Source: Miltoncostaea marina (GTDB lineage Bacteria; Actinomycetota; Thermoleophilia; Miltoncostaeales; Miltoncostaeaceae). From it: a DNA stretch of 64,000 nt. The notes below the pieces were generated by a model. That model saw nothing but the letters and a program-made list of their open reading frames with translations, had not been told where the DNA came from and searched no databases. Each line of letters opens with the position of its first letter. Position 1 is the stretch's first letter. The stretch lies in assembly GCF_018141525.1 (NCBI RefSeq), contig NZ_CP064655.1, forward strand, positions 2,264,501 to 2,328,500. Direction: 5' to 3'. The position numbers and the translations under genes are program-made. Positions 1 through 64,000 of the stretch are shown piece after piece.

Positions 1-1296
1 CCCGACGCCGACGCGCCGGTCGCCGCGGCCTCGCGCGACCAGACGAACGTGCTCCTGCGCCAGGCGCTCGGCCTGGTGCGCCGCTCCCCCGGCCTGCCCG
101 AGCGCTTCCGCTGCTTCGAGGGCTACCGGCGGATCACCTGCCCGGGGTCCGCGGGCCGGCTGCAGGTCTTCGCCGCCGACGCCGGCACCGGCGACGGCGT
201 GATCCCCACGCTGGCGATCCTCGAGGAGCTCCACCGGCACCCGTCGCTCGAGCTCTACCGCACCTGGTCCGGGAAGCTCCTGAAGCGCCGCGGCCAGATC
301 CTCATCATCTCGACGGCCGGCGAGCCCGGCGCCGAGTACGAGCAGGCGAAGACGGCGGCGATCGAGGAGTGCGCCCGCCAGGGCGAGGTGCACCGCGAGC
401 CGGGCCTGACGGTGGCGACCATGCCCGGCTTCGAGATGCGCCTGCACGCGCTCGCCGCCGACGAGGACCTCGAGGACCTCGAGGCGGTGAAGCGGGCGAA
501 CCCGCTGCGGGCGATCACGATCGACTCGCTGCAGGCGAAGCGCTCCGAGCCGACCTGGAACCGCCAGCACTGGGCGCGCTTCACCTGCGGCCGGCCGGCG
601 CGGGACAACGACTCGGCGATCGCCGAGGCCGAGTGGCTCGCGCTCGAGCGGGAGCTGATCCCGGCCGGCGAGCCGGTGGCCGTGGGGGCCGACTTCGGCT
701 GGAAGCACGACACGACGGCCCTGGTGCCGCTCTGGACGCCGGCCCCGGATCGCCGCGTGCTCGGCGTCCCCAGGATCGTCGTGCCGCCGCGGGACGGCAC
801 GAGCACGGAGCCGGCCCGGGTGCGCGAGGCCTTCATCGCCATCCACCGCGTGAACCCGATCACGGTCGTGGCGATGGACGCCTCGGCCGGCGGCGCGCAG
901 ATCGCCGAGTGGCTGGAGGCCGAGCCCGGCACGCTCGAGGACGGCTCGCCCGACTACGAGCAGGGCCTGGGCGTCGAGGTGGTCGAGGTCCCCCCGACCA
1001 ACACCGTCCAGACGAAGGTCTACGACGCCTGGATGGAGGCGGTCCGCAACCGCTGGATCCGCCACCCGTTCGACGACCAGCTCACCCAGCACGTCCTCAA
1101 CGCGATCGCCAAGCCCGTCTCCCACGACCGCTACCGCTTCGACCGGCCGAACCCCTCGCGCGCCGCGAGGCACCAGGACCGTCGCGTGATCGACGCGCTG
1201 ATCGCCGGCTCGTCGGTCCACTGGCAGCAGACCGCCAGCCTCGACGACAAGCCGCCGCCGCTCGACCTGTCCGCCTACCGCATCACGACCCTCTAG
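1..1296 (+). CDS. Phage terminase large subunit, 5'-truncated
   Basis: The frame is open from base 1 with no start, so the N-terminal ATPase with its Walker A motif lies upstream. What remains (431 residues) begins in the late ATPase region and continues into the RNase H-like nuclease that cuts concatemeric DNA during packaging. Acidic nuclease positions are visible as VGADFGW near residue 227, AMDAS near 291 and DRRVIDAL near 392. It stops with TAG at 1294-1296; an AGGAGG directly over the stop serves the next gene. First gene of the late operon as seen here. Confidence 0.88.
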   Translation, partial: PDADAPVAAASRDQTNVLLRQALGLVRRSPGLPERFRCFEGYRRITCPGSAGRLQVFAADAGTGDGVIPTLAILEELHRHPSLELYRTWSGKLLKRRGQILIISTAGEPGAEYEQAKTAAIEECARQGEVHREPGLTVATMPGFEMRLHALAADEDLEDLEAVKRANPLRAITIDSLQAKRSEPTWNRQHWARFTCGRPARDNDSAIAEAEWLALERELIPAGEPVAVGADFGWKHDTTALVPLWTPAPDRRVLGVPRIVVPPRDGTSTEPARVREAFIAIHRVNPITVVAMDASAGGAQIAEWLEAEPGTLEDGSPDYEQGLGVEVVEVPPTNTVQTKVYDAWMEAVRNRWIRHPFDDQLTQHVLNAIAKPVSHDRYRFDRPNPSRAARHQDRRVIDALIAGSSVHWQQTASLDDKPPPLDLSAYRITTL

Positions 1297-1303
1297 GAGG
1301 CCC

Positions 1304-1588
1304 GTGACCGTCGCCCTCGCCATCGTCGCCGCCCTCGCCGTGCTGGGTCTCGTCGTGGTGGCCCTGACGGGACGCGCGGGCCCGGCGAAGCCGCTGCGCG
1401 GACGGACGGTGGTCGTGCACACCCGCAAGCCCGACGACCGCTCCATCCGCGGCGTGCTGGTGGCAGAGCACAGGGACCGCATCACCCTGGCCGACGCGGT
1501 GTACCTCACGAAGGACCGCGAGATCGCGCTCGACGGCCTGCAGCACATCCCGGCTGACGCGGTCGCCTTCATCCAGGAGCCCTCGTGA
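1304..1588 (+). CDS. Small membrane-anchored protein with Sm-like C-terminus
   Basis: GTG start with AGGAGG at 1295-1300. The 94 residues start with one hydrophobic helix (about residues 2-23, rich in V, A and L), then a basic stretch. The C-terminal part (about 28-90) has the alternation of an Sm/LSM-type beta barrel: a VVVHT strand, a charged turn, IRGVLV, then DRITLADAVYL. Only the pattern supports this; I know no function. Its stop overlaps the portal start by 4 bases, so it is probably co-translated. A role near the portal or at the membrane during assembly is inference. Confidence 0.6.
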   Translation: MTVALAIVAALAVLGLVVVALTGRAGPAKPLRGRTVVVHTRKPDDRSIRGVLVAEHRDRITLADAVYLTKDREIALDGLQHIPADAVAFIQEPS

Positions 1589-3012
1589 CGGTCCTGATCG
1601 ACCGCGACGGCGATCCGGTCGAGCTCGCGCCCGGCCGCGGCGACCTGCGCGGCTCCTCGACCCCGCTCGAGGAGTGGTTCGGGAGCCTCGGCGCGCGCGG
1701 CGCCGTGCGCCTGGTCGGCGGCAAGACGGTCTCCTACGCGCGCCTGTTCGCCGAGCAGCCGTGGATCGGCGCCGCGGTCATGCGCATGCTGACCTGGGCG
1801 GTGCGCGTGCCGCTGAAGGCCTACCGCCGCGACGGCGACGACCGCCGGCGCCTGCGCCCGGATGACCACCCCCTCGCGGCCGCCCTGCTGACGCCGTGGG
1901 AGCGGGCCGGCCAGGCGCAGCTCGTGCAGGCGTTCCTCGGGCCCGTGCTCGTGCACGGCAACGCGGTCGTCGGCGTCGACGAGGGCCGCTCGGGCGCGCT
2001 CCGCTTCGACGCCTTCGACTGGCGGACGCTGGCGCCGATCAAGGCCGGCGCCCGCCAGATCGCCGGGTGGACGGTCCGCGAGGACGGCGACGAGCGCGAG
2101 GTCAGCGCCGACCACTCCATCCACGTGTCCTGGTGGAGCCCACTCGGGCCCACCGGCGTCTCCCCCCTGCGCCAGCTCGGCACCACCGTCCGCATCGAGG
2201 ACGCCGCCCAGCGCTGGGCGCGCGCCACCTTCGAGAACGGCGCCCGCCCGCCGTCTGCGGTCCAGGCCGACAAGGAGTTCCTCGGCCTCGACCCGACGGA
2301 GCGCCAGCAGCTGCTCGCCCAGCTGCGCGCGGACCTCGACACGATCTACGCCGGGCCCGAGAACGCGGGCCGGCCCGCGCTCCTCCCGCCCGGCCTCGAG
2401 TGGAACAGCGTCGGCCACACCGCGGTGGAGGCCGAGCTGATCGACCAGCGCAAGGTGAACCGCGAGGAGGTGGCGGCGGTCTACCAGATCCCGCCGCCGA
2501 TGATGGGCATCCTCGACCGGGCCACCTACTCGAACATCACCACGATGCGCGAGATGGCCTACACCGACGCGCTCGGGCCGCCCCTGGTGCTGATCGAGCA
2601 GGCCATCACGGCGCAGCTGGTGCGCAACCTGCTGCGCGAGCCGGACATCTTCGTCGAGTTCGACTTCGGCGTGGTCTTGCGGGGCGACCGGCTGAAGGAG
2701 ATCCAGGCGCTGCGCGAGGGGATCGCCTCGGCGATCTACACGCCCAACGAGGCGCGCGGCGCCCTCAACATGGCCGCCTCCGACGAGGAGGGCATGGACG
2801 CCTTCTACCTGCCGACGAACAACCTCCAGCCGGTCGACCGCGACGCGGCGGACGGCGGCGAGGGCCTCGGCGACCTCTCGCTGGCGGCGCAGCGGTTCGG
2901 CCAGGCCATCCGCAACGGCGTCATGAGCCAGGAGGAGGCGCGCGGGCTCCTCGGCCTCGAGGGGCCCGCGCCGCCGAACCCGAACGACGAACCGCAGGAG
3001 GATCCGGCATGA
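1585..3012 (+). CDS. Phage portal protein (HK97 type)
   Basis: The 475-residue product fits the HK97-like portal family, which forms the dodecameric ring at the capsid vertex through which DNA is pumped. Visible support: N-terminal WIGAAVMRM followed by VPLKAYRR, a middle region with NGARPPSAV and YQIPPPMMGIL (the family's 'vP...lg' segment), and a C-terminal NEARGALN turn. Position between terminase and protease is standard. GTG start overlaps the previous stop; the stop overlaps the protease ATG (ATGA). The acidic proline-rich tail is typical. Confidence 0.92.
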   Translation: MTVLIDRDGDPVELAPGRGDLRGSSTPLEEWFGSLGARGAVRLVGGKTVSYARLFAEQPWIGAAVMRMLTWAVRVPLKAYRRDGDDRRRLRPDDHPLAAALLTPWERAGQAQLVQAFLGPVLVHGNAVVGVDEGRSGALRFDAFDWRTLAPIKAGARQIAGWTVREDGDEREVSADHSIHVSWWSPLGPTGVSPLRQLGTTVRIEDAAQRWARATFENGARPPSAVQADKEFLGLDPTERQQLLAQLRADLDTIYAGPENAGRPALLPPGLEWNSVGHTAVEAELIDQRKVNREEVAAVYQIPPPMMGILDRATYSNITTMREMAYTDALGPPLVLIEQAITAQLVRNLLREPDIFVEFDFGVVLRGDRLKEIQALREGIASAIYTPNEARGALNMAASDEEGMDAFYLPTNNLQPVDRDAADGGEGLGDLSLAAQRFGQAIRNGVMSQEEARGLLGLEGPAPPNPNDEPQEDPA

Positions 3013-3656
3013 GGCGACGCCCCGACGTGACGCTCGGCCTCGGCTCGGCCCTCCGCCTGGCCGCCGAGGTGAACCCGGCCGGCGGGCCCGACGCCGACGG
3101 GCGCTTCTCGTGCGTGGCCGCGATCTTCGACGTGCCGATCCCGCGGATCTTCTACTCGCTGGTCCTGCGGCCGGGGTGCTTCGACCGCTCCCTCGCCGAG
3201 CGCGGGCTGCCGAGCCTGCTGCACGATCACGACTGGTCCGCGGTGATCGGCACCGTGGAGCGCTGCGAGGCGGACGAGCAGCAGCTCGTGGCCGGCGCGA
3301 CGCTCTTCCCCCCGGACACGGACCGGCTCCGCGAGGTGCGCCTCGCGATGACGGCCCGCAACGGCGACGGCCGCGCGCCGCTGCGCGAGTTCTCGGTCGG
3401 CTTCGACATCCGCGACGCCCGCTGGGACGTGCTCGACGACGACGAGGTGCTGGCCGTCTACGACGCCCAGCTCTGGGAGTTCTCGGTCACCCTCGCCGGC
3501 GGCATCCTCGACTCCACCGGTTTCCTGCGCGCCGAGGCGCGCGACGACGAGCTGCTGGCCCGCTTCCCCCGGGAGGCTCGGCCCGGCGACAAGTCCGCGG
3601 ACCTGTCCGCGGCCGCCCGCCGCAAGCGGGCGCTGGCGCGAGCGCACCTGCTCTAG
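3009..3656 (+). CDS. Prohead maturation protease (HK97/U35 type)
   Basis: A 215-residue serine protease that cleaves the capsid protein's scaffold domain inside the prohead. The expected His and Ser are visible in LLHDHDWSAVIG (near residues 75-86) and REFSVGF (near 128-134), the two hallmark blocks of the family. The ATG overlaps the portal stop (ATGA). The basic C-terminus (RRKRALARAHLL) is a plausible internal targeting tail. It lies directly before the capsid gene, whose N-terminal coiled coil is its likely substrate. Confidence 0.9.
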   Translation: MRRRPDVTLGLGSALRLAAEVNPAGGPDADGRFSCVAAIFDVPIPRIFYSLVLRPGCFDRSLAERGLPSLLHDHDWSAVIGTVERCEADEQQLVAGATLFPPDTDRLREVRLAMTARNGDGRAPLREFSVGFDIRDARWDVLDDDEVLAVYDAQLWEFSVTLAGGILDSTGFLRAEARDDELLARFPREARPGDKSADLSAAARRKRALARAHLL

Positions 3657-3687
3657 CCGCCCCACCCCGACATAGGAGACACCTCCC

Positions 3688-5040
3688 ATGACGCTCCGTG
3701 AGCGACTGCGGCGGGCCGAGCAGCGCCTCGCCTCCCTCCGCGACCAGCGCGCGACCGCGCGCGAGGCGCTGGCGACCGCCCGCCAGGCCTTCGAGGCCGC
3801 CGGCGAGGACGCCGGCACCGACCACCCCACCTTCCTGACCGCCCAGGAGGCCTCCGAGGAGCTCGACCGCATCTCCGGCGAGCTCGAGGCGGCCGAGCGC
3901 GAGCAGGTCGCCCTGCTGCGCCTGGCGGCCTCCGAGCAGGACGGCGACGGTCCCGGCGCCGGCGACGGCTCCGACCGCATCGAGGACGTCGAGCGCTACA
4001 GCCGCGAGGGCCTGCGCGGCCACGCGAACGTGATCCTGCGCCGCGCCGGCGAGGTCGCCCGCGGCGAGGCCGCGCAGCGCCTGGCGGCGATCGCGCACGG
4101 CCGCACCCCGATCGGGCGAACCTCGCTCGGGCCGGCCGGCACGCGCGAGGAGCTCGCCGCCGAGCTCGACCGGGCCGACCTGGCCGGGCTCATGCAGCCG
4201 GACCGGCGGGGGCTCATCGAGCCGACGCTGCGCCCGCTGACGTTCCTGGACTTCCTGCCGTTCGCGGGCACGGACTCGAACATGGTCCAGTACGTCCGCG
4301 CGACGACGCTGCCCTCCGACGGCGCCGCGGTGGCGCCGACGGCCGAGGGCGCGCTGAAGCCGGAGATGAACCCCCTCGTCTTCGAGGACGAGGACGCCCC
4401 GATCCGCACGATCGCGGCGTGGACCAAGCAGAAGAAGCAGGTGCTGGCCGACGCCCCGTTCCTCGAGGGGCTGCTGCGCACGCTGCTGGTCTACGAGGTG
4501 CGGCGCTCGCTGCTCGGCCAGCTCATCGCCGGCGACGGAACCGGCGAGAACGTCCTCGGCCTGCTCAACTTCCCCGACGTCCTGACCTACGCCCGCGGGA
4601 CGGTGGACGCCGGCGAGAACATCGCCGACGCGGTCCTGCAGGGCATCGTCGAGGTCCAGGACCACGACCGCGAGCCCGAGGTCGTGCTGCTCAACCCGCG
4701 CGACATCGCCCGCATCCGGCTGATGCGCGACGACTCGGGCGCCACGGCCGGCACCGGCGGCTACCTGTTCGGCCCACCGAGCCAGCAGGGCGCGGCGACG
4801 ATCTGGGGCTACCCGATGGTCGCCGAGCGCTCCCTGCCGGTCGGCACTGCCCTCGTGGCCGACCCCGCCGGCGCCCTCGGCCTGCTGCGCTCGGGCGTCG
4901 AGGTCCTGGTGAGCGACTCCGACCAGGACGACTTCATCCGCAACCGGATCACGCTCCTCGCGGAGCTCCGGGCCGGCCTCGCGGTCCTGCGCCCGGACGC
5001 CTTCTGCAAGGTCACGATCACGGAGCCGGTGGCGCCGTGA
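3688..5040 (+). CDS. Major capsid protein with fused N-terminal scaffold
   Basis: HK97-fold capsid protein, 450 residues. Residues 1-75 are a charged heptad-rich coiled coil (RERLRRAEQRLASLRDQR and similar), the expected delta/scaffold domain removed by the upstream protease. The shell domain begins near residue 150; N-arm, E-loop and P-domain segments are recognisable around PLTFLDFLPF, PLVFEDEDAPI and the C-terminal RAGLAVLRPDAFCKV. Start ATG is supported by AGGAGA at 3673-3678. The stop overlaps the next GTG (GTGA). Most abundant virion protein by expectation. Confidence 0.93.
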   Translation: MTLRERLRRAEQRLASLRDQRATAREALATARQAFEAAGEDAGTDHPTFLTAQEASEELDRISGELEAAEREQVALLRLAASEQDGDGPGAGDGSDRIEDVERYSREGLRGHANVILRRAGEVARGEAAQRLAAIAHGRTPIGRTSLGPAGTREELAAELDRADLAGLMQPDRRGLIEPTLRPLTFLDFLPFAGTDSNMVQYVRATTLPSDGAAVAPTAEGALKPEMNPLVFEDEDAPIRTIAAWTKQKKQVLADAPFLEGLLRTLLVYEVRRSLLGQLIAGDGTGENVLGLLNFPDVLTYARGTVDAGENIADAVLQGIVEVQDHDREPEVVLLNPRDIARIRLMRDDSGATAGTGGYLFGPPSQQGAATIWGYPMVAERSLPVGTALVADPAGALGLLRSGVEVLVSDSDQDDFIRNRITLLAELRAGLAVLRPDAFCKVTITEPVAP

Positions 5041-5282
5041 GCGAGTCCATCCGCGTCCGCAACCCCCACGGGGTTCCGGTCGAGGTCCCCGGCGTCGGCG
5101 TCCTGAACGCCGGCGCCGAGACCTCGGCACCGCGCAGCGCCCGCCTGCGCCGCGCGCTCGAGCACGGCCGCCTCGAAGTGGTCGGCGAGGCGCCGGAGAC
5201 GACGCGCGCGGAGGGCGGCGAGGAGGCCTCCGGCAAGTCCTCGCGCTCCCGGCGCTCGGCCCGCAGGGGCCAGACGGCCTAG
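5037..5282 (+). CDS. Small protein, paralogue of the 7262 gene product
   Basis: 81 residues with a GTG start overlapping the capsid stop by 4 bases. The N-terminal half carries VEVPGVGVLNAG followed by a helix of alternating R and A; the C-terminal half is a charged, disordered-looking tail ending RRSARRGQTA. The same PGVGVL-xxGAE pattern and following helix occur in the 65-residue product at 7262-7459, so the two are probably diverged copies of one small beta domain. Function unknown; position suggests a head or neck accessory protein. Confidence 0.68.
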   Translation: MSESIRVRNPHGVPVEVPGVGVLNAGAETSAPRSARLRRALEHGRLEVVGEAPETTRAEGGEEASGKSSRSRRSARRGQTA

Positions 5283-5957
5283 GTGCCGTACGTCGTCGGC
5301 CAGCCGGTCGTCGCCATGCTGACGGCCCCTCCCGGGGTCGCCGGCCTGGGGGCGCGCATCGAGGTCCCGGTCACCCGGGCCATCGTGAGCGCCTGGGCGC
5401 CGGCCGTGCTGGCGGACGGCGTGTGGACGGTGACGCTGGACGCGCCGCCGTCCGTGGGCGACTACCTGCTCGTCTGGCGCACGCCGGACCCCGAGCCGCC
5501 CGCCTACGAGGCCTTCGTGCCGCTGTCGGTGGTCGTCGAGCTCCCCGCGGGCGCTGCCCCCGGCGACGCGTCCGCCTGGGCGCCGAGCCTGGACGACGTC
5601 GCCGCCGCCACGCCCGCCTACACGCGCGGCGGCTTCGACGACGACGAGGAGCAGGCCGGCGCCGAGCAGGGCACCTTCACCGACGACACATCCCCCACCG
5701 CGACCCACGTCCGCGGCCTCATCGCCGCCGCCTGCGCCGAGGTGGCCGGCAGGGTCGGCGCGCCGATCCCCGAGCGCCTCCACCACCTCGCCCGCCAGAC
5801 CGCCGTGCTGCACGTCGCGATCGCCATCAGCACCGGCAAGCTGCCCGCCCAGACCGACGACGCGGCCGGCGAGGTCCGATCCCACACGGCCCGCTACCTC
5901 GCGGCGCTCGAGGAGCTGACCCGCCAGGCCCGCATGGGCCCCGTCCGGCTCGTCTGA
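5283..5957 (+). CDS. Head-tail connector (gp6-like adaptor)
   Basis: 224 residues; GTG start directly after the previous TAG. The C-terminal 130 residues fit the connector family that rings the portal: W-P-S-L-D-D-V near residue 100, then PAYTRGGF, the GTFTDDTSPTATHV block that precedes a helix in many actinophage homologues, and an Ala-rich helical bundle (LIAAACAEVAGRVG). The N-terminal 85 residues look like an Ig-like or other beta domain (ARIEVPVTRA, WTVTLDAP), a common fusion. Followed by the neck gene with a one-base overlap. Confidence 0.82.
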   Translation: MPYVVGQPVVAMLTAPPGVAGLGARIEVPVTRAIVSAWAPAVLADGVWTVTLDAPPSVGDYLLVWRTPDPEPPAYEAFVPLSVVVELPAGAAPGDASAWAPSLDDVAAATPAYTRGGFDDDEEQAGAEQGTFTDDTSPTATHVRGLIAAACAEVAGRVGAPIPERLHHLARQTAVLHVAIAISTGKLPAQTDDAAGEVRSHTARYLAALEELTRQARMGPVRLV

Positions 5958-6409
5958 TGGCCCGCGCCTCGATCCGCATCGAGGGCCTGCGCGACGCCAT
6001 GCAGCGCATCGACGAGGTGGGCGAGCGGGCGCGCCGGCCGGAGCCCGCCCTGCGCGCGCCGGAGACGAAGTTCGACCTGCAGCTGTCCGAGCGCCGCCGG
6101 TTCTCGCACGCCCGGGGCTGGAAGCGGATCACCCCGGAGTGGGCCGCCGAGAAGCGGCGCCGGGGCCTCGACCCGCGCGTCATGCGCGCCACCGGTCGGC
6201 TCGAGTCGGTGCTGACCAACGCCGACGCGGGCGACATCCGCTTCGACGCCTACAACGCCGTGCTGCGCTGGGGCCTCAAGTGGCGCTCGACCGCCTACTA
6301 CGCCGCCGCCCAGGCCAAGCGGGGCCGGCGCGCCGTCGTGATCGACCGCCAGGCGCGCGCGGCGATCACCGAGCGCGTGCAGCGCTACATCGCGGGCGAG
6401 TGGTCGTGA
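5957..6409 (+). CDS. Neck/tail-completion protein (gp10 or virion-morphogenesis type)
   Basis: 150 residues, basic. The pattern RRRFSHARGWKRITPEW ... TGRLESVL ... LRWGLKW ... YYAAAQ matches the phage virion-morphogenesis family, whose members join heads to tails or complete tails. ATG overlaps the connector stop by one base and its stop overlaps the next GTG. The rest of the family also shows an 'F...gW..l...T' start, the tG-L helix and a final R-A helix, all present. Exact assignment (HK97 gp10-like versus P2 gpS/Mu gpG-like) is not settled. Confidence 0.75.
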   Translation: MARASIRIEGLRDAMQRIDEVGERARRPEPALRAPETKFDLQLSERRRFSHARGWKRITPEWAAEKRRRGLDPRVMRATGRLESVLTNADAGDIRFDAYNAVLRWGLKWRSTAYYAAAQAKRGRRAVVIDRQARAAITERVQRYIAGEWS

Positions 6410-7053
6410 GCGACCCGACGCTGATCGCCCCCTGCGACGTCGAGGATCTGCTCATCGAGGTCATCCTCCGCCGCCACCCGGAGCACCTGGCCGCCCAGGA
6501 GCGCCGCCGCGGCCTGAAGCCGGAGACCCTCGAGCGCCTGAAGGCGGTGCGGCACCTCGCCGCCCAGGAGGCATTCCAGTCCGGCGACACGATGCCGGCC
6601 TGCCTGGTGGGCAGCCTCGGCACGGCGGCCGCGCCCGCGCGCAACGAGGACGACGCCATCGACGTGACGCTGCGCGTGGCCCTCGAGGTCGCGGTCATGG
6701 GCCGGAGCCGCCGCGACACGCTGCGCCGGCGCGACATCACCGCATGGACCGTCATCGAGTGCGTCCTCCAGCGCACCCCCCGCCTCGGGATCGTCTCGGC
6801 CATCCAGCTCGTGGACGTCGAGACGGTGGAGTTCGCGCAGGCCCAGAGCATGCGCGGCCACGCCCGCGCGAGCTTCGAGGTCACCGTCCCCTCCGCCGCC
6901 TCCATGGCCGGCCTGCCCGCCGACGACGCGCTGTGGACGCCGGGCTCACCGGGCGGTCCACCGCCCGACGGAGAGCCCTACGCGCCGCCCGTGCCGCTGC
7001 CGCCGGTGACCGCCATCGACGCCGAGATCCTCAGGGAGGGCATCGCCCCGTGA
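6406..7053 (+). CDS. Putative tail terminator / neck protein
   Basis: 215 residues, GTG start in a 4-base overlap. The first 70 residues are helical (DVEDLLIEVILRR), followed by beta strands ending SFEVTVP and a proline-rich tail (SPGGPPPDG). I do not recognise a family. It occupies the slot between the neck gene and the sheath operon where contractile phages place the tail terminator, and size and the mixed alpha/beta layout would fit. The function is inferred from position only. Confidence 0.6.
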   Translation: MSDPTLIAPCDVEDLLIEVILRRHPEHLAAQERRRGLKPETLERLKAVRHLAAQEAFQSGDTMPACLVGSLGTAAAPARNEDDAIDVTLRVALEVAVMGRSRRDTLRRRDITAWTVIECVLQRTPRLGIVSAIQLVDVETVEFAQAQSMRGHARASFEVTVPSAASMAGLPADDALWTPGSPGGPPPDGEPYAPPVPLPPVTAIDAEILREGIAP

Positions 7054-7265
7054 CCTTCGCAGCCGAGTTCCATTGCGTCCGCGCCGACCGGCCGGATGAG
7101 GGCCCGGGCAACGTCCGCCTCCTCCTCGCCACCGATGCCGAAGGCCCGCCCGAGCTGCGCCCCAGCGGACGCCTCGACCTCGTCCTGCCCCCCGAGCAGC
7201 TGGCCGCCTTCGAGGACGGCCGCGTCTACACCGTCCGCTTTGAGCCGGCCGAGGAGCGACCGTGA
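7050..7265 (+). CDS. Small phage protein, function unknown
   Basis: 71 residues; GTG start overlaps the preceding stop (GTGA) and its stop overlaps the next GTG. The sequence is predicted beta-rich and acidic, with strands around FAAEFHCV, NVRLLLAT and YTVRFEPAEE. No catalytic motif. Codon pattern and tight overlaps on both sides support it as a real gene. It probably belongs to the neck/tail assembly block. Confidence 0.6.
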   Translation: MTFAAEFHCVRADRPDEGPGNVRLLLATDAEGPPELRPSGRLDLVLPPEQLAAFEDGRVYTVRFEPAEERP

Positions 7266-7459
7266 GCCTCCGCATCGCCAACATCACCCGCCGCCGCATC
7301 GCCGTCCCCGGCGTCGGCGTGCTCGGGCCCGGCGCAGAGGCCGAGGCCGCGCCCTCGCCCGCCATCGACGCCCTCCACGCGGCGGGCGCCCTCCACCTCA
7401 TCGAGCCCCCCGCGGCGCCCGACCCGGCCGCCGACGACGACCACGAGGAGCACACATGA
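7262..7459 (+). CDS. Small protein, paralogue of the 5037 gene product
   Basis: 65 residues; GTG start overlaps the previous stop. Carries the same RIAVPGVGVLGPGAE block and following Ala-rich helix as the 81-residue protein encoded just after the capsid gene, and ends with an acidic D-D-D-H-E-E-H tail. Such a repeated mini-domain placed before the sheath gene may be a second copy of a structural clamp. No known function. Confidence 0.65.
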   Translation: MSLRIANITRRRIAVPGVGVLGPGAEAEAAPSPAIDALHAAGALHLIEPPAAPDPAADDDHEEHT

Positions 7460-8571
7460 GCCCCGTGACGATCGGCACCTCCATCGAGATCGTCGACGAG
7501 CTGCCCCCGGTGGTGGCGCCGACGGCGACCGACGGTGCCTTTCTCATCCACTCCGGCGCCACCGGCGTCGAGACGTTCCGCACCGCCCCCGACGTCGCCG
7601 ACGCCCTCCCCGGCGAGGCCGACATCGCGGCCATGGCGGACGCCTACTTCAACGAGGGCGGCGCCCGGCTGACGCTGGTCCCGCTGGTCGACAACGCGGG
7701 CACGCCCGACGTGGCCGCCACGCTCGAGCAGGTGCCCGCCGACCTCGGCCCCGGCCAGGTGGTCGCCCCGGAGGTCGTGACGGGCCCCGAGATGGCGCAG
7801 ATCGCCGCCTGGGCCTACGAGACGAACCGCGTCTACATCGCCGACGGCCCCGACGCCGCCGACGACGCCTCGCTCATCACGCTGGCGACGGCGCTGCGCG
7901 GCTCGGCCGGGGCCCGCTTCGCCTCGATGGAGGCCGACACCCTCATCATCCCGGGGATCGCCTCCGGCACGACCCGCGAGGTGCCGGCCTCGATCGTCAA
8001 GGCCGCCCTCATCGCCCGCTCGGACCTCGCCACGGGCAACCCGAACGTCGCCGCGGCCGGCATCACCAACGCCCGCTGCCGGTACGTCATCGGCATCGAC
8101 GCCGCCCGCTCGGAGAGCGAGCGCAACACGCTCGCCGAGGCCGGCGTCAACGCCTTCCGCACCATCTACGGCCAGGCGGTGGTCCCCTACGGCTTCCGCA
8201 CGGTCGCCGACCCGGACACCCTGCCGCTGTGGTGGGACCTGTCCGGCTCGCGCGTGGTCATGGCCGTGCGCGCCCGCGAAGCCGAGGTCAACGAGGCCCA
8301 CCTGTTCGGCCAGGTGGACGGCTCCGGGGCCTTCCTCGTGAGCTACGAGACCAGCCTGGCGCGCGTCCTGAAGGAGCTGCAGTCCGCGGGCGCCCTGTTC
8401 GCCACGTCGCCCTCGGACCCCGGCTACAGCGTCTCGGCCGGCTGGGAGCTGAACCCGCGCGAGGAGATCGCCCAGGGACGCGTCCGCGCGCGCATCACGC
8501 TGCGCATCTCGCCCTTCGCGGAGAACATCGTGCTCAACATCATCCGGCGCAGCGTCGCCGAGGAGGTGTGA
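7456..8571 (+). CDS. Tail sheath protein
   Basis: 371-residue contractile sheath protein. Recognisable are the N-terminal beta part, AYFNEGGARLTLVPLV near residues 60-75, a middle segment with GNPNVAAAGITNARCRY, and the C-terminal handshake region VRARITLRISPFAENIV that links neighbouring sheath subunits. It is shorter than many sheaths (about 390-480), as in compact P2-like forms. ATG overlaps the previous stop; followed after 3 bases by the tube gene. Presence of this gene makes the phage contractile. Confidence 0.9.
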   Translation: MSPVTIGTSIEIVDELPPVVAPTATDGAFLIHSGATGVETFRTAPDVADALPGEADIAAMADAYFNEGGARLTLVPLVDNAGTPDVAATLEQVPADLGPGQVVAPEVVTGPEMAQIAAWAYETNRVYIADGPDAADDASLITLATALRGSAGARFASMEADTLIIPGIASGTTREVPASIVKAALIARSDLATGNPNVAAAGITNARCRYVIGIDAARSESERNTLAEAGVNAFRTIYGQAVVPYGFRTVADPDTLPLWWDLSGSRVVMAVRAREAEVNEAHLFGQVDGSGAFLVSYETSLARVLKELQSAGALFATSPSDPGYSVSAGWELNPREEIAQGRVRARITLRISPFAENIVLNIIRRSVAEEV

Positions 8572-8574
8572 TCC

Positions 8575-9000
8575 ATGCCGCCGAGCAAGCGCAGCAACTG
8601 GCTCGTCGCCCTGAAGGTCCAGGACCCGGACACGGCGGTCTGGGTCGACATGGGCAAGTGGGCGGTCCTCGAGGGCGGCGGGGTGACCTCGGACGAGGCG
8701 CTCTACCACGACTGGGACGGCCCCCAGCAGCTCGGGGGCGTGCGCTCCCGGGAGGACGCCACGGTCCGCCGCCTCTACGGCCGCCACGCCAACGAGGTCT
8801 ACTCGCAGCTGGACTCCTGGGTGGGCCGCGCTCGCGTCGAGCTCGCACGCGCCGCCACGGGCGACACGGGCGCGACCGTCGGTGAGACCATCCGCTACAC
8901 GGGCGTCCTCGCCGGAGCGAGCCTGTCCGACGTCGAGAAGGGCTCCTCGGACGGCGCCGAGCTCGAGCTCGTGATGCAGCTCGACGCGAACCTCGCGTGA
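8575..9000 (+). CDS. Tail tube protein
   Basis: 141 residues placed immediately after the sheath, the standard position of the inner tube in contractile phages. ATG with an AGGAGGTG element at about 8562-8569, so it is probably strongly translated, as the tube must be. The sequence has the expected beta-rich layout with a central helix (RRLYGRHANEVYSQLDSW) and a repeated-strand C-terminus ending LELVMQLDANLA. Its stop overlaps the chaperone GTG. Confidence 0.8.
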   Translation: MPPSKRSNWLVALKVQDPDTAVWVDMGKWAVLEGGGVTSDEALYHDWDGPQQLGGVRSREDATVRRLYGRHANEVYSQLDSWVGRARVELARAATGDTGATVGETIRYTGVLAGASLSDVEKGSSDGAELELVMQLDANLA

Positions 9001-9539
9001 CCGAGCAGCCCTCCGCCGCCGCCGCCCGCCTGCAGGTCCTCGCCGCCGACGTGGAGCTCGAGCAGTCCACGGTGCAGGTGCCCTCCGCCCAGGTGCCGCC
9101 GCCGGTCGACGCCGAGGCGATCGCCGACGCCTCGGGCGGGCTCGCGGACCGCATGCGGGCGCGGCTCAACAAGATCACCGCCCAGACGCACCACGACTTC
9201 GCCGTCCCCGGCTGGGACGGCGATCTCGTCGTGCGCGTGCACTACCTCGACCCCGAGACCTGGCGCCGGCTCGGCCGCGGCACGACCGACGCCGAGCTGA
9301 TCGTCGCCTCCACCGATGCCCTCCTGCTGCGCGGCGACGCAGGCGCGCTCGAGGCGATCGAGGGCGCCTGGGGGCCGACGCTGGCCGGCGTCCTCGGCAT
9401 GCCCGCCGACACCCCCGCCACGCGCCTGGTCGCCGCCGTCATGGCCGACCGCGGCCCCTGGATCACCGCCCTCGCCTTCGACGTCCTCAGCTGGCAGCAG
9501 GGCCGGCGGCCGAAGATCGAGGAGGCCCTGGGGGAATAG
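8997..9539 (+). CDS. Tail assembly chaperone, short form
   Basis: 180 residues. It sits between the tube and tape-measure genes, the invariable place of the chaperone pair (lambda gpG/gpGT analogue) that holds the tape measure during tail assembly. The product is acidic and helical with DDxxAV-like blocks in the second half. It ends at TAG 9537-9539 immediately after a run of five G (9530-9534); a second frame without a good start continues in the -1 phase, so a longer G-T fusion is expected. Confidence 0.8.
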   Translation: MTEQPSAAAARLQVLAADVELEQSTVQVPSAQVPPPVDAEAIADASGGLADRMRARLNKITAQTHHDFAVPGWDGDLVVRVHYLDPETWRRLGRGTTDAELIVASTDALLLRGDAGALEAIEGAWGPTLAGVLGMPADTPATRLVAAVMADRGPWITALAFDVLSWQQGRRPKIEEALGE

Positions 9540-9715
9540 CGGCGGCGGCGCCGGAGCTGGGGGCCTGCGTCAACGCGGTGCGCCTCCACATGGACTGGCG
9601 CCCGCTCGTGGGCCTCACGCCGGACGATGCAGGGTCGGCGGTCGAGCGGGTGCTGGCGTTCGCCGTGACGGCCGCGGCCGTCGAGGCCCACAACCGCGAC
9701 GTGAAGGGGCGCTAG
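9530..9715 (+). CDS. Tail chaperone T extension reached by -1 frameshift
   Basis: The frame one base back from the chaperone stays open from the G run to TAG at 9713-9715, about 60 residues including HMDWRPLVGL and the helix VERVLAFAVTAAAVEAH. No start codon with a ribosome site precedes it. At C-TGG-GGG-AA the Gly codon GGG (9531-9533) can re-pair perfectly one base back (9530-9532), giving a -1 fusion of about 240 residues. Coordinates start at the slip site. A separate start at GTG near 9578 is possible but unsupported. Confidence 0.72.
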   Translation, partial: GGIAAAAPELGACVNAVRLHMDWRPLVGLTPDDAGSAVERVLAFAVTAAAVEAHNRDVKGR

Positions 9716-11995
9716 TTGGCAGACGAGTCACAGGTGCTGGTCCGGATGCGCCTGCTCGGCGCCGCCGCGATGGCCCGCGACGTCAAGGGCACCTCGCGGG
9801 CCCTCGGCGACATGGAGCGCCGCGGTCGCAGCACCGGGCGCTCGCTGTCGGGCATGGAGCGCGCCTCGGCCATGGCCTCGGCCGGCTTCGCGCGCTTCGA
9901 GTCGGGCATGGGCGCGGTCGCCGGCGGCCTGTCGAGCGTCGAGGCGGGCGCGCGCCGGGTGATCTCGGTGACGACCGTGATGGCCTCCGCCATCGGCGGC
10001 GCGCTGGCCTTCACCGGCTCCCGCTACAACGCGATGCAGGACCAGCAGCGGATCGCCTTCACCGCCATGACTCGCTCGGCCGAGGAGGCCGAGGAGATCA
10101 TCAAGCGGATCGGCGCCCTGGCGGACGCCTCGCCGACGCTCGACCCCGGCAACGTCGGCCAGGGCGTGCAGCGGATGATGGCCTACGGCCTCTCCGTCGA
10201 GCAGTCCTTCGAGGCGGTCGAGCGGATCGGCGACATGGCGCCGGTGGCCGGCAAGGCGATCGAGGAGGCGATGGGCCAGGCCTCGCTCGCCTTCGGCCAG
10301 ATCCAGTCGAAGGGGAAGCTCTCCGCCGAGGAGCTGAACCAGCTCGCCGAGTCGGTCGCCGTCGGGCGCGCCGCCGTGGCCAAGGAACTCGGCATGACGG
10401 GCGAGGAGTTCGAGGAGGCCATGCGCGCCGGCGAGATCAAGGCCGCCGAGGGTCTCGAGGCGATCTTCGCGGCCATGGAGAAGCGCTCCGGCGGCGCGGC
10501 GGCGCAGATGGCGGAGGCGACGGCCGGCGAGATGGACCGCCTGATGGAGGTCCTGTCCAGCGGCGCCGGCAAGCTCACCCGTCCCTTCTACGACGCCGTG
10601 GGTGACTTCGCCGGGTTCCTCGCCGAGCGCATGGGGCAGGTGGACCTCGAGGCGGTCGGACAGGGCGTCTTCGACACGATCGCCGGCTTCGGCCGCACGA
10701 TCGCCGACCTCGCCTCGCGGATCGACTGGGACGCCGTCATGGGCGGCGCTCGCGCGGCCCTCGACTGGATCGCCGGCGCGGCGCCCGGCGTGATGTCCGC
10801 CGTCGGCGGCTTCCTCGAGCGCGTGCCGGACATCGCCCGCGGCGTGGTCGACGTCGTCGGCCAGGTGGTCGACGCCCTGCGCCCCGCGATGCCCTTCGTC
10901 CAGAACGTCGTGCTGCCGCTGCTGAAGGGCATCGCCATCGGCGTGATCGGCGGCGTGGTGGCTGCCTTCAAGCTCGCCGTGCCGGTCATCAAGGTGATCG
11001 CGACCGCGCTCGGCTGGATCGGCGAGGCCGCCAAGCCGCTGCGGCCCGTGATCGAGACGGTCGGCAAGGTGATCGGCTTCCTCTTCGGCCCCGCCATCCT
11101 CGGCGGCATCGCGCGGCTCGCCCTCATGTTCACGAAGGCCGGCGGCGTCGTGGGCAAGGTCGGCTCCATCGTGGCGACCGCCGCCAAGGTGGCCGCGCTC
11201 CCGATGCGCGTGCTGGACCGGGTGCTGCGCGGCGTGCTCCGCGTCTTCGGCCTACTCGGCCGCGGCGTGATGCGCGCGGCCCGCCTCTTCGATGAGGCGC
11301 TCGCCTTCGTCCGCCGCTACGTCGGCTTCATGTCGGGCCTGCCCGGCCGCATCGGCCGCATCGTCGTCAACATGGTCGGCCGCTTCGTCTCGGGCCTCGC
11401 CCGCCTGCCCGGTGCGGCCATGCGGGCGGGCCGGTCCGTCGTCACCGCGATCGGCCGCTTCCTCGGCTCGCTGCCGTCGCGCATGTGGACGTGGATGAGC
11501 GGGGCCGCCCGCGAGCTCTCCGGGGGCCGCGTGCTCGCCGCCCTGGGCAACGCGGCCAAGCGGATCGGCAAGGCGATCGTCGACGGCATCGTGGGCTTCA
11601 TCAAGGGCGCCCCGGGGGCGATCGCGTCAGCCATCGGGAGCGTCCTCCCGGGCCCGCTGCGCGGCCTCTTCGGCGGCGCGCCCGACGCCGCGGCCCGCAC
11701 CGCGGCGGCCGCCCTGTCGAGCGGCGGCGGCATGATGCCCGGCGCGAACGCCTCCGGCGGGCTCGTGCCGCGCGGCGGGTGGTCCTGGGTGGGCGAGCGG
11801 GGTCCGGAGCTGGCCCGCTTCCCGGCCGGGGCCCGCATCTACCCTGCCGGCCAGAGCGAGCGGATGGCCGCCGCCGGCCAGCGCATGGCCTCGCGCGCCG
11901 AGCAGCTCTACGCGACGCTGCTCGTCAACCTGGACGGCCGCGAGCTGCACCGCGGCGTGCACCGCGTCGAGCGGGCGAAGGTCGAGTTCGCGTGA
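9716..11995 (+). CDS. Tape measure protein
   Basis: 759 residues with a TTG start directly after the chaperone extension's stop. N-terminal third is helical and charged (MARDVKGTSRALGDMERRG), the middle has long hydrophobic Gly/Ala/Val stretches (residues about 360-560) as in tape measures that cross the host membrane, and near the C-terminus comes the common GGLVPRGGWSWVGERGPEL block. The length would set a tail of roughly 110 nm using 1.5 angstrom per residue, a family rule. The TTG start is weak, consistent with low copy number per tail. Confidence 0.9.
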   Translation: MADESQVLVRMRLLGAAAMARDVKGTSRALGDMERRGRSTGRSLSGMERASAMASAGFARFESGMGAVAGGLSSVEAGARRVISVTTVMASAIGGALAFTGSRYNAMQDQQRIAFTAMTRSAEEAEEIIKRIGALADASPTLDPGNVGQGVQRMMAYGLSVEQSFEAVERIGDMAPVAGKAIEEAMGQASLAFGQIQSKGKLSAEELNQLAESVAVGRAAVAKELGMTGEEFEEAMRAGEIKAAEGLEAIFAAMEKRSGGAAAQMAEATAGEMDRLMEVLSSGAGKLTRPFYDAVGDFAGFLAERMGQVDLEAVGQGVFDTIAGFGRTIADLASRIDWDAVMGGARAALDWIAGAAPGVMSAVGGFLERVPDIARGVVDVVGQVVDALRPAMPFVQNVVLPLLKGIAIGVIGGVVAAFKLAVPVIKVIATALGWIGEAAKPLRPVIETVGKVIGFLFGPAILGGIARLALMFTKAGGVVGKVGSIVATAAKVAALPMRVLDRVLRGVLRVFGLLGRGVMRAARLFDEALAFVRRYVGFMSGLPGRIGRIVVNMVGRFVSGLARLPGAAMRAGRSVVTAIGRFLGSLPSRMWTWMSGAARELSGGRVLAALGNAAKRIGKAIVDGIVGFIKGAPGAIASAIGSVLPGPLRGLFGGAPDAAARTAAAALSSGGGMMPGANASGGLVPRGGWSWVGERGPELARFPAGARIYPAGQSERMAAAGQRMASRAEQLYATLLVNLDGRELHRGVHRVERAKVEFA

Positions 11996-12717
11996 GCGCT
12001 CGTGACCGCGGCCTCGCGGGCCGGGTGATGCTGAAGGCGGCCGAGGGCCCGCTCGCCAGCCGGCCCGGCATCGTGCTGCTGCTGACCTCGCCTCCCGACT
12101 TCTCGGGCGGCGCCGGCGGCTGGGAGGCGATGGACCGCCCGCGGCGGCGACCCGCCCGCTGGTGGCGCGGCGGCGTCGAGCGCACGCAGTCGATCGCCGG
12201 CCTGCTCGACCCGCTCGGCCTGAACCGCCGCTTCGAGGATGGATCGACGGTCACGGGCACCGTCGAGGCGGCGCTCGATCACCTCGAGCGGCTCGGCGTC
12301 ACGCCGGGCGGCGCCGACCACCCGACGCCCGTGCGTCTGCACGGCGACCTCTCGGACCCCTACAGCCGTCGCGGCGGCCTCTGGGTGGTCCAGGGCCTGT
12401 CGCTCGGCGATCGCGTCTACGCGCCCGACGGCACGCTGCGCCGCCAGGCGGTGACCGTGGAGCTGGTCGACTACGAGGAGGCGCCCAGCATCCGGCCCGT
12501 CACGGTGCGGCGCACGCGAGCGAACGTCAACAAGCCGCGCACGCGCCGCGTCACGACGCGCAAGGGCGACACGCTGCGCCTGATCGCGGTCCGCGAGCTC
12601 GGCTTCGCGGGCGGCTGGCAGCGCATCCGCGACTGGAATCCGAAGCAGCTGAAGGGCACCCGGCCGGTCGGCCCCGATGACCCGCTGCGCGCCGGCGTGC
12701 GCCTGGTGCTGAAGTGA
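11992..12717 (+). CDS. LysM-containing tail tube/baseplate protein
   Basis: 241 residues. N-terminal part resembles the contractile-system tube-initiator family (PGIVLLLTSPPDFSGG, GGWEAMDRPRRRP). The last 60 residues form a LysM module: VTTRKGDTLRLIAVRELG ... WQRIRDWNPKQLKG ... LRAGVRLVL. In phages such proteins lie between tape measure and hub and connect tube to baseplate; LysM may contact peptidoglycan or stabilise the hub. GTG start and stop each overlap neighbours by 4 bases. Confidence 0.82.
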   Translation: MSARDRGLAGRVMLKAAEGPLASRPGIVLLLTSPPDFSGGAGGWEAMDRPRRRPARWWRGGVERTQSIAGLLDPLGLNRRFEDGSTVTGTVEAALDHLERLGVTPGGADHPTPVRLHGDLSDPYSRRGGLWVVQGLSLGDRVYAPDGTLRRQAVTVELVDYEEAPSIRPVTVRRTRANVNKPRTRRVTTRKGDTLRLIAVRELGFAGGWQRIRDWNPKQLKGTRPVGPDDPLRAGVRLVLK

Positions 12718-13250
12718 CGACGCCCGCCCAGCGCGCCCGCATCCGCGCCCGCCAGGGCGCCGCGATGGCCGCGCCGCCCCCGCGCATCACGCCGCGCCGC
12801 GGCAGTGTCGAGAGCCTGACGCTGACCGCCCAGGGCCGCCGCTGGCCGGTCGGCGCGGCGATCGACGGCGACACGGCGTGGGAGATGACCACCGAGGGCG
12901 CCGCCACCGTGACCCTGCCGGTGCGGTCCCCCAACGACTCGCTGCTGCGCGTGCTCACCGACGAGGCGCTCATCCAGCGCGACGGGATCACCGTGGAGGT
13001 GGACGGGGTCAGCTACGCGCTGGCCTCGGTGTCCTCGGACGGCACCGGCCTCTACACGCTGACCTTCGAGGACCAGGTCGCCTGGCGCCTGCGGCAGTTC
13101 ACGAAGTTCCTCGCCGCCACCCGCGCCACGACGACCCGCGCGGGCTTCGTGCGCCGCCTCGTCGCCGAGGCCTCGGCGCCGCCGCGCGAGCGCATGCGCT
13201 GGTTCATCCCCGAGCTGCGCGACGTGCAGCCGGTCGCCCGGGGGGGCTAG
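12714..13250 (+). CDS. Baseplate hub, N-terminal part (split gene)
   Basis: 178 residues matching the first barrel of gpD/XkdQ-type hubs: SVESLTLTAQGRRWPVG, TAWEMTTEGAATVTLPVRSP and YTLTFEDQVAWRLRQF. A complete hub needs a second barrel, and that is found in the next gene in the same frame (its GDEPWLLAMPAWEWG and following strands). The frame ends at TAG 13248-13250 after seven G residues, and the next gene starts with GTG at 13251 with zero spacing. Either a split hub, an amber-readthrough gene, or a recent nonsense mutation. Confidence 0.75.
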   Translation: MTTPAQRARIRARQGAAMAAPPPRITPRRGSVESLTLTAQGRRWPVGAAIDGDTAWEMTTEGAATVTLPVRSPNDSLLRVLTDEALIQRDGITVEVDGVSYALASVSSDGTGLYTLTFEDQVAWRLRQFTKFLAATRATTTRAGFVRRLVAEASAPPRERMRWFIPELRDVQPVARGG

Positions 13251-14657
13251 GTGGCCCTCACCCGCCCCCGGGCCCGGCCATCGGGAGGCTCACCCGCGCC
13301 CGCGCGCGGCACCGGCGCCTCCGACTACACCGTGAAGGGCGCCCGCGCCGACGCCCACCAGCGGTCCGTCATCGACGGCGTGCTCGGCGAGGCCGAGCGC
13401 CTCGGGGCCTCGCGGCGCGTGATGGTGGCCGCGATCATGGCCATCACCCAGGAGTCGACGGCGCGCTCGCTCGCCCACGGCGACACCGCTGGCCCCGACA
13501 GCCGCGGACCCTTCCAGCAGCGCTCCCCGTGGGGCCCCGAATCGCAGCGGCGCGACCCCGCGGGCGCCACGCGCCTGTTCCTCACCGTCGACAAGGGGCC
13601 CGGGGTCCAGGGCTGGAAGGTCGTGCACGGCGGCCTGAAGAACGCGCCGGGCGACCTCTCCCGGGCGATCAACGCCGTGCAGCGCAGCCGCTACCCGGAC
13701 GCCTACGCGCAGTGGCAGGCGGAGGCCGAGCGGACGGTCGACACCTGGCTCGGGGACGACAGCCGCGGCGAGGGTGGCGCGGCGTCGCGCCGGTACGAGT
13801 TCACGCGCGGCGAGCGCGGCGGCCAGCGCGAGAGCTCGTGGGCCGCCACCGGGCGCCTCGCCGAGGAGGTCGGCTGGCTGCGGTGGGCGGCGGGCAACGT
13901 CTTTCACTTCGTCTCCGAGCAGGAGCTGCGCCAGGCGGCGCCCGCCGTGCGCATCACCGGCGACGAGCCGTGGCTGCTCGCGATGCCGGCCTGGGAGTGG
14001 GGCACCGCCCGCCCGGTCACCGAGCTGACCCTTCGGGTGCTCTCCGAGCGCTGGGGCGTCATGCCGGGCGGCGTCGTGCTGATGGCGACCGGCGGGCCCG
14101 AGGACGGCCGCTGGATCGTCTCCGGCGTCGCGGGCCCGCGACTCGACTCGCCCGAGGTCGAGGTCACGCTGCGCCGGCCGACGATGCGCCGGCCGGAGCC
14201 GACGGCCGAGGAGTCGGCCGACGGCGACGTGGTCGGCGGCGCGGCCGGCGGGGCGCAGAGCGCGATCCTCGACGCCGCGCGGGCCGTCCACGCGCAGGGC
14301 CGCGCCTACCTGCTCGGCGGCGGTCACGGCGTGCCGCTGACGAGCATCGACGACGACGCCCCGCTCGACTGCTCGTCGTCCACCTCGCTGGTACTGAAGG
14401 CGGCCGGCATGTTCCCCGGCGACCGGGCGATCGTCTCCGGCGCCTTCGCCTCGAGCTGGGGCGCGGCGGGCAAGGGGCCCAGCTTCACCGTCTGGGCGAA
14501 CGCGACCCACGTCTGGATCGAGCTGCACGGCTCGCCCGGCGGCTGGGCGCGCTTCGACACCAGCCCCCACGGCGACGGCGGCAGCGGGCCGCGCCTGCGC
14601 CGGACCGCGCGCAGCACCGCCGGCTTCACCCCCCGCCACTGGCCCGGTGACCGGTGA
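13251..14657 (+). CDS. Baseplate hub C-terminal part with two muralytic domains
   Basis: 468 residues, same frame as the upstream hub part. Residues about 25-165 resemble a lysozyme/transglycosylase-like domain (AIMAITQESTARS with a candidate catalytic Glu, then GPFQQR). Residues about 215-305 complete the hub barrel (PAWEWGTARPVTELTLRVLSERWG). Residues about 325-465 look like an NlpC/P60-type endopeptidase: PLDCSSSTSLVLKAAG supplies the Cys, and THVWIELHG the His. Such tail-tip enzymes open the wall during DNA entry. Domain assignments rest on motif pattern. Confidence 0.75.
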   Translation: MALTRPRARPSGGSPAPARGTGASDYTVKGARADAHQRSVIDGVLGEAERLGASRRVMVAAIMAITQESTARSLAHGDTAGPDSRGPFQQRSPWGPESQRRDPAGATRLFLTVDKGPGVQGWKVVHGGLKNAPGDLSRAINAVQRSRYPDAYAQWQAEAERTVDTWLGDDSRGEGGAASRRYEFTRGERGGQRESSWAATGRLAEEVGWLRWAAGNVFHFVSEQELRQAAPAVRITGDEPWLLAMPAWEWGTARPVTELTLRVLSERWGVMPGGVVLMATGGPEDGRWIVSGVAGPRLDSPEVEVTLRRPTMRRPEPTAEESADGDVVGGAAGGAQSAILDAARAVHAQGRAYLLGGGHGVPLTSIDDDAPLDCSSSTSLVLKAAGMFPGDRAIVSGAFASSWGAAGKGPSFTVWANATHVWIELHGSPGGWARFDTSPHGDGGSGPRLRRTARSTAGFTPRHWPGDR

Positions 14658-14908
14658 GCCTCACGGACCTCGCCGCCCGCCGCGCCCGCCGCGGCGGCCC
14701 GGGCACCCCGATGGAGGCCACCGTCCTGGCGGCGCCCGCCGCGCCCGACGCCCTCCTGCGCGTCGAGGTGGACGCCCAGGCCGGCATCGCCCGCGAGTGC
14801 CCGTGGATGGCCCGCGGCGCCGCCCTGCCCGCCCCCGGCGACGCCGCCCTGGTGGTCGAGTCGGACGCCGGCGAGCTGTGGGTCATCGCCTGGTGGCCCC
14901 AGACGTAG
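14654..14908 (+). CDS. Small OB-like baseplate/spike protein
   Basis: 84 residues; GTG in a 4-base overlap. Strand pattern TPMEATVLAA, LLRVEVDAQAG, CPWMARGAALPAPGDAALVV and ELWVIAWWP is like the small oligonucleotide-binding-fold proteins following hub genes (gp5/gpV-related). It could plug or extend the hub. I cannot assign it more closely. Confidence 0.62.
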   Translation: MSLTDLAARRARRGGPGTPMEATVLAAPAAPDALLRVEVDAQAGIARECPWMARGAALPAPGDAALVVESDAGELWVIAWWPQT

Positions 14909-14927
14909 ACGAAGGAGCCCGGATCGG

Positions 14928-15326
14928 ATGCCCGGATCGAAGACGAACGCCCACGCCGCGCGCTGGCTCGACCACGAGTACGGCCTGGCCCCCTACGTGG
15001 CGCCGGCCACGCGCTACCTGCGCCTGTTCACCACGGCGATCGACGAGGACGGCGTGGGCACCGAGGCGGCCGGCAACGGATACGCGCCCGTGGCCGTGCC
15101 CAACGACGCCACGACCTTCGTCCGGACCGGCCAGACGGTGAGCCTGGTGGCCGACCTCTCCTGCGGCACGCCGACGGGCGGCGACTGGGGCGTCATCCGC
15201 GGCGCCGGCTTCTCGGACACCCCCGGCGGCGCCCTCACGCTCTACTCGAACGTCACGCCCCTCCAGACCGTCGAGGGCGGAGAGGTGACCCTGCCGGCGG
15301 GCGAGTTCTCCCACACGGAGACCTGA
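14928..15326 (+). CDS. Virion structural / fibre-base domain protein
   Basis: 132 residues, ATG with GAAGGAGC about 10 bases upstream. Recognisable phage structural module: YLRLFTTAIDEDGVGTEAAGNGYAPVAV, a pattern found in many phage tail or decoration proteins ('LFTT...GTE..G.GYAR'), followed by beta strands. First gene after the short gap that follows the hub block, and first of the fibre genes. Confidence 0.7.
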   Translation: MPGSKTNAHAARWLDHEYGLAPYVAPATRYLRLFTTAIDEDGVGTEAAGNGYAPVAVPNDATTFVRTGQTVSLVADLSCGTPTGGDWGVIRGAGFSDTPGGALTLYSNVTPLQTVEGGEVTLPAGEFSHTET

Positions 15327-15327
15327 C

Positions 15328-16317
15328 GTGAGCGCCCCCTTCGGCGAGGGGGCCGTGCTGTGGAGCGAGGCCTTCCCCTATGCCGACGGCCTCCTGCGGA
15401 CGGTGGGGGCCGCGAAGTGGGCGAACGCCGCCTTCTGGACCGGCCAGGCCAGCCCGCGCGTCGTCGCCCAGCAGGCCGCCGGCCCGGCCTCGCAGGCGTG
15501 GGTCGACGCGTACACGCTCGCCATCTTCGCCCTCACCGACCAGGCGCAGGCCGGGGACATCACCCCGGGCGACGCGGCCGAGGGCTTCGACGTGGTCGCC
15601 CGCGGGCTGGTCAAGGCGACCGGCAACACGAACCCCGCCTTCACCCACTTCTTCGGCACGCCGGGCGGCAGCCCGACGATGTACACCGCGACCCAGACGA
15701 ACCGCACGGCGACCGATGGGCTCGCGATCTCGAAGGGCTCGTCCTTCACGAGCCTCCTGGCCGAGCAGGCCCACGAGTGGACCAACGGCCACCACCTCGG
15801 GCTGCGGGTGGTGCCCATCCCGGGCGGGGTCGCCCTGTCGCTGTGGCGCTCCGCCGACGGCTCGAGCTGGACGCAGGTCGGGTTCACCGTCAACGACACG
15901 AGCAGCCCCCTGCGCCGCGGCCGCCTGGCGATCGAGTGCTTCAGCACCGCCAACCGCTGGGACGCGATCGAGGTGCGGACCACGCTGGCCGGGGACACCA
16001 CGGCACCGTCGGCCGACGTCACCGCGGGACCGACCCCGGCGAAGATCAGCGCCGTTCCCGGCTACGACGCCTCGGCCTTCACCTTCGTGGTCGACGAGCC
16101 CTGCCAGGCGTGGGAGCTGCGCGCCGTCGGCGACCCCTCCGACCCCCGCGACGCCGGCGACCCGCTCGTCCTCTCCGGCGGCGCCGTCAGCGCCGCCACG
16201 CCCGCCGAGCGCACCGTCACCTACGCCCACCTCGAGGCCGCCGGCATCGCCGGGGCGGACGGGACCAAGGGCCTGAAGCTGTACGCCCGCGACCTCGCTG
16301 ACAACTGGAGCTCCTGA
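15328..16317 (+). CDS. Fibre/receptor-binding protein with lectin-like and Ig-like domains
   Basis: 329 residues. The first 215 resemble a concanavalin-like jelly roll (HLGLRVVPIPGGVALSLWRSADGSSWTQVG, RLAIECFS, DAIEVRTT), typical of sugar-binding modules. From about residue 227, after DTTAPSADV, an Ig-like module runs to the end with FTFVVDEPCQAWELRAV and LYARDLADNWSS. That last pattern recurs in the next two genes. Likely an exposed adhesin. GTG start, one base after the previous stop. Confidence 0.68.
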   Translation: MSAPFGEGAVLWSEAFPYADGLLRTVGAAKWANAAFWTGQASPRVVAQQAAGPASQAWVDAYTLAIFALTDQAQAGDITPGDAAEGFDVVARGLVKATGNTNPAFTHFFGTPGGSPTMYTATQTNRTATDGLAISKGSSFTSLLAEQAHEWTNGHHLGLRVVPIPGGVALSLWRSADGSSWTQVGFTVNDTSSPLRRGRLAIECFSTANRWDAIEVRTTLAGDTTAPSADVTAGPTPAKISAVPGYDASAFTFVVDEPCQAWELRAVGDPSDPRDAGDPLVLSGGAVSAATPAERTVTYAHLEAAGIAGADGTKGLKLYARDLADNWSS

Positions 16318-16997
16318 TGGCCGCCTACTTCCAGCTGGTCCTCGACACCACCCCGCCGGCTGGCGTCTCGGTCGTGATGAACGGCGGCGACCCGGCGACC
16401 GGATCGCGCGACGTCACCCTCAGCATCGCCACGACCGATCCCGACACCACGGGCTACCAGGTCAAGATCTACGGCGACGTCGACGACGCCCACGCGCCCG
16501 CCGAGTACCGGGCGACTGAGGCCAATGCCCCCTGGGTCACCTACGTCGCCTCGAAGGGGATCCGGCTGTCGGCCGGCGACGGCACCAAGACGGTGCGCAT
16601 CAAGGTCCGCGACGACGTCGGCAACGCGTCGGCCGAGGCGAGCGACACCATCGTCCTCGACACCACGGCGCCGGTCGTCACCGTCGGGACGCCCTCGGCC
16701 GCGAAGATCTCCAAGGTCGCCGGCTACGACGAGTCGGTCTTCGACTGGGAGGCCGACGAGCCCTTCGAGGAGTACAAGGTGCTCGTCGTCCAGAGCCAGT
16801 CGGCGACCCACACCCAGGGCACCCAGATCCCCACGACCGCCGGCTCGGCCAACGTCGCCGGCTCGGCCGGCGGCTACCCGGCCGCCACGCCGATCACCAC
16901 GACGGTGAAGGGCGCCGACTACGAGGCGGCCGGCGGCGACGCCGACTCCTACGTGAAGGTGTTCGTCCGCGACTCCACCGGGACGTGGAGCCTCTAG
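16317..16997 (+). CDS. Tandem Ig-like tail protein
   Basis: 226 residues, ATG overlapping the previous stop by one base. Two Ig-like units: the first opens FQLVLDTTPPAGVSV and closes IKVRDDVGNASAEASD, the second opens TIVLDTTAPVVTV and closes VFVRDSTGTWSL. The second ends like the lectin-Ig protein upstream, so the module has been copied between genes. Such domains decorate tails and bind surface carbohydrate weakly; that role is family knowledge. Confidence 0.66.
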   Translation: MAAYFQLVLDTTPPAGVSVVMNGGDPATGSRDVTLSIATTDPDTTGYQVKIYGDVDDAHAPAEYRATEANAPWVTYVASKGIRLSAGDGTKTVRIKVRDDVGNASAEASDTIVLDTTAPVVTVGTPSAAKISKVAGYDESVFDWEADEPFEEYKVLVVQSQSATHTQGTQIPTTAGSANVAGSAGGYPAATPITTTVKGADYEAAGGDADSYVKVFVRDSTGTWSL

Positions 16998-16999
16998 CA

Positions 17000-17431
17000 G
17001 TGAGCGCCGCCTTCCGGCTCGCGCTGGACGTCACCCCGCCGACGGTGGTCCTCGGCCTGCCCTCGCGGACGCCCGCCCGCACGATCGCCGTGCCCTACAT
17101 GATCTCCGCCGACGGCCAGGTCGCCGACGCGACGATCGCCGGCGCCCCGGCCGTGGTCCAGCCCGCGCGCCTGGTGAGCACGGTCACGAAGGACGAGGGC
17201 GGCACGGTGCGCGTCACGGCGCTCGCGCGCGACGACGTCGGCAATGAGTCGACGGCCGACGTGGCGGTCCTCCTGGCGCCCTACGTGCCGGTGCTGGTGC
17301 CCGGGTCCGTGCGCATGTCGGTGAGGGCGCAGCGGGCGCAGATGGCCGTCAGCGCCCGCTCCGCGCGGATGAGCGCCCGGCCGACGACGCGGGTGCGGAT
17401 GACGGTGACGATCGCAGGCAGGGAGGCGTAG
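17000..17431 (+). CDS. Ig-like tail protein with basic C-terminus
   Basis: 143 residues from GTG 17000; an alternative GTG at 16985 would overlap the previous gene. The start SAAFRLALDVTPPTVVLG parallels the AAYFQLVLDTTPP of the gene before it, so this is a third copy of the Ig-like opening. One Ig-like unit closes with ALARDDVGNESTAD, then a tail alternates arginine and small residues with repeated 'MSxRAxRAxMxVSARSARM' character, possibly self-associating. Confidence 0.6.
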   Translation: MSAAFRLALDVTPPTVVLGLPSRTPARTIAVPYMISADGQVADATIAGAPAVVQPARLVSTVTKDEGGTVRVTALARDDVGNESTADVAVLLAPYVPVLVPGSVRMSVRAQRAQMAVSARSARMSARPTTRVRMTVTIAGREA

Positions 17432-17433
17432 CC

Positions 17434-17730
17434 ATGTCCGTGCCCCACGTCGGCACCCGCGTGACCCTCACCGCCGAGGCCGAGCATCCGGCAGGCGATG
17501 CCGCGGTCGCCATCTCGCTGCTCGAGCCCGACGGCACGGTGACCCACTTCACCGACGCCGACGAGGCCTTCACGGCCTGGCCGGACGGCCTCACCTTCAC
17601 GGTCGACTGGCTGGTGCGCCAGGAGGGCCACCACTGGTGGCGCATCGAGGTGGACGGCCAGATCGCGAGCCAGGCGAGCTTCGCCGTGGCCGCGCAGATC
17701 GTCCCGAGCGCCTTCACCCCGGCGCCCTAG
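17434..17730 (+). CDS. Small beta-sandwich tail protein
   Basis: 98 residues. Beta-rich with TRVTLTAEAEHP, VAISLLEPDGTVTHF and GHHWWRIEVDGQIASQASFAV, the layout of a single bacterial Ig-like unit. It begins two bases after the preceding stop and belongs to the fibre block. Function unknown beyond a structural role. Confidence 0.58.
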   Translation: MSVPHVGTRVTLTAEAEHPAGDAAVAISLLEPDGTVTHFTDADEAFTAWPDGLTFTVDWLVRQEGHHWWRIEVDGQIASQASFAVAAQIVPSAFTPAP

Positions 17731-17733
17731 GCC

Positions 17734-19359
17734 GTGGCCAACCTCGACATCAGCACCGAGAGCGCGACCCCGGTCGCGACGCAGTGGGCGGACGCGATCG
17801 CCGCGGCCGCCAGCAGCGGGGACACGATCGTGCTGCGGCGCCGCTCCGACGACACGCAGGCCTTCTTCGACCTGGGCCTCTCGACCTGGCGCAACTTCGG
17901 CGCGAAGCAGATCGACGTCATGGGCGAGGGCTGGTACGAGGGCATCGCCATCGTCGGCTCCGCCTGGCACCACCTGGCGAACGTGCCGGTGCGGCTGCGC
18001 GCGAAGTTCTCGTTCTCGAACACCAGCAGCGCCGGGAGCCGCTTCTACGGATTCGCCCACGACGGCCTGGGCCCCGGGATCACGGCCGCCGGCGCTGGCC
18101 TCTGGAACGTCGACGGCATCGAGTGGTTCGACTGCCGGCTCAGCAACCGCGACCCGGCCGACGACGGCTGGGGCTCGTCGGGGACCGGCGTCATCCACTT
18201 CCAGTACGGGACGACGCGAGAGGTCTTCGACTGGGTGATCGAGCGCTGCCGCCTGCGCCACATCGGCGGCTTCGACACCTACGGCAAGAACCACGACCAC
18301 ACGGCCTACGGCAAGACCGGGCGCCGCGGCCGCGTGCGAGGGAACCTCGCCTACGAGACCTGCGGCTGGGTGATCCACGGCTACACCGACACGGACGACA
18401 CCTGGCTCGACGACAACACGATCGACCGCTGCTTCGGCGCCTTCGTCGCCAGCGCAGGCACCAGCGACAGCTTCGACGGCACCTACCGCGAGTCGGCGAG
18501 GAACCTCGCCCGGCGCAACATCATCGCCAACCCGGACGGCGGGCCCGAGCACGGCCTGACCGCCCCCAGCGTGATGGCGATGCTCGACCACGACGCGACG
18601 CTCGCCGCGGACGGCCCGAACGTCTACTCGGACAACGCCCTGTGGAAGGGCACCGGGACCGGCATCCTCGTGCGCACCGGGGGCAGCGCGGGCCGCTGGC
18701 AGGACGGCGGCGGCAACCGCACGGACCTCGAGCCCAAGTGGGTCGACCCGGCCAACGGCGACTACCGCCAGACAGCCGACTCGCCGACGAACGCCTACGG
18801 GGCGCCGCTGCTGCGCTACGTCGAGGAGCCCGACCCCGAGCCGCCGCCGCCCACGCCGCTGCTCGGCCTCCACCTCACCGGCGCGTCGGTCGTGGACATG
18901 GAGCTCGCGAGCACCCCGCCGCCAGCCCCGGGCGTGATCCAGGGTTTCGACGTCGGGGGCGCGTCCGACGTCCGCATGCGCGCGCGCACCGCGGCGACGC
19001 CCGCCACCCGCGCCGCCCGCCCCGCCCTTCGGCCGCTCGCCGGCGAGGTGCCGCACCTGGCGTTCCCGCTGCGCCTCAACAGCGACCGGGCGCTCGCCAC
19101 GGTGGAGCAGGACACGCTCGCCGACGTCCGCCAGTGCGTCCACGTGATCGCCCGCACGCCCCGCGGCGCACGGCCGCTGGCGCCCGAGGTCGGCATCGAC
19201 GACCCGACCTTCACCGGCGGCGTGGCGCCGGACGTGATCGCGGCCGAGCTCGAGGGCGACGAGCCGCGCGCGCGGGTGAGCGTCGAGGCGACCGGGCCGG
19301 GCGCGGACGGCAGGCAGACGGTCGCCGTCCGGGTGGCCCTGGCGAGCGAGGAGGACTAG
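17734..19359 (+). CDS. Right-handed beta-helix tailspike
   Basis: 541 residues, GTG start. The stretch from about 60 to 360 shows the turns of a parallel beta-helix (pectate-lyase-like): repeated strands with Asn/Asp-Thr turns such as WFDCRLSNRD, VIERCRLRHIGGFDTYGKNHDHT, RGNLAYETCGW and DDNTIDRCFGAF. Tailspikes of this fold bind and often cut surface polysaccharide; the HDHT region could hold active residues, which is inference. The last 150 residues are proline-rich linker plus a beta domain, perhaps for trimerisation. Confidence 0.7.
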   Translation: MANLDISTESATPVATQWADAIAAAASSGDTIVLRRRSDDTQAFFDLGLSTWRNFGAKQIDVMGEGWYEGIAIVGSAWHHLANVPVRLRAKFSFSNTSSAGSRFYGFAHDGLGPGITAAGAGLWNVDGIEWFDCRLSNRDPADDGWGSSGTGVIHFQYGTTREVFDWVIERCRLRHIGGFDTYGKNHDHTAYGKTGRRGRVRGNLAYETCGWVIHGYTDTDDTWLDDNTIDRCFGAFVASAGTSDSFDGTYRESARNLARRNIIANPDGGPEHGLTAPSVMAMLDHDATLAADGPNVYSDNALWKGTGTGILVRTGGSAGRWQDGGGNRTDLEPKWVDPANGDYRQTADSPTNAYGAPLLRYVEEPDPEPPPPTPLLGLHLTGASVVDMELASTPPPAPGVIQGFDVGGASDVRMRARTAATPATRAARPALRPLAGEVPHLAFPLRLNSDRALATVEQDTLADVRQCVHVIARTPRGARPLAPEVGIDDPTFTGGVAPDVIAAELEGDEPRARVSVEATGPGADGRQTVAVRVALASEED

Positions 19360-20523
19360 ATGGCATACCTCGATCCGGAGGTCGTCTCGGACGAGGTGAC
19401 GGTCGCCGAGGCGATCCTGACCCGGATCGCCGACCAGATCCCCGGCTGGGAGCCCTCCGAGGGCCACGTGGAGACGGCGGTCGCCGAGGCGATGGCGATG
19501 GTGGCCGCCACGATCGCGGCCCTCCTGAAGGACGAGGCGCGGGACGTCTACACCGGGTTCGCCGCCAACATCCTGGGGATCGCCCGCCGGCCCGAGGGCG
19601 TGGCCTCGGCCTCCTCCGACTGGTCGATGACCGACGACGCCGGCTACCTGATCCCCGACGGCACGCACGTCTACATGCGCCGCCCCGACGGCGAGATGGT
19701 GGCCTTCGCCAGCGTCGGGGACGTGACGGTCCCCGCGGGCCAGACGAGCGCCGCCGGCGTGCCGCTCGTGGCGCTCGAGGCGGGCCCACAGGCGAACGGG
19801 CTGGTCGGCGCGGCGGAGGCCTTCGACCAGGTGGTGGGCGTCGCGTCGGTGACCCTGACGACGGTCGCCTCCGGGGGCGCCGATGCCGAGACGATCGAGG
19901 CCTTCGCCGAGCGGGCGGCCGACCGCGCGCGGCGCCTGCGGGCCATCCCCATCACGGTCGACGACTTCGCCGCGATGACGCTCGACCACGAGGCGGTGGC
20001 GCGCGCGATGGCCGTCAACCTCCTCGACCCCGCCGCCCCGCCGGCCCCGGGAGACGACCCCGCCAGCGGCGGCCACGTGACCGTCTTCCCGGTGGACGTC
20101 GCGGGCCTGCCGCTGAGCCCCGCCGACGCGGCAGAGGTGGCGGCCATGCTGACCGGGCCCGAGCGCCCGCTGAACGTGATCGTGCACGTCGAGGAGCCGA
20201 CCTACACGACGGTCGACGTCGCCATCACCTTCCGCCTCGAGCCCGGCGTCGACGGCCCGGCGATGGAGGCCGCCGTGGCGGCCGCGATCTCCGACTACCT
20301 GTCGCCCGCCACGTGGGCGCTCGACGAGGCCGCGCCCGGCCGCTGGCGCCCGCCCGACGACGCGGCCCGGGTGATCCGGCACTTCGACATCGCCCACGTC
20401 GCCGACAGCCTCGCCGGCGTCGCAGGCGTCGTCACGTGCACCGTGAACGGCGGCACCAGCGTGACCATGACCGGCTGGGCGCCGCTGCCCTCGCCGGGCA
20501 CGATCGTCGCGACGGCCGCATGA
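19360..20523 (+). CDS. Baseplate J-like wedge protein
   Basis: 387 residues, ATG directly after the spike's stop. Typical of the gpJ/gp47 family: N-terminal PGWEPSEGHVETAVAEAMA, then AGYLIPDGTHVYMR (the ipaGT-like block), VPLVALEAGPQANGLVGAAEAF, and the C-terminal IDVAITFRLEPG-like strand (VDVAITFRLEPG) and AISDYLSPATW. It forms the baseplate wedge that triggers sheath contraction. Stop overlaps the next ATG. Confidence 0.9.
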   Translation: MAYLDPEVVSDEVTVAEAILTRIADQIPGWEPSEGHVETAVAEAMAMVAATIAALLKDEARDVYTGFAANILGIARRPEGVASASSDWSMTDDAGYLIPDGTHVYMRRPDGEMVAFASVGDVTVPAGQTSAAGVPLVALEAGPQANGLVGAAEAFDQVVGVASVTLTTVASGGADAETIEAFAERAADRARRLRAIPITVDDFAAMTLDHEAVARAMAVNLLDPAAPPAPGDDPASGGHVTVFPVDVAGLPLSPADAAEVAAMLTGPERPLNVIVHVEEPTYTTVDVAITFRLEPGVDGPAMEAAVAAAISDYLSPATWALDEAAPGRWRPPDDAARVIRHFDIAHVADSLAGVAGVVTCTVNGGTSVTMTGWAPLPSPGTIVATAA

Positions 20524-21137
20524 CCGCCGCCGAGCGCGCGCTGGAGCACCTCGGCTTCCTCGCGGTCGACGCGACCTCGGACGCCCTCCTGGCCGCCCTG
20601 GTGGGCGCGTGGATGACGGGCTTCGAGCGCGCGGGCGAGGTGGCCCACGGCGACGGGGAGCTGCCGCCCTGGCGCATCCTCACGGACCCGGCGGTGGCGC
20701 CCCTGTGGGCCCTGCCCCACGCCGCCCAGTGGACGGGCGGCCGGATGCCCCCGCGGCGGGGCGGCGAGACGGACGCCGACTACCTCGCCCGGGCGCGCCG
20801 GGAGGTCGTGTACCCGCGCGGGATGCGCCGCGGCTCGGCCCTGATCGCCGTCGAGACCGCGCGCGAGCACCTCACCGGCGAGCGCAGCGTCATCTTCCGC
20901 GAGGGGCACGGCGGCGACCCGTGGCTGCTGATGCTCGTCACGCGGATCGCCGAGACCCCCGACGCCGACGCCCTCCGGGCGGCCGTGGCGGCGGTGCTGC
21001 CCGCCGGCGTCGTCCTCGACCACGAGGTGCGCGACGCGCGCGACTGGCAGCTGGTCGCCGACACGTGGCCGGACTGGGCCGCCGTCGAGGCCGCCAACCC
21101 GACCTGGCAGCAGGTGCTGGAGGTGCCTGACCCATGA
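20520..21137 (+). CDS. Phage tail protein I-like
   Basis: 205 residues right after baseplate J, the conserved position of the gpI/gp48-like wedge partner. Matches the family's opening helix (ERALEHLGFLAVDATSDALLAALVGAW), the WRILTDPAVAPLWALPHAAQWTGG block and the ending of alternating strand and Trp residues. ATG overlaps the previous stop by 4 bases. With J it completes the wedge and links to fibres. Confidence 0.82.
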   Translation: MTAAERALEHLGFLAVDATSDALLAALVGAWMTGFERAGEVAHGDGELPPWRILTDPAVAPLWALPHAAQWTGGRMPPRRGGETDADYLARARREVVYPRGMRRGSALIAVETAREHLTGERSVIFREGHGGDPWLLMLVTRIAETPDADALRAAVAAVLPAGVVLDHEVRDARDWQLVADTWPDWAAVEAANPTWQQVLEVPDP

Positions 21138-22120
21138 GCGACACCACCCCGCGTCTCGGCCTGCCCATCCCCCAGCTCGCCGACGTGGCGGACATCGAGG
21201 AGGCGCTGCACCCGCTGGCCGCCGCGCTCGACGCGAGCCTCGGGCCGCTGCTGTCGGGCACCGCGGCCGCCCGCCCGTCCGCCGGTACGGCGCGCCGGCT
21301 CTACTTCGCGACCGACGAGCGACGGCTGTGGTTCGACACGGGCTCGGAGTGGGTGCTGATCGACCCGCGCGGCCCGGCGGGCGGCGACCTGGCGGGCAAC
21401 TACCCCTCGCCCGAGATCGCCGCCGGGGCGGTGACGGCGGCCAAGGTCGCCGGCGCGCTCAAGCCGTCCGCCGGCGCAGGATCGGGCACCGAGGCCCTGC
21501 GCGCGCTCGGCACGGGGCCCGGCCAGGCGGCGCCCGGGTCGCACGCCTCCCAGCACGTGCCTGGCGGCGCGGATCCGATCACGGTGCCCGAGGTCACGAT
21601 GCTGCCGTTCAGCGCCCAGCCGGACGGCACCGAGCTCGACCTGCGCGCGACGGACGGGGTCGCGGGCCAGGTGCTCTGGCGCTGCCGCTATCGGGCCGGC
21701 TCCCCGTCGCCGTACCGCTGGCACCCGCTCGGAGCGGCGCCGATCACGGCGCACGCCGACGGCGACATCGGGCTCGCCTCGACCTCCTACCAGGACCTGG
21801 GCGGCCCGCAGCTCGTCATCCCCGCCCCGGGCTGGTACCGGGTGAGCTGGGGCTGTCACATGTACTGGTCGGGCGGCAACCCCGGCACGACCCGCGGCTA
21901 CATGTCGATCGCCGCCGCCGGCCAGTTCATCAGCGGCCAGGACAACATCGCCCTGAAGGGGTCGCTGACCGCGCCGTTCGCGGTGATGTCGCTGGCCAAG
22001 TCCCGGGTGCTCCAGTTCTCGAACCCCGGCCAGACGATCTACGCGGTCTACCGGGGGACGGGCGAGGCGGTCTCCTTCGTCGAGCGCTGGCTGACGCTCG
22101 AACCGCTGCGGCTCGGATGA
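21134..22120 (+). CDS. Tail fibre protein with C-terminal adhesin domain
   Basis: 328 residues. N-terminal TPRLGLPIPQLADVADIEEALHPLAAALDA is the standard baseplate-attachment segment of actinophage fibres. The middle has Gly-rich GGDLAGNYPSPEIAAGAVTAAKV, a common fibre shaft repeat. The last 130 residues form a beta jelly roll with WYRVSWGCHMYWSG, RGYMSIAAAGQFISG and a closing VERWLTLEPLRLG, resembling C1q/TNF-like adhesin tips. Likely the main host-recognition fibre. Confidence 0.75.
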   Translation: MSDTTPRLGLPIPQLADVADIEEALHPLAAALDASLGPLLSGTAAARPSAGTARRLYFATDERRLWFDTGSEWVLIDPRGPAGGDLAGNYPSPEIAAGAVTAAKVAGALKPSAGAGSGTEALRALGTGPGQAAPGSHASQHVPGGADPITVPEVTMLPFSAQPDGTELDLRATDGVAGQVLWRCRYRAGSPSPYRWHPLGAAPITAHADGDIGLASTSYQDLGGPQLVIPAPGWYRVSWGCHMYWSGGNPGTTRGYMSIAAAGQFISGQDNIALKGSLTAPFAVMSLAKSRVLQFSNPGQTIYAVYRGTGEAVSFVERWLTLEPLRLG

Positions 22121-22134
22121 CCAGGGGACGATGA

Positions 22135-22326
22135 GTGGCGCGCCTCAGCGATCGCTTCGACGACCTCTGGCCGCGCCTCGCCCGAGCGATCGGCGTGCTG
22201 CTGGGAGTCGGCGAATGGGTGATCGCGAACGCGATCGACCGGCCAGCGGACCCCGCGATCATCGGGCTCGCGACCGCGCTCGCGCTGCTGCCCACCGCGC
22301 TCGGCAAGCGGGACGGGAACTCGTGA
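22135..22326 (+). CDS. Small two-helix membrane protein (holin-like)
   Basis: 63 residues from GTG 22135. Two hydrophobic segments (LARAIGVLLGVGEWVIA and AIIGLATALALLPTALG) separated by a polar turn with a Pro, and a charged C-terminus, the layout of a small class II holin. An overlapping ATG at 22131 in another frame gives an arginine-rich product and was not chosen. First of the lysis cassette; stop overlaps the next gene by 4 bases. Confidence 0.62.
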   Translation: MARLSDRFDDLWPRLARAIGVLLGVGEWVIANAIDRPADPAIIGLATALALLPTALGKRDGNS

Positions 22327-22445
22327 GCGGCATCCCGCCTCGGTACATGGTCACGGGCGCCGCGCGCCGGCGGCGCCTGTGGGGATGGGCGATCACCACG
22401 GTCGTCGTCGAGACGGCTCTCATCGCGTGGAGGTTCCTCGGGTGA
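22323..22445 (+). CDS. 40-residue single-helix membrane peptide
   Basis: A short gene with GTG start and stop both in 4-base overlaps. The basic N-terminal half (RRRRLW) is followed by one hydrophobic helix (GWAITTVVVETALIAW). Too short for a family assignment. Its place between two other membrane proteins of the lysis cassette suggests an antiholin or lysis accessory role, which is inference. Confidence 0.5.
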   Translation: MSGIPPRYMVTGAARRRRLWGWAITTVVVETALIAWRFLG

Positions 22446-22858
22446 CGGACGACGAGCGCCTCATCGGCGAGAGCGTCGAGCGGCACAACCGGCGCGTGCG
22501 CCGACGCCGTCTCTGGGCGGCGGTCGATCGCTGGTTGGCGCGCGTGCTCATCGTCCTGCTCGTGCTGCTCGCGATCGCCACGTACGTCGAGCGGCAGCAG
22601 CGCAGCGACGCCGACCGCCAGTCGGTCGAGGACCGCCGCGAGCTGGCCGCCAAGCAGCGCGTCGTCGAGTGCACCATCCGGGGCGTCCTCGAGCTGTCGC
22701 GCGATCGCGCGCAGCAGCAGGGGCGGCTCGACCCCGCCTCTGCGCAGGTGATCGAGCGCGCGCTGGCGCCCCTCGAGGACGGCTGCCCGCCGCTCGTGAC
22801 GCCGTCGCAGGTGGACCCGCCGCCGCAGACGCCGCGGCCGGCAGAAGGAGGAGCGTGA
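22442..22858 (+). CDS. Signal-anchor protein of the lysis cassette
   Basis: 138 residues. Basic N-terminus, then one strong transmembrane helix (LARVLIVLLVLLAIATYV, about residues 32-49), then a charged helical region (ERQQRSDADRQSVEDRRELAAK) and a proline-rich end. The layout is like i-spanin (Rz-type) proteins, but an outer-membrane partner is not seen and the host type may not need one. The gene lies just before the endolysin and shares a one-base overlap with it. Confidence 0.58.
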   Translation: MTDDERLIGESVERHNRRVRRRRLWAAVDRWLARVLIVLLVLLAIATYVERQQRSDADRQSVEDRRELAAKQRVVECTIRGVLELSRDRAQQQGRLDPASAQVIERALAPLEDGCPPLVTPSQVDPPPQTPRPAEGGA

Positions 22859-23706
22859 TGGCCCGCCCGCGCATCGTGACGCTGCGCCTGACCAGCCCCC
22901 GGATGGGACGGCCGGCCGGCGACGGCAACGCGGCCCTCGTCGCCGCGGTGCAGCACCGCCTCCGGGGCTACGGCATCGAGCAGGACGGCGCGTACGGGCC
23001 GCGCACGGCGATGGCCGTGAGCATCTGGCAGGAGCGTGCCGGCGCGCCGCACGTCGCCGGCGCCATCGTCCCCGACGAGCTCCTGGTGCTGCTCGGCTAC
23101 CGCAAGATGCCGCGCGACTGGGTGGCCCGGCGCGGCGACCCGGTGCGCCGGCAGGCCGCGCGCGAGGCGCAGGATCGCTACGCCGCGCTCGCCGCCTCGG
23201 AGCGGCCCGCCGGGGCGCTGCGCATCGTGGCCCGCGAGGACTGGTGCGACTTCGCGCCGCGCGCGCGCAGCCTGGCCCTCCACCCGCCCGGGGTGCCCCA
23301 CGTCGTCCACTGGTTCGGCCCGGGCGCGGCGGCCGACGGCTACGACGCCCAGGTGGCGCAGGTGCTGCGCTTCGCGCGCTACCACCGCTTCGACCTCGGC
23401 TGGGCGGACCTCGGCTACAACTGGGTCGTCCTGCGCGACGGCGACGGCGGGCGCTACTGCACGGTCCTCGAGGGCCGTGGGCGCAACGTGCGCGGCGCGC
23501 ACTCGGGCCACAACGTGGCGAACGGCTACCCGGGGGTCCTCGTGCTCTGCGGCACCGGGACCCCGACGCCGACCGTGTCGCAGCTCGTCACCGTCCAGGC
23601 CCTCCGGACCTCGGAGGGCTGGGGCCGCCGCACCGCCCATCTCGAGTGGTACCGCACCTCCTGCCCGGGGCCGCCGCTGTGGTCCTGGGTGCAGGCCAAC
23701 CGATAG
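22858..23706 (+). CDS. Endolysin: peptidoglycan-binding domain plus amidase
   Basis: 282 residues. Residues about 25-80 are a PG_binding_1-like module (AAVQHRLRGYGIEQDGAYGPRTAMAVSIWQ). Residues about 125-282 form an Amidase_2/PGRP-type N-acetylmuramoyl-L-alanine amidase: first zinc His in VVHWFG, a Tyr in DLGYNWVV, GRNVRGAHSGHNVANG, and the Cys ligand in TSCPGPPLW. It cuts the bond between MurNAc and the stem peptide at the end of infection. ATG follows AAGGAGGA; no signal peptide, so it needs a holin. Confidence 0.9.
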   Translation: MARPRIVTLRLTSPRMGRPAGDGNAALVAAVQHRLRGYGIEQDGAYGPRTAMAVSIWQERAGAPHVAGAIVPDELLVLLGYRKMPRDWVARRGDPVRRQAAREAQDRYAALAASERPAGALRIVAREDWCDFAPRARSLALHPPGVPHVVHWFGPGAAADGYDAQVAQVLRFARYHRFDLGWADLGYNWVVLRDGDGGRYCTVLEGRGRNVRGAHSGHNVANGYPGVLVLCGTGTPTPTVSQLVTVQALRTSEGWGRRTAHLEWYRTSCPGPPLWSWVQANR

Positions 23707-23715
23707 GAGGACCCC

Positions 23716-23982
23716 GTGGGTCGCATCGACGCCAAGGTCGCCGCCGGCACGCTCGGCGCCGCGATCGCCACGCTCGTCTGGACGCTGCTCGCCGTCTTCG
23801 TGGACCAGATCCGCGAGATGCCGCCCGAGTCGCTCGCCGTGTGCTCCACCGCGAGCGCGACCATCCTCGGCGCCGTCCTCGGCTACCTCGTCCCCAACGA
23901 GGCCAGCCCCGTGCCGGGCGACGGGGTCAACCTCGAGCGCGCCATCGAGGAGCGCACGGGGGATGCCCGGCCGATTCCCTAG
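23716..23982 (+). CDS. Phage holin
   Basis: 88 residues with GTG start behind AGGAGG (about 23705-23710). Two hydrophobic helices (LGAAIATLVWTLLAVFV and ATILGAVLGYLV) flank a short loop containing DQIREMPPES, followed by a polar tail with many charges. This matches actinophage holins that release the endolysin. Last gene of the late operon; a hairpin follows 30 bases later. Confidence 0.8.
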   Translation: MGRIDAKVAAGTLGAAIATLVWTLLAVFVDQIREMPPESLAVCSTASATILGAVLGYLVPNEASPVPGDGVNLERAIEERTGDARPIP

Positions 23983-24011
23983 CGCACAAGCCGCGATCAC
24001 GACCACGAAGC

Positions 24012-24039
24012 CGAGAGGGCGCCCGAGGGCGCCCTCTCG
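24012..24039. terminator. Bidirectional hairpin terminator
   Basis: A 12-bp perfect stem (24012-24023 with 24028-24039) and a CGAG loop lie between the holin (plus) and the minus-strand triad. No T-tract on the plus side, as is usual in high-GC hosts. Placed to end the late operon and the opposing operon. Confidence 0.8.
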
Positions 24040-24063
24040 TCGTCGACCGGCGCATTGATGCGG

Positions 24064-24375
24064 TCAGTCGCGCCGGTCGTGGATCTTCACCCACTCGCCC
24101 GGCCGGAACGGCTCGTGGTCGGGGATGGTGAGGACGCCGCTCGGGTGCTCGATCGAGATGGACTCGGTCGCGATCGTCGTCCCGTCGGCGAGCTCGACCG
24201 CGAGCCGCGACGTGTCCCCGTCCTGCAACCGCCAGCCGACGGCGCCGGCGAGCGCCGCGACGGCGAACTGGTTGAGGGACACGCCCTCCCGGTGCGCCTC
24301 GTCGATCAGGCGGGCATGCAGGCCCCGCGGCAGCCTCAACAGGATCCGCCCCGACGGCTGGCCGTCGGCGTTCAT
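24064..24375 (-). CDS. Ribbon-helix-helix (HicB/Arc-type) protein
   Basis: 103 residues. Residues 8-48 are a classic ribbon-helix-helix: GRILLRLPRGLHARLIDEAHREG then VSLNQFAVAALAGAVG, as at the C-terminus of HicB antitoxins. The rest is a small beta region (RLAVELADGTTIATESISIEH). Third gene of a leaderless operon with DUF4258 and DUF2283 genes; ATG overlaps the upstream stop by 4 bases. Likely DNA-binding antitoxin and autoregulator of the repeats at 24895-24938; the partner role is inference. Confidence 0.78.
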   Translation of the reverse strand: MNADGQPSGRILLRLPRGLHARLIDEAHREGVSLNQFAVAALAGAVGWRLQDGDTSRLAVELADGTTIATESISIEHPSGVLTIPDHEPFRPGEWVKIHDRRD

Positions 24376-24665
24376 GCCGCGCTCCGCGCGACGTCGAGCG
24401 TCACCTCGCGGTCCGGCACGGCGAGCGCCGAGCGCGCCGCTGCCCGCAGCGCGCCGGCGTCGAGCCCGTAGCGCTCGGCAGCGAGCCCGAGCAGCTCGTC
24501 GAGCTCGTCGCCCGGGTCGAGCACCTCGACGCTGACCGCTCGTCCACCCTCAGCCACGGCGACCACCAGGCCGCGCCCGAGCTCGTCGCCGTAGCGCGCC
24601 TGCCCGGCGGGCTCCTCGAAGTCGATCGCGAGCGCACCGGCCTCGGTGTCGTAGAGCGCGCGCAT
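24372..24665 (-). CDS. DUF2283-like protein
   Basis: 97 residues from ATG 24665, five bases after the DUF4258 stop and with a GGGG stretch upstream. MRALYDTEAGALAIDF, then GLVVAVAEGGRAVSVEVLDPG, fits DUF2283 (a small beta sheet with the 'y..~aD.l~i' opening). An extended helix follows (DELLGLAAERYGLDAGALRAAARSAL). DUF2283 genes commonly sit next to DUF4258 genes; they are suspected antitoxin or partner proteins. A longer upstream extension in this frame is arginine-rich noise and was rejected. Confidence 0.7.
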   Translation of the reverse strand: MRALYDTEAGALAIDFEEPAGQARYGDELGRGLVVAVAEGGRAVSVEVLDPGDELDELLGLAAERYGLDAGALRAAARSALAVPDREVTLDVARSAA

Positions 24666-24670
24666 CCTGC

Positions 24671-24886
24671 TCACCCCCTTCTCGGGAAGACGGACTTCAC
24701 CATCTCCGGGTCGTCGGCCGAGATCACCACCCGGACGACCCGACCGCCGACGCGGGCGGTGTAGCGCGGGTTGCCCTGCTCGTCGGCGTCCTGCTCGGCG
24801 TCGGGCGACGAGACGACGGCCGCCACCTCGGCCTCCGTGATGCCGTACAGCTTCATCCGGCGGCGCGAGTGGCGGTTGAACTTCAT
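24671..24886 (-). CDS. DUF4258 protein (RelE/BrnT-like toxin candidate)
   Basis: 71 residues. Fits DUF4258: HSRRRMKLYGITEAEVAAVV then RYTARVGGRVVRVVISADD and a final MVKSVFPRR, a short RelE-related fold with basic C-terminus. First gene of the triad. The ATG lies only 6 bases from a TATCAT -10 element, so the transcript should be leaderless. Toxic activity is inferred from family and context, not shown. Confidence 0.72.
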   Translation of the reverse strand: MKFNRHSRRRMKLYGITEAEVAAVVSSPDAEQDADEQGNPRYTARVGGRVVRVVISADDPEMVKSVFPRRG

Positions 24887-24892
24887 GGGATG

Positions 24893-24938
24893 ATGATAGC
24901 GCTCGCGATAGCATCACGCAAGCGCGGGCGATAGCATC
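24893..24938 (-). promoter_or_regulatory. Leaderless promoter with GATAGC operator repeats
   Basis: On the minus strand: -35 TTGCGT (24921-24916), a 17-base spacer, -10 TATCAT (24898-24893), then six bases and the ATG of the DUF4258 gene. Overlaid are three GATAGC cores (24895-24900, 24907-24912, 24930-24935); two extend to the 11-mer GCGATAGCATC at 24905-24915 and 24928-24938. The repeats cover both promoter elements, as expected for autorepression by a toxin-antitoxin complex. Confidence 0.72.
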
Positions 24939-24947
24939 CCCCGGTGT

Positions 24948-25892
24948 TCAGCCAGCGGCGGGACGCTGGAGCGCGGCCGCGTCGTCGACCTGAGAACGCC
25001 CCGACCCATCGGCGGAATGGTCGTACGCCCAGCCTGCGTCGATCTCACCGAACCCGTCGGAGAAGACCGCAACCTCAGTCGCTCGCATAACCCGGCGCGC
25101 GGAGTAGTTGAGGCTGAGGAGCCTGAGCCGCCGCTCCGGATACAGCTCTCGCACCCTGGGGTGGTCGTCGTACGTGAGCAGCCATCTGGCGTCGGCGGCG
25201 TTGTTGAGGACGGCCGCGAGCCTCTCGTGCTCCGAAGCGCCGAACGAGTTCATGTACAGGGAGCCGGCCTTGTCGAAATACGGCGGGTCCGCGTAGATGA
25301 GGGCGTCGTCTCGGCAGACGTAGTCGGCGATCACCTCCGCGCCGTCGCGACAGCTCACCGTGATGCGACTCGCGTGCACACCGACCAAGCGAAGTCGCTC
25401 GAGCAGCGCCTCTCGGTTGAACCGGGCGTCAATCTTGTAGGGACCGCTCTGGTCGAGCCCCCCGATCGGCCCCCCGTTCAGCACCCCAGATCGGTTCGTG
25501 CGGTTCAGATAGAAGGTCGCGAAGCCCAGCTCGTCGCGGCTCGCTGCGCTCGGGCCGGCGCTGTGGATCTCCTTCTGACGGCGCCACTCCTCGACCGTGA
25601 GCGGCGTCTCGGCGACGCGTTTGGACATCTCGTCGGGATCCTCGACAAGGAAGCTCCAGAACGCGGCGATCGCTGGGTCGAGGTCGTTGATAACGATCCG
25701 CGCGACCTCACCGGTAACCAACAGGCTGATCGCCGCGCCGGCGCCGCCTGCGTAGGGCTCGACATACACGCCCTCAGAGAGACGGCGGCTGCGGATGTAG
25801 TACTGAAGCCGAGGGTAGAGCGCCGATTTGCCACCGGGATAGCGCAACGGCGACAGGCGGGGTCGCTTCGGTATGCGGCTCCGTCTGGCCAT
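24948..25892 (-). CDS. D12-class DNA adenine methyltransferase (Dam-like)
   Basis: 314 residues. All Dam-family blocks are present: LRYPGGKSALYP (motif X) at about 13-24, EPYAGGAGAAISLL (motif I, SAM binding), IVINDLDPAI (motif II) and DPPYFDKAG (motif IV, catalytic) near residue 215. It methylates adenine N6 at a short site that cannot be read from the sequence. ATG overlaps the stop of the ParB-like gene by one base, so it is the last gene of a seven-gene operon. Base composition is lower in GC than the structural genes. No restriction nuclease is adjacent. Confidence 0.9.
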   Translation of the reverse strand: MARRSRIPKRPRLSPLRYPGGKSALYPRLQYYIRSRRLSEGVYVEPYAGGAGAAISLLVTGEVARIVINDLDPAIAAFWSFLVEDPDEMSKRVAETPLTVEEWRRQKEIHSAGPSAASRDELGFATFYLNRTNRSGVLNGGPIGGLDQSGPYKIDARFNREALLERLRLVGVHASRITVSCRDGAEVIADYVCRDDALIYADPPYFDKAGSLYMNSFGASEHERLAAVLNNAADARWLLTYDDHPRVRELYPERRLRLLSLNYSARRVMRATEVAVFSDGFGEIDAGWAYDHSADGSGRSQVDDAAALQRPAAG

Positions 25893-27340
25893 CACGGGCC
25901 GACCATATAGGCCACGATCGGCTGCATTGAGTCCCATGCGCGCCGCGCCTCGTCGGGCTCGAAGGCGATGGTGTGATTGTGGCTCGCGGCGTTCAGCAGG
26001 TCGGCCCCTACAACCGGGTCGTCGGAACGCAGGGTTGCCAGTCGACTGGTGCGCAGCTTGCCGGCAGCCTGGCGGCGGGTCGTGTCGCCCTCTTCGTCCA
26101 ACCGCTTCTCGAGCCAGCGCAGGCAGTCGTCCAGAGAGACCTGTCCGCGCTTGGCGGGGATCTTCTCGCTCTTGACCTCGGCGAAGGCCTTGATGGTCCG
26201 CTCGAGGAGGGCCCTGAGGCCGAAGGCGGTGAGGTTGGGGAACTGGTTCACGTCGATGCGACCGAGTTCTTCGTAGAGCGCGCGCATCCCGCTCGGGAAG
26301 CCTGCCGGCACCGAGGGGATGTCGAGATACCTCGGGCTGCTGCGGCGCGGGCGACGAGGCGCCGGCTCGGGCGGCGGCGCCTGCTCGGCGCCTCGAGCAG
26401 GCTCCGCCTCGCCGCCGGCCGGCGGCGTGACCAGCGGCTGGTGCTTCGCGCGCCGGCGCCCCCTCATGGACTCGAGCTCGGCGATCAGCTCTGCGAATCG
26501 CCCCTGGGCGCCCGCGCCCGTCTCGTTGAGCGTGCGAGTGTTGAGGCGATTGGAACTGATGCCGGCCACGATGTGCTCGGCCATCCTCTCCCAGGCGGCC
26601 TTGGAGACTCGGAGCTCGAGGCCCCCGGTGTCGCCCAGGCGCAGGCCGGTGACCTCGAGGAACGCGCGCGACTGGAAGAGCCGCTCGAGCGTCGAGTAGC
26701 TCCTCTGCCAACGGCGCGAGCGCACAAACTCACGCAAGGCGGGGTCGACGTAGTCGACGGCCTCGAACGCCTCCATCACCCGGGCGCCCAAGACGAAGCT
26801 CTTCACGTCGATCGTCGGGTAGCGGCGGACGAGTTCGTCCAGGGTCCGGCCGACCCGGAGCCGGTCCCGAAAGAACGCCGCCTGGCGCACCGGCGTCCAC
26901 GGCTGGCGGGGGTTGCTCGTGTGCAGCGCGGCGATCAGCTCGTCTGCTTCTTCGCGGTCGGGGGCGACGAGGATCTCGATCGTCTCCAACGCGTCGCGCC
27001 GGTCGTTGCCCAGCCCTGCGGTCAGTCGACGAATCCGCGACTCGTACGCCGGTACGGTGGGCGGGCTGCATATCGCCTGTAGCGCCGCAAGCCGTCGGTT
27101 CCCCTCAACGACGACGAAGATTTCATCGTCACGGACAGCGACCGGCGTCTCTTGCGTGAAGTAGCCGACCTCCACGATCGCCTTGAGGAGTTCGTAGGCC
27201 CTGTGCTCAGCGAAGAGCTCCTGACGAATCTCCGCTTGGGACACCTCTTCCGCCAGCCCCAAGCGCACGTTGCGCGGATCCAATCGCAGATCGTTGAGGA
27301 CGTGCGCGCGCCGGCGTTCCCACTGGGTCGTGTCGATCAA
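25892..27340 (-). CDS. ParB-like protein with helical C-terminal domain
   Basis: 482 residues from TTG 27340, chosen because it overlaps the upstream stop as TTGA. N-terminal ParB/sulfiredoxin-like domain: DLRLDPRNVRLG, then EVGYFTQETPVAV and the hallmark VVVEGNRRLAALQAI (near residue 85). The middle carries helices and HTSNPRQPWTPVRQA. After a Pro/Arg-rich linker the C-terminal 150 residues (LRALLERTIKAFAEVK ... LNAASHNHT ... RRAWDSMQPIVAYM) resemble HEPN/DUF4145-like helical ends of other ParB-domain proteins. ParB domains can be CTPases or nucleases; no activity can be claimed here. Confidence 0.75.
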   Translation of the reverse strand: MIDTTQWERRRAHVLNDLRLDPRNVRLGLAEEVSQAEIRQELFAEHRAYELLKAIVEVGYFTQETPVAVRDDEIFVVVEGNRRLAALQAICSPPTVPAYESRIRRLTAGLGNDRRDALETIEILVAPDREEADELIAALHTSNPRQPWTPVRQAAFFRDRLRVGRTLDELVRRYPTIDVKSFVLGARVMEAFEAVDYVDPALREFVRSRRWQRSYSTLERLFQSRAFLEVTGLRLGDTGGLELRVSKAAWERMAEHIVAGISSNRLNTRTLNETGAGAQGRFAELIAELESMRGRRRAKHQPLVTPPAGGEAEPARGAEQAPPPEPAPRRPRRSSPRYLDIPSVPAGFPSGMRALYEELGRIDVNQFPNLTAFGLRALLERTIKAFAEVKSEKIPAKRGQVSLDDCLRWLEKRLDEEGDTTRRQAAGKLRTSRLATLRSDDPVVGADLLNAASHNHTIAFEPDEARRAWDSMQPIVAYMVGP

Positions 27341-27516
27341 GCGGGTGTCACCGGGGTCGGCGGACCGTGCCCGCAGCGCTCGCAGCGCCACACCGGCGAG
27401 CTGACCACGCGCGCCAGCCGTCGGCCGGGACGGAGCCCTCGACTCTGCGTCGTCACCACGCCCGCGGTCGTGGGCCCGCCGCACTTAGGGCAGGCGGGTG
27501 CCGCTGACCCGCTCAC
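27337..27516 (-). CDS. Small zinc-ribbon protein
   Basis: 59 residues from GTG 27516, which overlaps the preceding stop as GTGA (a longer start at GTG 27534 is possible). Two Cys pairs, CPKCGG near residue 10 and CERCGH near residue 47, make a zinc ribbon. Stop overlaps the ParB-like TTG. Its regular place in the chain suggests it works with the ParB-like protein and methyltransferase. Function unknown. Confidence 0.65.
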   Translation of the reverse strand: MSGSAAPACPKCGGPTTAGVVTTQSRGLRPGRRLARVVSSPVWRCERCGHGPPTPVTPA

Positions 27517-27761
27517 CACGCCCAGTCCGGCCACTGAACGGGCGGCAGCGGCCGGTCACCGCGTTGCTCGTTGCTGCGGTCGAGGTAGTGGGATGGCTCG
27601 ATCCACCGCAGGGCCTCGCGTACCGTGAGCGGGACTGGCATCCCTCGCTCCGTCCGGTTGGGCCGCGGCATGAACATGCGCTCATCGGGCTTCCAGTCGA
27701 AGCCCTGCGCATCCATCGCCTGGATGAGCTGCTCGAGGCTGGTGACGAGCGGCGCGCCCAT
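27513..27761 (-). CDS. 82-residue protein, function unknown
   Basis: ATG 27761 overlaps the stop of a 24-codon frame. The sequence starts with a helix (SLEQLIQAMDAQGFDW), continues PDERMFMPRPN and VPLTVREALRWIE, and ends Trp-rich (VQWPDWAW). No family recognised. Overlaps on both sides support translation within the operon. Confidence 0.6.
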   Translation of the reverse strand: MGAPLVTSLEQLIQAMDAQGFDWKPDERMFMPRPNRTERGMPVPLTVREALRWIEPSHYLDRSNEQRGDRPLPPVQWPDWAW

Positions 27762-27835
27762 CAGCCCGCCGGCCGCCAGATCTCGGCCACGATCAACCAG
27801 GGCAGCTTGAGCGGCGTCGTCACCGTCAGCCGCAC
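27761..27835 (-). CDS. 24-residue coupled peptide
   Basis: Starts at GTG 27835 (overlapping the lipoprotein's TAG as TAGTG) and ends TGA at 27763-27761 (overlapping the next ATG as TGATG). The peptide is hydrophobic in the middle (LKLPWLIVAEIW). The double overlap suggests it keeps ribosomes coupled along the operon or is a small membrane peptide; it may also be chance. Confidence 0.42.
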   Translation of the reverse strand: MRLTVTTPLKLPWLIVAEIWRPAG

Positions 27836-28044
27836 TAGTCGAGCCCCCGCTCCTCGCGACACGCCAGGCGCTCGGACGGCAGCCCGTAGCGGGCGCACGC
27901 CTGCTGGTCGCGGACTCGCTTCACCTCGTCCTGCGCGTCGCGCACGCTGTCGGCGGGCGTGTCGCTGCAGCCGGCGACGACGGCGGCGCTGGCGAGGGCG
28001 CAGAGACCGAGACGGCCGAGCGTGTAGAGGCGGAGCCTCATCAC
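27835..28044 (-). CDS. Prophage lipoprotein
   Basis: 69 residues. Signal peptide with a basic start (RLRLYTLGR), hydrophobic core (LGLCALASAAVV) and lipobox VAGC, so the Cys near residue 26 should be lipidated. The mature part is short, charged and has two further Cys (QQACARYG, RLACREE). Start GTG 28044 or ATG 28041, both overlapping the upstream stop. Phage lipoproteins often block superinfection; that role here is inference. Confidence 0.72.
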   Translation of the reverse strand: MMRLRLYTLGRLGLCALASAAVVAGCSDTPADSVRDAQDEVKRVRDQQACARYGLPSERLACREERGLD

Positions 28045-28559
28045 AGCTCCGCGAGCGCGGCGGACCGCTTCTGCTCGTACTCCGCGTCCGTGAGGAGCCC
28101 CTCCTCGTGAAGGTCTTTCAGCTTCCGCAGCCGGTCGTGGGGCGACGTGGCGGCTTGATCGGGCGCCGACGCCGGGGTCGCTGGACCGCCGCTGATCCGC
28201 GCCCGAATGTAGTCGCCGATCTCGCCCACCCGTGCCTTCGGATCGACCTTCGAGATGATGGCCTTGTTGCCCGAGGCGAAGATCGTGAGGCGCCCGTACA
28301 TCAGCTTGGTCTCCGTCTGGACCGAGCTGATGCGCTCGTACGGGAAGTCCTCCTGCCTCGACCGCATCAGGCCCTTATCGAAGAAGATGACCCGGCGGTC
28401 TGTGACCACGAGAAGCCCCATGTTGCCGTCGTATTCGCCCCCGGCGAGATTCAGCACCTGCTCGCGGTCGCCGAGGATTTCCGGAAGCGCCCGCAGCTCG
28501 CGGCCGCGCCCCACCGTCGACCGGAGCTTCTGGTTCGCCAGCTCGCTGATCCGTTCCAC
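28041..28559 (-). CDS. PH-like (bPH_2) domain protein with SHOCT tail
   Basis: 172 residues. Residues about 30-120 form a bacterial PH-like domain: NMGLLVVTDRRVIFFDKG, FPYERISSVQTETKLMYGRLTIFASGNKAIISKV. The last 30 (DRLRKLKDLHEEGLLTDAEYEQKRSAALAEL) are a SHOCT module, a short oligomerisation helix pair. Such proteins occur in mobile elements and near defence genes, function mostly unknown. First gene of the seven-gene operon; GTG start preceded by GAGGTGAGG. Confidence 0.85.
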   Translation of the reverse strand: MERISELANQKLRSTVGRGRELRALPEILGDREQVLNLAGGEYDGNMGLLVVTDRRVIFFDKGLMRSRQEDFPYERISSVQTETKLMYGRLTIFASGNKAIISKVDPKARVGEIGDYIRARISGGPATPASAPDQAATSPHDRLRKLKDLHEEGLLTDAEYEQKRSAALAEL

Positions 28560-28631
28560 GCCTCACCTCTCCGTTCGCGTGCGCAACGAGCGTCCCATGA
28601 GGCGCGCGCCGGAGGCGCCTACCCGGCGGGG

Positions 28632-28660
28632 TAGTTTCGTCCGACGAACGTAGAGAACTA
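28632..28660. promoter_or_regulatory. Candidate operator upstream of the PH-SHOCT operon
   Basis: The 150-base gap between the divergent genes at 28559 and 28710 holds a 13-base inverted repeat TTCGTC-C-GACGAA (28636-28648) nested in outer arms TAGTT (28632-28636) and AACTA (28656-28660). The rest of the gap shows only a short GC-rich inverted repeat near 28600-28620. Probably regulatory for one or both flanking units; no clear -35/-10 pair was found. Confidence 0.45.
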
Positions 28661-28709
28661 TCCGCGATCCAGCGGAACTTGTCGGGGGCGACTTTGCATC
28701 ACCTCGCAC

Positions 28710-28982
28710 ATGGGACAAGATCCGGCGGGCATGGCGACGAATCGTCCTGACGCCGCGCCGATTTTCACCCGCGAGGACGGGGTGAGGGCCGTGCAGATGA
28801 TGTTCCTGGCGGACATCGATAAGGCCCTCATGCTGGCCGAGGCCTACGAGCTCGCCGACGACCCCTGGATCAGCCGGCTCTACGAGTGCCGCGACGTCGT
28901 CGCTCGCGCTCTTGATCCTCCAGGGCGTCGCGCATCACGTCCGCGGGATGGCGCGCCTCCGGCTCTCCGGCTGGTGAAGTAG
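28710..28982 (+). CDS. Small protein, function unknown
   Basis: 90 residues from ATG 28710 (or 83 from ATG 28731). Acidic helical middle (VRAVQMMFLADIDKALMLAEAYELADDPWISRLYECRDVVARAL) and a basic tail. It is convergent with, and overlaps by 113 bases, the 3' end of the XRE gene. Codon choice looks gene-like until about base 28905 and poorer after that, so the real C-terminus may matter little. Function not assignable. Confidence 0.55.
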   Translation: MGQDPAGMATNRPDAAPIFTREDGVRAVQMMFLADIDKALMLAEAYELADDPWISRLYECRDVVARALDPPGRRASRPRDGAPPALRLVK

Positions 28983-29235
28983 CCGCTGACCGCCCGCTCG
29001 GAGCCTCGTTCCGCATGCGGATGAGCTCGACCAGGTCGAGCTCGTAGAACCTCGCCAACTTCTCGAGGTGCTTCGAGTCAGGCCGCACTTCGGCCCGCTC
29101 CCAACGGCTGACGTAGGTGAACGGCACCTCGAGGGCCGTTGCCACCTTCTGCTGGGTCAGCCCCCGGCTCGTGCGCGCGTCACGCAGCGTCTGGGCTAAC
29201 TCGGTGCGGCTGGCCATGCGTGCATAGTCATGCAT
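28870..29235 (-). CDS. XRE-family repressor (CI-like candidate)
   Basis: About 121 residues from ATG 29235; starts at 29217 or 29298 are also possible. The helix-turn-helix is clear: TELAQTLRDARTSRGLTQQKVATALEVPFTYVSRWERAEVRPD, followed by LEKLARFYELDLVELIRM. The C-terminal 40 residues are charged and may be flexible; there is no LexA-like peptidase domain, so induction would not be by RecA cleavage. Divergent from the XRE gene at 29301 with TAGTCA repeats between them, the layout of a lysogeny switch. Confidence 0.75.
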   Translation of the reverse strand: MHDYARMASRTELAQTLRDARTSRGLTQQKVATALEVPFTYVSRWERAEVRPDSKHLEKLARFYELDLVELIRMRNEAPSGRSAATSPAGEPEARHPADVMRDALEDQERERRRRGTRRAG

Positions 29236-29311
29236 GGCCACCAGCGCGGCCAGCACATCCGGGGCTTGACCCGCGTGTCTAGTCATGGTTCCATACATGC
29301 ATGTCTAGTCA
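29225..29311. promoter_or_regulatory. Switch region: three TAGTCA sites and a leaderless rightward promoter
   Basis: TAGTCA occurs at 29225-29230, 29280-29285 and 29306-29311; the last two share the 10-mer TGTCTAGTCA (29276-29285 and 29302-29311). Rightward -35 TTGACC (29266-29271), 17-base spacer, weak -10 TTCCAT (29289-29294), then six bases to ATG 29301. One operator copy lies in the spacer and one at the start codon, so binding should block the early operon. The third copy lies at the 5' end of the leftward regulator. Confidence 0.62.
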
Positions 29312-29624
29312 CGCGGAAACGCCGCGCCGCCCCATCGGCGAGTCGCCGCTGAGGCGTCTGCGCAGGCAGCGGAAGCTTTCCCTCGAGGGCCTCGCCCGCG
29401 AGGCCGGCGTCTCCGTGGCGACGGTCTACCGCGCCGAGCACGGCCGCCACGAGACGCGCGAGGAGACCTGGCGCGCTATCGCGACCGCTCTCGGCGTCCC
29501 GCTCGATTCGCTCCATGGCCAGGAGGCTGACAGCGCCTCGACGGGCCGTGGCGAAAATCCAAACGACGGCGCCGGCCGCGATCTCCTGGCAGAGACCACC
29601 GCGGCCGGCGCAGAAAGAGGGTAG
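29301..29624 (+). CDS. XRE-family regulator (Cro-like candidate)
   Basis: 107 residues from a probably leaderless ATG at 29301. Helix-turn-helix at residues 14-68: SPLRRLRRQRKLSLEGLAREAGVSVATVYRAEHGRHETREETWRAIATALGVPLDSL. The tail is low-complexity. First gene of the rightward early operon, opposite the leftward XRE gene with shared operators, so it may act as Cro or as a second repressor. Which one keeps lysogeny cannot be told from sequence. Confidence 0.75.
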   Translation: MSSHAETPRRPIGESPLRRLRRQRKLSLEGLAREAGVSVATVYRAEHGRHETREETWRAIATALGVPLDSLHGQEADSASTGRGENPNDGAGRDLLAETTAAGAERG

Positions 29625-29629
29625 CCGAC

Positions 29630-29908
29630 ATGGCGGGCAACTCGAACTCGGGCCGGCGGCCCGACCTCGAGACGGTCATGCGGGACGCCGGCATGGCGGG
29701 CCGCCTGTTCGTCGAGCAGCTCCAGGGCGCCGCCAGCACCTACCAGGACCACGGCGCGCAGCTCGCGCGCGTCTACCGGGAGGCGCAGGAGAACCAGCGC
29801 CGCATCGACGAGGCGATCGCCGCGCTCCAGCGCGAGCGGGTCGGCTGGGACGGCGTCACCGAGCGCCGGCGCCGCCCCGAGGCCTCCGGGCTCGCGGCGG
29901 CCGCGTGA
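29630..29908 (+). CDS. Small coiled-coil protein of the early operon
   Basis: 92 residues, ATG 29630. Long amphipathic helix (VEQLQGAASTYQDHGAQLARVYREAQENQRRIDEAIAALQRERVGW) suggests a coiled coil. The opening NSNSGRRPDLETVM resembles small DNA-packaging or regulator openings but no family is recognised. One-base overlap with the next gene. Confidence 0.55.
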   Translation: MAGNSNSGRRPDLETVMRDAGMAGRLFVEQLQGAASTYQDHGAQLARVYREAQENQRRIDEAIAALQRERVGWDGVTERRRRPEASGLAAAA

Positions 29909-30249
29909 TGGCCACGACCAGCACCGCGCCCCGCCGCCTCCAGTCCTCGGTCGATCTCGCCCTGGCCGTCTGGTTCGTCGACGCCATCCGCGTCCGGGCC
30001 GAGCGCGAAGGCCTGACGCCGCCCGTCCTGCAGGCGCTGCGCGACGGCCACCGCGACCTCGGCGCGGCGATCGACGAGGTCGCCCTCGAGGCGGGCCTCG
30101 CCCGGCCTCCCCTTCGCGACCGCGCCCGCGCGCTGCTCGACCGCCGGCTGCGCTGGCCCGCCGCCGTGGCGCTCTTCGCCATCACGGTGATCGGCTCCTG
30201 GCTCGCGATCGCGCTCGTCATCCGCGCCCTCCTGGGGGCCCTGTCGTGA
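29908..30249 (+). CDS. Membrane protein of the early operon
   Basis: 113 residues, ATG 29908 overlapping the upstream stop by one base. Cytosolic helical part (LQALRDGHRDLGAAIDEVALEAG) followed by one long hydrophobic helix near the C-terminus (AAVALFAITVIGSWLAIALVIRALLG). Function unknown; an early membrane protein could act in superinfection immunity, which is inference only. Confidence 0.55.
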   Translation: MATTSTAPRRLQSSVDLALAVWFVDAIRVRAEREGLTPPVLQALRDGHRDLGAAIDEVALEAGLARPPLRDRARALLDRRLRWPAAVALFAITVIGSWLAIALVIRALLGALS

Positions 30250-30611
30250 CGCGCCGCCCCGAGGATCTGCTGCCGACCATCCGCGCCCGCAGGGCGTTCC
30301 TGCACCGGCTCACCGACATCGGCCCGGTGCCCGCCCTGCGCGCGGTCGCGGCGCAGCTGCGCGACCCCGGCCCCTGGGTCGGCGAGTGGTCCCGCTTCTA
30401 CCTCGTGCGGATGGTCCCGGGGCTCAGCCACCCGCCGCGCGCCGTAGCGGTCTTCCTGGCCGCCGGCGTGGAGCCGCGCGGGACGATCGGCGAGATGGCC
30501 GAGGACGAGCGCACGCGGCTCGCCGACTGGCTCGACGAGTTCGCGCGCGGCTTCGAGGAGCTCGAGCAGGACGACCTGGCGGCGGTCGCCGCCGGCGTGG
30601 AGCGGGCGTGA
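30246..30611 (+). CDS. Helical early protein, function unknown
   Basis: 121 residues, GTG start in a 4-base overlap. Sequence is helical with Arg/Leu/Ala (DLLPTIRARRAFLHRLTDIG) and an acidic end (EFARGFEELEQDDLAAVAAG). No signal, membrane helix or known motif. Stop overlaps the next GTG. Confidence 0.55.
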   Translation: MTRRPEDLLPTIRARRAFLHRLTDIGPVPALRAVAAQLRDPGPWVGEWSRFYLVRMVPGLSHPPRAVAVFLAAGVEPRGTIGEMAEDERTRLADWLDEFARGFEELEQDDLAAVAAGVERA

Positions 30612-31138
30612 GGCGGTTCGTCGCCATCGCGACGGCCGCCGTGGCCGCCGGCGGCGCGGGAGCCGGCGTGGCGTGGGCCGCGGGCGCCGGTGACCGCCCC
30701 TCGGCCGCACCCGAGCCCGCGATCGCGGAGATCGCGCCCAAGGCGCGCACGGTCCCCCACGCGAAGTTCGTCATCGCCGTCGAGGGCTGGCGCGCGGCGC
30801 GGCGCGAGGTCCGCTCGCTGCGGGCCACGCTCGCCCGCCACCCCGACTTCCGCGTGTCGCTGCAGCTGGCGGCGATCGCCCACGGCCAGGACTGGCGCGC
30901 GCTGCGGCGCTGCGCGCTGACCGAGGGCTACCGCACGGCCGAGCGGCGGGCCCGCCACAACACCCGCCCGAACACGGCCGGCAGCGGCGCCTACTCGTCC
31001 TTCCAGTTCATGCGCGGCACCTTCCTCTCGACGCCCTACGCCGGGCTCGACTGGTCGCGCCAGGACGTGCAGGCGCACGCGGCCGCGTGGATGTGGGCGC
31101 AGGGCCGGCGCGGCGAGTGGACGGGAACGGGCTGCTGA
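30608..31138 (+). CDS. Secreted Rpf/transglycosylase-like muralytic protein
   Basis: 176 residues. N-terminal signal peptide (RRFVAIATAAVAAGGAGAGVAWAAG). The C-terminal 80 residues carry a lysozyme-like pattern as in resuscitation-promoting factors and SLT domains: CALTEGYRTAE with a candidate catalytic Glu, NTAGSGAYSSFQFMRGTF, then AHAAAWMWAQG and a final Cys able to pair with the first. It would act on peptidoglycan outside the cell. Unusual in a prophage early operon, far from the lysis genes. Confidence 0.68.
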   Translation: MRRFVAIATAAVAAGGAGAGVAWAAGAGDRPSAAPEPAIAEIAPKARTVPHAKFVIAVEGWRAARREVRSLRATLARHPDFRVSLQLAAIAHGQDWRALRRCALTEGYRTAERRARHNTRPNTAGSGAYSSFQFMRGTFLSTPYAGLDWSRQDVQAHAAAWMWAQGRRGEWTGTGC

Positions 31139-31434
31139 TGCCCAACGACGTCCCCATGACGATCGTCCGCGAGCGCCTGGTCGGCGCCCTCTACGCCGCC
31201 CGGGATCACGACGCCTTCTGGGCGCGTCCCGATGCCGGCAGCCGCACGCCGACGTATCTCGCGATCACCGTCGGCCGCGGCCGCCACGTCCCGACGCAGA
31301 CCGTCATGGAGGCTTGCGAGGAGCTCCGCGACCAGGGCCTCGTCGAGCGCGCTCCCGGCCCCTCCGGTGAGGGCTGGCGCTGGCGCGAGCCCGTTGTCCC
31401 GGTCGGCGGCGAGGAGCGGATGGCCCAGGCGTGA
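31138..31434 (+). CDS. Winged-helix-like early protein
   Basis: 98 residues; ATG overlaps the previous stop by one base. RERLVGALYAARDHDAFW then VPTQTVMEACEELRDQGLVERAPG with GWRWRE looks like a winged helix (helix-turn-helix plus wing) of the GntR/MarR size class. Could be a small regulator. Family not certain. Confidence 0.5.
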   Translation: MPNDVPMTIVRERLVGALYAARDHDAFWARPDAGSRTPTYLAITVGRGRHVPTQTVMEACEELRDQGLVERAPGPSGEGWRWREPVVPVGGEERMAQA

Positions 31435-31631
31435 TGGCCGCCGCGCCCCAGCTCCTCGTGCCGCTGCGCAGTGAGCGCCGGCCCACCATGGTCGAGGTCG
31501 GCGTGCACCCGCACGCGGGCCGCCTCGAGCGCTGCCTGCGCTGCGGCCGCGAGGTCTGGACCGCCTTCGGCCTCGCCCGCCGCCACCGCCGCTACTGCCG
31601 TCGTCAGGAATGGCCGGAGGGACGCCCGTGA
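31434..31631 (+). CDS. Small zinc-finger protein
   Basis: 65 residues from ATG 31434 (GTG 31431 also possible). A single zinc finger: CLRCGREVWTAFGLARRHRRYC, that is C-x2-C ... H-x3-C. Such small fingers are common in actinophage early regions as DNA- or RNA-binding accessory proteins. Overlaps neighbours at both ends. Confidence 0.6.
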   Translation: MAAAPQLLVPLRSERRPTMVEVGVHPHAGRLERCLRCGREVWTAFGLARRHRRYCRRQEWPEGRP

Positions 31632-31837
31632 TCTACGTCTACGAGAACGACTCGACGACGGACGTGCTCCACGTCCGCGGCCGCGCCGGCACCCGGGCCG
31701 CCAGCGTCCCGCTGTCGGCGCTGCTCGCCCCGTCGGGGACGGTCCGCCGCATCGCGCTCAGCCGCGTGATGCGCGAGCTCCGGCGCCGCGACGGCGCCGT
31801 GGTGCCCGGCAGCGTCCTCGCCCGGTGGTGGTCGTGA
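31628..31837 (+). CDS. Small basic early protein
   Basis: 69 residues from GTG 31628 in a 4-base overlap. Beta-rich opening (VIYVYENDSTTDVLHVRG) and a helical basic middle (VRRIALSRVMRELRRRDG). No recognised family. Confidence 0.5.
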   Translation: MIYVYENDSTTDVLHVRGRAGTRAASVPLSALLAPSGTVRRIALSRVMRELRRRDGAVVPGSVLARWWS

Positions 31838-32022
31838 GCCGCGTCGTCGCCCTGGTCGCCCTCCCGATGGACGCCGACGACGTCGCCCGCGTGCTGGCCG
31901 GCCTCTCCCGCGCCTACCCGGGCGCGGTCCTCGGCGACTCGGGCGACCCGCGCATCATCCAGGTCGAGGACCCGCACGCCCCCGAGGGCGAGGACCTCGT
32001 CGACCTCCGGCGGGCCGCGTGA
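31834..32022 (+). CDS. Small acidic early protein
   Basis: 62 residues from GTG 31834, 4-base overlap. VVALVALPMDADDVARVLAGLSRAYPGAVLGDSGDPRIIQVED suggests a small alpha/beta fold resembling a half ferredoxin-like unit. No known function. Confidence 0.5.
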   Translation: MSRVVALVALPMDADDVARVLAGLSRAYPGAVLGDSGDPRIIQVEDPHAPEGEDLVDLRRAA

Positions 32023-32303
32023 TCACGACCGCCCTCGATCCGCTGCACGAGCTGCCGATCGTCTGCGCCCGCCGCGACTGGGACCTCCACGTCGAGCGGG
32101 CCGGCGCCTTCGCGCGCACGGGCTCCGGCGAGGGCGAGCCGCTCTGGGTGGCGACCGTCGGCCGACGCGACTTCGCCCTGGAGGCCCAGGGCCCCACCCC
32201 CACCGAGGCGCTCGCGAGGCTGTACGCGGAGGTGGCGCGCTACTGCCGCCTGCCCGCGCCCGCCCGCACCGCTGAGACCGCCGCGTCCAGGAGGCGCACA
32301 TGA
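32019..32303 (+). CDS. Small early protein, function unknown
   Basis: 94 residues from GTG 32019. Beta strands around WDLHVERAGAF, PLWVATVGRRDFALEAQG and then a helix PTEALARLYAEVARYC, like the small 'phage DNA-mimic or HicB-lobe' type folds, but no assignment is safe. Both ends overlap neighbours by 4 bases. Confidence 0.5.
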   Translation: MITTALDPLHELPIVCARRDWDLHVERAGAFARTGSGEGEPLWVATVGRRDFALEAQGPTPTEALARLYAEVARYCRLPAPARTAETAASRRRT

Positions 32304-32785
32304 GCACTGACCAGTCCACCGGCCAGCGCCTGGCCGCGGCGATCGACCGCCTGGAGAAGCTCGTGAAGGTGCAGGAGCAGCTGCCGGCGCAGATCGACGG
32401 CGCGAAGGCGGAGGTCGTGGCGATCATGGACGAGCTCGGCATCGAGGCGAAGCCGGCCCGCAGGCGCCGCAAGCCCGCCTCTCCGGTGGCCCGCCCCGGC
32501 GGGCCGCGCCGGCGGGCTTCGGGCCCGCTCGCGCCCGACACGCAGGCCGTGCTCGACTTCCTCCGCGATCGGGGACCCGCGACGCTCGACACGATGAGCG
32601 TCGAGCTCGCGATGGACCGCACCGACCTCGCCCGCCGCCTCGGTTCGCTCGCGCAGGGCGCCAGCCCCCGCGTCGCACGCGACGACGAGCACCGCGACCT
32701 CTGGCGCCTCGTCGGCGTCCCGCACGGCAACGGCCACTCCCCCGTCGAGGCGGCCGCCCTCGAGGCCGCGGGCGTGGAGGCCTGA
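32300..32785 (+). CDS. Coiled-coil plus winged-helix protein
   Basis: 161 residues. N-terminal coiled coil (LAAAIDRLEKLVKVQEQLPAQIDGAKAEVVAIMDEL), a basic RRRRK linker, and a winged-helix-like domain (TQAVLDFLRDRGPATLDTMSVELAMDRTDLARRLGSLAQG). Domain order suggests a small dimeric DNA-binding protein. ATG overlaps the previous stop as ATGA. Confidence 0.55.
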   Translation: MSTDQSTGQRLAAAIDRLEKLVKVQEQLPAQIDGAKAEVVAIMDELGIEAKPARRRRKPASPVARPGGPRRRASGPLAPDTQAVLDFLRDRGPATLDTMSVELAMDRTDLARRLGSLAQGASPRVARDDEHRDLWRLVGVPHGNGHSPVEAAALEAAGVEA

Positions 32786-32790
32786 GCGGC

Positions 32791-33171
32791 GTGACGACCC
32801 GCGAGCGCGCAGCCATGGACGGCCACCCCGCCGCCGCCGCGCCGGGCCCCCAGCCGCCCGCGCCCGAGGCCGCCGTGCCCCAGCACCTCACGCTCCACGA
32901 GGCCGCCGAGCGCCTCGGCGTCTCCTACCGGACCCTCTGGCGCCAGGTGCGCGCGGGCACCCTCCCGGCGATGCGCATCGGGCGCGCCATCCGCGTGAGC
33001 GTCGAGGACCTCGAGCAGCTGCGCCACGACCCGGACGCAGCGGCGCGCGCCGGCCGGTCCGCGGCCCGCACCACTCCGCCGCCCCGCGCCCGCCAGCCGC
33101 GCGGCGAGTTCGCCCGCATGGCGCGCGGCCTGCCTTCGCGCGAGAGCGCTACCCCGGGCGGCGGCCGATGA
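32791..33171 (+). CDS. Excisionase / MerR-like helix-turn-helix protein
   Basis: 126 residues, GTG start. Residues 34-80 are an excisionase-type winged HTH: LTLHEAAERLGVSYRTLWRQVRAGTLPAMRIGRAIRVSVEDLEQL. The rest is low-complexity. It lies just before the integrase with a 4-base overlap, the standard xis-int order, so it likely directs excision and bends attachment-site DNA. Confidence 0.78.
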   Translation: MTTRERAAMDGHPAAAAPGPQPPAPEAAVPQHLTLHEAAERLGVSYRTLWRQVRAGTLPAMRIGRAIRVSVEDLEQLRHDPDAAARAGRSAARTTPPPRARQPRGEFARMARGLPSRESATPGGGR

Positions 33172-34490
33172 GCGTCCAGAAGCGCAAGCTGGGCCGCCGC
33201 ACCCGCTGGGTGGCGCGCTGGGAGGAGGAGGGCCGGCACCGCCAGCGCACTTTCGACACCCAGGCCGAGGCGGTCGCCTTCGACGGGGAAATCAAGGCGC
33301 AGCTGCGCCGCCGACGCCAGCTCGGCGGCTTCGCGCCTTCAGAGGCCTCGGACCTGCCGCTGCGCGACTACGTGCGCCGCTGCTGGCGCCAGCGCGGCGT
33401 CGCCTGGGCCGACACGACCAAGGAGACCTGGGCCGACGTCCTCGACTCCTGGATCCTGCCGCTGATCGGCGACGTGCCGCTGCGCGACATGAACCGCGCG
33501 CGGGTGCGCGAGTTCCGGGCTCAGATGCGCGAGGAGGGCGTGCGCGTCAACGGCCGCCGCCGGGTCGCCACCGCCAACCGCGCCAACGCCGTCATGACCG
33601 TGCTCTCGGCCTTCCTGGGCTACGCGGTCGACGACGAGCTGATCCCCGAGAACCCGTGTCGGGACATCCGCCGGCTGCCCCACAAGCCCTCGAAGCACCG
33701 CGCCCACCCGCCCGTCGTGCTGGAGCGCATCCGCGCCCGCATGGGCGAGCGCGACGCCCTGGTGGTCTCGCTCATGTATCTGGCCGGCCTGCGGCCCGAG
33801 GAGGTCTTCGCCCTCCAGTGGCGCCACGTCGGCGAGCGCGTGCTCCTCATCGAGCAGGCCGCGACCGGCGGGAAGATCAAGGGCACGAAGACCGGCCCGG
33901 GCGCGACCGTCGAGATCGTGCCGCCGCTGGCCGAGGACCTCGCCTCCTGGCGGCGGGCCCTGCAGCCCGCGTCCGGCGACGACCTGGTGGTGCCGAGCCG
34001 CCAGGGCGACGGGGTCATGACCCTGCGCTACTGGCGCGCGAAGGTCTGGCACCCCGCCCGCTTCGAGGCCGAGGTCGCGCAGGCGACCCCCTACGACTGC
34101 CGCCACACCTTCGGCTCGCTCCTCATCCACGAGGGCCGCGACATCCTTGAGGTGCAGCGCGCCATGCGCCACGCCTCGGCGCGCACGACCCTGGAGCACT
34201 ACGCCCACGAGTTCGCCGAGTGGAAGGGCCGCGACAAGGTCTCGCTCGTCGAGGCCGTGGCCGACGCCCGGGCGGCCGTCGCGGCCGAGCTGGCCGCCGC
34301 GGCGGGCGCTGGTGCTCCCGGCCCCACCGGCGACGCCGACGCATCCTCGGTTGCGCAAAAGTTGCGCACTCCCTCCGGTGAGGGGGAGGGCGACGGGGCC
34401 GAGAACCCCGATGACGAGCGGGATGGGCGTTACTGGGCTCGAACCAGTGACCCCCAGCTTGTCGAGCTGGTGCTCTCCCAACTGAGCTAA
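33168..34490 (+). CDS. Tyrosine integrase
   Basis: 440 residues. N-terminal arm-binding part (VARWEEEGRHRQRTFDTQAEAVAF), core-binding SAM-like domain (LRDYVRRCWRQRGVAWADTT ...), and catalytic domain with Arg in LAGLRPEEVFALQW, Lys region GTKTGP, the CRHTFGSLL box (H-x-x-R), RHASARTT His, and nucleophile Tyr in LEHYAHEF. The last 20 residues (RYWARTSDPQLV...) are the antisense reading of tRNA-Val, so the native C-terminus is shaped by the attachment site. Confidence 0.93.
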   Translation: MSVQKRKLGRRTRWVARWEEEGRHRQRTFDTQAEAVAFDGEIKAQLRRRRQLGGFAPSEASDLPLRDYVRRCWRQRGVAWADTTKETWADVLDSWILPLIGDVPLRDMNRARVREFRAQMREEGVRVNGRRRVATANRANAVMTVLSAFLGYAVDDELIPENPCRDIRRLPHKPSKHRAHPPVVLERIRARMGERDALVVSLMYLAGLRPEEVFALQWRHVGERVLLIEQAATGGKIKGTKTGPGATVEIVPPLAEDLASWRRALQPASGDDLVVPSRQGDGVMTLRYWRAKVWHPARFEAEVAQATPYDCRHTFGSLLIHEGRDILEVQRAMRHASARTTLEHYAHEFAEWKGRDKVSLVEAVADARAAVAAELAAAAGAGAPGPTGDADASSVAQKLRTPSGEGEGDGAENPDDERDGRYWARTSDPQLVELVLSQLS

Positions 34491-34496
34491 ACGCCC
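34424..34496 (-). tRNA. tRNA-Val(GAC)
   Basis: Full cloverleaf on the minus strand: acceptor stem GGGCGTT/AACGCCC (34496-34490 with 34431-34425), D-loop TAGCTCAGTTGGGAGAGCA, anticodon arm CCAGC-TCGACAA-GCTGG with anticodon GAC, T-arm ACTGG-TTCGAGC-CCAGT, discriminator A at 34424. CCA is not encoded. The prophage lies on its 3' side, so the phage supplied the 3' end on integration. Confidence 0.95.
34424..34496. other. Prophage right attachment site (attR), core not delimited
   Basis: The integrase stop codon TAA (34488-34490) lies inside the tRNA gene and the tRNA's 3' end faces the prophage. Integration of tRNA-specific phages leaves an intact tRNA on one side and a copy of its 3' part at the other. 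The other copy should lie upstream of the window; the exact core cannot be read here. Confidence 0.7.
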
Positions 34497-34537
34497 CGCG
34501 GCCGCAGACACTAGCAGCCTCCGGCCCGCCGTCCGAG

Positions 34538-35165
34538 CTACCGCACCAGCGGCAGCCGCGCCCCGTGGATGCCCGGCAGCACGCGGGCCGCCTCGGCGCG
34601 GAGCCAGCCCTCGAGCGGGCTGGCGTGGACGGTGCGGAACTCGGTGGTGACGAGCAGGTTGTCGTCCTCGTCCAGGCGCGCGAGGCCGGGGAACTCGGAG
34701 CGGATGCCGCCGTTCGCCCGGTCGCCGACCAGCAGCACGAGGCCGATCCGTGCCGTCGGACTCGTTGCCCTCGGGGCGACGGCCGAACCCGCTCCAGACG
34801 AGCGTGGTCACGCGGTGCGCGAGCCCGCGCGCGGCGAGGTCGGCCTGCCACGCCTGCAGCGAGTCGCCGAGGTCGCGCAGCAGCTCCGCGCGCTCGGCCG
34901 GCTGGCCGTCGTGGGTGGATCATGTGCCGGGCGCGCGGAGGGCCAGGCGAGTGGCGGGGGCGGCCGGGACGCGGCCCCGCCGCCGGCAACCTCTCCGTGG
35001 CCCTTCAGCAGCCCCTCGACGCGGCCACGCCGCCGCCCGTCCTCGGCTGACCCGCGCGGCCCGCCGGCGACGGCATGCGCGCCGGGACGGCGGCGGCGGC
35101 GAGCGGCGGTGGTGCCGGCGCGAGCAGGGGCACGGCGCCCCCATCGCGCCGAGCGCCGCGACCAT
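34538..35165 (-). pseudogene. Decayed DUF1501 family gene
   Basis: Fragments of a DUF1501 secreted protein. At the C-terminal end, LGDSLQAWQADLAARG, TTLVWSGFGRRPEGNES and GTD (about 34920-34748) are followed in another frame by LLLVGDRANGG, RSEFPGLARLDE and VLPGIHGARLPLV up to a stop at 34538. The usual HGAAG link is lost at about 34744-34752, a small deletion. Near 35165 MVAALGAMGA followed in another frame by LLAPAPPPLAAAA looks like the remains of the signal peptide. Most of the middle is gone. Fills the gap between the tRNA and purK. Confidence 0.68.
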
Positions 35166-35201
35166 GAGCGGCGGCGATTGCGGGACGGCGAGGGACGCCT
35201 G

Positions 35202-35217
35202 TAGCGTGCCCCGCGTG
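35202..35217 (+). promoter_or_regulatory. Leaderless promoter of purK
   Basis: -10 hexamer TAGCGT (35202-35207) is followed by seven bases and a GTG at 35215, matching the TANNNT-spacer-start arrangement seen before other host genes. No ribosome-binding site is present. Confidence 0.55.
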
Positions 35218-36387
35218 CCGACCCCCTCGCCGCAGGACGCGACCCCGGCCGCCGCGCGCCGCGGCCGCTACGACGTCGGCATCGCGGGCGCCGGCCAGCT
35301 CGCCCGCATGACCTGTCTGGCCGCGTGGCCGCTCGGCATCCGCGTGGCGGTGCTCGGCGCGCCCGACGAGCCGGCGGGGCCGATGGCCGCCGGGGTGGTG
35401 CCCGGCGACTGGCACGACGCCGAGGCGGTCGCGGCGCTCGGCGAGGCAGCGGCCGTGGTGACGCTCGAGAACGAGTTCGTCGACGCCGGGGCGCTGGCCG
35501 CGGTGGAGGCCGCCGGGACCCCGGTGCGCCCCTCGCCCGCCGTCCTCGCCCGCGTGCAGGACAAGGCGCTGCAGAAGGAGCTGCTGCGCGACGACGGCCT
35601 GCCCACCGCGCCCTACGTCGTGGCCGACGGGCCGGGCGACCTCGCCGCCGCGGGTCGGGACCTCGGCTGGCCGCTGATGCTGAAGGCGCGCAAGCTGGGC
35701 TACGACGGCTACGGCAACGCGACCTGCGCCGACGAGGCGGCGGCGCGCGAGGCGTTCGCCCGCCTCGACGCCGGGGAGGGCGTGCTGGTGGAGGGGATGG
35801 TCGCCTTCGAGCGTGAGCTGGCCGCGATGGTGGCGCGCTCGCCCGGCGGGGCGGTGGCGGCCTACCCCGTCGTCGAGACCGTGCAGAAGAACCACGTCTG
35901 CCACGAGGTGGTCGCCCCCGCCCCCGCCCCCGCCGCCACGCTCGCCCGCGCCGGCGAGGTCGCCCTCGCCGCCGCGGCCGCGGCCTCGGGCCTGGGGGTG
36001 ACGGGCGTCGAGATGTTCCTGCTGCCCGACGGGGCCGTCCTGGTCAACGAGCTCGCCCCGCGGCCGCACAACACGGGCCACTACACGATCGAGGCCTGCG
36101 AGACCTCGCAGTTCGAGAACCACCTGCGCGGGGTGCTGGACCTGCCGCTCGGCGACGTCGCCATGCGGACGCCCGCCGCGGCGATGGTCAACCTGCTGGG
36201 CGCGTCCCGCGGCCCCGCCCGGCCCGACGTGGCGGCCGCGCTCGCCGTGCCGGGCGCGCACCTGCACCTGTACGACAAGGCCGAGGTGCGGCCGGGCCGC
36301 AAGATGGGCCACGTGACCGCGCTCGGCGACACGCCCGCCGACGCGCTGACGCGGGCCCGCCGGGCCGCCGCGGCCGTCGGCCTGTGA
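35215..36387 (+). CDS. purK: 5-(carboxyamino)imidazole ribonucleotide synthase
   Basis: 390 residues (GTG 35215; GTG 35206 also in frame). ATP-grasp enzyme that makes N5-CAIR from AIR, ATP and bicarbonate in purine synthesis. Visible: dinucleotide-like [12 protein letters not shown] at the N-terminus, [35 protein letters not shown] and the conserved [18 protein letters not shown] with SQFENHLRG. purE follows with a 4-base overlap, the usual pair. Confidence 0.92.
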
Positions 36388-36881
36388 CCGGGGAGGCGCC
36401 CGTGGTGGGGATCGTGATGGGCAGCGACAGCGACCTGCCGGTGATGTCGGCGGCCGCCGACGTGCTGGCCGCGCTGGAGGTGCCGCACGAGGTGCGCGTG
36501 GTCTCGGCGCACCGGACGCCGCACGACATGATCGCCTACGGTGGCGAGGCGGCCGATCGCGGCCTGCGGGTGATCGTGGCCGGGGCGGGCGGCGCGGCCC
36601 ACCTGCCGGGGATGCTCGCGGCCGTCACCACCCTGCCCGTGATCGGCGTGCCGGTGCGCACCACGGCGCTCGACGGCATGGACTCGCTGCTGTCGATCGT
36701 CCAGATGCCGCGCGGCGTGCCGGTGGCCACGGTGGCGATCGACGGCGGCCGCAACGCCGGCCTGCTCGCGGCGCAGATCCTCGCCACCTCGGACCCCGCC
36801 CTGGCGCGCCGCATCGCCGCGACGCGCGCCGAGATGGCGGCCGCCGCCCGCGAGGCCGACGCGAGGGTGCGCGGGGGCTGA
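36384..36881 (+). CDS. purE: N5-CAIR mutase (class I PurE)
   Basis: 165 residues. Converts N5-CAIR to CAIR. Family blocks: [42 protein letters not shown] and [22 protein letters not shown] start overlaps the purK stop (GTGA). Its stop overlaps a CTG that is the best start for the ABC ATPase. Confidence 0.93.
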
Positions 36882-37789
36882 GCACGGCGCCCGCCATCGA
36901 GACGGCCGGGCTGGCGAAGACCTACCGGCACGGCCGGGTGCGGGCGCTCGAGGGGCTCGACCTGCGGGTGGAGCGGGGCGAGGTGTTCGGCTTCCTCGGC
37001 CCGAACGGCGCGGGCAAGAGCACGACGATCCGCCTGCTGCTCGACCTGATCCGCCCCACGGCGGGGCGCGCCTGGCTGCTCGGCCTCGACGCCCGCCGCG
37101 AGGCGCTCGCGGCGCGCCGGCGGCTCGGCTACCTGCCCGGCGACCTGCGCCTGGACGACCGGCTGACCGCCGAGGAGCTGCTCGACTCGCTCGCCAGGCT
37201 GCGCGGCGGCGCCCGCCCGCCCCTGCGCCGCGCGCTGTGCGAGCGGCTCGAGGTGGTGCCCGGCCGGCCGATCCGGCAGCTCTCGAAGGGCAACCGCCAG
37301 AAGATCGGGCTGGTGCAGGCCTTCATGCACCGCCCGGAGCTGATCGTGCTCGACGAGCCGACCAGCGGCCTCGACCCCCTCCTGCAGGTCGAGGTGCGCG
37401 CCCTGATGCGCGAGACGGCCGCCGACGGGCGGACGGTGTTCCTGTCGTCGCACTCGCTGGACGAGGTGCAGCACGCGGCCGACCGCGTGGGCGTGGTGCG
37501 CGCCGGCCGGCTCGTCGACGTGGACCGCGTCGAGCGCCTGCGCGCCCGGGCCCTGCGCCACGTGACCATCACCTTCGCCGGAGCGGCGGCCCCGCGGGAC
37601 CTGGAGATCCCCGCCGGCGCGCGGATCGTGGCGGCGGACGGGCCGGTGGTGCGCCTGACGGCGCCCGCGGCGGCGATGGACGCCGTCGTGCGGGCCGCCG
37701 CGCGCCACCCGCTCGCCGACCTGGTGTCCGAGCCGGCCGACCTGGAGGAGGTCCTCCTCGCGCTCTACCGGGACGGCGATGGCGGCTGA
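36878..37789 (+). CDS. ABC transporter ATP-binding protein (exporter type)
   Basis: 303 residues if translation begins at CTG 36878, which overlaps the purE stop as CTGA. The first beta strand ([21 protein letters not shown]) lies upstream of the first GTG (36938), so a shorter start would break the fold. Walker [11 protein letters not shown]-loop region, signature [13 protein letters not shown], Walker [14 protein letters not shown] and H-loop SSHSLDEVQ are intact. CcmA/ABC-2 type with a C-terminal regulatory domain. Pairs with the permease that follows. Confidence 0.88.
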
Positions 37790-38582
37790 GCCCATGCGCC
37801 GGGCGCTGCTGGGCCACGCGCGCGCGCTCGCGGGCTGGACGGCCGGCATGGCCGCGTACATCGCCCTGGTGGCGGCGATCTTCCCCTCCATCCGCGGCGC
37901 GGAGGGCATCGAGGAGCTGCAGGAGGCCTACCCGGAGGCGCTTCGCGAGCTGTTCGGCCTGGGCGAGGGCCTCGGGCTGTCGACGGGGCCCGGCTTCCTC
38001 GACGCCGAGCTCTTCAGCCTCGTGCTGCCGCTGCTCGTGATCATCATGGCCGTCGGCTCGGGGGCGCGCACGATGGCCGGCGAGGAGGACGCGGGCCGAC
38101 TCGAGCTGGTGATGGCCTACCCCGTGCGCCGCCGCGCGGTGGTGCTGTGGAAGGGCGCCGCCGTGGCCGCCGAGATCGCGGTCGCGACGCTGGTCGCGCT
38201 CGCGCTGCTGGCGGCGCTCGACCCGCTGCTCGACCTGGGCCTGCCGGCCGGGAACCTGGCCGCCGCGGTCGGCGGCGTCGCCGCCCTCGCCCTGCTGCAC
38301 GGGTGGCTCGCGCTCGCGCTCGGCGCCGCCCGGCCGAGCCGCGTGGCCGCGGTCGGCGTGCCCGCCGCCGTGGCGGCGGCCGGCTACCTCGTGGGGGGCC
38401 TGCACGAGCTGGCCGGGTGGCTCGACCCGCTGCGCTGGCTCTCGCCGTGGTGGTGGCTCGGGTCCTCGCCGCTCCAGAACGGCGTCCGCCCCTGGGGCGT
38501 GGTGGTGGTGCTCGCCGCCGCCGCCGTCACGCTCGTCGCCGGGGCGCTGCTCGTGGAGCGGCGCGACCTGGAGACGCCCTGA
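37779..38582 (+). CDS. ABC-2 type transporter permease
   Basis: 267 residues, ATG 37779 overlapping the ATPase by 11 bases. About six hydrophobic helices (around 20-35, 80-100, 125-150, 165-185, 190-210 and 235-255). An N-terminal extracytoplasmic loop holds [17 protein letters not shown], a feature of ABC-2 permeases of this group. Substrate unknown; genes of this pair in actinobacteria often handle antibiotics or lipids, which is only a family guess. Ends in a hairpin shared with the next gene. Confidence 0.85.
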
Positions 38583-38599
38583 GCGGCGCTCAGGGCGTC
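38573..38599. terminator. Bidirectional terminator containing both stop codons
   Basis: Perfect 12-bp stem 38573-38584 / 38588-38599 with a GGC loop. The permease stop TGA (38580-38582) lies in the left arm and the phosphatase stop (38592-38590, minus) in the right arm. Ends two convergent units in 27 bases. Confidence 0.78.
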
Positions 38600-39672
38600 A
38601 GCGGGCGCACCGCCCGGTCCCGCACCCGGCCCTCCAGGTCGACGAACGCGTAGGTCGCGCGCGCGGCCTCCAGCCGCACCCGCAGCAGGCCGAAGGCGAC
38701 GACGTGCGTCACCGCGTCCGGGCTGCGCGGCGTCCGCTCGGCGTTGCGCGGGCCGCCGCCGGTGCCGACGGTGAGGAACGGCACGCCGGGCGCCCCGTCG
38801 AGCTCCCGGCGCTCGTACGCGTGCAGGTGGCCGCTCAGCACCGCCGTCACCGGACCGGCCGCGATGACCGGCAGCAGCGGGTCGCCGGGCTTCGGCGGCT
38901 GGTGCACGACCACCAGGCGCGCGAGCGGCCCCGGCCGGGCCAGCGCCCGGCGCAGGAAGGCCACGTCGCCGGCGTCGGACCGCAGGCCCAGGGCCACGAT
39001 CTGCACCGGCCCGTAGCGCAGCTCGTAGCGCTCCCCGCGACCCGGCCAGCCGAAGCCCTCGACGAGGGCGTCCTGGCCGGCGGGGACGACGATGTCGTGG
39101 TCGCCCACGACGCCGTGGTTGGGCGCCTGCGCCAGCGCGTCGCGCAACGGGCCGAAGGTGGTGTCGTCGATCAGCGACGGGTGCGCGAACAGGTAGGCGT
39201 TGTCGCCGGCCGTGACCATCAGGCGCGGCCGCTCGGCCGCCGCCATGCGGGCCACCGCGCGCGACGGCCCGTTGGGCGCCCCGTAGTCGGCGAAGGCGAT
39301 CAGGTCGAGCGGGCGGCGGAGGTCGCGCGGCGCCGTGGTGAGCGTCCCGCGCGCGGTCGCGCCGCCCTCGATCGCCGCCGTCCAGCGGTACCGGGTGTCC
39401 GGCCGCAGGCCGGTCACGACCCCGTCGCGGGCGCTCGCGCGCGCGCCGTCCGGCCCCTCGACGGTCAGCGCGACCTCCGCCCCGCCCTGCGCGATCCACG
39501 CGAGGCGGGCGCCCGTCTCGGTGACGCGCTGCAGCAGGGGGCCGCGCTCGAAGCCGGGCCCGGCCGGCGCCGCGTCCCCTCCCCCGCCGCACCCGGCCGC
39601 GGCGGCGAGCGCCAGGGCGCAGGCGGCGACGGCCAGGGGGCGCCTACGCGCGCCCGCGGCCGGCGCGGTCAG
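38590..39672 (-). CDS. Purple-acid-phosphatase-like lipoprotein
   Basis: 360 residues from CTG 39672, which overlaps the korB stop as CTGA; no ATG, GTG or TTG upstream of the lipobox fits. Signal peptide RRRPLAVAACALALAAAAGC with lipidated Cys near residue 28. A fibronectin-like domain (about 45-120) is followed by a metallophosphoesterase: FADYGAP, AGDNAYLF, GDHD (variant of GNHD), VVVHQPPK and SGHLHAYER. Extracellular phosphatase by family; substrate unknown. Why it follows korAB is not clear. Confidence 0.78.
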   Translation of the reverse strand: MTAPAAGARRRPLAVAACALALAAAAGCGGGGDAAPAGPGFERGPLLQRVTETGARLAWIAQGGAEVALTVEGPDGARASARDGVVTGLRPDTRYRWTAAIEGGATARGTLTTAPRDLRRPLDLIAFADYGAPNGPSRAVARMAAAERPRLMVTAGDNAYLFAHPSLIDDTTFGPLRDALAQAPNHGVVGDHDIVVPAGQDALVEGFGWPGRGERYELRYGPVQIVALGLRSDAGDVAFLRRALARPGPLARLVVVHQPPKPGDPLLPVIAAGPVTAVLSGHLHAYERRELDGAPGVPFLTVGTGGGPRNAERTPRSPDAVTHVVAFGLLRVRLEAARATYAFVDLEGRVRDRAVRPLTP

Positions 39673-40547
39673 GCGGTCGGCTTCCCGATCGCCGCGCCCT
39701 TGCGGGCGCTGAAGGCGTCGAGCATCGCGTCGACGTCGCTCGCCTTCGACGCCTCCACCAGCGCCTGGTACTTCTGGCCGAGCGTCTCGCGCTGCTCGCG
39801 GTAGATGATCCCGAGCTTGAACCCGCCCTTCAGGGCGAGATCGAAGGCGGCCGCCTTGTCGTGGACGTCGTGGTCCGGCGCGACGTCGGTGACGAGCTCC
39901 TTCCACTCCTCCTGGTGGTTGTTGAACATCACGCACGGCGACAGCGCGTCGATGTAGGAGAAGCCGCGGTGCTCCATCGCCTGCACGATGAGCTCGGTGA
40001 GGGCCTTCGTGTTGAAGGAGGCGCCGCGCGCGACGAACGAGGCGCCCGACGCGACCGCGAAGGCGAGCGTGTTGAGCGGGGTCTCGAGGTTGCCCCACGG
40101 CGTGGACGGCGCGCGCTGGTCGGTCAGCGAGGTCGGCGACACCTGGCCCTTCGTGAGCCCGTAGATCTCGTTGTCCATCACCAGGTAGGTGATGTCCACG
40201 TTGCGCCGGGCCGCGTGCGGGAAGTGGCCCGCGCCGATCGCGAAGCCGTCGCCGTCGCCGCCCACCGCGATCACGTCGAGCTCGGGGTTGGCGAGCTTGA
40301 CCCCCATCGCGACCGGCAGCGGCCGGCCGTGCAGCGAGTGGAAGCCGTACGTCGAGACGAAGCCCGGCAGGCGGCTGGAGCAGCCGATGCCCGAGACGAC
40401 GACCGTGCGCGCCGGGTCCAGGTCGAGCTCGGCGAACGCGCGGTAGAGCGACGCGAGCACGCCGAAGTCCCCGCACCCGGGGCACCAGATCGGCTTGAGG
40501 CCGGACTTGTAGTCGGCGGGCTTCCGCTTGGCGGGGGCGGTGCTCAC
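39669..40547 (-). CDS. korB: 2-oxoglutarate (2-oxoacid):ferredoxin oxidoreductase, beta subunit
   Basis: 292 residues. Thiamine-diphosphate subunit: IWCPGCGDFG near residue 20, SGIGCSSRLPGF, GDGDGFAIGAGHFPHAARRN (ThDP/Mg motif, about 105-125) and DNEIYGLTKGQVSPTS. Oxidises 2-oxoglutarate to succinyl-CoA with ferredoxin, reversible and CoA-dependent. GTG overlaps the korA stop (GTGA). Two-subunit KorAB as in mycobacteria. Confidence 0.92.
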   Translation of the reverse strand: MSTAPAKRKPADYKSGLKPIWCPGCGDFGVLASLYRAFAELDLDPARTVVVSGIGCSSRLPGFVSTYGFHSLHGRPLPVAMGVKLANPELDVIAVGGDGDGFAIGAGHFPHAARRNVDITYLVMDNEIYGLTKGQVSPTSLTDQRAPSTPWGNLETPLNTLAFAVASGASFVARGASFNTKALTELIVQAMEHRGFSYIDALSPCVMFNNHQEEWKELVTDVAPDHDVHDKAAAFDLALKGGFKLGIIYREQRETLGQKYQALVEASKASDVDAMLDAFSARKGAAIGKPTA

Positions 40548-42259
40548 GCGGGGGTCCTTTCGGTGATGACGTCCAGCACGTCCTCGGCGGTGAAGGGCAG
40601 CCCGTCGCACTTGGCGTGGCTCTCGACGCGCAGGCCGCACTCGCCGCGCACCAGGCGGGCGAGCTGGCCGGTGAAGTTGACCTCCGGCACCACCACGCGG
40701 CGGGCGCCGGCGCAGAAGGCCTCGACCCGCTCGGCCGGGAACGGCCCGAGCACCCGCGGGTAGAAGGCGCCGACCGACAGGCCCTCGGCGCGGGCCAGGT
40801 CGATCGCCTCGCGCACCGCGCCGTAGGTGGAGCCGAAGCCGATGATCGCGATGTCGGGCCGCTCGTCGCCGTACGACTCGTGGCGCACGATGCCGTTCCT
40901 GAGCGGCTCGAGCTTGGCCCAGCGCTTGGTCTGCATGGCGACGTGGTTCTCGGGCGTGTACGCCGGGTGGCCGTGCTCGTCGTGCTCGATGCCCGTCGCG
41001 ACGTACTGGCCGCCCTCCTGGCCCGGGATGCCCATCGGCGAGACCGAGTCGGGGGTGAGCTCGTAGCGCCGGTACCCCCCCTGCACGCCGGCGGCCGTCG
41101 CGCGCTGCCACAGCTCCACCGCGCTCGTGTCCGGCCGGTGGATCACCTCCATGCGGGTCGCGAGCCCCTGGTCGGTGAGCAGGATGACCGGCACCTGGTA
41201 GCGCTCGGAGTAGTTGAACGCGTCGATCGCCGACCAGAAGCAGTCCTCGACGGTGGTCGGCGCGATCACCACGCGCGGCGCCTCGCCGTGGCCGCCGTAC
41301 AGGGCGTGCTGCAGGTCGGACTGCTCGGTCTTCGTGGGCAGGCCCGTGGAGGGGCCGCCGCGCTGGGCGTCCACGATCACGCAGGGGATCTCCGCCGTGC
41401 CGGCGTAGCCCAGCATCTCCGTCATCAGCGACAGGCCGGGCCCGGAGGTGGCGGTCATCGCCTTGGCGCCGGCGTACGAGGCCCCCAGCACCGAGGAGAT
41501 CGAGGCGATCTCGTCCTCGCACTGGATCGTGATGCCGCCGACCTGGGGCAGCTTGGCGGACAGCCACTCGAGGATGTCGGAGGCCGGCGTGATCGGGTAG
41601 CCGGCGAAGTAGCGCAGCCCGGCGGCCACGGCCCCCACCGCGATCGCCTGGTTGCCCGACAGCAGGATGCGGTCCTCCTCGACCTCCACCGGGTCGACGA
41701 TCGCCAGGGAGCCGCGCAGGTCGGCGCCCTCGTCGCCGCCGGCCCGCAGCGCCGCGATGTTGGCGTCGGCCACGCCCTGCTTGTGGGCGTAGCGGCGCAG
41801 CACCAGCTCCTCGATCGGCGTGGTGGTGAACGAGATCACCCCGGCCACCGCCCCGACGGCCACCATGTTCTTGGCCCGCAGGCTGCCGCCGATCTCGCGG
41901 GCGAGCTGCTCCATCCGCACCGGGCGCGCGCGGGCGGCGTAGGCCTCGGGGATCTCGACGGCCGTCTGGTCGTAGAGGATGACCCCGTCGGGCGCGAGCG
42001 AGTCCCAGTGGAGGTCCCAGGCCTCCTGGTTGAAGCACACCAGCAGGTCGACCCGCTTGCCGTGGCTGTAGATGCGCTCGCCGCCCATGCGCACCTGGTA
42101 CATGCACGGCCCGCCCTTGATCTCGGCCGGGTAGGTGCGGAAGGTCTGGGTCCAGTAGCCGCCGCGCGCGGCGGCCTGGGTGAGGATGTCCCCGGACGAG
42201 ATCACGCCCTCGCCGGACTCCCCGGCGAGTCGGATCACCACGCTCGAGCGTGCGGTCAC
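40544..42259 (-). CDS. korA: 2-oxoglutarate (2-oxoacid):ferredoxin oxidoreductase, alpha-gamma fusion
   Basis: 571 residues from GTG 42259, chosen because GAGGAGGG precedes it. The gamma part (about 5-180: VVIRLAGESGEGVISSGDIL, CMYQVRMGG, NMVAVGAVAG) is fused to alpha (about 195-570: AGYPITPASDIL, EDEIASISSVLGASYAGAKAMTATSGPG, GLPTKTEQSDL). The alpha part helps bind CoA and the substrate. A start 14 residues earlier is possible. Divergent from the GGDEF gene; the 200-base gap in between holds GTATTCA-like sequence near 42416 that could be a -10. Confidence 0.9.
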   Translation of the reverse strand: MTARSSVVIRLAGESGEGVISSGDILTQAAARGGYWTQTFRTYPAEIKGGPCMYQVRMGGERIYSHGKRVDLLVCFNQEAWDLHWDSLAPDGVILYDQTAVEIPEAYAARARPVRMEQLAREIGGSLRAKNMVAVGAVAGVISFTTTPIEELVLRRYAHKQGVADANIAALRAGGDEGADLRGSLAIVDPVEVEEDRILLSGNQAIAVGAVAAGLRYFAGYPITPASDILEWLSAKLPQVGGITIQCEDEIASISSVLGASYAGAKAMTATSGPGLSLMTEMLGYAGTAEIPCVIVDAQRGGPSTGLPTKTEQSDLQHALYGGHGEAPRVVIAPTTVEDCFWSAIDAFNYSERYQVPVILLTDQGLATRMEVIHRPDTSAVELWQRATAAGVQGGYRRYELTPDSVSPMGIPGQEGGQYVATGIEHDEHGHPAYTPENHVAMQTKRWAKLEPLRNGIVRHESYGDERPDIAIIGFGSTYGAVREAIDLARAEGLSVGAFYPRVLGPFPAERVEAFCAGARRVVVPEVNFTGQLARLVRGECGLRVESHAKCDGLPFTAEDVLDVITERTPA

Positions 42260-42465
42260 GGCTGTTCGCCCTCCTCGGTCACGCGGGGGGCGGCGCCGCA
42301 CCCGTGACGTGTTGTTCGTGGCGGATGTTACTCACGCGCTCCCCGGCCGGGCAAGCGGGCCCGCCGCGGCCGCCGCGCCCCCCGTCCGGCGGGTTTCCGC
42401 CCCGCACGCCGCGTGTATTCAGAAGCCGTGACGCGGTCAGCGCCCCGCACGGGGGTCCGACACCG

Positions 42466-45400
42466 GTGAACCGGGAGACCTGGGAGACGCTCGCGCGCGC
42501 CTTCGGCGACCCCCTGCTGCTGGTCGCCACCGACGGGCGCATCGTGGCCTGGAGCGCGGCGGCCGAGGACGCGCTGCCGCGGCTGGCCGGGCGGCCGGCG
42601 GACGGGGTGCGCCTGGCCGACGTCGCCGACGGGCCGGAGGGCGGCGTCGCGGCGGCGCTCGCCGACGCCGCCGCCACGGACGCGCCGGCCGCGCGGGAGC
42701 TGCGGCCGCTGGCGCGCGACGGCCCGCCGCTCGACCCCGTCGTCTGCCGTGTCGCGCGCGGCCCCGAGGGCGCCGGGGGGCCGCTCGCGATGCTGCGGCT
42801 GGGCGCCCCGGCCGGCGAGGAGCGCCGGCGCGCCGTCCGCGACCAGCAGGCGCTGCAACGGGTGGCCGCCCAGGTGGCGGGCGCCGCCGGCCCCGAGGAG
42901 GTCTTCGGGCTGGTCGCGTGCGAGGTCGCGGGCCTGCTGGACGCCGACGCCGGCGTGGTCTGGCGCTTCGAGGGCGACGTCGCCAGGGCCGTCGGCGCGT
43001 GGGGCGCCGGCCCCACGGTGCGCGGCACGCGCTTCCCGCTGCGCGGCCGCGGGGCCCTCGTGCGCGTGATGCGGTCCGGGCGGCCGGTGCGCGTGCGCTA
43101 CGACGAGGCGGGCGGCGAGGTCGACGACGCCACCCGGGAACGGGTGGCACGGGAGGGGTACCGCTCCGCGGTCGCCGCCCCCATCCGGGCCCACGGCGCG
43201 GTCTGGGGCACCGTCTACGCGGCGCGCGTGCAGGGCGGCGAGCTGCCCGAGGACGCCGAGGACCGCATCGGCCGCTTCGCCGAGCTCGTGGGCATCGCGG
43301 TCGTGGGCGCCGACCAGCGCCGCGCGCTGGTGGAGCAGGCGGCGGAGCACCGGGCGGTCGGCCGGGTGGCGACCGCCATCGCCGAGGGGGCGCCCCCTGA
43401 CCGGGTCTTCCGGCTGGTCTGCGCCGAGGCGGCGGCGCTGGCGGGGGCCGCCGCGGGCGCGGTGCTGCAGCGCACCGGCGACGAGACGGCCCGGGTGCGC
43501 GCGGTCTGGCGCAGCGCCGAGGCGCCCCCCGAGCCGGCCGAGGGCGACGAGATCCACATCGCCGCCGCCGTCGCCGACCTGGCCGTGACCCCGGGCCCGC
43601 CGGCGCGCACGGCGCGCCGCGGGCGCGACTGGCGGGCCGCCTGGGGGGACATCGTGGCGGCGACGATCCTCGTCGAGGGGGCGCCCTGGGGCGTGCTGGC
43701 GGTCGGCGCGACGCCGGAGGGGCGGCTGCCCGGGGCGACGGAGGGGCGCCTGAGCCGGTTCGCCGAGCTGGTCGGCGTGGCGGTGGCGAACGCCGAGGCG
43801 CGACGGTCCGCGCTCGAGCGGGCGCGCGAGCAGGAGGCGCTGCGCCGGGTGGCCACCGCGGTGGCCGCCGACGAGGAGCCCGAGGAGGTCCTCGGGCTGA
43901 TCTGCCGGGAGGCCGCCCGGCTGCTCGGCGCGGACGCCGCGGGCGTGCTGCGCTTCGTCGACGACCGGCGGGGCGTGGTCGTGGTCACGACGGCGCCGCC
44001 GGGCCACGGCACGCCGGGGGCCGGCGACGCCGTCGACCTCGGCGAGCAGCCGGGACCGGCCGCCCTCCTGGCCGGCGGGGCGACCGCCCGCTTCGGCGGC
44101 GCCGGCGCGGCGCCGTCGTGGCTCGGCCCGTACCGGCACGGCGCCGGCGCGCCGATCGTGCTGGGCCGGGAGGCCTGGGGCGTGGTCGGCGTGGCCGCCC
44201 GCGACCAGGCGGTCACCGACGCGGGCCTGCGGCGGCTCGCGGGCCTCGGCGACCTGGCGAGCGTCGCGATCGCCAACGCCGAGGCGCGGCGCCGGTCGGT
44301 CGACGACGCCGCCGCCGCCATCGCGGGCGGCGACCTCGACATGCGCGCCACGCTCGAGGCGATCGTGCAGTCCGCCCGCCGCGCCCTCGACGCCGACCGG
44401 GTCACCTGCGTGGTGCTCGACGAGCACGGCCGGGGCATCGACAGCGTGGCGACGACCGCGGCCGGCGCGGAGGCCGAGGCCATCGTGGCCGCCGCGCACG
44501 ACGATCCGGGCCGGGCGATGCTCGAACGGCTGCTTGGCGCCGGCGAGGCGATGGTCGTCTGCGAGGACACCGGGACACTGCCCGGCGAGCAGCCGCAGGA
44601 GGCCCTGCGGGCCGACGTGGGCGCGTACATCGCCGTGCTGCTCGAGCACCGCTCCGTCGGCGCGGGCGGCGGGAGGGCGCCGCTCGGCCTGCTGGTGGCG
44701 ATCGTCCGGATGCCGCGGCGGTTCACGCCGGTCGACCGGGCGACGGCGCGCAGCCTGGCGAGCATCGCCGAGCTGGCGATCGCCAACTCGCGGCTGCACC
44801 GGCGGACGCTGGACCACCTGGCCGAGGCCGAGCTGCTGGCGGCGGTCGACCCGCTCACCGGCCTCGCCAACCACCGCGTGTTCCACGAGCGGCTGCGCGA
44901 GGAGGCCGACCGCGCGCACCGGCACGGCCGGCCGCTGGCGGTGGCGATGTTCGACATCGACCACTTCAAGGACGTCAACGACCGGCTCGGCCATCAGGTG
45001 GGCGACGAGGTGCTGGCCGAGGTGGCCCGCCGGCTGCGCGACCAGGCGCGCCCCGGCGACCTCGTGGCGCGCATCGGTGGCGAGGAGTTCGCCTGGCTGC
45101 TGCCGGAGAGCGACTCGCTCGACGCCTGGCACGCGTCCGAGCGCGCCCGCGAGGCGATCCGCTCGCGGCCGTTCGCCATGGGCCAGCGCTGCACGATCTC
45201 CGCCGGGGTCGCCGAGCTCGCGCAGGCGGCCGACGCGGGCGACCTCGTGCGGCTGGCCGACGGCGCCCTCTACTGGGCCAAGGCGCACGGCCGCGACGTG
45301 AGCTACCGCTACTCGCCGGACGTGGTCGAGGAGCTGTCGGCGCAGGAGCGCGCCGACCGCCTGGAGCGCTCGCAGGCGCTCAACGCGATCCGCGTGCTCG

Positions 45401-45957
45401 CGCGCGCGGTGGACGCCAAGGACCCCTCCACCCGCCGGCACTCCGAGCGCGTGGCCGAGCTCGCCGACCTGATCGCCTGCGAGCTCGGGTGGAGCCACGA
45501 GCGGCGGCTGGCCCTGCGCGCCGCGGGGCTCGTCCACGACGTGGGCAAGATCGGGGTGCCCGACTCGATCCTCTTCAAGCCGGGCCGGCTGACGAGGTCG
45601 GAGTACGAGCTCGTGAAGCAGCACGCCCCGCTCGGCGCGCAGATCGTGGCCGACGTGCTCGCCGCCGACCAGGTGGGCTGGGTGCGCTCGCACCACGAGC
45701 GCGAGGACGGCTCCGGCTACCCCGACGGCCTGCGCGGCGACGCGATCCCGATGGGCGCGCGCATCCTCGCCGTGGCCGACGCCTGGGACGTGATGACGAG
45801 CTCCCGGGCCTACTCACCGCCGATCTCGGCGCTGGAGGCCACCCGCGAGTGCGCCGGCGCGGTCGGGCGCCAGTTCCACCCGGACGTGGTCGCCGCGCTC
45901 GAGCGGCTGGTGGCGGCGGAGGCGGTGCCGGTGGCCCCGGTCAGCGAGGCCGCCTGA
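42466..45957 (+). CDS. Multidomain c-di-GMP protein (PAS, four GAF, GGDEF, HD-GYP)
   Basis: 1163 residues from GTG 42466. PAS-like (about 5-90), then GAF-like repeats starting near 125, 285, 446 and 612, each opening with a helix such as QQALQRVAAQVAGA, EHRAVGRVATAIAEG and QEALRRVATAVAAD. GGDEF at about 790-950 has the active RIGGEEFAW and an upstream RPGD inhibitory site. HD-GYP at about 990-1150 has VHDVGKIGVPD and HHEREDGSGYPDG. It can in principle make and break c-di-GMP. No membrane helix, so it is cytosolic. Signal unknown. Confidence 0.9.
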   Translation: MNRETWETLARAFGDPLLLVATDGRIVAWSAAAEDALPRLAGRPADGVRLADVADGPEGGVAAALADAAATDAPAARELRPLARDGPPLDPVVCRVARGPEGAGGPLAMLRLGAPAGEERRRAVRDQQALQRVAAQVAGAAGPEEVFGLVACEVAGLLDADAGVVWRFEGDVARAVGAWGAGPTVRGTRFPLRGRGALVRVMRSGRPVRVRYDEAGGEVDDATRERVAREGYRSAVAAPIRAHGAVWGTVYAARVQGGELPEDAEDRIGRFAELVGIAVVGADQRRALVEQAAEHRAVGRVATAIAEGAPPDRVFRLVCAEAAALAGAAAGAVLQRTGDETARVRAVWRSAEAPPEPAEGDEIHIAAAVADLAVTPGPPARTARRGRDWRAAWGDIVAATILVEGAPWGVLAVGATPEGRLPGATEGRLSRFAELVGVAVANAEARRSALERAREQEALRRVATAVAADEEPEEVLGLICREAARLLGADAAGVLRFVDDRRGVVVVTTAPPGHGTPGAGDAVDLGEQPGPAALLAGGATARFGGAGAAPSWLGPYRHGAGAPIVLGREAWGVVGVAARDQAVTDAGLRRLAGLGDLASVAIANAEARRRSVDDAAAAIAGGDLDMRATLEAIVQSARRALDADRVTCVVLDEHGRGIDSVATTAAGAEAEAIVAAAHDDPGRAMLERLLGAGEAMVVCEDTGTLPGEQPQEALRADVGAYIAVLLEHRSVGAGGGRAPLGLLVAIVRMPRRFTPVDRATARSLASIAELAIANSRLHRRTLDHLAEAELLAAVDPLTGLANHRVFHERLREEADRAHRHGRPLAVAMFDIDHFKDVNDRLGHQVGDEVLAEVARRLRDQARPGDLVARIGGEEFAWLLPESDSLDAWHASERAREAIRSRPFAMGQRCTISAGVAELAQAADAGDLVRLADGALYWAKAHGRDVSYRYSPDVVEELSAQERADRLERSQALNAIRVLARAVDAKDPSTRRHSERVAELADLIACELGWSHERRLALRAAGLVHDVGKIGVPDSILFKPGRLTRSEYELVKQHAPLGAQIVADVLAADQVGWVRSHHEREDGSGYPDGLRGDAIPMGARILAVADAWDVMTSSRAYSPPISALEATRECAGAVGRQFHPDVVAALERLVAAEAVPVAPVSEAA

Positions 45958-45972
45958 CGCCGCCCGCGCCGC

Positions 45973-46995
45973 TCAGCCGGCCGGCGGCCAGCGCTCCTCG
46001 GGCGGCCGCTCGACGTTCGGCACCGCCATCCGGCCCGCCGCGGGGTCGGCCGCCTCGTAGGGGCGGATGACCGGCGCGCGCCAGGCCTCGTAGGCCGCGC
46101 AGGCGCCGTCCGGGTCGCCGGGGTGGCTGGCGATCGCCTCGGCCAGCGCGTGGGCGTCGCCCAGGCCGAGGGCCGCGCCGACGCCGGTCTCGGGGCCGAA
46201 GAAGTGGGCGGCGTCGCCGATCAGCACCACCCCGGGCGCCCACCAGCGCGCCGCCCGCAGCACGGCCGGCTCCTGGTAGAGGAGCTGGTCGACCGAGGTC
46301 ACGCCGGCCACCGCCTCGGCGGCCTCGGGCATGAGGCGGGCGAACGACTCGCGGAAGGCCGCCACGCCGGGCGCGAGCGCGGCCTCGCGGCCCACCCGGT
46401 CGATGGTGCGCCAGCCGGCCGAGCCCTCCGGCCAGCCCAGCAGCCCCATCTGGCCGCCGTCGGACAGGTAGCGCATCGAGAACGAACGGTCGATCACCCG
46501 GGGGCTCATGAAGGTGAGGGTGGCGTCGGCGAGCGACGAGACCTCGGCCTCGAGCCCGGCCATCGCCCGCACCGGCGAGCGGACGCCGTCGCACGCCACC
46601 ACGAGGTCGGCCGGCACCGGCGCGGCGCCGTCGGGGCCCTCCGCGACGACGCCGGTCACGCGACCGCCCTCGCGCGCGAGGGCGGTCACCGTCACGCCGT
46701 GGCGCACCGGCACGCCCTCCCCGAGCGCCGCCAGCAGGTGGCCCACCTCCAGGCAGATCGCCACGGGCACGCCGTCCGGGCCGGGCGCGATGTCCCAGCC
46801 GGCCGCGCGCACGCGTCCCAGCAGCCCGAGGTCCTCGAGCGCCGGAAAGCCCTGGAAGCCGAGCATGAACGGCCGTCGCTGGTAGGCCCCCGGCGGCATC
46901 CGCTCGAGCACGACCGGGTCGTGTCCGCGGGCGCGCAGGAGCCGCGCGAGGGTCAGCCCCACCATGCCGCCGCCCACGATCACGGTCCGCGTCAC
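45973..46995 (-). CDS. FAD-dependent monooxygenase
   Basis: 340 residues from GTG 46995. Class A flavin hydroxylase: TRTVIVGGGMVGLTLARLL (GxGxxG, residues 2-20), LVVACDGVRSPVR near 165, and GDAAHFFGPETGVGAALGLGDA near 280, which bind FAD. Substrates of this family include phenols and polyketides; this one cannot be named. Divergent from the HipA-like gene with overlapping -10 elements. Confidence 0.85.
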   Translation of the reverse strand: MTRTVIVGGGMVGLTLARLLRARGHDPVVLERMPPGAYQRRPFMLGFQGFPALEDLGLLGRVRAAGWDIAPGPDGVPVAICLEVGHLLAALGEGVPVRHGVTVTALAREGGRVTGVVAEGPDGAAPVPADLVVACDGVRSPVRAMAGLEAEVSSLADATLTFMSPRVIDRSFSMRYLSDGGQMGLLGWPEGSAGWRTIDRVGREAALAPGVAAFRESFARLMPEAAEAVAGVTSVDQLLYQEPAVLRAARWWAPGVVLIGDAAHFFGPETGVGAALGLGDAHALAEAIASHPGDPDGACAAYEAWRAPVIRPYEAADPAAGRMAVPNVERPPEERWPPAG

Positions 46996-47019
46996 GGCCC
47001 CAGGGTAGTCTCGCAGCCG
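46996..47019. promoter_or_regulatory. Overlapping divergent leaderless promoters
   Basis: The 24 bases between GTG 46995 (minus) and ATG 47020 (plus) hold AGGGTAGTCT (47002-47011). Minus -10 TACCCT occupies 47007-47002, six bases before the GTG; plus -10 TAGTCT occupies 47006-47011, eight bases before the ATG. The two hexamers share the TA at 47006-47007, so the two RNA polymerases cannot initiate at once. Confidence 0.62.
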
Positions 47020-47820
47020 ATGAGCGGCCCACCCGCGCCCGGCCCCGCGCTCACGCGGGTCGCCGCCACCCGCTACGTGACCCCCCTGCGCGAGGGCGGC
47101 TCGCTGCCCGCGCTCGTGGAGGCGGACGATGACGGCCTCTACGTCCTCAAGTTCCGCGGCGCCGGCCAGGGCCCGAAGGTGCTCGTGGCCGAGATCCTGG
47201 CCGGCGAGATCGCGCGCGAGCTGGGGCTGCCGATGCCGGAGATCGTGCTCGTCGACCTCGACCCCGCTCTCGGCGGCGCCGAGCCCGACCCGGAGATCCA
47301 CGACCTGCTGCGCGCCAGCCGCGGTGTGAACGTGGGCCTCGACTACCTGCCGGGCTCGCTGCCCTACGACCCGGCCGACGGGCGGTCGATCGACCCGGCC
47401 CTCGCCGCCGAGGTCGTCTGGCTCGACGCCCTGCTGACGAACGTCGACCGCACGGCGAGCAACCCCAACCTGCTCGTGTGGCACGAGCGCCTGTGGCTCA
47501 TCGACCACGGCGCCGCGCTCTACGCCCACCACGGCGACCCGGCGCTCGGTGGCGCCTGGGGCCGCCCCTTCCCGGCGATCGCGCAGCACGTCCTGCTGGA
47601 CCTCGCCGGGTCGGTCGCCGAGGCCGACGCGCGCCTGGCGCCTCGCCTCGACCCGGCCACGATCGAGCGGGTCGTCGACCTCGTGCCCGACGAGCTGCTC
47701 GACGACGAGCCCGGCATGACGCCCGCCGAGCGGCGGGCGGCGTACCGCGACCACCTCACCCGCCGCGCGGCCGCGCCGCGTGCCTTCGTCCGCGAGGCCG
47801 AGGATGCCCGGGGCGCGTAA
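47020..47820 (+). CDS. HipA-like kinase-fold protein
   Basis: 266 residues, leaderless ATG. Matches the small HipA-like family: VTPLREGGSLPALVEADDDGLYVLKFRGAGQGPKVLVAEILAGEIARELGLP (nucleotide-binding lobe with Lys), then DALLTNVDRTASNPNLLVW and LWLIDHGAALY with the catalytic D-x-N and DHG in place of DFD. Often paired with a DUF3037 gene, as here (17-base overlap). Proposed Ser/Thr kinase; the target is unknown. Not a full HipBA system: no HipB-like gene lies nearby. Confidence 0.8.
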   Translation: MSGPPAPGPALTRVAATRYVTPLREGGSLPALVEADDDGLYVLKFRGAGQGPKVLVAEILAGEIARELGLPMPEIVLVDLDPALGGAEPDPEIHDLLRASRGVNVGLDYLPGSLPYDPADGRSIDPALAAEVVWLDALLTNVDRTASNPNLLVWHERLWLIDHGAALYAHHGDPALGGAWGRPFPAIAQHVLLDLAGSVAEADARLAPRLDPATIERVVDLVPDELLDDEPGMTPAERRAAYRDHLTRRAAAPRAFVREAEDARGA

Positions 47821-48235
47821 CCCGTTCCAGTACGCCGTGCTGCGGGTCGTGCCGAGCCTCGAGCGGGGGGAGTGCGTCAACGCGGGCGTCGTGCTGTTCG
47901 CCCGCACGGCCGACTTCCTCGGCCTGCGCACGGGGCTCGACCCCGCCCGACTGCGCGCCCTGTCGCCCGAGACCGACCCCGGGCCGGTCCTGGCCCACCT
48001 GGCCGGCCTGGAGCGCGTGGCCCGCGGCGAGCCGGACGCCGGCCCGATCGCGCGCATGCCGCGCCACGGCCGCTTCCACTGGCTCGTGGCGCCGTCCAGC
48101 ACCATCGTCCAGCCCTCGGCGGTGCACACCGGGGTCTGCGACGACCCGGCCGCGATGCTCGACCACCTCCACGACCGGCTCGTGCGGCCCGGGCCGGCGC
48201 CCGGCGCCGGCCCGGGCCGCCGCCCGCCCCGCTAG
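47804..48235 (+). CDS. DUF3037 protein
   Basis: 143 residues from ATG 47804. Typical of DUF3037: NPFQYAVLRVVPSLERGECVNAGVVLF, then RFHWLVAPSSTIVQPSAVHTGVCDDP. Overlaps the HipA-like gene and is probably co-translated; the conserved pairing implies a joint role. Its stop TAG overlaps the -10 of the next gene. Confidence 0.83.
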   Translation: MPGARNPFQYAVLRVVPSLERGECVNAGVVLFARTADFLGLRTGLDPARLRALSPETDPGPVLAHLAGLERVARGEPDAGPIARMPRHGRFHWLVAPSSTIVQPSAVHTGVCDDPAAMLDHLHDRLVRPGPAPGAGPGRRPPR

Positions 48236-48247
48236 GCTCCCGGCATG
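48233..48247 (+). promoter_or_regulatory. Leaderless promoter of the zinc-ribbon gene
   Basis: TAGGCT at 48233-48238, six bases, then ATG at 48245. The TAG is also the stop codon of the DUF3037 gene. Confidence 0.5.
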
Positions 48248-48433
48248 AGCGAGACCGAGACCACGACGGCCGAGCCGCCCGCCTGCGAGCGCTGCGGCAC
48301 GCGCACGTTCCCCTCACGACGCAAGATGAAGGCCCACGGCCTGGACATCGCCGAGCGCAAGGCGATCCCGGTGGAGCGGGTCGTCGACACCTGGCGCTGC
48401 CCCCGCTGCGGGCGCGAGACGCCGCGCGACTGA
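48245..48433 (+). CDS. Small zinc-ribbon protein
   Basis: 62 residues. Two Cys pairs, ACERCGTRTF near residue 14 and RCPRCGRETP near 52, make a zinc ribbon with a helical basic middle (RRKMKAHGLDIAERKAIPVERVVDTW). Leaderless start. No known partner. Confidence 0.68.
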   Translation: MSETETTTAEPPACERCGTRTFPSRRKMKAHGLDIAERKAIPVERVVDTWRCPRCGRETPRD

Positions 48434-48488
48434 CCTCCCCGACCGGGCGGTGTGAGGCCGCCGCCGCCGCTGCTACGGTCGCGCCGCT

Positions 48489-49094
48489 GTGACCGACTGG
48501 GTCATCGACGTCATCAACGCGGCGGGCTACGCGGGGCTGTTCGGCCTGATGGTGCTGGAGTGCGTCTTCCCGCCCATCCCCAGCGAGGCCATCCTCCCCT
48601 TCGTCGGCTTCTCCGTCGCCGTGGGCGACATGAACTTCGCGCTCGCCGTGCTCGCGGCGACCGCCGGCGCCCTCACGGGCAACGTCGCGCTCTACGTCGC
48701 CGCCCGCCGCGGCGGCACCGCCCTGGTGCGCCGCCACGGCCACCGCGTCGGCGCGACCCCCGAGCGCATGCTCACCCTCGAGCGCTGGATGGACCGCTGG
48801 GGCTCGGCCACCGTCCTCGTCGGCCGGGCCGTCCCCCTCGCCCGCAGCGCCGTCTCCCTCCCCGCCGGCCTCGGCCGTTACCCCTTCGGCAGGTTCGTCG
48901 TCCTCACCACGATCGGCTCGGCGGCCTGGAACACCACCCTCATCGGGGTCGGCTGGGCGCTCGAGGACTCCTGGCGCAAGGTCGAGGAGCGGATGAGCGG
49001 GGCCTCCTACGCCGTGGTGGCGCTGATGGTGGTCGCCGCGATCGTGATCGCCCTCGTCGCCCGCAGGCGGCGCCGGGCCTCCCTCTCCCAGTAG
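48489..49094 (+). CDS. DedA/SNARE-associated family membrane protein
   Basis: 201 residues. DedA marks are intact: ECVFPPIPSEAILPFVG near residue 25, GALTGNVALYVAARRGG near 60, and GRAVPLARSAVSLPAGLGRYPFGRFVVLT near 115, with helices between and a final helix (VVALMVVAAIVIALVA). Family members translocate lipid carriers such as C55-P or move protons. GTG start; TACGGT lies 9 bases upstream. Confidence 0.9.
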   Translation: MTDWVIDVINAAGYAGLFGLMVLECVFPPIPSEAILPFVGFSVAVGDMNFALAVLAATAGALTGNVALYVAARRGGTALVRRHGHRVGATPERMLTLERWMDRWGSATVLVGRAVPLARSAVSLPAGLGRYPFGRFVVLTTIGSAAWNTTLIGVGWALEDSWRKVEERMSGASYAVVALMVVAAIVIALVARRRRRASLSQ

Positions 49095-49196
49095 GGCCAC
49101 CGCACCGCGGCCGGCCGGCGGGACCGCCGGGGACGTCCATCACCGGGCACCAGCCCCCGGGGCCCGGCACACTGGAGGGCGGAGAGGAGGGCGCCG

Positions 49197-49556
49197 ATGA
49201 GCGAGACGGACACCCGTCCGGCGGGGCGCCGGCGGGCCGAGAGCCGCGAGGAGATCGTCGCGCGGGTCACCCGCGAGCAGCAGGCGCTGCACCCGGCGCC
49301 GGTGTACGGCGAGCGGTCGCGGCGGCGGCTGAAGCGGTTCCTGGTGGCGATCTTCCCCGTCGGCCTGGTGGCCGGCTGGCTGTGCGGCGTCGCCTTCGGC
49401 TGGAACCCGGCCGAGTGGATCGGGTTCGCCGTCGGCCTGTGGCTGGCGCTCGCCTACCTCGGCTACGTGATCGTCACCGAGCGCGACGACGGGCGGGTGC
49501 ACGACGAGGTGCGGCGCCTGATGCGACGCGAGCGCGGGGGGCCGCCGCCCGGCTGA
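49197..49556 (+). CDS. Two-helix membrane protein, function unknown
   Basis: 119 residues with ATG behind GAGGAG. A basic cytosolic N-terminus (RRRAESREEIVARVTREQQAL) and two hydrophobic helices (FLVAIFPVGLVAGWLCGVAF and WIGFAVGLWLALAYLGYVIV), then a charged tail. Convergent with nhaA: the two stops abut as TGATCA within the palindrome GCTGATCAGC. Confidence 0.6.
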   Translation: MSETDTRPAGRRRAESREEIVARVTREQQALHPAPVYGERSRRRLKRFLVAIFPVGLVAGWLCGVAFGWNPAEWIGFAVGLWLALAYLGYVIVTERDDGRVHDEVRRLMRRERGGPPPG

Positions 49557-50957
49557 TCAGCGGCGCCGGGCCCGTCCGGCGCGCGCGAGCAGCGCGATGC
49601 CGAGCACGGCGGCGAGCGCCGACCCGGCGAGCACCCCGATCTTGGCCGCCGCGATGACCGCCTCGTCGTCGTAGGCCAGCTCGGTGATGAACAGGGAGAC
49701 GGTGAAGCCGATGCCGGCGAGCGCCGCGACGCCGACGATGTGCGTCCACCCCACCCCGCGCGGCAGCGCGCTCAGGCCCAGGCGCACCGCGAGCAGGGTG
49801 CCGGCCGCCAGCCCGAGCGTCTTCCCGGCGAGCAGGCCCGCCGCCACCGCCAGGGCGACCGGCGTCTCGGTGGCCGCCCGGATGGAGTCGCCGTCGAGCG
49901 GGATGCCGGCGTTGGCGAGCGCGAACAGCGGCAGCACCACGAAGCTCGACCACTGGTGCAGGCCGTGCTCCACCCGGATCAGCGGGGAGACCGCCTCGCG
50001 CGAGAGCCAGGCGAGCCGCAGCCACCCCATCGCGTCGACCTCGCGCTCGCCGCGGCCGGCGGCCTCGGCCACCCGGCGCGCCTCCACGCCGACCGCGGCG
50101 GGGTCCTGGAAGGGCCGGACCGGCGTCAGCAGGCCGATCGCCACACCGGCGATGGTGGCGTGCACGCCGGACTCGAGCGTGGCGAACCAGGCCACCAGCG
50201 CCAGCGCCACGTAGACCGGCAGGTAGCGCACGCCCAGCCGCCCGAGCGCCGCGATCGCGGCCAGGGCGACCACCGCGGTCGCCAGCCAGGCGAACTGGAG
50301 CGAGCCGGTGTAGTAGACGGCGACCACCAGGATCGCGCCGATGTCGTCGATCACGGCGACGCCGAGCAGCAGCGCCACGAGGCCGGTCGGCACGCGGCTG
50401 CCGAGCGCGGCGAGCGCGCCGAGGGCGAAGGCGACGTCGGTCGCCATGGGGATCCCCCAGCCGTTCACGTCGCCGCCGCCGGCGAGCACGATCGCGATGA
50501 AGATCGCCGCCGGCACCACCATGCCGCCGAGGGCGGCGAAGAACGGCAGCAGCGCCGCCTGGCGCCCCGACAGCTCGCCCACGACCAGCTCGCGCTTGAC
50601 CTCGAGGCCCACGACGAGGAAGAAGATCGCCATGAGGCCGTCGTTGACGAGGTGCTTGAGGTCCTCGACCACCACGAAGTCGCCCACCGACACGGTGACC
50701 TCGGTGGTCCACAGGTCGAGGTAGCCGCCCGGGTCGGCGTTCGCCCAGATCAGGGCGGCCACCGTCGCGGCCAGCAGCACGAGCCCGCCGGCGATCTCCT
50801 GGTGGAGGAACTGCTGCAGCGGCCGCACGAGGCGGCGGGGCACGGTGCGGTCGGTGCGCGACCAGGGCGGGCGGAGGTCGCGGTGCGGCGGCTGCTCGTC
50901 CACGGGGACAGCCCCTCGGGGTCGACGACGGGATGCCGACCAGGCTTCCCGGCTCAC
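49557..50957 (-). CDS. nhaA: Na+/H+ antiporter NhaA
   Basis: 466 residues from GTG 50957, nine bases after TAGCCT (50972-50967); a later GTG at 50903 is possible. The family blocks are intact: FLHQEIAGGLVLLAATVAALIWAN, HLVNDGLMAIFFLVVGLEVKREL, ATDVAFALGALAALGSRVP, and the ion-binding Asp pair in GVAVIDDIGAILVVAVYYT. About 11-12 membrane helices. A long insertion around residues 270-320 is hydrophilic. Exports sodium in exchange for protons. Confidence 0.9.
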   Translation of the reverse strand: MSREAWSASRRRPRGAVPVDEQPPHRDLRPPWSRTDRTVPRRLVRPLQQFLHQEIAGGLVLLAATVAALIWANADPGGYLDLWTTEVTVSVGDFVVVEDLKHLVNDGLMAIFFLVVGLEVKRELVVGELSGRQAALLPFFAALGGMVVPAAIFIAIVLAGGGDVNGWGIPMATDVAFALGALAALGSRVPTGLVALLLGVAVIDDIGAILVVAVYYTGSLQFAWLATAVVALAAIAALGRLGVRYLPVYVALALVAWFATLESGVHATIAGVAIGLLTPVRPFQDPAAVGVEARRVAEAAGRGEREVDAMGWLRLAWLSREAVSPLIRVEHGLHQWSSFVVLPLFALANAGIPLDGDSIRAATETPVALAVAAGLLAGKTLGLAAGTLLAVRLGLSALPRGVGWTHIVGVAALAGIGFTVSLFITELAYDDEAVIAAAKIGVLAGSALAAVLGIALLARAGRARRR

Positions 50958-50969
50958 CCGCGGTGAAGG

Positions 50970-52046
50970 CTACCAGGCGCCCGCGCCCGGCCCCCCGAGC
51001 GGCACGATCCGCGTGTCGGCCGGCACGAAGCGGGCGGTCAGCACCCGGCCCGGCGCCACCCCGAGCGCCGCGGCGGCGTCGGCGGGGACCTCGGCCACCA
51101 GGGGGCCCACGCGCACCCGGGCCCGGTCGCCGCGCGGCGTCACCGAGGCGACCGGCGCGGTGATCCGGTTCGCGCCGTCGCCCGCGCCGGCGCCCGCGCG
51201 GCCGTCGCCCCCCGCGCCCTCGAGGGCGACCCGCCACGGCGCCACGACGGCCGCCACGCGCCCGGACAGGGCCGGCGCGCCCCGCACGGTCCCGCCGCCG
51301 TCGAGCGCCACCAAGGCGAGCCCGCCGGCCGCCCCGGCCGTCACGCCGGGCAGGACGTTGGCGCCCACGAGCGCCGCGACGGTCGCGTCGGCCGGGTCGT
51401 CGAGCACCTCGGCCGGCGGGCCGAGCCGGCGGACGGCGCCGCCGACCATCACGCCGATGCGGTCGGCCAGCGCCGTCGCGTCGTCCAGGTCGTGGGTCAC
51501 GAGCAGCGCGGGCAGCGCCGCCTCGCGCAGCAGGGCGCGCAGCTCGTCGCGCACCCGCCCGCGGGTGTGCGGGTCGAGGGCCGCCATCGGCTCGTCCAGC
51601 AGCAGCACCCCCGGCCGGCGCGCCAGCGCCCGCGCCAGGCCGACGCGCTGGCGCTCGCCGCCGGACAGCCGCCCGGGCCGGCGCCCGGCGAGGTGGGCGA
51701 TGCCGAGCCGCGCCAGCAGCTCGTCGGCGCGCGCGCCCCCGGCGAAGGCCACGTTGTCGCGCACGGTCATGTGCGGGAAGAGCGCGTACTCCTGGAAGAC
51801 GTACCCCACGCCGCGCGCCTCGGGCGGCAGGTCGACGCCGCGCTCGGCGTCGAAGAGCACCCGCTCGCCCAGCGCGATCCGCCCCCGGCGCGGCCGGTCG
51901 GCGCCGGCCACCGCGCGCAGCACCGACGTCTTGCCGGCGCCGGACGGCCCCACGAGGGCGACGGTCTCACCCGCCGCGACCTCGAGGGCTACTGCGAGCT
52001 CGAAGCCGCGTCGCGGGAGCGCGATGTCGAGCCGGAGGCCCGCCAA
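50970..52046 (-). CDS. modC: Molybdate ABC transporter ATP-binding protein
   Basis: 358 residues from TTG 52046. Walker A GPSGAGKTS near residue 36, Q-loop YVFQEYALFPHMTVRDNVAF, signature RLSGGERQRVGLARAL, Walker B LLLDEPMAALDP, H-loop VTHDLDDA. C-terminal ~130 residues hold a Mop-like molybdate domain (RITAPVASVTPRGDRARVRVGP, VPADAAAALGVAPGRVL). The 5' end overlaps the modB 3' end by 58 bases. The TAG stop overlaps nhaA's -10. Confidence 0.88.
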   Translation of the reverse strand: MAGLRLDIALPRRGFELAVALEVAAGETVALVGPSGAGKTSVLRAVAGADRPRRGRIALGERVLFDAERGVDLPPEARGVGYVFQEYALFPHMTVRDNVAFAGGARADELLARLGIAHLAGRRPGRLSGGERQRVGLARALARRPGVLLLDEPMAALDPHTRGRVRDELRALLREAALPALLVTHDLDDATALADRIGVMVGGAVRRLGPPAEVLDDPADATVAALVGANVLPGVTAGAAGGLALVALDGGGTVRGAPALSGRVAAVVAPWRVALEGAGGDGRAGAGAGDGANRITAPVASVTPRGDRARVRVGPLVAEVPADAAAALGVAPGRVLTARFVPADTRIVPLGGPGAGAW

Positions 52047-52837
52047 TGCAGCACCGCCTTGAGGGTCAGCAGGACGAGGGCGCTCAGCACGACCAGCAGG
52101 GCGCCGAGGGCGAGGGCCACGTCGAGGTCGGCGGCCCCGAGCTCCTCGTAGATGGCGAGCGTCACCGTCTGGGTGACGCCCTGCAGGCTGCCGGCGAACA
52201 TGATGGTCGCGCCGAACTCGCCCACGCCCCGGGCCAGCGAGAGCGCGGCGCCGGCGCCCAGCCCGCCCGAGGCGAGCGGCAGCGCCACCCGACGGAAGGC
52301 CCGCGCCGGCCCGGCGCCGAGCGTGCGCGCGGCCAGCACCAGGTCGGGGTCGACCGCCTCGAACGACGCGACCGCCTGGCGCACGTAGAACGGGCCCGCC
52401 ACGAACAGGATCGCCAGCACCACGGCCGTCTGGGTGAAGCCCACCCGCACGCCAGCGACCTCGAAGGCGTCGCCGAGCAGGCCGAGGCGGCCGAACGCCG
52501 CCAGCAGGCCGACGCCCGCCACCGCCGGCGGCAGCACCAGCGGCAGCTCGATGGCGGTCAGCACCAGGCCGCGCCCGCGGAAGCGGCGGGTGGCCAGCAG
52601 GTAGGCCGCCGGCGTCCCGACGACGACCGTCACCGCGAAGGCGACGGCGTTCGTGCGGGCGGTCACCGCCAGCGCGTCGCGCACCACCGCGTCGTCGAGG
52701 CTCGCGAGGAGGTCCGCCGGCGCCACGCGCAGGAAGATCGCGAGCACCGGCAGCAGCAGGAACGCCACGGTCAGCGCGGCCGCCAGGGCCATCACGACGG
52801 TGAACGGGGCCGGCCGGCCCCGCCGCGCACGCCTCAC
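51989..52837 (-). CDS. modB: Molybdate ABC transporter permease
   Basis: 282 residues with about six hydrophobic helices. The EAA loop appears as DLVLAARTLGAGPARAFRRVALPLASGGL, and GVGEFGATIMFAGSLQG is a ModB-specific block. GTG overlaps the modA stop. The last 19 codons overlap modC in another frame. Confidence 0.88.
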   Translation of the reverse strand: MRRARRGRPAPFTVVMALAAALTVAFLLLPVLAIFLRVAPADLLASLDDAVVRDALAVTARTNAVAFAVTVVVGTPAAYLLATRRFRGRGLVLTAIELPLVLPPAVAGVGLLAAFGRLGLLGDAFEVAGVRVGFTQTAVVLAILFVAGPFYVRQAVASFEAVDPDLVLAARTLGAGPARAFRRVALPLASGGLGAGAALSLARGVGEFGATIMFAGSLQGVTQTVTLAIYEELGAADLDVALALGALLVVLSALVLLTLKAVLHWRASGSTSRSRDAASSSQ

Positions 52838-53544
52838 CCCGGCAGCCCGAACCCGGCCGCCCGCAGCCGCGACCGCCCGAGCGGCCCGGCGAGCGCGGTC
52901 ACCGCGGCGCGCGCCGCCGCGGCGTGCGGGGCGCCCGCCACGACGGCCGCCTCGTAGCGCGCGAGCGGCCCGCCCGGCGGCAGCGGCACCTCGCGCACCC
53001 GGTCGCCCGCCGCGGCGGCGTCGGTGGCGTAGACGAGCCCCGCGTCCGCCTGGCCGAGCGCCACCTTGGCCAGCACGCCGCGCACGTCGGGCTCCTCGCT
53101 GACCACGCCCGCCAGCGCCCCCTCGCGGCCGAGGCGCGCCAGCAGCTCGCGCGCGTACGCGCCGGCGGGCACCCGCGGGCCGGCGATGACGAGGGCGACG
53201 TCGCCGTCGAGGTCGTCGACCGAGCGGACGCCCGCCGGGTTGCCCCGCGGGACGATCAGCGCGAGGCGGTTCGTGGCCAGCGGGACCGGCTCCTCGACGA
53301 GCCCCTCGTCGCGCAGCGCCCGCGTGATCGCCGGGTCGGCCGAGGCGATCACGTCGGCCGGGGCGCCCTGGCGCACCTGCTGCGCGAGCGTCGGCGAGCC
53401 CGCGAAGCTGACGCGGGCGCCGGGCAGGGCGGCCGGCAGCACGTCGGTCAGCGACGACGCCGCCAGGACGGTGGGCCGCTCGCCCCCGTTCGCGCCGGCG
53501 AGCAGCACCACCAGCGCCGCCACCACCGCGCCGACGGCGCTCAC
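52834..53544 (-). CDS. modA: Molybdate-binding periplasmic protein
   Basis: 236 residues from GTG 53544. Short hydrophobic N-terminus (AVGAVVAALVVLLAG) then the ModA pattern: TVLAASSLTDVLPAAL, VSFAGSPTLAQQVRQGAPADVIASAD, PRGNPAGVRSVDDL and KVALGQADAGLVYATDAAA. Delivers oxyanion to ModBC. There is no lipobox Cys, so it may be anchored by its N-terminal helix. GTG overlaps the regulator stop. Confidence 0.86.
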   Translation of the reverse strand: MSAVGAVVAALVVLLAGANGGERPTVLAASSLTDVLPAALPGARVSFAGSPTLAQQVRQGAPADVIASADPAITRALRDEGLVEEPVPLATNRLALIVPRGNPAGVRSVDDLDGDVALVIAGPRVPAGAYARELLARLGREGALAGVVSEEPDVRGVLAKVALGQADAGLVYATDAAAAGDRVREVPLPPGGPLARYEAAVVAGAPHAAAARAAVTALAGPLGRSRLRAAGFGLPG

Positions 53545-54567
53545 CGCGCGCCCGCGAGGTCGCCGCAGCCGGTCAGGTCGTAGGCGCCGACCAGCGCCAC
53601 CCGGCGCGCCAGCGCCGCGGACGCCAGCAGGTCGCCGAGCGCCGCCACGCCCGGGTGGCCGGCCCAGCGCCCGTCCACCCGCAGCTCCACGACGTGCTCC
53701 TCCAGCGCCGTGAACGCCAGCCCGTGCTGGCGGGCGGCGGGCTCGAACGTCAGCGCCGCGCACCCGGCCGCCGCGGCCCGGCGGGCCGCGTCGAGGTGCC
53801 CGCCGGCGATCGCGGCGGCGGGCGGGACGGCCGCGCCGATCCGCCGCGCGGCGCGCAGGAGCGCCCCCTGGGCGGCCGCCGAGGCGTCGCGCTGCACGAG
53901 CGGGACGGAGCCGTCGAGCAGCGCCTCGACCGGCGGTCGCCGAGCGTCGGCGCGGCGGCGAGCCCGACCCGCCACCGGGCGAGGTGCACGCGCAGGGTGC
54001 CGGCCGGCGCGGGCGGGAGCCCGCCTCGGGGCCGTGGACCACCGCCGCGTGCACGCGCCGGGCGGCGAGCGCCGCGGCGGCGGCGCCGGACGACGCGGCC
54101 ACGGCGACCAGCCGCCGGCCGCCGTCGCGGCCGAGCAGGGCGTCGCACAGCCCGATCAGGGGGTCGCAGCCGGCCACCACCAGGCCGTCCGCGCGCGCGC
54201 CGGGCAGCAGCCGCACCGCGCCGCCCTCGACCACGCCGTCCGGCGCGACCCACGCGCCGTCGCCGCCGACCAGGCCGGCGAGCGGCGCCGCCGAGAGCCG
54301 GTCGCCGACCCGCCCGGCGACGACCGGCGCACCCTCGGGCAGCGCGCCCCCGAGGGCCGCGACCGCCGCCTCGGCTCCACCGCCGAAGAGCTCCTCCACC
54401 CCCGCGCCCAGCACCCGCGCGATGCGCAGCGCGGCGTCCACGGCGGGGGCGTGGCGCCCGGACTCCGCGGCGCCCACGAGCTGGCGGCTCACCGCGGCGC
54501 GCGCGGCGAGCTCGGCCTGGGTCAGGCCCGCACGCTCCCGCGCCTCGCGCAGCCGCCCGCCGTCCAT
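53541..54567 (-). pseudogene. XRE plus substrate-binding-like regulator with two frameshifts
   Basis: N-terminal HTH (RLREARERAGLTQAELAARAAVSRQLVGAAESGRH) and first half of a PBP-like domain read in one frame. The match continues as GLPPAPAGTLRVHLARW in a second frame and VEALLDGSVPLVQRDASAAAQ to AYDLTGCG in a third. Shifts fall near 54020-54033 and 53932-53941, each equal to one missing base. Homologues are single proteins of about 340 residues controlling molybdate uptake. Either a recent pseudogene or two sequence errors in GC-rich runs. Confidence 0.75.
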
Positions 54568-54573
54568 GCCGGT

Positions 54574-54606
54574 ATCCTACGCCCAGTGCCAGGATCCTGG
54601 CACTGG
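54574..54606 (-). promoter_or_regulatory. mod operon promoter with 24-bp palindromic operator
   Basis: -10 TAGGAT (54579-54574) lies six bases before ATG 54567, so the transcript is leaderless. A perfect 24-bp palindrome CCAGTGCCAGGA / TCCTGGCACTGG (54583-54606) covers the -35 region. This is probably the binding site of the XRE regulator or of another molybdate sensor. It could also fold as a terminator for the upstream Crp gene. Confidence 0.7.
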
Positions 54607-54607
54607 C

Positions 54608-55354
54608 TCAGCCCGCGGCGACGGCCTCCAGCGCGGCGACGTCCCGCAGGCGCACCCAGCGGCGGCCGGCGTCCACGAGCCCGCGCGCCCGCAGGCCCGA
54701 CAGCTCGCGGCTGATCGTCTCGGGCGTGGCCGCCGCCATGGCGGCGAGGTCCTCCCGGCCGAGCGGCGCGTGCAGCAGGACCCCCTCCCCGTCGGGCCGC
54801 CCGACCTTGCGCGCCAGCATCAGGAGCACCGCGGCCAGGCGCTGCTCCACCGACGCCGTCGACAGGCGCCGGATGGCCTCCTGCGCCGCCGCGAGGCGCC
54901 CGGACACCGCGGCCAGCGCCGCGAGCGCGACCGACGGGTGCCGCCGCAGGATGTCGTCGACCTCCCGGGCCCCGAAGACCAGCAGGCACGTGCCGGTGAG
55001 GGCCCAGGCGTCCTCGCCGTACCGCTCCTGCCCCAGGGCGGGCAGCGCGCCGGCGAACTCGCCGGAGACGAGCACGTCGGTGAGCACGGCGCGGCCGCCC
55101 GGGCCCAGGCGCGTGAGCTTGACCGCGCCGGTGACCACCACGTGGAGCCGCTCAGCGGGGTCGAGCGCGTGGTAGATCCGCTCGCCCTCCTGGAACGCGA
55201 CCGTCCGCGAGCGCGCATCGACGTCGGCCAGCGCGTCGGGCGCGAGGGCGGCGAACATGGGCGCCCGCGCGAGCGCGCGGACCCGCACGTCCGGGGTGCA
55301 GACGTGCGGGTCGGCGCGCTCGGCGGTCAGCGGGCTGTGCTGACGCCTGCCCAT
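54608..55354 (-). CDS. Crp/Fnr family regulator
   Basis: 248 residues from ATG 55354, overlapping the ATPase gene by 28 bases. cNMP-like domain (FAALAPDALADVDARSRTVAFQEGERIYH ... LHVVVTGAVKLTRLGPGGR) and winged HTH with recognition helix ATPETISRELSGLRARG. ETISR is the same as in FNR, predicting TGAT-N4-ATCA sites. Only two Cys are present, so no FNR-type iron-sulfur cluster. Third gene of the heavy-metal operon; likely regulates it through the box at 57598-57609. Confidence 0.87.
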   Translation of the reverse strand: MGRRQHSPLTAERADPHVCTPDVRVRALARAPMFAALAPDALADVDARSRTVAFQEGERIYHALDPAERLHVVVTGAVKLTRLGPGGRAVLTDVLVSGEFAGALPALGQERYGEDAWALTGTCLLVFGAREVDDILRRHPSVALAALAAVSGRLAAAQEAIRRLSTASVEQRLAAVLLMLARKVGRPDGEGVLLHAPLGREDLAAMAAATPETISRELSGLRARGLVDAGRRWVRLRDVAALEAVAAG

Positions 55355-57285
55355 CGCCCCCGTCCTCCGGCCCGCGTCGCCCGCCGGCCGGCGCGGCCGG
55401 GCGCGTCGTCCGCGGCCCCGTCCCGCAGGAGCCGCATGGCGTTGAGGATCACCGCGAGCACGCTGACCTGGTGGACGAGCATGCCGCCGGCCATCTCCAC
55501 CTCCCCGAGCAGGACGCCGCCCGTCAGCACCGCGACCGTCGCGAGCGCGACGGCGACGTTCTGCCGCAGGGTACGCACCGTGCGCCGCGCGAGCGAGACG
55601 GCCTCCGCGACGCGGGGCAGGCTGTCGCCCATCAGCGCGACGTCCGCGGTCTCCACGGCCACGTCCGTGCCGGCCGCCCCCATCGCGACCCCGACGTCCG
55701 CGGCCGCCAGCGCGGGGGCGTCGTTGACGCCGTCGCCGACCATCGCGACGACGGCCCCGCCGGCCTGCATCGACCGGATGGCGCGCAGCTTGTCCTCGGG
55801 CAGGAGGCCGGCCCGCACCTCGTCGATCCCCACCCGGGCCGCGACGGCCCGCGCCACCGGCTCGGCGTCCCCCGTCAGCATCGCGATGCGGCGGATGCCC
55901 GCCGCGCGAAGGGCCGCGACCGCCGCGACGGCGTCGGGGCGCAGCTCGTCGCGCATCGCGAGCACGCCCGCGACGCGGCCCTCGCGCGCGACGAGCACCG
56001 CGGTGGCGCCCCCGTCGGCGAGGCGGCCGAGCTCGTCGAGCATCGCGGGGGGCACCGCGATCCCCAGCCGGTCCATCAGCCGCAGGGTGCCGACGGCGAC
56101 CGGCGCGCCGTCGACGTCGCCCTCGACGCCGAGGCCCGGCCGCGACGCGAACCCCGCGGCCTCGGCGGGCACGGGGACCCCGGCCGCCGTGGCGGCCGCC
56201 ACGATCGCCGCCGCGAGGGGGTGCTCCGAGCCGGCCTCGACCGCGGCGGCCCAGCCGAGCACCGTCGCGGGCGTGACCGCCGGGTCGGCCGGGACGACCG
56301 CGGCGACCTCGGGCCGGCCCCGCGTCAGGGTGCCCGTCTTGTCGAGCGCCACCGCGTCGATGCGGGCCGCCGTCTCCAGGTGCTCGCCGCCCTTGATCAG
56401 GATGCCGCGGCGGGCGGCGTGCCCGATGCCGGCGACCACGGAGACCGGCATGGAGATGACGAGCGCGCCGGGGCACGAGATGACCAGGAGCGTCAGCGCG
56501 AGCCTCACGTCGCCGCTCAGGGCCCACGCGACGCCCGCCGCCGCCACCACCGCGGGGGTGTAGCGGGCGGCGAAGCGCTCCATCAGCCGCTGCGCGGGCG
56601 CCGTGGCGTCCTGTGCCTCCTCGACGCGGCGGATCATGCGCGCCAGCGCCGTGTCGTCGCCGACGCCGGAGGCCTCGAGCGTCACCCACCCGTCCGACAC
56701 CACGCTGCCGGCGAGCACGCGGTCGCCCTCGCCCACGTCGCGGGGCATCGACTCGCCCGTCAGGCTGCGCTCGTCGAGCGCGGCCGCGCCCCCGGCCACC
56801 ACGCCGTCGACCGGCACCGTGCCGCCGGGCTTGACGATCACCCGCTCGCCCAGGGCGACCTCGCGCGGGTCGACGACGACCTGGCGCCCGTCGCGGACGA
56901 CGGTCGCCGTGACCGGCGCCAGGGCGAGCAGCTCGCGCAGCGCGCCGCGGGTGCGCGTGAGCGTGAGGCCCTCGAGCGCGGCGCCGGCCGTGAAGAGGAC
57001 GGTCACCGCGGCGGCCTCCCAGAGCTCGCCGATCGCCACCGCGCCGGCCACGGCGACGGTGACGAGCAGCTCGATGCCGATGATCCGGTGGCGCAGCGCC
57101 CGGGCGGCCCGCAGGGCGATGCCCGCCCCCGCGACGGCCGTGGCCGCGAGCATGAGCGACGCCCACGCCGTGCGCCGGTCGGCGGCGCCCGCCGCCAGTG
57201 CCGCGACGATCAGCGCGGCCGAGGCCGCGGTGACCGTCCACCGGCGCGCGGCGGGCCGGAGCGCCCGTGCGATCGCCGGGCGCAT
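55327..57285 (-). CDS. Heavy-metal P1B-type ATPase (Zn/Cd-like)
   Basis: 652 residues; ATG overlaps the HMA gene stop as TGATG. Phosphorylation motif VALDKTGTLTRG, TGES, GSEHPLA (HP motif), MLTGDAEP, and GDGVNDAPALAAADVG are intact. The metal motif in the sixth helix reads SCPGALVISMP, CPG instead of the usual CPC. No fused HMA domain; the separate upstream HMA protein probably supplies it. Exports a transition metal. Metal specificity cannot be fixed from the motif. Confidence 0.9.
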   Translation of the reverse strand: MRPAIARALRPAARRWTVTAASAALIVAALAAGAADRRTAWASLMLAATAVAGAGIALRAARALRHRIIGIELLVTVAVAGAVAIGELWEAAAVTVLFTAGAALEGLTLTRTRGALRELLALAPVTATVVRDGRQVVVDPREVALGERVIVKPGGTVPVDGVVAGGAAALDERSLTGESMPRDVGEGDRVLAGSVVSDGWVTLEASGVGDDTALARMIRRVEEAQDATAPAQRLMERFAARYTPAVVAAAGVAWALSGDVRLALTLLVISCPGALVISMPVSVVAGIGHAARRGILIKGGEHLETAARIDAVALDKTGTLTRGRPEVAAVVPADPAVTPATVLGWAAAVEAGSEHPLAAAIVAAATAAGVPVPAEAAGFASRPGLGVEGDVDGAPVAVGTLRLMDRLGIAVPPAMLDELGRLADGGATAVLVAREGRVAGVLAMRDELRPDAVAAVAALRAAGIRRIAMLTGDAEPVARAVAARVGIDEVRAGLLPEDKLRAIRSMQAGGAVVAMVGDGVNDAPALAAADVGVAMGAAGTDVAVETADVALMGDSLPRVAEAVSLARRTVRTLRQNVAVALATVAVLTGGVLLGEVEMAGGMLVHQVSVLAVILNAMRLLRDGAADDAPGRAGRRATRAGGRGRWAGVSTAR

Positions 57286-57521
57286 CAGCGGCTGCCCGCG
57301 ACGGCGCGGTAGCCGGCCGCGCGCACGGCCGCCACGAGGTCGTCCGCGCTCACGCGGCGCGGATCGTGGTCGACCTCGACCCGGCCGGACGCGAAGCGCA
57401 CGCGCGCGGCCGTGACGCCCTCGAGCGCGCGCAGCCGCCCCTCGATCCGCCCGACGCACGAGGGGCACGTGAACTCGTCGCTGCGCAGCACGGTCCTGGT
57501 GCTCTGTGAGGTGGTGGACAT
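57285..57521 (-). CDS. HMA-domain metal chaperone
   Basis: 78 residues from ATG 57521, preceded by GGGAGGGG. Full HMA fold with metal site TCPSCVGRIE (C-x2-C) and VSADDLVAAVRAAGY. Hands metal ions to the ATPase that follows. An upstream ATG at 57563 (14 residues longer), close to the TAGCGT -10, could be used in a leaderless transcript. Confidence 0.85.
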   Translation of the reverse strand: MSTTSQSTRTVLRSDEFTCPSCVGRIEGRLRALEGVTAARVRFASGRVEVDHDPRRVSADDLVAAVRAAGYRAVAGSR

Positions 57522-57568
57522 GGCGCCCCTCCCGGGTGTCGTGGACCGGCCCATCCGGCCCATCGATC

Positions 57569-57609
57569 ACGCTAGGAGCCCCCGCGGGACGCCTCCATGA
57601 TCCAGATCA
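57569..57609 (-). promoter_or_regulatory. Heavy-metal operon promoter with FNR-type box
   Basis: -10 TAGCGT at 57574-57569. TGAT-CCAG-ATCA lies at 57598-57609, centre 57603.5, that is about 41.5 bases upstream of a start placed seven bases after the -10. That is the class II position for Crp/Fnr activators. A regulator with the matching ETISR helix is encoded in the same operon. Confidence 0.62.
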
Positions 57610-57645
57610 GGGAACGCACCGCGACCGCCGGCGCGGGTGGGGCGG

Positions 57646-58350
57646 CTACCCGCCCGGCTCGTCGATGACCAGCCGGTACCCCACGCCCGACTGGGTGAGC
57701 AGGTGGCGCGGCCGGGACGGGTCGACCTCGAGCTTGCGGCGCAGCCGCGCCATGTACACGCGCAGGTAGTGCGTCTCGCCCTGGTAGGCGACCCCCCACA
57801 CGGAGCGCAGCAGCATCGCGTGGGTCAGCACCTTGCCCGGGTGGCGCGCGAGCGTGGCGACGAGCTGGTACTCGGTCGGCGTGAGGTGCACGAGGCGGCC
57901 GTCGCGCAGCACCTGCTGGAGCGCGAGGTCGACCACCACGTCGCCGAACGCGACCCGGCTCGCCCCCTCCACGGACTCGCTCGCGCGGCGCAGCGCGGCG
58001 CGCAGGCGCGCGAGCAGCTCGCCGGCCGAGTACGGCTTGGTGACGTAGTCGTCGGCGCCGGCGTCGAGGGCGGCGATCTTCTGCAGCTCGGAGTCCATGG
58101 CCGAGACCACGATCACCGGCACGTCGCTCCACTGGCGCAGCCGCCTGCAGACCTCCACGCCGTCCATGTCCGGCAGGCGCAGGTCGAGCACCACGGCCGC
58201 CGGATGGCGGAGCGCCGCGGACTCGAGGGCCGACGCGGCGTCGGTCGCGGTGGTCACGGCGTAGCCGGCGGCGCCGAGGCTCGCGGTGAGGCCGCGCAGG
58301 ATGAGCGGCTCGTCGTCGACGACGAGCACGGAGCGCCCGTTGCCGCTCAC
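57646..58350 (-). CDS. OmpR/KdpE-like response regulator
   Basis: 234 residues, GTG overlapping the kinase stop. Receiver: VLVVDDEPLILRG, phospho-Asp in VVLDLRLPDMDG, Lys in VTKPYSAGEL. C-terminal winged helix with LTPTEYQLVATLARHPGKVLTHAMLLRSVWG and YLRVYMARLRRKLE, the KdpE-like pattern. No kdpFABC nearby; direct-repeat sites are seen 1.2 kb upstream at 59564-59601, near the kinase promoter. Confidence 0.9.
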   Translation of the reverse strand: MSGNGRSVLVVDDEPLILRGLTASLGAAGYAVTTATDAASALESAALRHPAAVVLDLRLPDMDGVEVCRRLRQWSDVPVIVVSAMDSELQKIAALDAGADDYVTKPYSAGELLARLRAALRRASESVEGASRVAFGDVVVDLALQQVLRDGRLVHLTPTEYQLVATLARHPGKVLTHAMLLRSVWGVAYQGETHYLRVYMARLRRKLEVDPSRPRHLLTQSGVGYRLVIDEPGG

Positions 58351-59528
58351 CCCTCCACCTCCGGCGACGGCTCCAGCGCGAAGACCAGGCGGAAGAGGGC
58401 GCCGCCGCGCGGCCCCGGCCGGTGCTCGAGGCGTGCGCCCTGCGCCTCGGCCAGACGCTTGCACAGCGGCAGGCCCAGGCCCAGGCCCACGCCCTCGCGG
58501 TGCACGAACGGCTCGAAGACCACGGGCAGCACGTCGGGGTGCACGCCGGGACCGGCGTCGTCCACGCCGAGGGCGAGGCCGCCGTCCGCGACGCGGCAGG
58601 CGACGCGCACCGGCGGCGCGCCGTGGCGCACCGCGTTGTGCAGCAGGTTGACCATGATCCGCTCGGTCAGGACCGGGTCGGCCCGCACCAGCGGCGCGTC
58701 CGGCGCGATGTCGGTCTGCACCTCGACGCCGTCGAGGAAGGTCGCGGCCGCCTGCAGGCCCGCGCCGGCGAGCTCCTCCGGCACGCACCACTCCGTGCGG
58801 GCGGCCAGCACGCCGCCCTCCAGCCGGGACAGGTCGAGCAGGTTGGTGACGACGCGCTCCAGGCGCTGGGTCTCGCGGGTGACGGCGTGGAGCATCTCGG
58901 CCCGCTCGCGCGGGTCCTCGACCACGTGCAGGGCGTCGGCGACGTTGGCGATGCCGGCCAGCGGGCTGCGCAGCTCGTGCGTGACGCCGCGCAGCAGCGC
59001 CGTGCGCAGCGCGTCGGTGCGCCGCAGCTCGCGGGCCTGCTCGAGCTGTTCCTGGCGTCGCCGCTCGGCCGCGACGCCGCGCGCGATGCGCTCGGCGAGC
59101 GCCCGGGCGAGCGCGCCGTCGACCGGCGCGGACGGGCGGGCGGCGAGCCACAGCGCCCCCTCCACGCGGCCCTCCGCGCCCAGCGGGAGCGCGACGAGCT
59201 CCCAGCCGCCGGCCGGCTCGCGCTCCTCGCGCCCCTCGCGGGCGGCGCGCTCGGCCAGCGCCTCGGCGCGCGCCGTCGTGGCCGCGTCGAGCGGCGCCGC
59301 GGCCGACCGCGCGCCCGCGCCGTCGCGCACCACGCCGCACGCCGTGCACAGGCCCGCGCCGGTCGCCAGGCGCAGCACCCGGGCGAGCCGGTCGGCCAGC
59401 GCCTCGGGCGCCTCGAGCGCCTCGACGGCCCCGAGCAGCAGCTCCAGCCGGCGCACCCGGTCCAGGGCGGCGTCGGCCGCCGGGCCGGGGCCGGCCCCCG
59501 GCGGGCCCACTGCGGGGATGGTCGCCAT
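58347..59528 (-). CDS. Soluble sensor histidine kinase
   Basis: 393 residues from ATG 59528 (ATG 59537 also in frame); TACCAT lies seven bases upstream. GAF-like N-terminal part (about 20-155), then LRGVTHELRSPLAGI (phospho-His near 185), NLLHNAVRHG (N box) and DDAGPGVHPD, GVGLGLGLPLCKRLAE. KdpD-like catalytic end. No membrane segment, so it senses a cytosolic signal. Pair with the response regulator through a 4-base overlap. Confidence 0.88.
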   Translation of the reverse strand: MATIPAVGPPGAGPGPAADAALDRVRRLELLLGAVEALEAPEALADRLARVLRLATGAGLCTACGVVRDGAGARSAAAPLDAATTARAEALAERAAREGREEREPAGGWELVALPLGAEGRVEGALWLAARPSAPVDGALARALAERIARGVAAERRRQEQLEQARELRRTDALRTALLRGVTHELRSPLAGIANVADALHVVEDPRERAEMLHAVTRETQRLERVVTNLLDLSRLEGGVLAARTEWCVPEELAGAGLQAAATFLDGVEVQTDIAPDAPLVRADPVLTERIMVNLLHNAVRHGAPPVRVACRVADGGLALGVDDAGPGVHPDVLPVVFEPFVHREGVGLGLGLPLCKRLAEAQGARLEHRPGPRGGALFRLVFALEPSPEVEG

Positions 59529-59563
59529 GGCGTCCATGGTAGGCCAGGCCCCCTCACGGCGGC

Positions 59564-59601
59564 CTCAACAGCCGCCCCGGCGCCGTCAACATGCCGTCAA
59601 C
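59564..59601. repeat. Phased GTCAAC repeats between kinase and mreB
   Basis: CTCAAC at 59564-59569, GTCAAC at 59585-59590 and 59596-59601. Start-to-start distances are 21 and 11 bases (two turns and one turn). They lie upstream of both the kinase (59528, minus) and mreB (59649, plus). Confidence 0.6.
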
Positions 59602-59629
59602 GCGGGCCCTTTCGACGGTCCGGCCCGCC

Positions 59630-59651
59630 TATCGTGGACAGGATCGCCATG
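59630..59651 (+). promoter_or_regulatory. Putative mreB promoter
   Basis: -10 TATCGT at 59630-59635, then 13 bases to ATG 59649. No ribosome-binding site is seen, although GACAGGA lies between. The repeat at 59596-59601 would be about 44 bases upstream of the start of transcription. Confidence 0.42.
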
Positions 59652-60680
59652 CACACCGTCTTCGCACGCCGCGAGGTCGCCGTCGACCTCGGGACGTCCA
59701 ACACCCTCGTCTGGGGCCGCGGGCACGGCCTGCTGCTCGCCGAGCCGTCGGTCGTGGCGATCGACGTCGAGGACGACCGCCTGCTGGCCGCCGGGCACGA
59801 GGCGCGCCGCATGCTCGGGCGCACGCCGTCGCGCATCGAGGTGGTCGAGCCGCTGCGCGAGGGGGTGATCAGCGACTTCGAGGCGACCGCCATGCTGCTG
59901 CGCCAGGCGCTCGACCGCACCGTGCGCCGGCGCCTGATGGGCCAGGTCGACGTGGTCGTGTGCGCGCCGCTCGGCGTGACCGCGGTCGAGCGGCGCGCGC
60001 TGGAGGAGGCGGTCCGCGGCGCCGGGGCGCGGGAGGCCTACGTGATGGAGGAGCCGCTGGCCGCCGCGATCGGCAGCGGCCTGCCGGTCGCCGAGCCGAC
60101 CGGCAGCATGGTGGTGGACATCGGCGGCGGCACGAGCGAGATCGCGGTCGTCTCGCTGGGCGGCATCGTGGAGGCCGAGTCGGTCCGCATCGGCGGCCGC
60201 CACCTCGACGGCGCCATCCAGGCCCACCTGCAGCGGCGCCACAAGCTGGCCGTCGGCCTGACCACGGCCGAGGAGCTCAAGGTGGAGCTGGGCGACGCCA
60301 CCGGCGGCGGCGACCGCCAGGCCGAGGTGCGGGGCCGGTCGCTGCTCACCGGGCTGCCGCGGACGGTCGTCGTGGACGCCGAGGAGGTGGCCGAGGCGAT
60401 CGCCGAGCCGCTCGACCGGATCGTGGCGGCCATCCGCAGCTCGCTTGAGCGCACGCCGCCCGAGCTCGCCGTCGACGTGATGGACCAGGGGGTGATGCTC
60501 ACGGGCGGCGGCTCCCTGCTCGCCGGGCTGACCGACCGGCTGCGGGCCGAGCTGCACATCCCGGTGCACCTGGCCGAGCAGCCGCTGGAGGCGGTCGCCC
60601 GCGGCGCGGGCCAGGCGCTGGAGGAGATGGCCGCCATCCGGCGGGCCGGGCCGCGGGAGCCGGCGTTCACGGGTCGTTGA
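59649..60680 (+). CDS. mreB: MreB-like actin-fold protein
   Basis: 343 residues. ATPase signatures: EVAVDLGTSNTLVW (phosphate 1), MVVDIGGGTSEIAVVSLGGIV (phosphate 2), TGGGSLLAGLTDRLRAEL (adenosine). Also EEPLAAAIGSGLPV and EELKVELG. In rods it guides the wall-synthesis machinery along the membrane. mreC/mreD are not adjacent, so it may be a diverged or second copy. Its stop codon lies in a GTTGAC repeat. Confidence 0.88.
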   Translation: MHTVFARREVAVDLGTSNTLVWGRGHGLLLAEPSVVAIDVEDDRLLAAGHEARRMLGRTPSRIEVVEPLREGVISDFEATAMLLRQALDRTVRRRLMGQVDVVVCAPLGVTAVERRALEEAVRGAGAREAYVMEEPLAAAIGSGLPVAEPTGSMVVDIGGGTSEIAVVSLGGIVEAESVRIGGRHLDGAIQAHLQRRHKLAVGLTTAEELKVELGDATGGGDRQAEVRGRSLLTGLPRTVVVDAEEVAEAIAEPLDRIVAAIRSSLERTPPELAVDVMDQGVMLTGGGSLLAGLTDRLRAELHIPVHLAEQPLEAVARGAGQALEEMAAIRRAGPREPAFTGR

Positions 60681-60713
60681 CGCCGGCCGGGGTGCCCTTG
60701 ACGTCCCGTTGAG
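60676..60713. repeat. Phased GTTGAC repeats downstream of mreB
   Basis: GTTGAC at 60676-60681, CTTGAC at 60697-60702, GTTGAG at 60708-60713; distances 21 and 11, the same as in the set before mreB but with the motif on the other strand. It lies about 95 bases upstream of the GreA-like gene. Confidence 0.6.
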
Positions 60714-60804
60714 GCCGGGCGGCCGAGGATGGAGGCAGGCGGCCGCCGCGACGGTCCTCCGGCGGCCGCCGCTTCCACCCATGCCCGCATCCTCGGAGGT
60801 GCCG

Positions 60805-61287
60805 GTGGCGACCAGACAGCGTCCCCTCGAGATCGTCCTGACCCGCGAGGGCGCCGACCTGCTGCGCGCCGAGCTCGCCGAGCTCGTCGACGTGGCCCGG
60901 CCCGCCTCCCTGCGGCGCGTGCAGGCGGCGTGCGAGCAGGGCGACGGCGAGGGCGGCCCGGAGGTCGGCGCCGCCCGCTGGGAGCAGTCGCGCATCGAGG
61001 CGCGCATCGCGCGCCTCGAGGACCAGCTCCGCGTGGCCCGCATCATCGACGCGGCCGATCTGGACGGCGACGCCGTGGCCCCCGGCCACCGCGTCGGCGT
61101 GCGGCGCGCCGACGGCACGGAGCGCGAGTACGTGCTCGTGAGCCCGATCGAGGCCGACCCGGCGCACGGGCGGCTGTCGGTGGAGAGCCCGCTCGGGCGC
61201 GCCCTGCTCGGGCGCGTGCCCGGCGACGAGGTGCGCCTGCCGAACAGCGACGCGCCGGTCGTCGTCACCGCGGTCGGCGCCCCCTGA
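60805..61287 (+). CDS. GreA/GreB-family transcription factor, altered tip
   Basis: 160 residues from GTG 60805 behind GGAGGT (ATG 60781 also in frame). N-terminal coiled coil LTREGADLLRAELAELVD ... RIEARIARLEDQLRVARIID and C-terminal FKBP-like domain (RVGVRRADGTEREYVLVS, SPLGRALLGRVPGDEVRL). The tip, usually GDLxENAEY, reads QGDGEGGPEVGAAR, so only part of the acidic catalytic tip is kept. May bind the RNA polymerase secondary channel without cleavage, which is inference. Confidence 0.82.
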   Translation: MATRQRPLEIVLTREGADLLRAELAELVDVARPASLRRVQAACEQGDGEGGPEVGAARWEQSRIEARIARLEDQLRVARIIDAADLDGDAVAPGHRVGVRRADGTEREYVLVSPIEADPAHGRLSVESPLGRALLGRVPGDEVRLPNSDAPVVVTAVGAP

Positions 61288-61298
61288 CCGGGGTCGCC

Positions 61299-61332
61299 CC
61301 GCCCCCCGGCCCGCGCGCGGGCCGGGGGGCGG
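61299..61332. terminator. Bidirectional GC hairpin terminator
   Basis: 15-bp stem 61299-61313 / 61318-61332 with a CGCG loop between the convergent GreA-like and gdhA genes. No T-tract. Confidence 0.78.
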
Positions 61333-61339
61333 CGGACGC

Positions 61340-62860
<1,521 letters not shown>

Positions 62861-63409
62861 TCACGCGACCAGGCTGCCACACAGGTGGAGCCGCCCGTCC
62901 CGCGACTCGGCCTCCGCCAGCGGGACGTGCTCGCGGCTCGAGCCCGGGCCCAGCAGGTGCACCACGCGCTCGCCGCGCGCGTGCAGCAGCTCGGCGATCA
63001 GGCGCCGGTGGCAGCGCCACCAGAGGGTCTCCGAGCACATCAGGCAGGGCGCCGGCTCGGCCAGCGCGGCGGCGAGCGCCGCCTGCCAGGCCTCGGTGCC
63101 CATGCGGGCCGCGTAGCTGCGGAACGCGGCCACCCGGATGCAGCCGAACCGCTCCTCGCCCGGCTCGCCGGCGCGGCGGCCGCCGAGCTCCACGGCGTGG
63201 CGGTAGGCGATCCCCGCCTCCGCGAGCCCCGCCGCGAGGGCCTCCTGGCCGAACTGCGGGTTGCGCCGCGAGCCGGGGAAGCGCCGCACGTCGACGAGCG
63301 TCCGCACGCCGGCGTCGCGGAGGGTGGCGACCAGCTCCTCGAGCGGCCGCGTGCCGTGGCCCATCGTCCAGACGGCCGGTCGCGCGGTGGGGACCGCCTG
63401 CGGGACCAT
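62861..63409 (-). CDS. DUF488 family protein
   Basis: 182 residues from ATG 63409, behind GGGGAG. Fits DUF488: WTMGHGTRPLEELVATLRDAGVRTLVDVRRFPGSRRNPQF, then ARMGTEAWQ, CLMCSETLWWRCHRRLIAELL and VVHLL. The CxxC and CH pair could bind metal. Members are widespread, function unknown. The 450 bases between it and gdhA's start hold nothing else I can name. Confidence 0.85.
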   Translation of the reverse strand: MVPQAVPTARPAVWTMGHGTRPLEELVATLRDAGVRTLVDVRRFPGSRRNPQFGQEALAAGLAEAGIAYRHAVELGGRRAGEPGEERFGCIRVAAFRSYAARMGTEAWQAALAAALAEPAPCLMCSETLWWRCHRRLIAELLHARGERVVHLLGPGSSREHVPLAEAESRDGRLHLCGSLVA

Positions 63410-63549
63410 GTCCACTCCCCGTCGGGGTTGCCGTGCGCCGACCACCGTAGTCCGGCGCCGCGCCGCCCCGCCCGCCCGGCTGGGCGCCGCGGGGTTCGCG
63501 GCCGTACGATTGCGCACGCACCGGCACCGGCCCGGAGAGGGGGCACCGC

Positions 63550-64000
63550 ATGGACAGGTTCATCCGCAGCGCGTTCCTCGGCCTCGCGCTCGTGGTGCTG
63601 GCGTCGAGCGTCGCGATGGCCGCGGCGGCGATCGGCGGCTCCGCGCGCGCCGACGACCACCTCGCCCTGAAGCCGGACGACGACGTCGCCATGGTCGAGA
63701 TGGGCGATGACGACGATGACAGCGGCGACACCGGCACGCGGACGGGCGGCGAGTCGCGATCGGTCTCGCGCTCGCGCGACCGCTCCGGCGACGTGACCAC
63801 CCGCGACCGCTCCGCCTCGCGCGACCGCTCGCGCGACGCGACCACGCGCGACCGCTCCGCCTCCCGCGACCGCTCAGCCGACCGCACGGGCGACGACCCC
63901 AGGGTGGCCGACGTCTCGCGCTCGCTCGACCTGTCGCGTGACCGCTCGGGCAACCACGACACCCGGGACCGCTCGAACTCGGTCGACTTCTCCCGTGACG
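63550..64000 (+). CDS. Secreted RDRS-repeat protein, 3'-truncated
   Basis: About 150 codons, open to the window end. Signal peptide (RSAFLGLALVVLASSVAMAAAAIGGSARA) with cleavage near ARA-DD. An acidic GDDDDDSGD stretch is followed by repeats of RDRS: TTRDRSASRDRS twice, then RSADRTG, SRSLDLSRDRSG and DTRDRSNSVDFSRD. Charges alternate, so it is likely unstructured or forms a polyampholyte coil. ATG 63550 has GAGAGGGGGC upstream, and TACGAT about 40 bases before may be a -10. No homology recognised. Confidence 0.72.
   Translation, partial: MDRFIRSAFLGLALVVLASSVAMAAAAIGGSARADDHLALKPDDDVAMVEMGDDDDDSGDTGTRTGGESRSVSRSRDRSGDVTTRDRSASRDRSRDATTRDRSASRDRSADRTGDDPRVADVSRSLDLSRDRSGNHDTRDRSNSVDFSRD

Follow-up and report, generated by a model that had tools for sequence, protein, structure and literature searches.

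Seven overlapping reverse-strand genes in a prophage of Miltoncostaea marina raise the question of which of them work together. The original prediction, made on the window (the 64,000-nucleotide stretch of DNA analysed here), had suggested that all seven could be a single defence or superinfection-exclusion system with a membrane part and a DNA part. To judge from the sequences, the defence system consists of just the last two genes, as a divergent new member of the known PD-Lambda-5 kind. We consider it fairly probable that this is an anti-phage pair in which the methylase marks self and a ParB-HEPN protein is sensor and effector, the five upstream genes being passengers.

The prophage and its reverse-strand block

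The prediction that the block is prophage-borne is backed by att repeats, an integrase and structural genes. The prophage is 40,447 bp long and located at tRNA-Val, with perfect 45-bp att repeats; attL lies outside the window, starting 5,979 bp to its left. The features discussed below are as follows.

Down to 24064, minus strand: DUF4258, DUF2283 and HicB-type genes, downstream of the seven
24948..25892, minus strand: D12-class N6-adenine DNA methyltransferase, 314 aa; predicted PD-Lambda-5 component B
25892..27340, minus strand: ParB-like protein, 482 aa; predicted PD-Lambda-5 component A
27337..27516, minus strand: small zinc-ribbon ORF (CxxC...CxxC), about 59 aa; apparent passenger, weak gene call
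27513..27761, minus strand: 82-aa protein without a convincing family match; apparent passenger
27761..27835, minus strand: 24-codon ORF, start/stop overlaps only; doubtful gene
27835..28041, minus strand: small lipoprotein, 68 aa, with a signal helix and then a lipobox-type AGC in its sequence; apparent passenger
28041..28559, minus strand: PH-SHOCT protein, 172 aa (PF14470, E 3e-14; SHOCT, E 5e-8; PHROG 2700, E 5e-34)
28870..29217, minus strand: XRE repressor-type regulator at the head of the reverse-strand block (HTH_3, E 2e-13; phage regulator PHROGs)
29206..29316, no strand: divergent switch region between the two XRE genes, with operator-like inverted repeats
29301..29624, plus strand: second XRE regulator in a cro-like position (phage regulator PHROGs, best E 2e-13)
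33168..34490, plus strand: integrase of the prophage (PHROG 1, E 7e-53)
34424..34468, no strand: attR, which perfectly repeats 45 bp of the tRNA-Val 3' end

The seven overlapping minus-strand ORFs were confirmed from 28559 to 24948, and the overlaps of 1-4 bases noted originally were measured as either 1 or 4 bases at all six junctions. The overlap is 1 base between PH-SHOCT and lipoprotein, lipoprotein and 24-mer, 24-mer and 82-aa protein, and ParB-like protein and methylase (TGATG); it is 4 bases between the 82-aa protein and zinc ribbon (GTG at 27516) and between the zinc ribbon and ParB-like protein (TTG at 27340). These overlaps make co-transcription likely, and the five small upstream genes are probably co-transcribed with the pair. 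A promoter scan of 24000-30000 gave no sigma-70-type site, such a scan being uninformative at this GC content. The reverse-strand block extends past the seven genes on both sides and is probably expressed in lysogeny. In the switch region, the arms at 29271-29287 and 29300-29316 (17 nt, 88% complementary) are joined by two more pairs.

The GC content of the seven-gene block is 68.9%, compared to 75.0% in the structural genes (49-22120), in agreement with the lower value suspected at the outset; only 14 of 618 block-sized sliding windows in the prophage part inside the window had lower GC. The two lines counted by hand as 63% and 65% (25021 and 25801) are exactly 63.3% and 65.0%.

A conserved pair among apparent passengers

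Relatives of the ParB-like protein were drawn from viral contigs. A D12 methylase gene directly follows the ParB-like gene in 42 of 43 full-length relatives, with gaps of -154 to +85 nt, and does so in 17 of 18 loci selected by the ParB-like protein alone. The identities of the two proteins co-vary (r 0.60 over 38 pairs), a value reached by none of 2000 permutations. A pattern scan of genome contigs with the ParB-like protein alone gave no match; the diverse alignment held no stretch conserved enough for a search of that collection.

The upstream genes behave differently. None of the 43 related ParB-like loci has any of the four testable ones (PH-SHOCT, lipoprotein, 82-aa and zinc-ribbon) inside a distance of about 5 kb from the pair, and cellular copies of the pair also stand apart from genes of this sort. 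Many temperate phages carry PH-SHOCT relatives, other than those found carrying the pair; the relative in TP901-1 sits between cI and int, and those in Gordonia phages adjoin int. No homologue of the 82-aa protein was found among 60 related genomes. The zinc-ribbon ORF has untypical codon-position GC (0.70/0.78/0.82), and its zinc-ribbon matches fall below cutoff except for TIGR03831 (YgiT finger), just over it at E 3.5e-4; the overlaps are the sole support for the 24-mer as a gene. The conserved linkage proposed as a check on the original prediction is thus seen for the pair and missing for the four upstream genes. Overlap at every junction is what speaks for one seven-gene system, a reading that is highly improbable and that we reject since the upstream genes lack conserved linkage to the pair. 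All five look like independent prophage passengers, ordinary prophage content. Superinfection exclusion by the predicted lipoprotein and PH-SHOCT genes is possible; our literature search found no paper on SHOCT with superinfection, nor any on PDC-M38.

Both genes of the pair match PD-Lambda-5 in PADLOC, in keeping with the earlier suggestion of a defence system. The methylase matches PD-Lambda-5_B (PDLC04018) at E 5e-97 and 323 bits, beating every other MTase model, and Pfam PF02086 at E 8e-18 over nearly the full profile; its catalytic DPPY and other motifs are invariant in both alignments of relatives. The ParB-like protein matches PD-Lambda-5_A (PDLC04017) at E 9e-28 and 95 bits, and its 26 PADLOC model matches are to PD-Lambda-5_A nearly throughout. 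Its TTG start is supported by the closest relative (38% identity in component A), whose N-terminus falls at the same residue.

PD-Lambda-5 broadly protects E. coli and has been described as a compacted RM+Abi system, the demonstration of anti-phage activity being limited to the E. coli prototype (PMC9519451). Copies in Actinobacteria tend to lie in prophages (PMC10482375). The window pair shares with the described system (Vassallo et al. 2022, PMC9519451) an adjacent, prophage-borne ParB-like component A and D12 adenine methylase B. It differs in that its component A is divergent (aligned relatives are 15-38% identical) and in that unrelated passengers share its operon, which follows a repressor, a phage position different from the P2 hotspot. 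A literature search found no paper that establishes the PD-Lambda-5 mechanism. At the genome level, the locus would be prophage cargo.

Domains and invariant residues of the ParB-like protein

A sequence search of solved structures gave no significant relative of the ParB-like protein, and its fold is therefore taken from an AlphaFold model (mean pLDDT 84.9). The protein comprises a ParB/Srx domain (about 1-148), a ParB-type HTH region (about 150-290), a linker and a predicted HEPN fold (346-482). Foldseek alone was weak on this model, with a best ParB match at E 0.001 and a HEPN match at E 7. VIA-align found the ParB-type fold over 1-295 (KorB, Z 9.6 over 9-295; pNOB8-like ParB-N, Z 8.6). Over 346-482 it found HEPN chains, namely 4nqf (Z 9.2, rmsd 3.3 over 120), 2q00 (8.4), AbiA (8.2) and Csm6 (8.0), the first clearly unrelated fold appearing at Z 4.7. 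We conclude with moderate certainty that this helical bundle has a HEPN fold, as had been suggested for the C-terminal end.

An alignment of 35 sequences with 15-28% identity to the window protein gave N24, R26, GNRR80-83, H140, W148, R376 and H454 as invariant in all 35. The GxxRxxA motif is present (G80-x-x-R83-x-x-A86, with A86 in 32 of 35). The alignment lacks the canonical HEPN RNase motif R-x4-6-H, with no conserved Arg 4-6 residues ahead of H454 across the 35 sequences; the invariant R376 is on a helix other than that of H454. From their conservation R376 and H454 look catalytic, but with the canonical motif missing it is a guess that the domain is an RNase and that RNA is its target. 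This C-terminal region of 137 residues shares its fold with HEPN abortive-infection proteins (AbiA, Csm6 HEPN), differing from them in the lack of that motif.

The missing motif would also fit a different division of labour, in which nuclease activity belongs to the ParB/Srx domain (NTP-regulated nicking of DNA, reported for ParB-methylase and Osa) and the HEPN part serves only for dimerisation or nucleotide binding. The two genes would then make up a compact restriction system. DNase-active ParB/Srx relatives have been described, one of them fused to an adenine methylase (PMC5512222). We judge this distinctly unlikely, given the invariance of R376 and H454 at such low identity and the separate nuclease-like gene that accompanies relatives without HEPN (see below).

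Chromosomal and plasmid ParB, KorB and Noc share the ParB fold, the GxxRxxA motif and the HTH region that follows, features that would also suit prophage or plasmid partition genes acting with ParA and parS. Unlike these proteins, the window protein has no ParA, and a C-terminal HEPN replaces the ParB dimer domain. No ORF with a ParA Walker motif (KGGxGK[TS]) was found in the prophage or in the 43 related loci, a result that rejects partition, an outcome named in advance as one that would overturn a defence role. The methylase partner and HEPN end, and an integrated prophage with att sites, likewise make partition almost certainly wrong. The best match to the canonical 16-mer parS has 6 mismatches; a divergent site may exist.

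Sister loci and the proposed mechanism

Short ParB-like relatives without HEPN have a different neighbourhood. A separate protein of about 330 aa and a methylase lie beside 45 of 58 of them, mostly in P2-like phages (e.g. vB_EcoM-12474III and Peduovirus P2 NC_070904), and the gene for this protein accompanies none of the 43 long, HEPN-bearing relatives. For the P2-type protein Foldseek returned no significant match. VIA-align placed its model with PD-(D/E)XK nucleases such as MspJI, FokI and Shedu at Z 4-6, a match that is weak alone and was read together with a D-x-G-x-D / D / Q / K pattern. Both the P2-like loci and the window pair combine a DNA methylase with a ParB-like sensor, the sensors being homologous, but the P2-like loci lack HEPN and have the separate PD-(D/E)XK-like protein instead; their methylase is usually convergent and often of the cytosine type. 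This layout of HEPN-less sensor, nuclease-like protein and methylase lends weight to a logic of restriction-modification type in which HEPN would be the effector. Like Type II restriction-modification systems, the window operon has an adenine methylase beside a DNA-binding partner; unlike them, it lacks a restriction endonuclease, as originally reported, and family-profile searches matched none of the block's proteins to a nuclease family.

We propose that the D12 methylase would label adenines in host and prophage DNA and so mark both as self, a role already suggested and which we rate as plausible. The ParB-like protein, put forward earlier as effector and likely to be so, with a HEPN-like end in its model, would also be the sensor. 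It would load on unmarked incoming phage DNA through its ParB/Srx nucleotide-binding domain and its ParB-type HTH, and loading would release the C-terminal HEPN as a nuclease, with RNA the most likely target. HEPN action would then stop infection, either directly or by cell shutdown.

Tight linkage, gene overlap and co-variation also speak for a guard or toxin-antitoxin arrangement, as does the similarity of the HEPN part to HEPN domains of abortive-infection and toxin type (AbiA, Csm6). Here the methylase would hold a ParB-HEPN toxin in check, either through contact or through methylation of its own DNA sites; the toxin would be released when a phage blocks methylation, degrades SAM or destroys host DNA. 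We give this some weight but think it unlikely: the sister layout swaps HEPN for a restriction-nuclease-like protein while keeping a D12 or cytosine methylase, which self-marking fits better than specific antitoxin contact.

More tentatively, PD-Lambda-5 might be part of a wider modular family, in which a ParB-HTH sensor and a self-marking adenine or cytosine methylase are combined with exchangeable effectors, namely a fused non-canonical HEPN in the window pair and, in P2-like phages, a PD-(D/E)XK-like nuclease encoded separately. If so, restriction-modification logic would have an output switchable from DNA cutting to HEPN-driven shutdown, and a ParB-type nucleotide switch would read methylation. 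The divergent pair and its relatives offer the ParB-HTH-HEPN layout and the invariant residues named above as mutation targets, and the apparent effector exchange makes the methylation-gated model directly testable.

The clusters of antisense ORFs at the locus are probably not genes themselves but shadow coding, cast by the genes for the ParB-like protein and the methylase.

Gene content and prophage setting of the minus-strand block

The original prediction was of a seven-gene operon, possibly a prophage-borne defence or superinfection-exclusion system, in which methylation would mark self and a ParB-like protein with a HEPN-like end would act as the effector. A run of seven minus-strand open reading frames is indeed present from window 28559 to 24948, with an overlap of 1 to 4 bases at each junction. 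Its GC content is lower than that of the structural genes, as predicted (68.9% vs. 75.0%), and the two lines counted by hand measured 63.3% and 65.0%, as stated. The 24-mer and the zinc-ribbon frame are weak as genes; the remaining frames of the block are sound. Its last two genes and those that follow are:

25892-27340, minus strand, ParB-like protein of 482 aa (A)
24948-25892, minus strand, D12 adenine methylase of 314 aa (B)
24064-24886, minus strand, three small genes of DUF4258, DUF2283 and HicB type, downstream of the methylase and within the reverse block

The three small genes are likely a toxin-antitoxin-type cluster. Upstream, the minus-strand block extends to a repressor-type gene. 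A plus-strand frame of 90 aa (28710-28982), which had no match in family searches, overlaps that gene at its 3′ end.

In the single-contig genome (3.37 Mb), 45 bp from the 3′ end of tRNA-Val (window 34424-34468) have a perfect second copy 40.4 kb leftward, about 6 kb outside the window. Between the copies lie plus-strand genes for terminase, portal, capsid, tape measure, baseplate and endolysin, together with an excisionase-type gene and an integrase, attR being at the integrase end. The reverse block is located between the lysis and early genes. The XRE gene heading it and a second XRE gene are divergent, with operator-like inverted repeats separating the two (29206-29316), a likely lysis-lysogeny switch. 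Since this layout is that of a temperate-phage switch, the lysogen is most likely the state in which the reverse block is expressed.

The PD-Lambda-5 pair and its neighbours

The top PADLOC match of the methylase was PD-Lambda-5_B (E 5e-97), and the ParB-like protein matched PD-Lambda-5_A (E 9e-28); a Pfam search with the latter gave no match. The pair agrees with PD-Lambda-5 on the points testable here and is therefore a divergent member of this system, already reported to be often carried by prophages in Actinobacteria (PMC10482375). It is sporadic, as only one distant relative was seen among 60 related genomes and, in a sample of 396 genomes from the phylum, the PD-Lambda-5_A model matched in 7, that of M. 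marina included. The nearest copy, from another family of the same phylum, shows about 38% (A) and 58-61% (B) identity. None of the remaining window genes lies near it, or near two further cellular copies. In Marinobacter phage AS1, the pair is close to an integrase.

Among the fetched relatives, a D12 methylase lies directly after A in 42 of the 43 loci with a full-length A (35 on the same strand, 7 convergent). Loci fetched via the methylase could bias this count; among those fetched by the ParB-like protein alone, linkage was 17/18. The identities of A and B also co-vary (r 0.60; 0/2000 permutations). The predicted linkage of the whole set thus held for this pair and failed for the PH-SHOCT, lipoprotein, 82-aa and zinc-ribbon genes, homologues of which occurred in none of the fetched pair neighbourhoods. 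Many temperate phages carry PH-SHOCT relatives; in TP901-1 the gene sits between cI and int, and in one Gordonia phage beside the integrase. For both reasons, the preferred reading is that the upstream genes are passengers of the lysogeny module.

Only one full-length ParB-HEPN relative (L168:4953-6518) has no adjoining D12 methylase, even with 3.9 kb of downstream sequence present. A Microbacterium plasmid copy (L020:6965-9339), in which the ParB-like gene is split into two overlapping frames and the methylase is split too, is probably decayed.

Predicted structure and proposed mechanism

The AlphaFold model of the ParB-like protein (35 sequences, mean pLDDT 84.9, pTM 0.67) has three parts. 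In VIA-align, residues 1-295 match ParB-type proteins, HTH region included (KorB, Z 9.6 over 201 residues; pNOB8-like ParB-N, Z 8.6), and residues 346-482, beyond a low-confidence linker, match HEPN domains (4nqf, Z 9.2; 2q00, 8.4; AbiA, 8.2; Csm6, 8.0), consistent with the HEPN-like end originally proposed. Foldseek alone was weaker (ParB, E 0.001 to 0.06; HEPN, E 7), so the basis for the predicted HEPN assignment is VIA-align together with the spread of independent HEPN chains. N24, R26, G80-N81-R82-R83, H140, W148, R376 and H454 are invariant in 35/35 sequences, and E358 and E380 are almost invariant. R-x4-6-H, the motif standard for HEPN domains, is absent from this alignment.

PD-Lambda-5 gives E. 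coli broad protection against phages, and has been called an RM+Abi system in compacted, prophage form (PMC9519451). We propose that the methylase would mark self DNA, the prophage's own included, that the ParB-HTH part would read unmarked DNA under nucleotide control, and that the HEPN part would be the effector. Alternatively, the pair could follow a guard or toxin-antitoxin scheme, or the ParB/Srx domain could itself be the nuclease, a scheme cited to PMC5512222. A partition role for the ParB-like protein is disfavoured because ParA is absent.

A sister layout without HEPN

The 58 short ParB-like relatives (340 aa or longer, usually about 375), many of them in P2-like phages, lack HEPN. Both a separate protein of ~330 aa and a methylase (D12 in 16, cytosine-type in 29) accompany 45 of them; the ~330-aa gene occurs with 0/43 of the long, HEPN-bearing forms. 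The model of this protein (pLDDT 90.9) weakly matches the restriction-type nucleases MspJI, FokI, Shedu and EcoT38I (Z 5-6), and a D-x-G-x-D ... D ... Q ... K pattern is retained, which would make it a putative PD-(D/E)XK, restriction-nuclease-like protein. The comparison suggests that HEPN stands in for a restriction nuclease. This effector exchange may be a new element; no paper on it was found among the open-licence literature searched. PADLOC had no match for the ~330-aa protein (one scanned, from L018), and in the P2-like loci it matched the ParB part only as PD-Lambda-5_A / PDC-M38A. In L116:4941-8098, L018:3974-7010 and similar P2-like loci, a ParB-HTH protein without HEPN is accompanied by the ~330-aa PD-(D/E)XK-like protein and by a methylase of the D12 or cytosine type.
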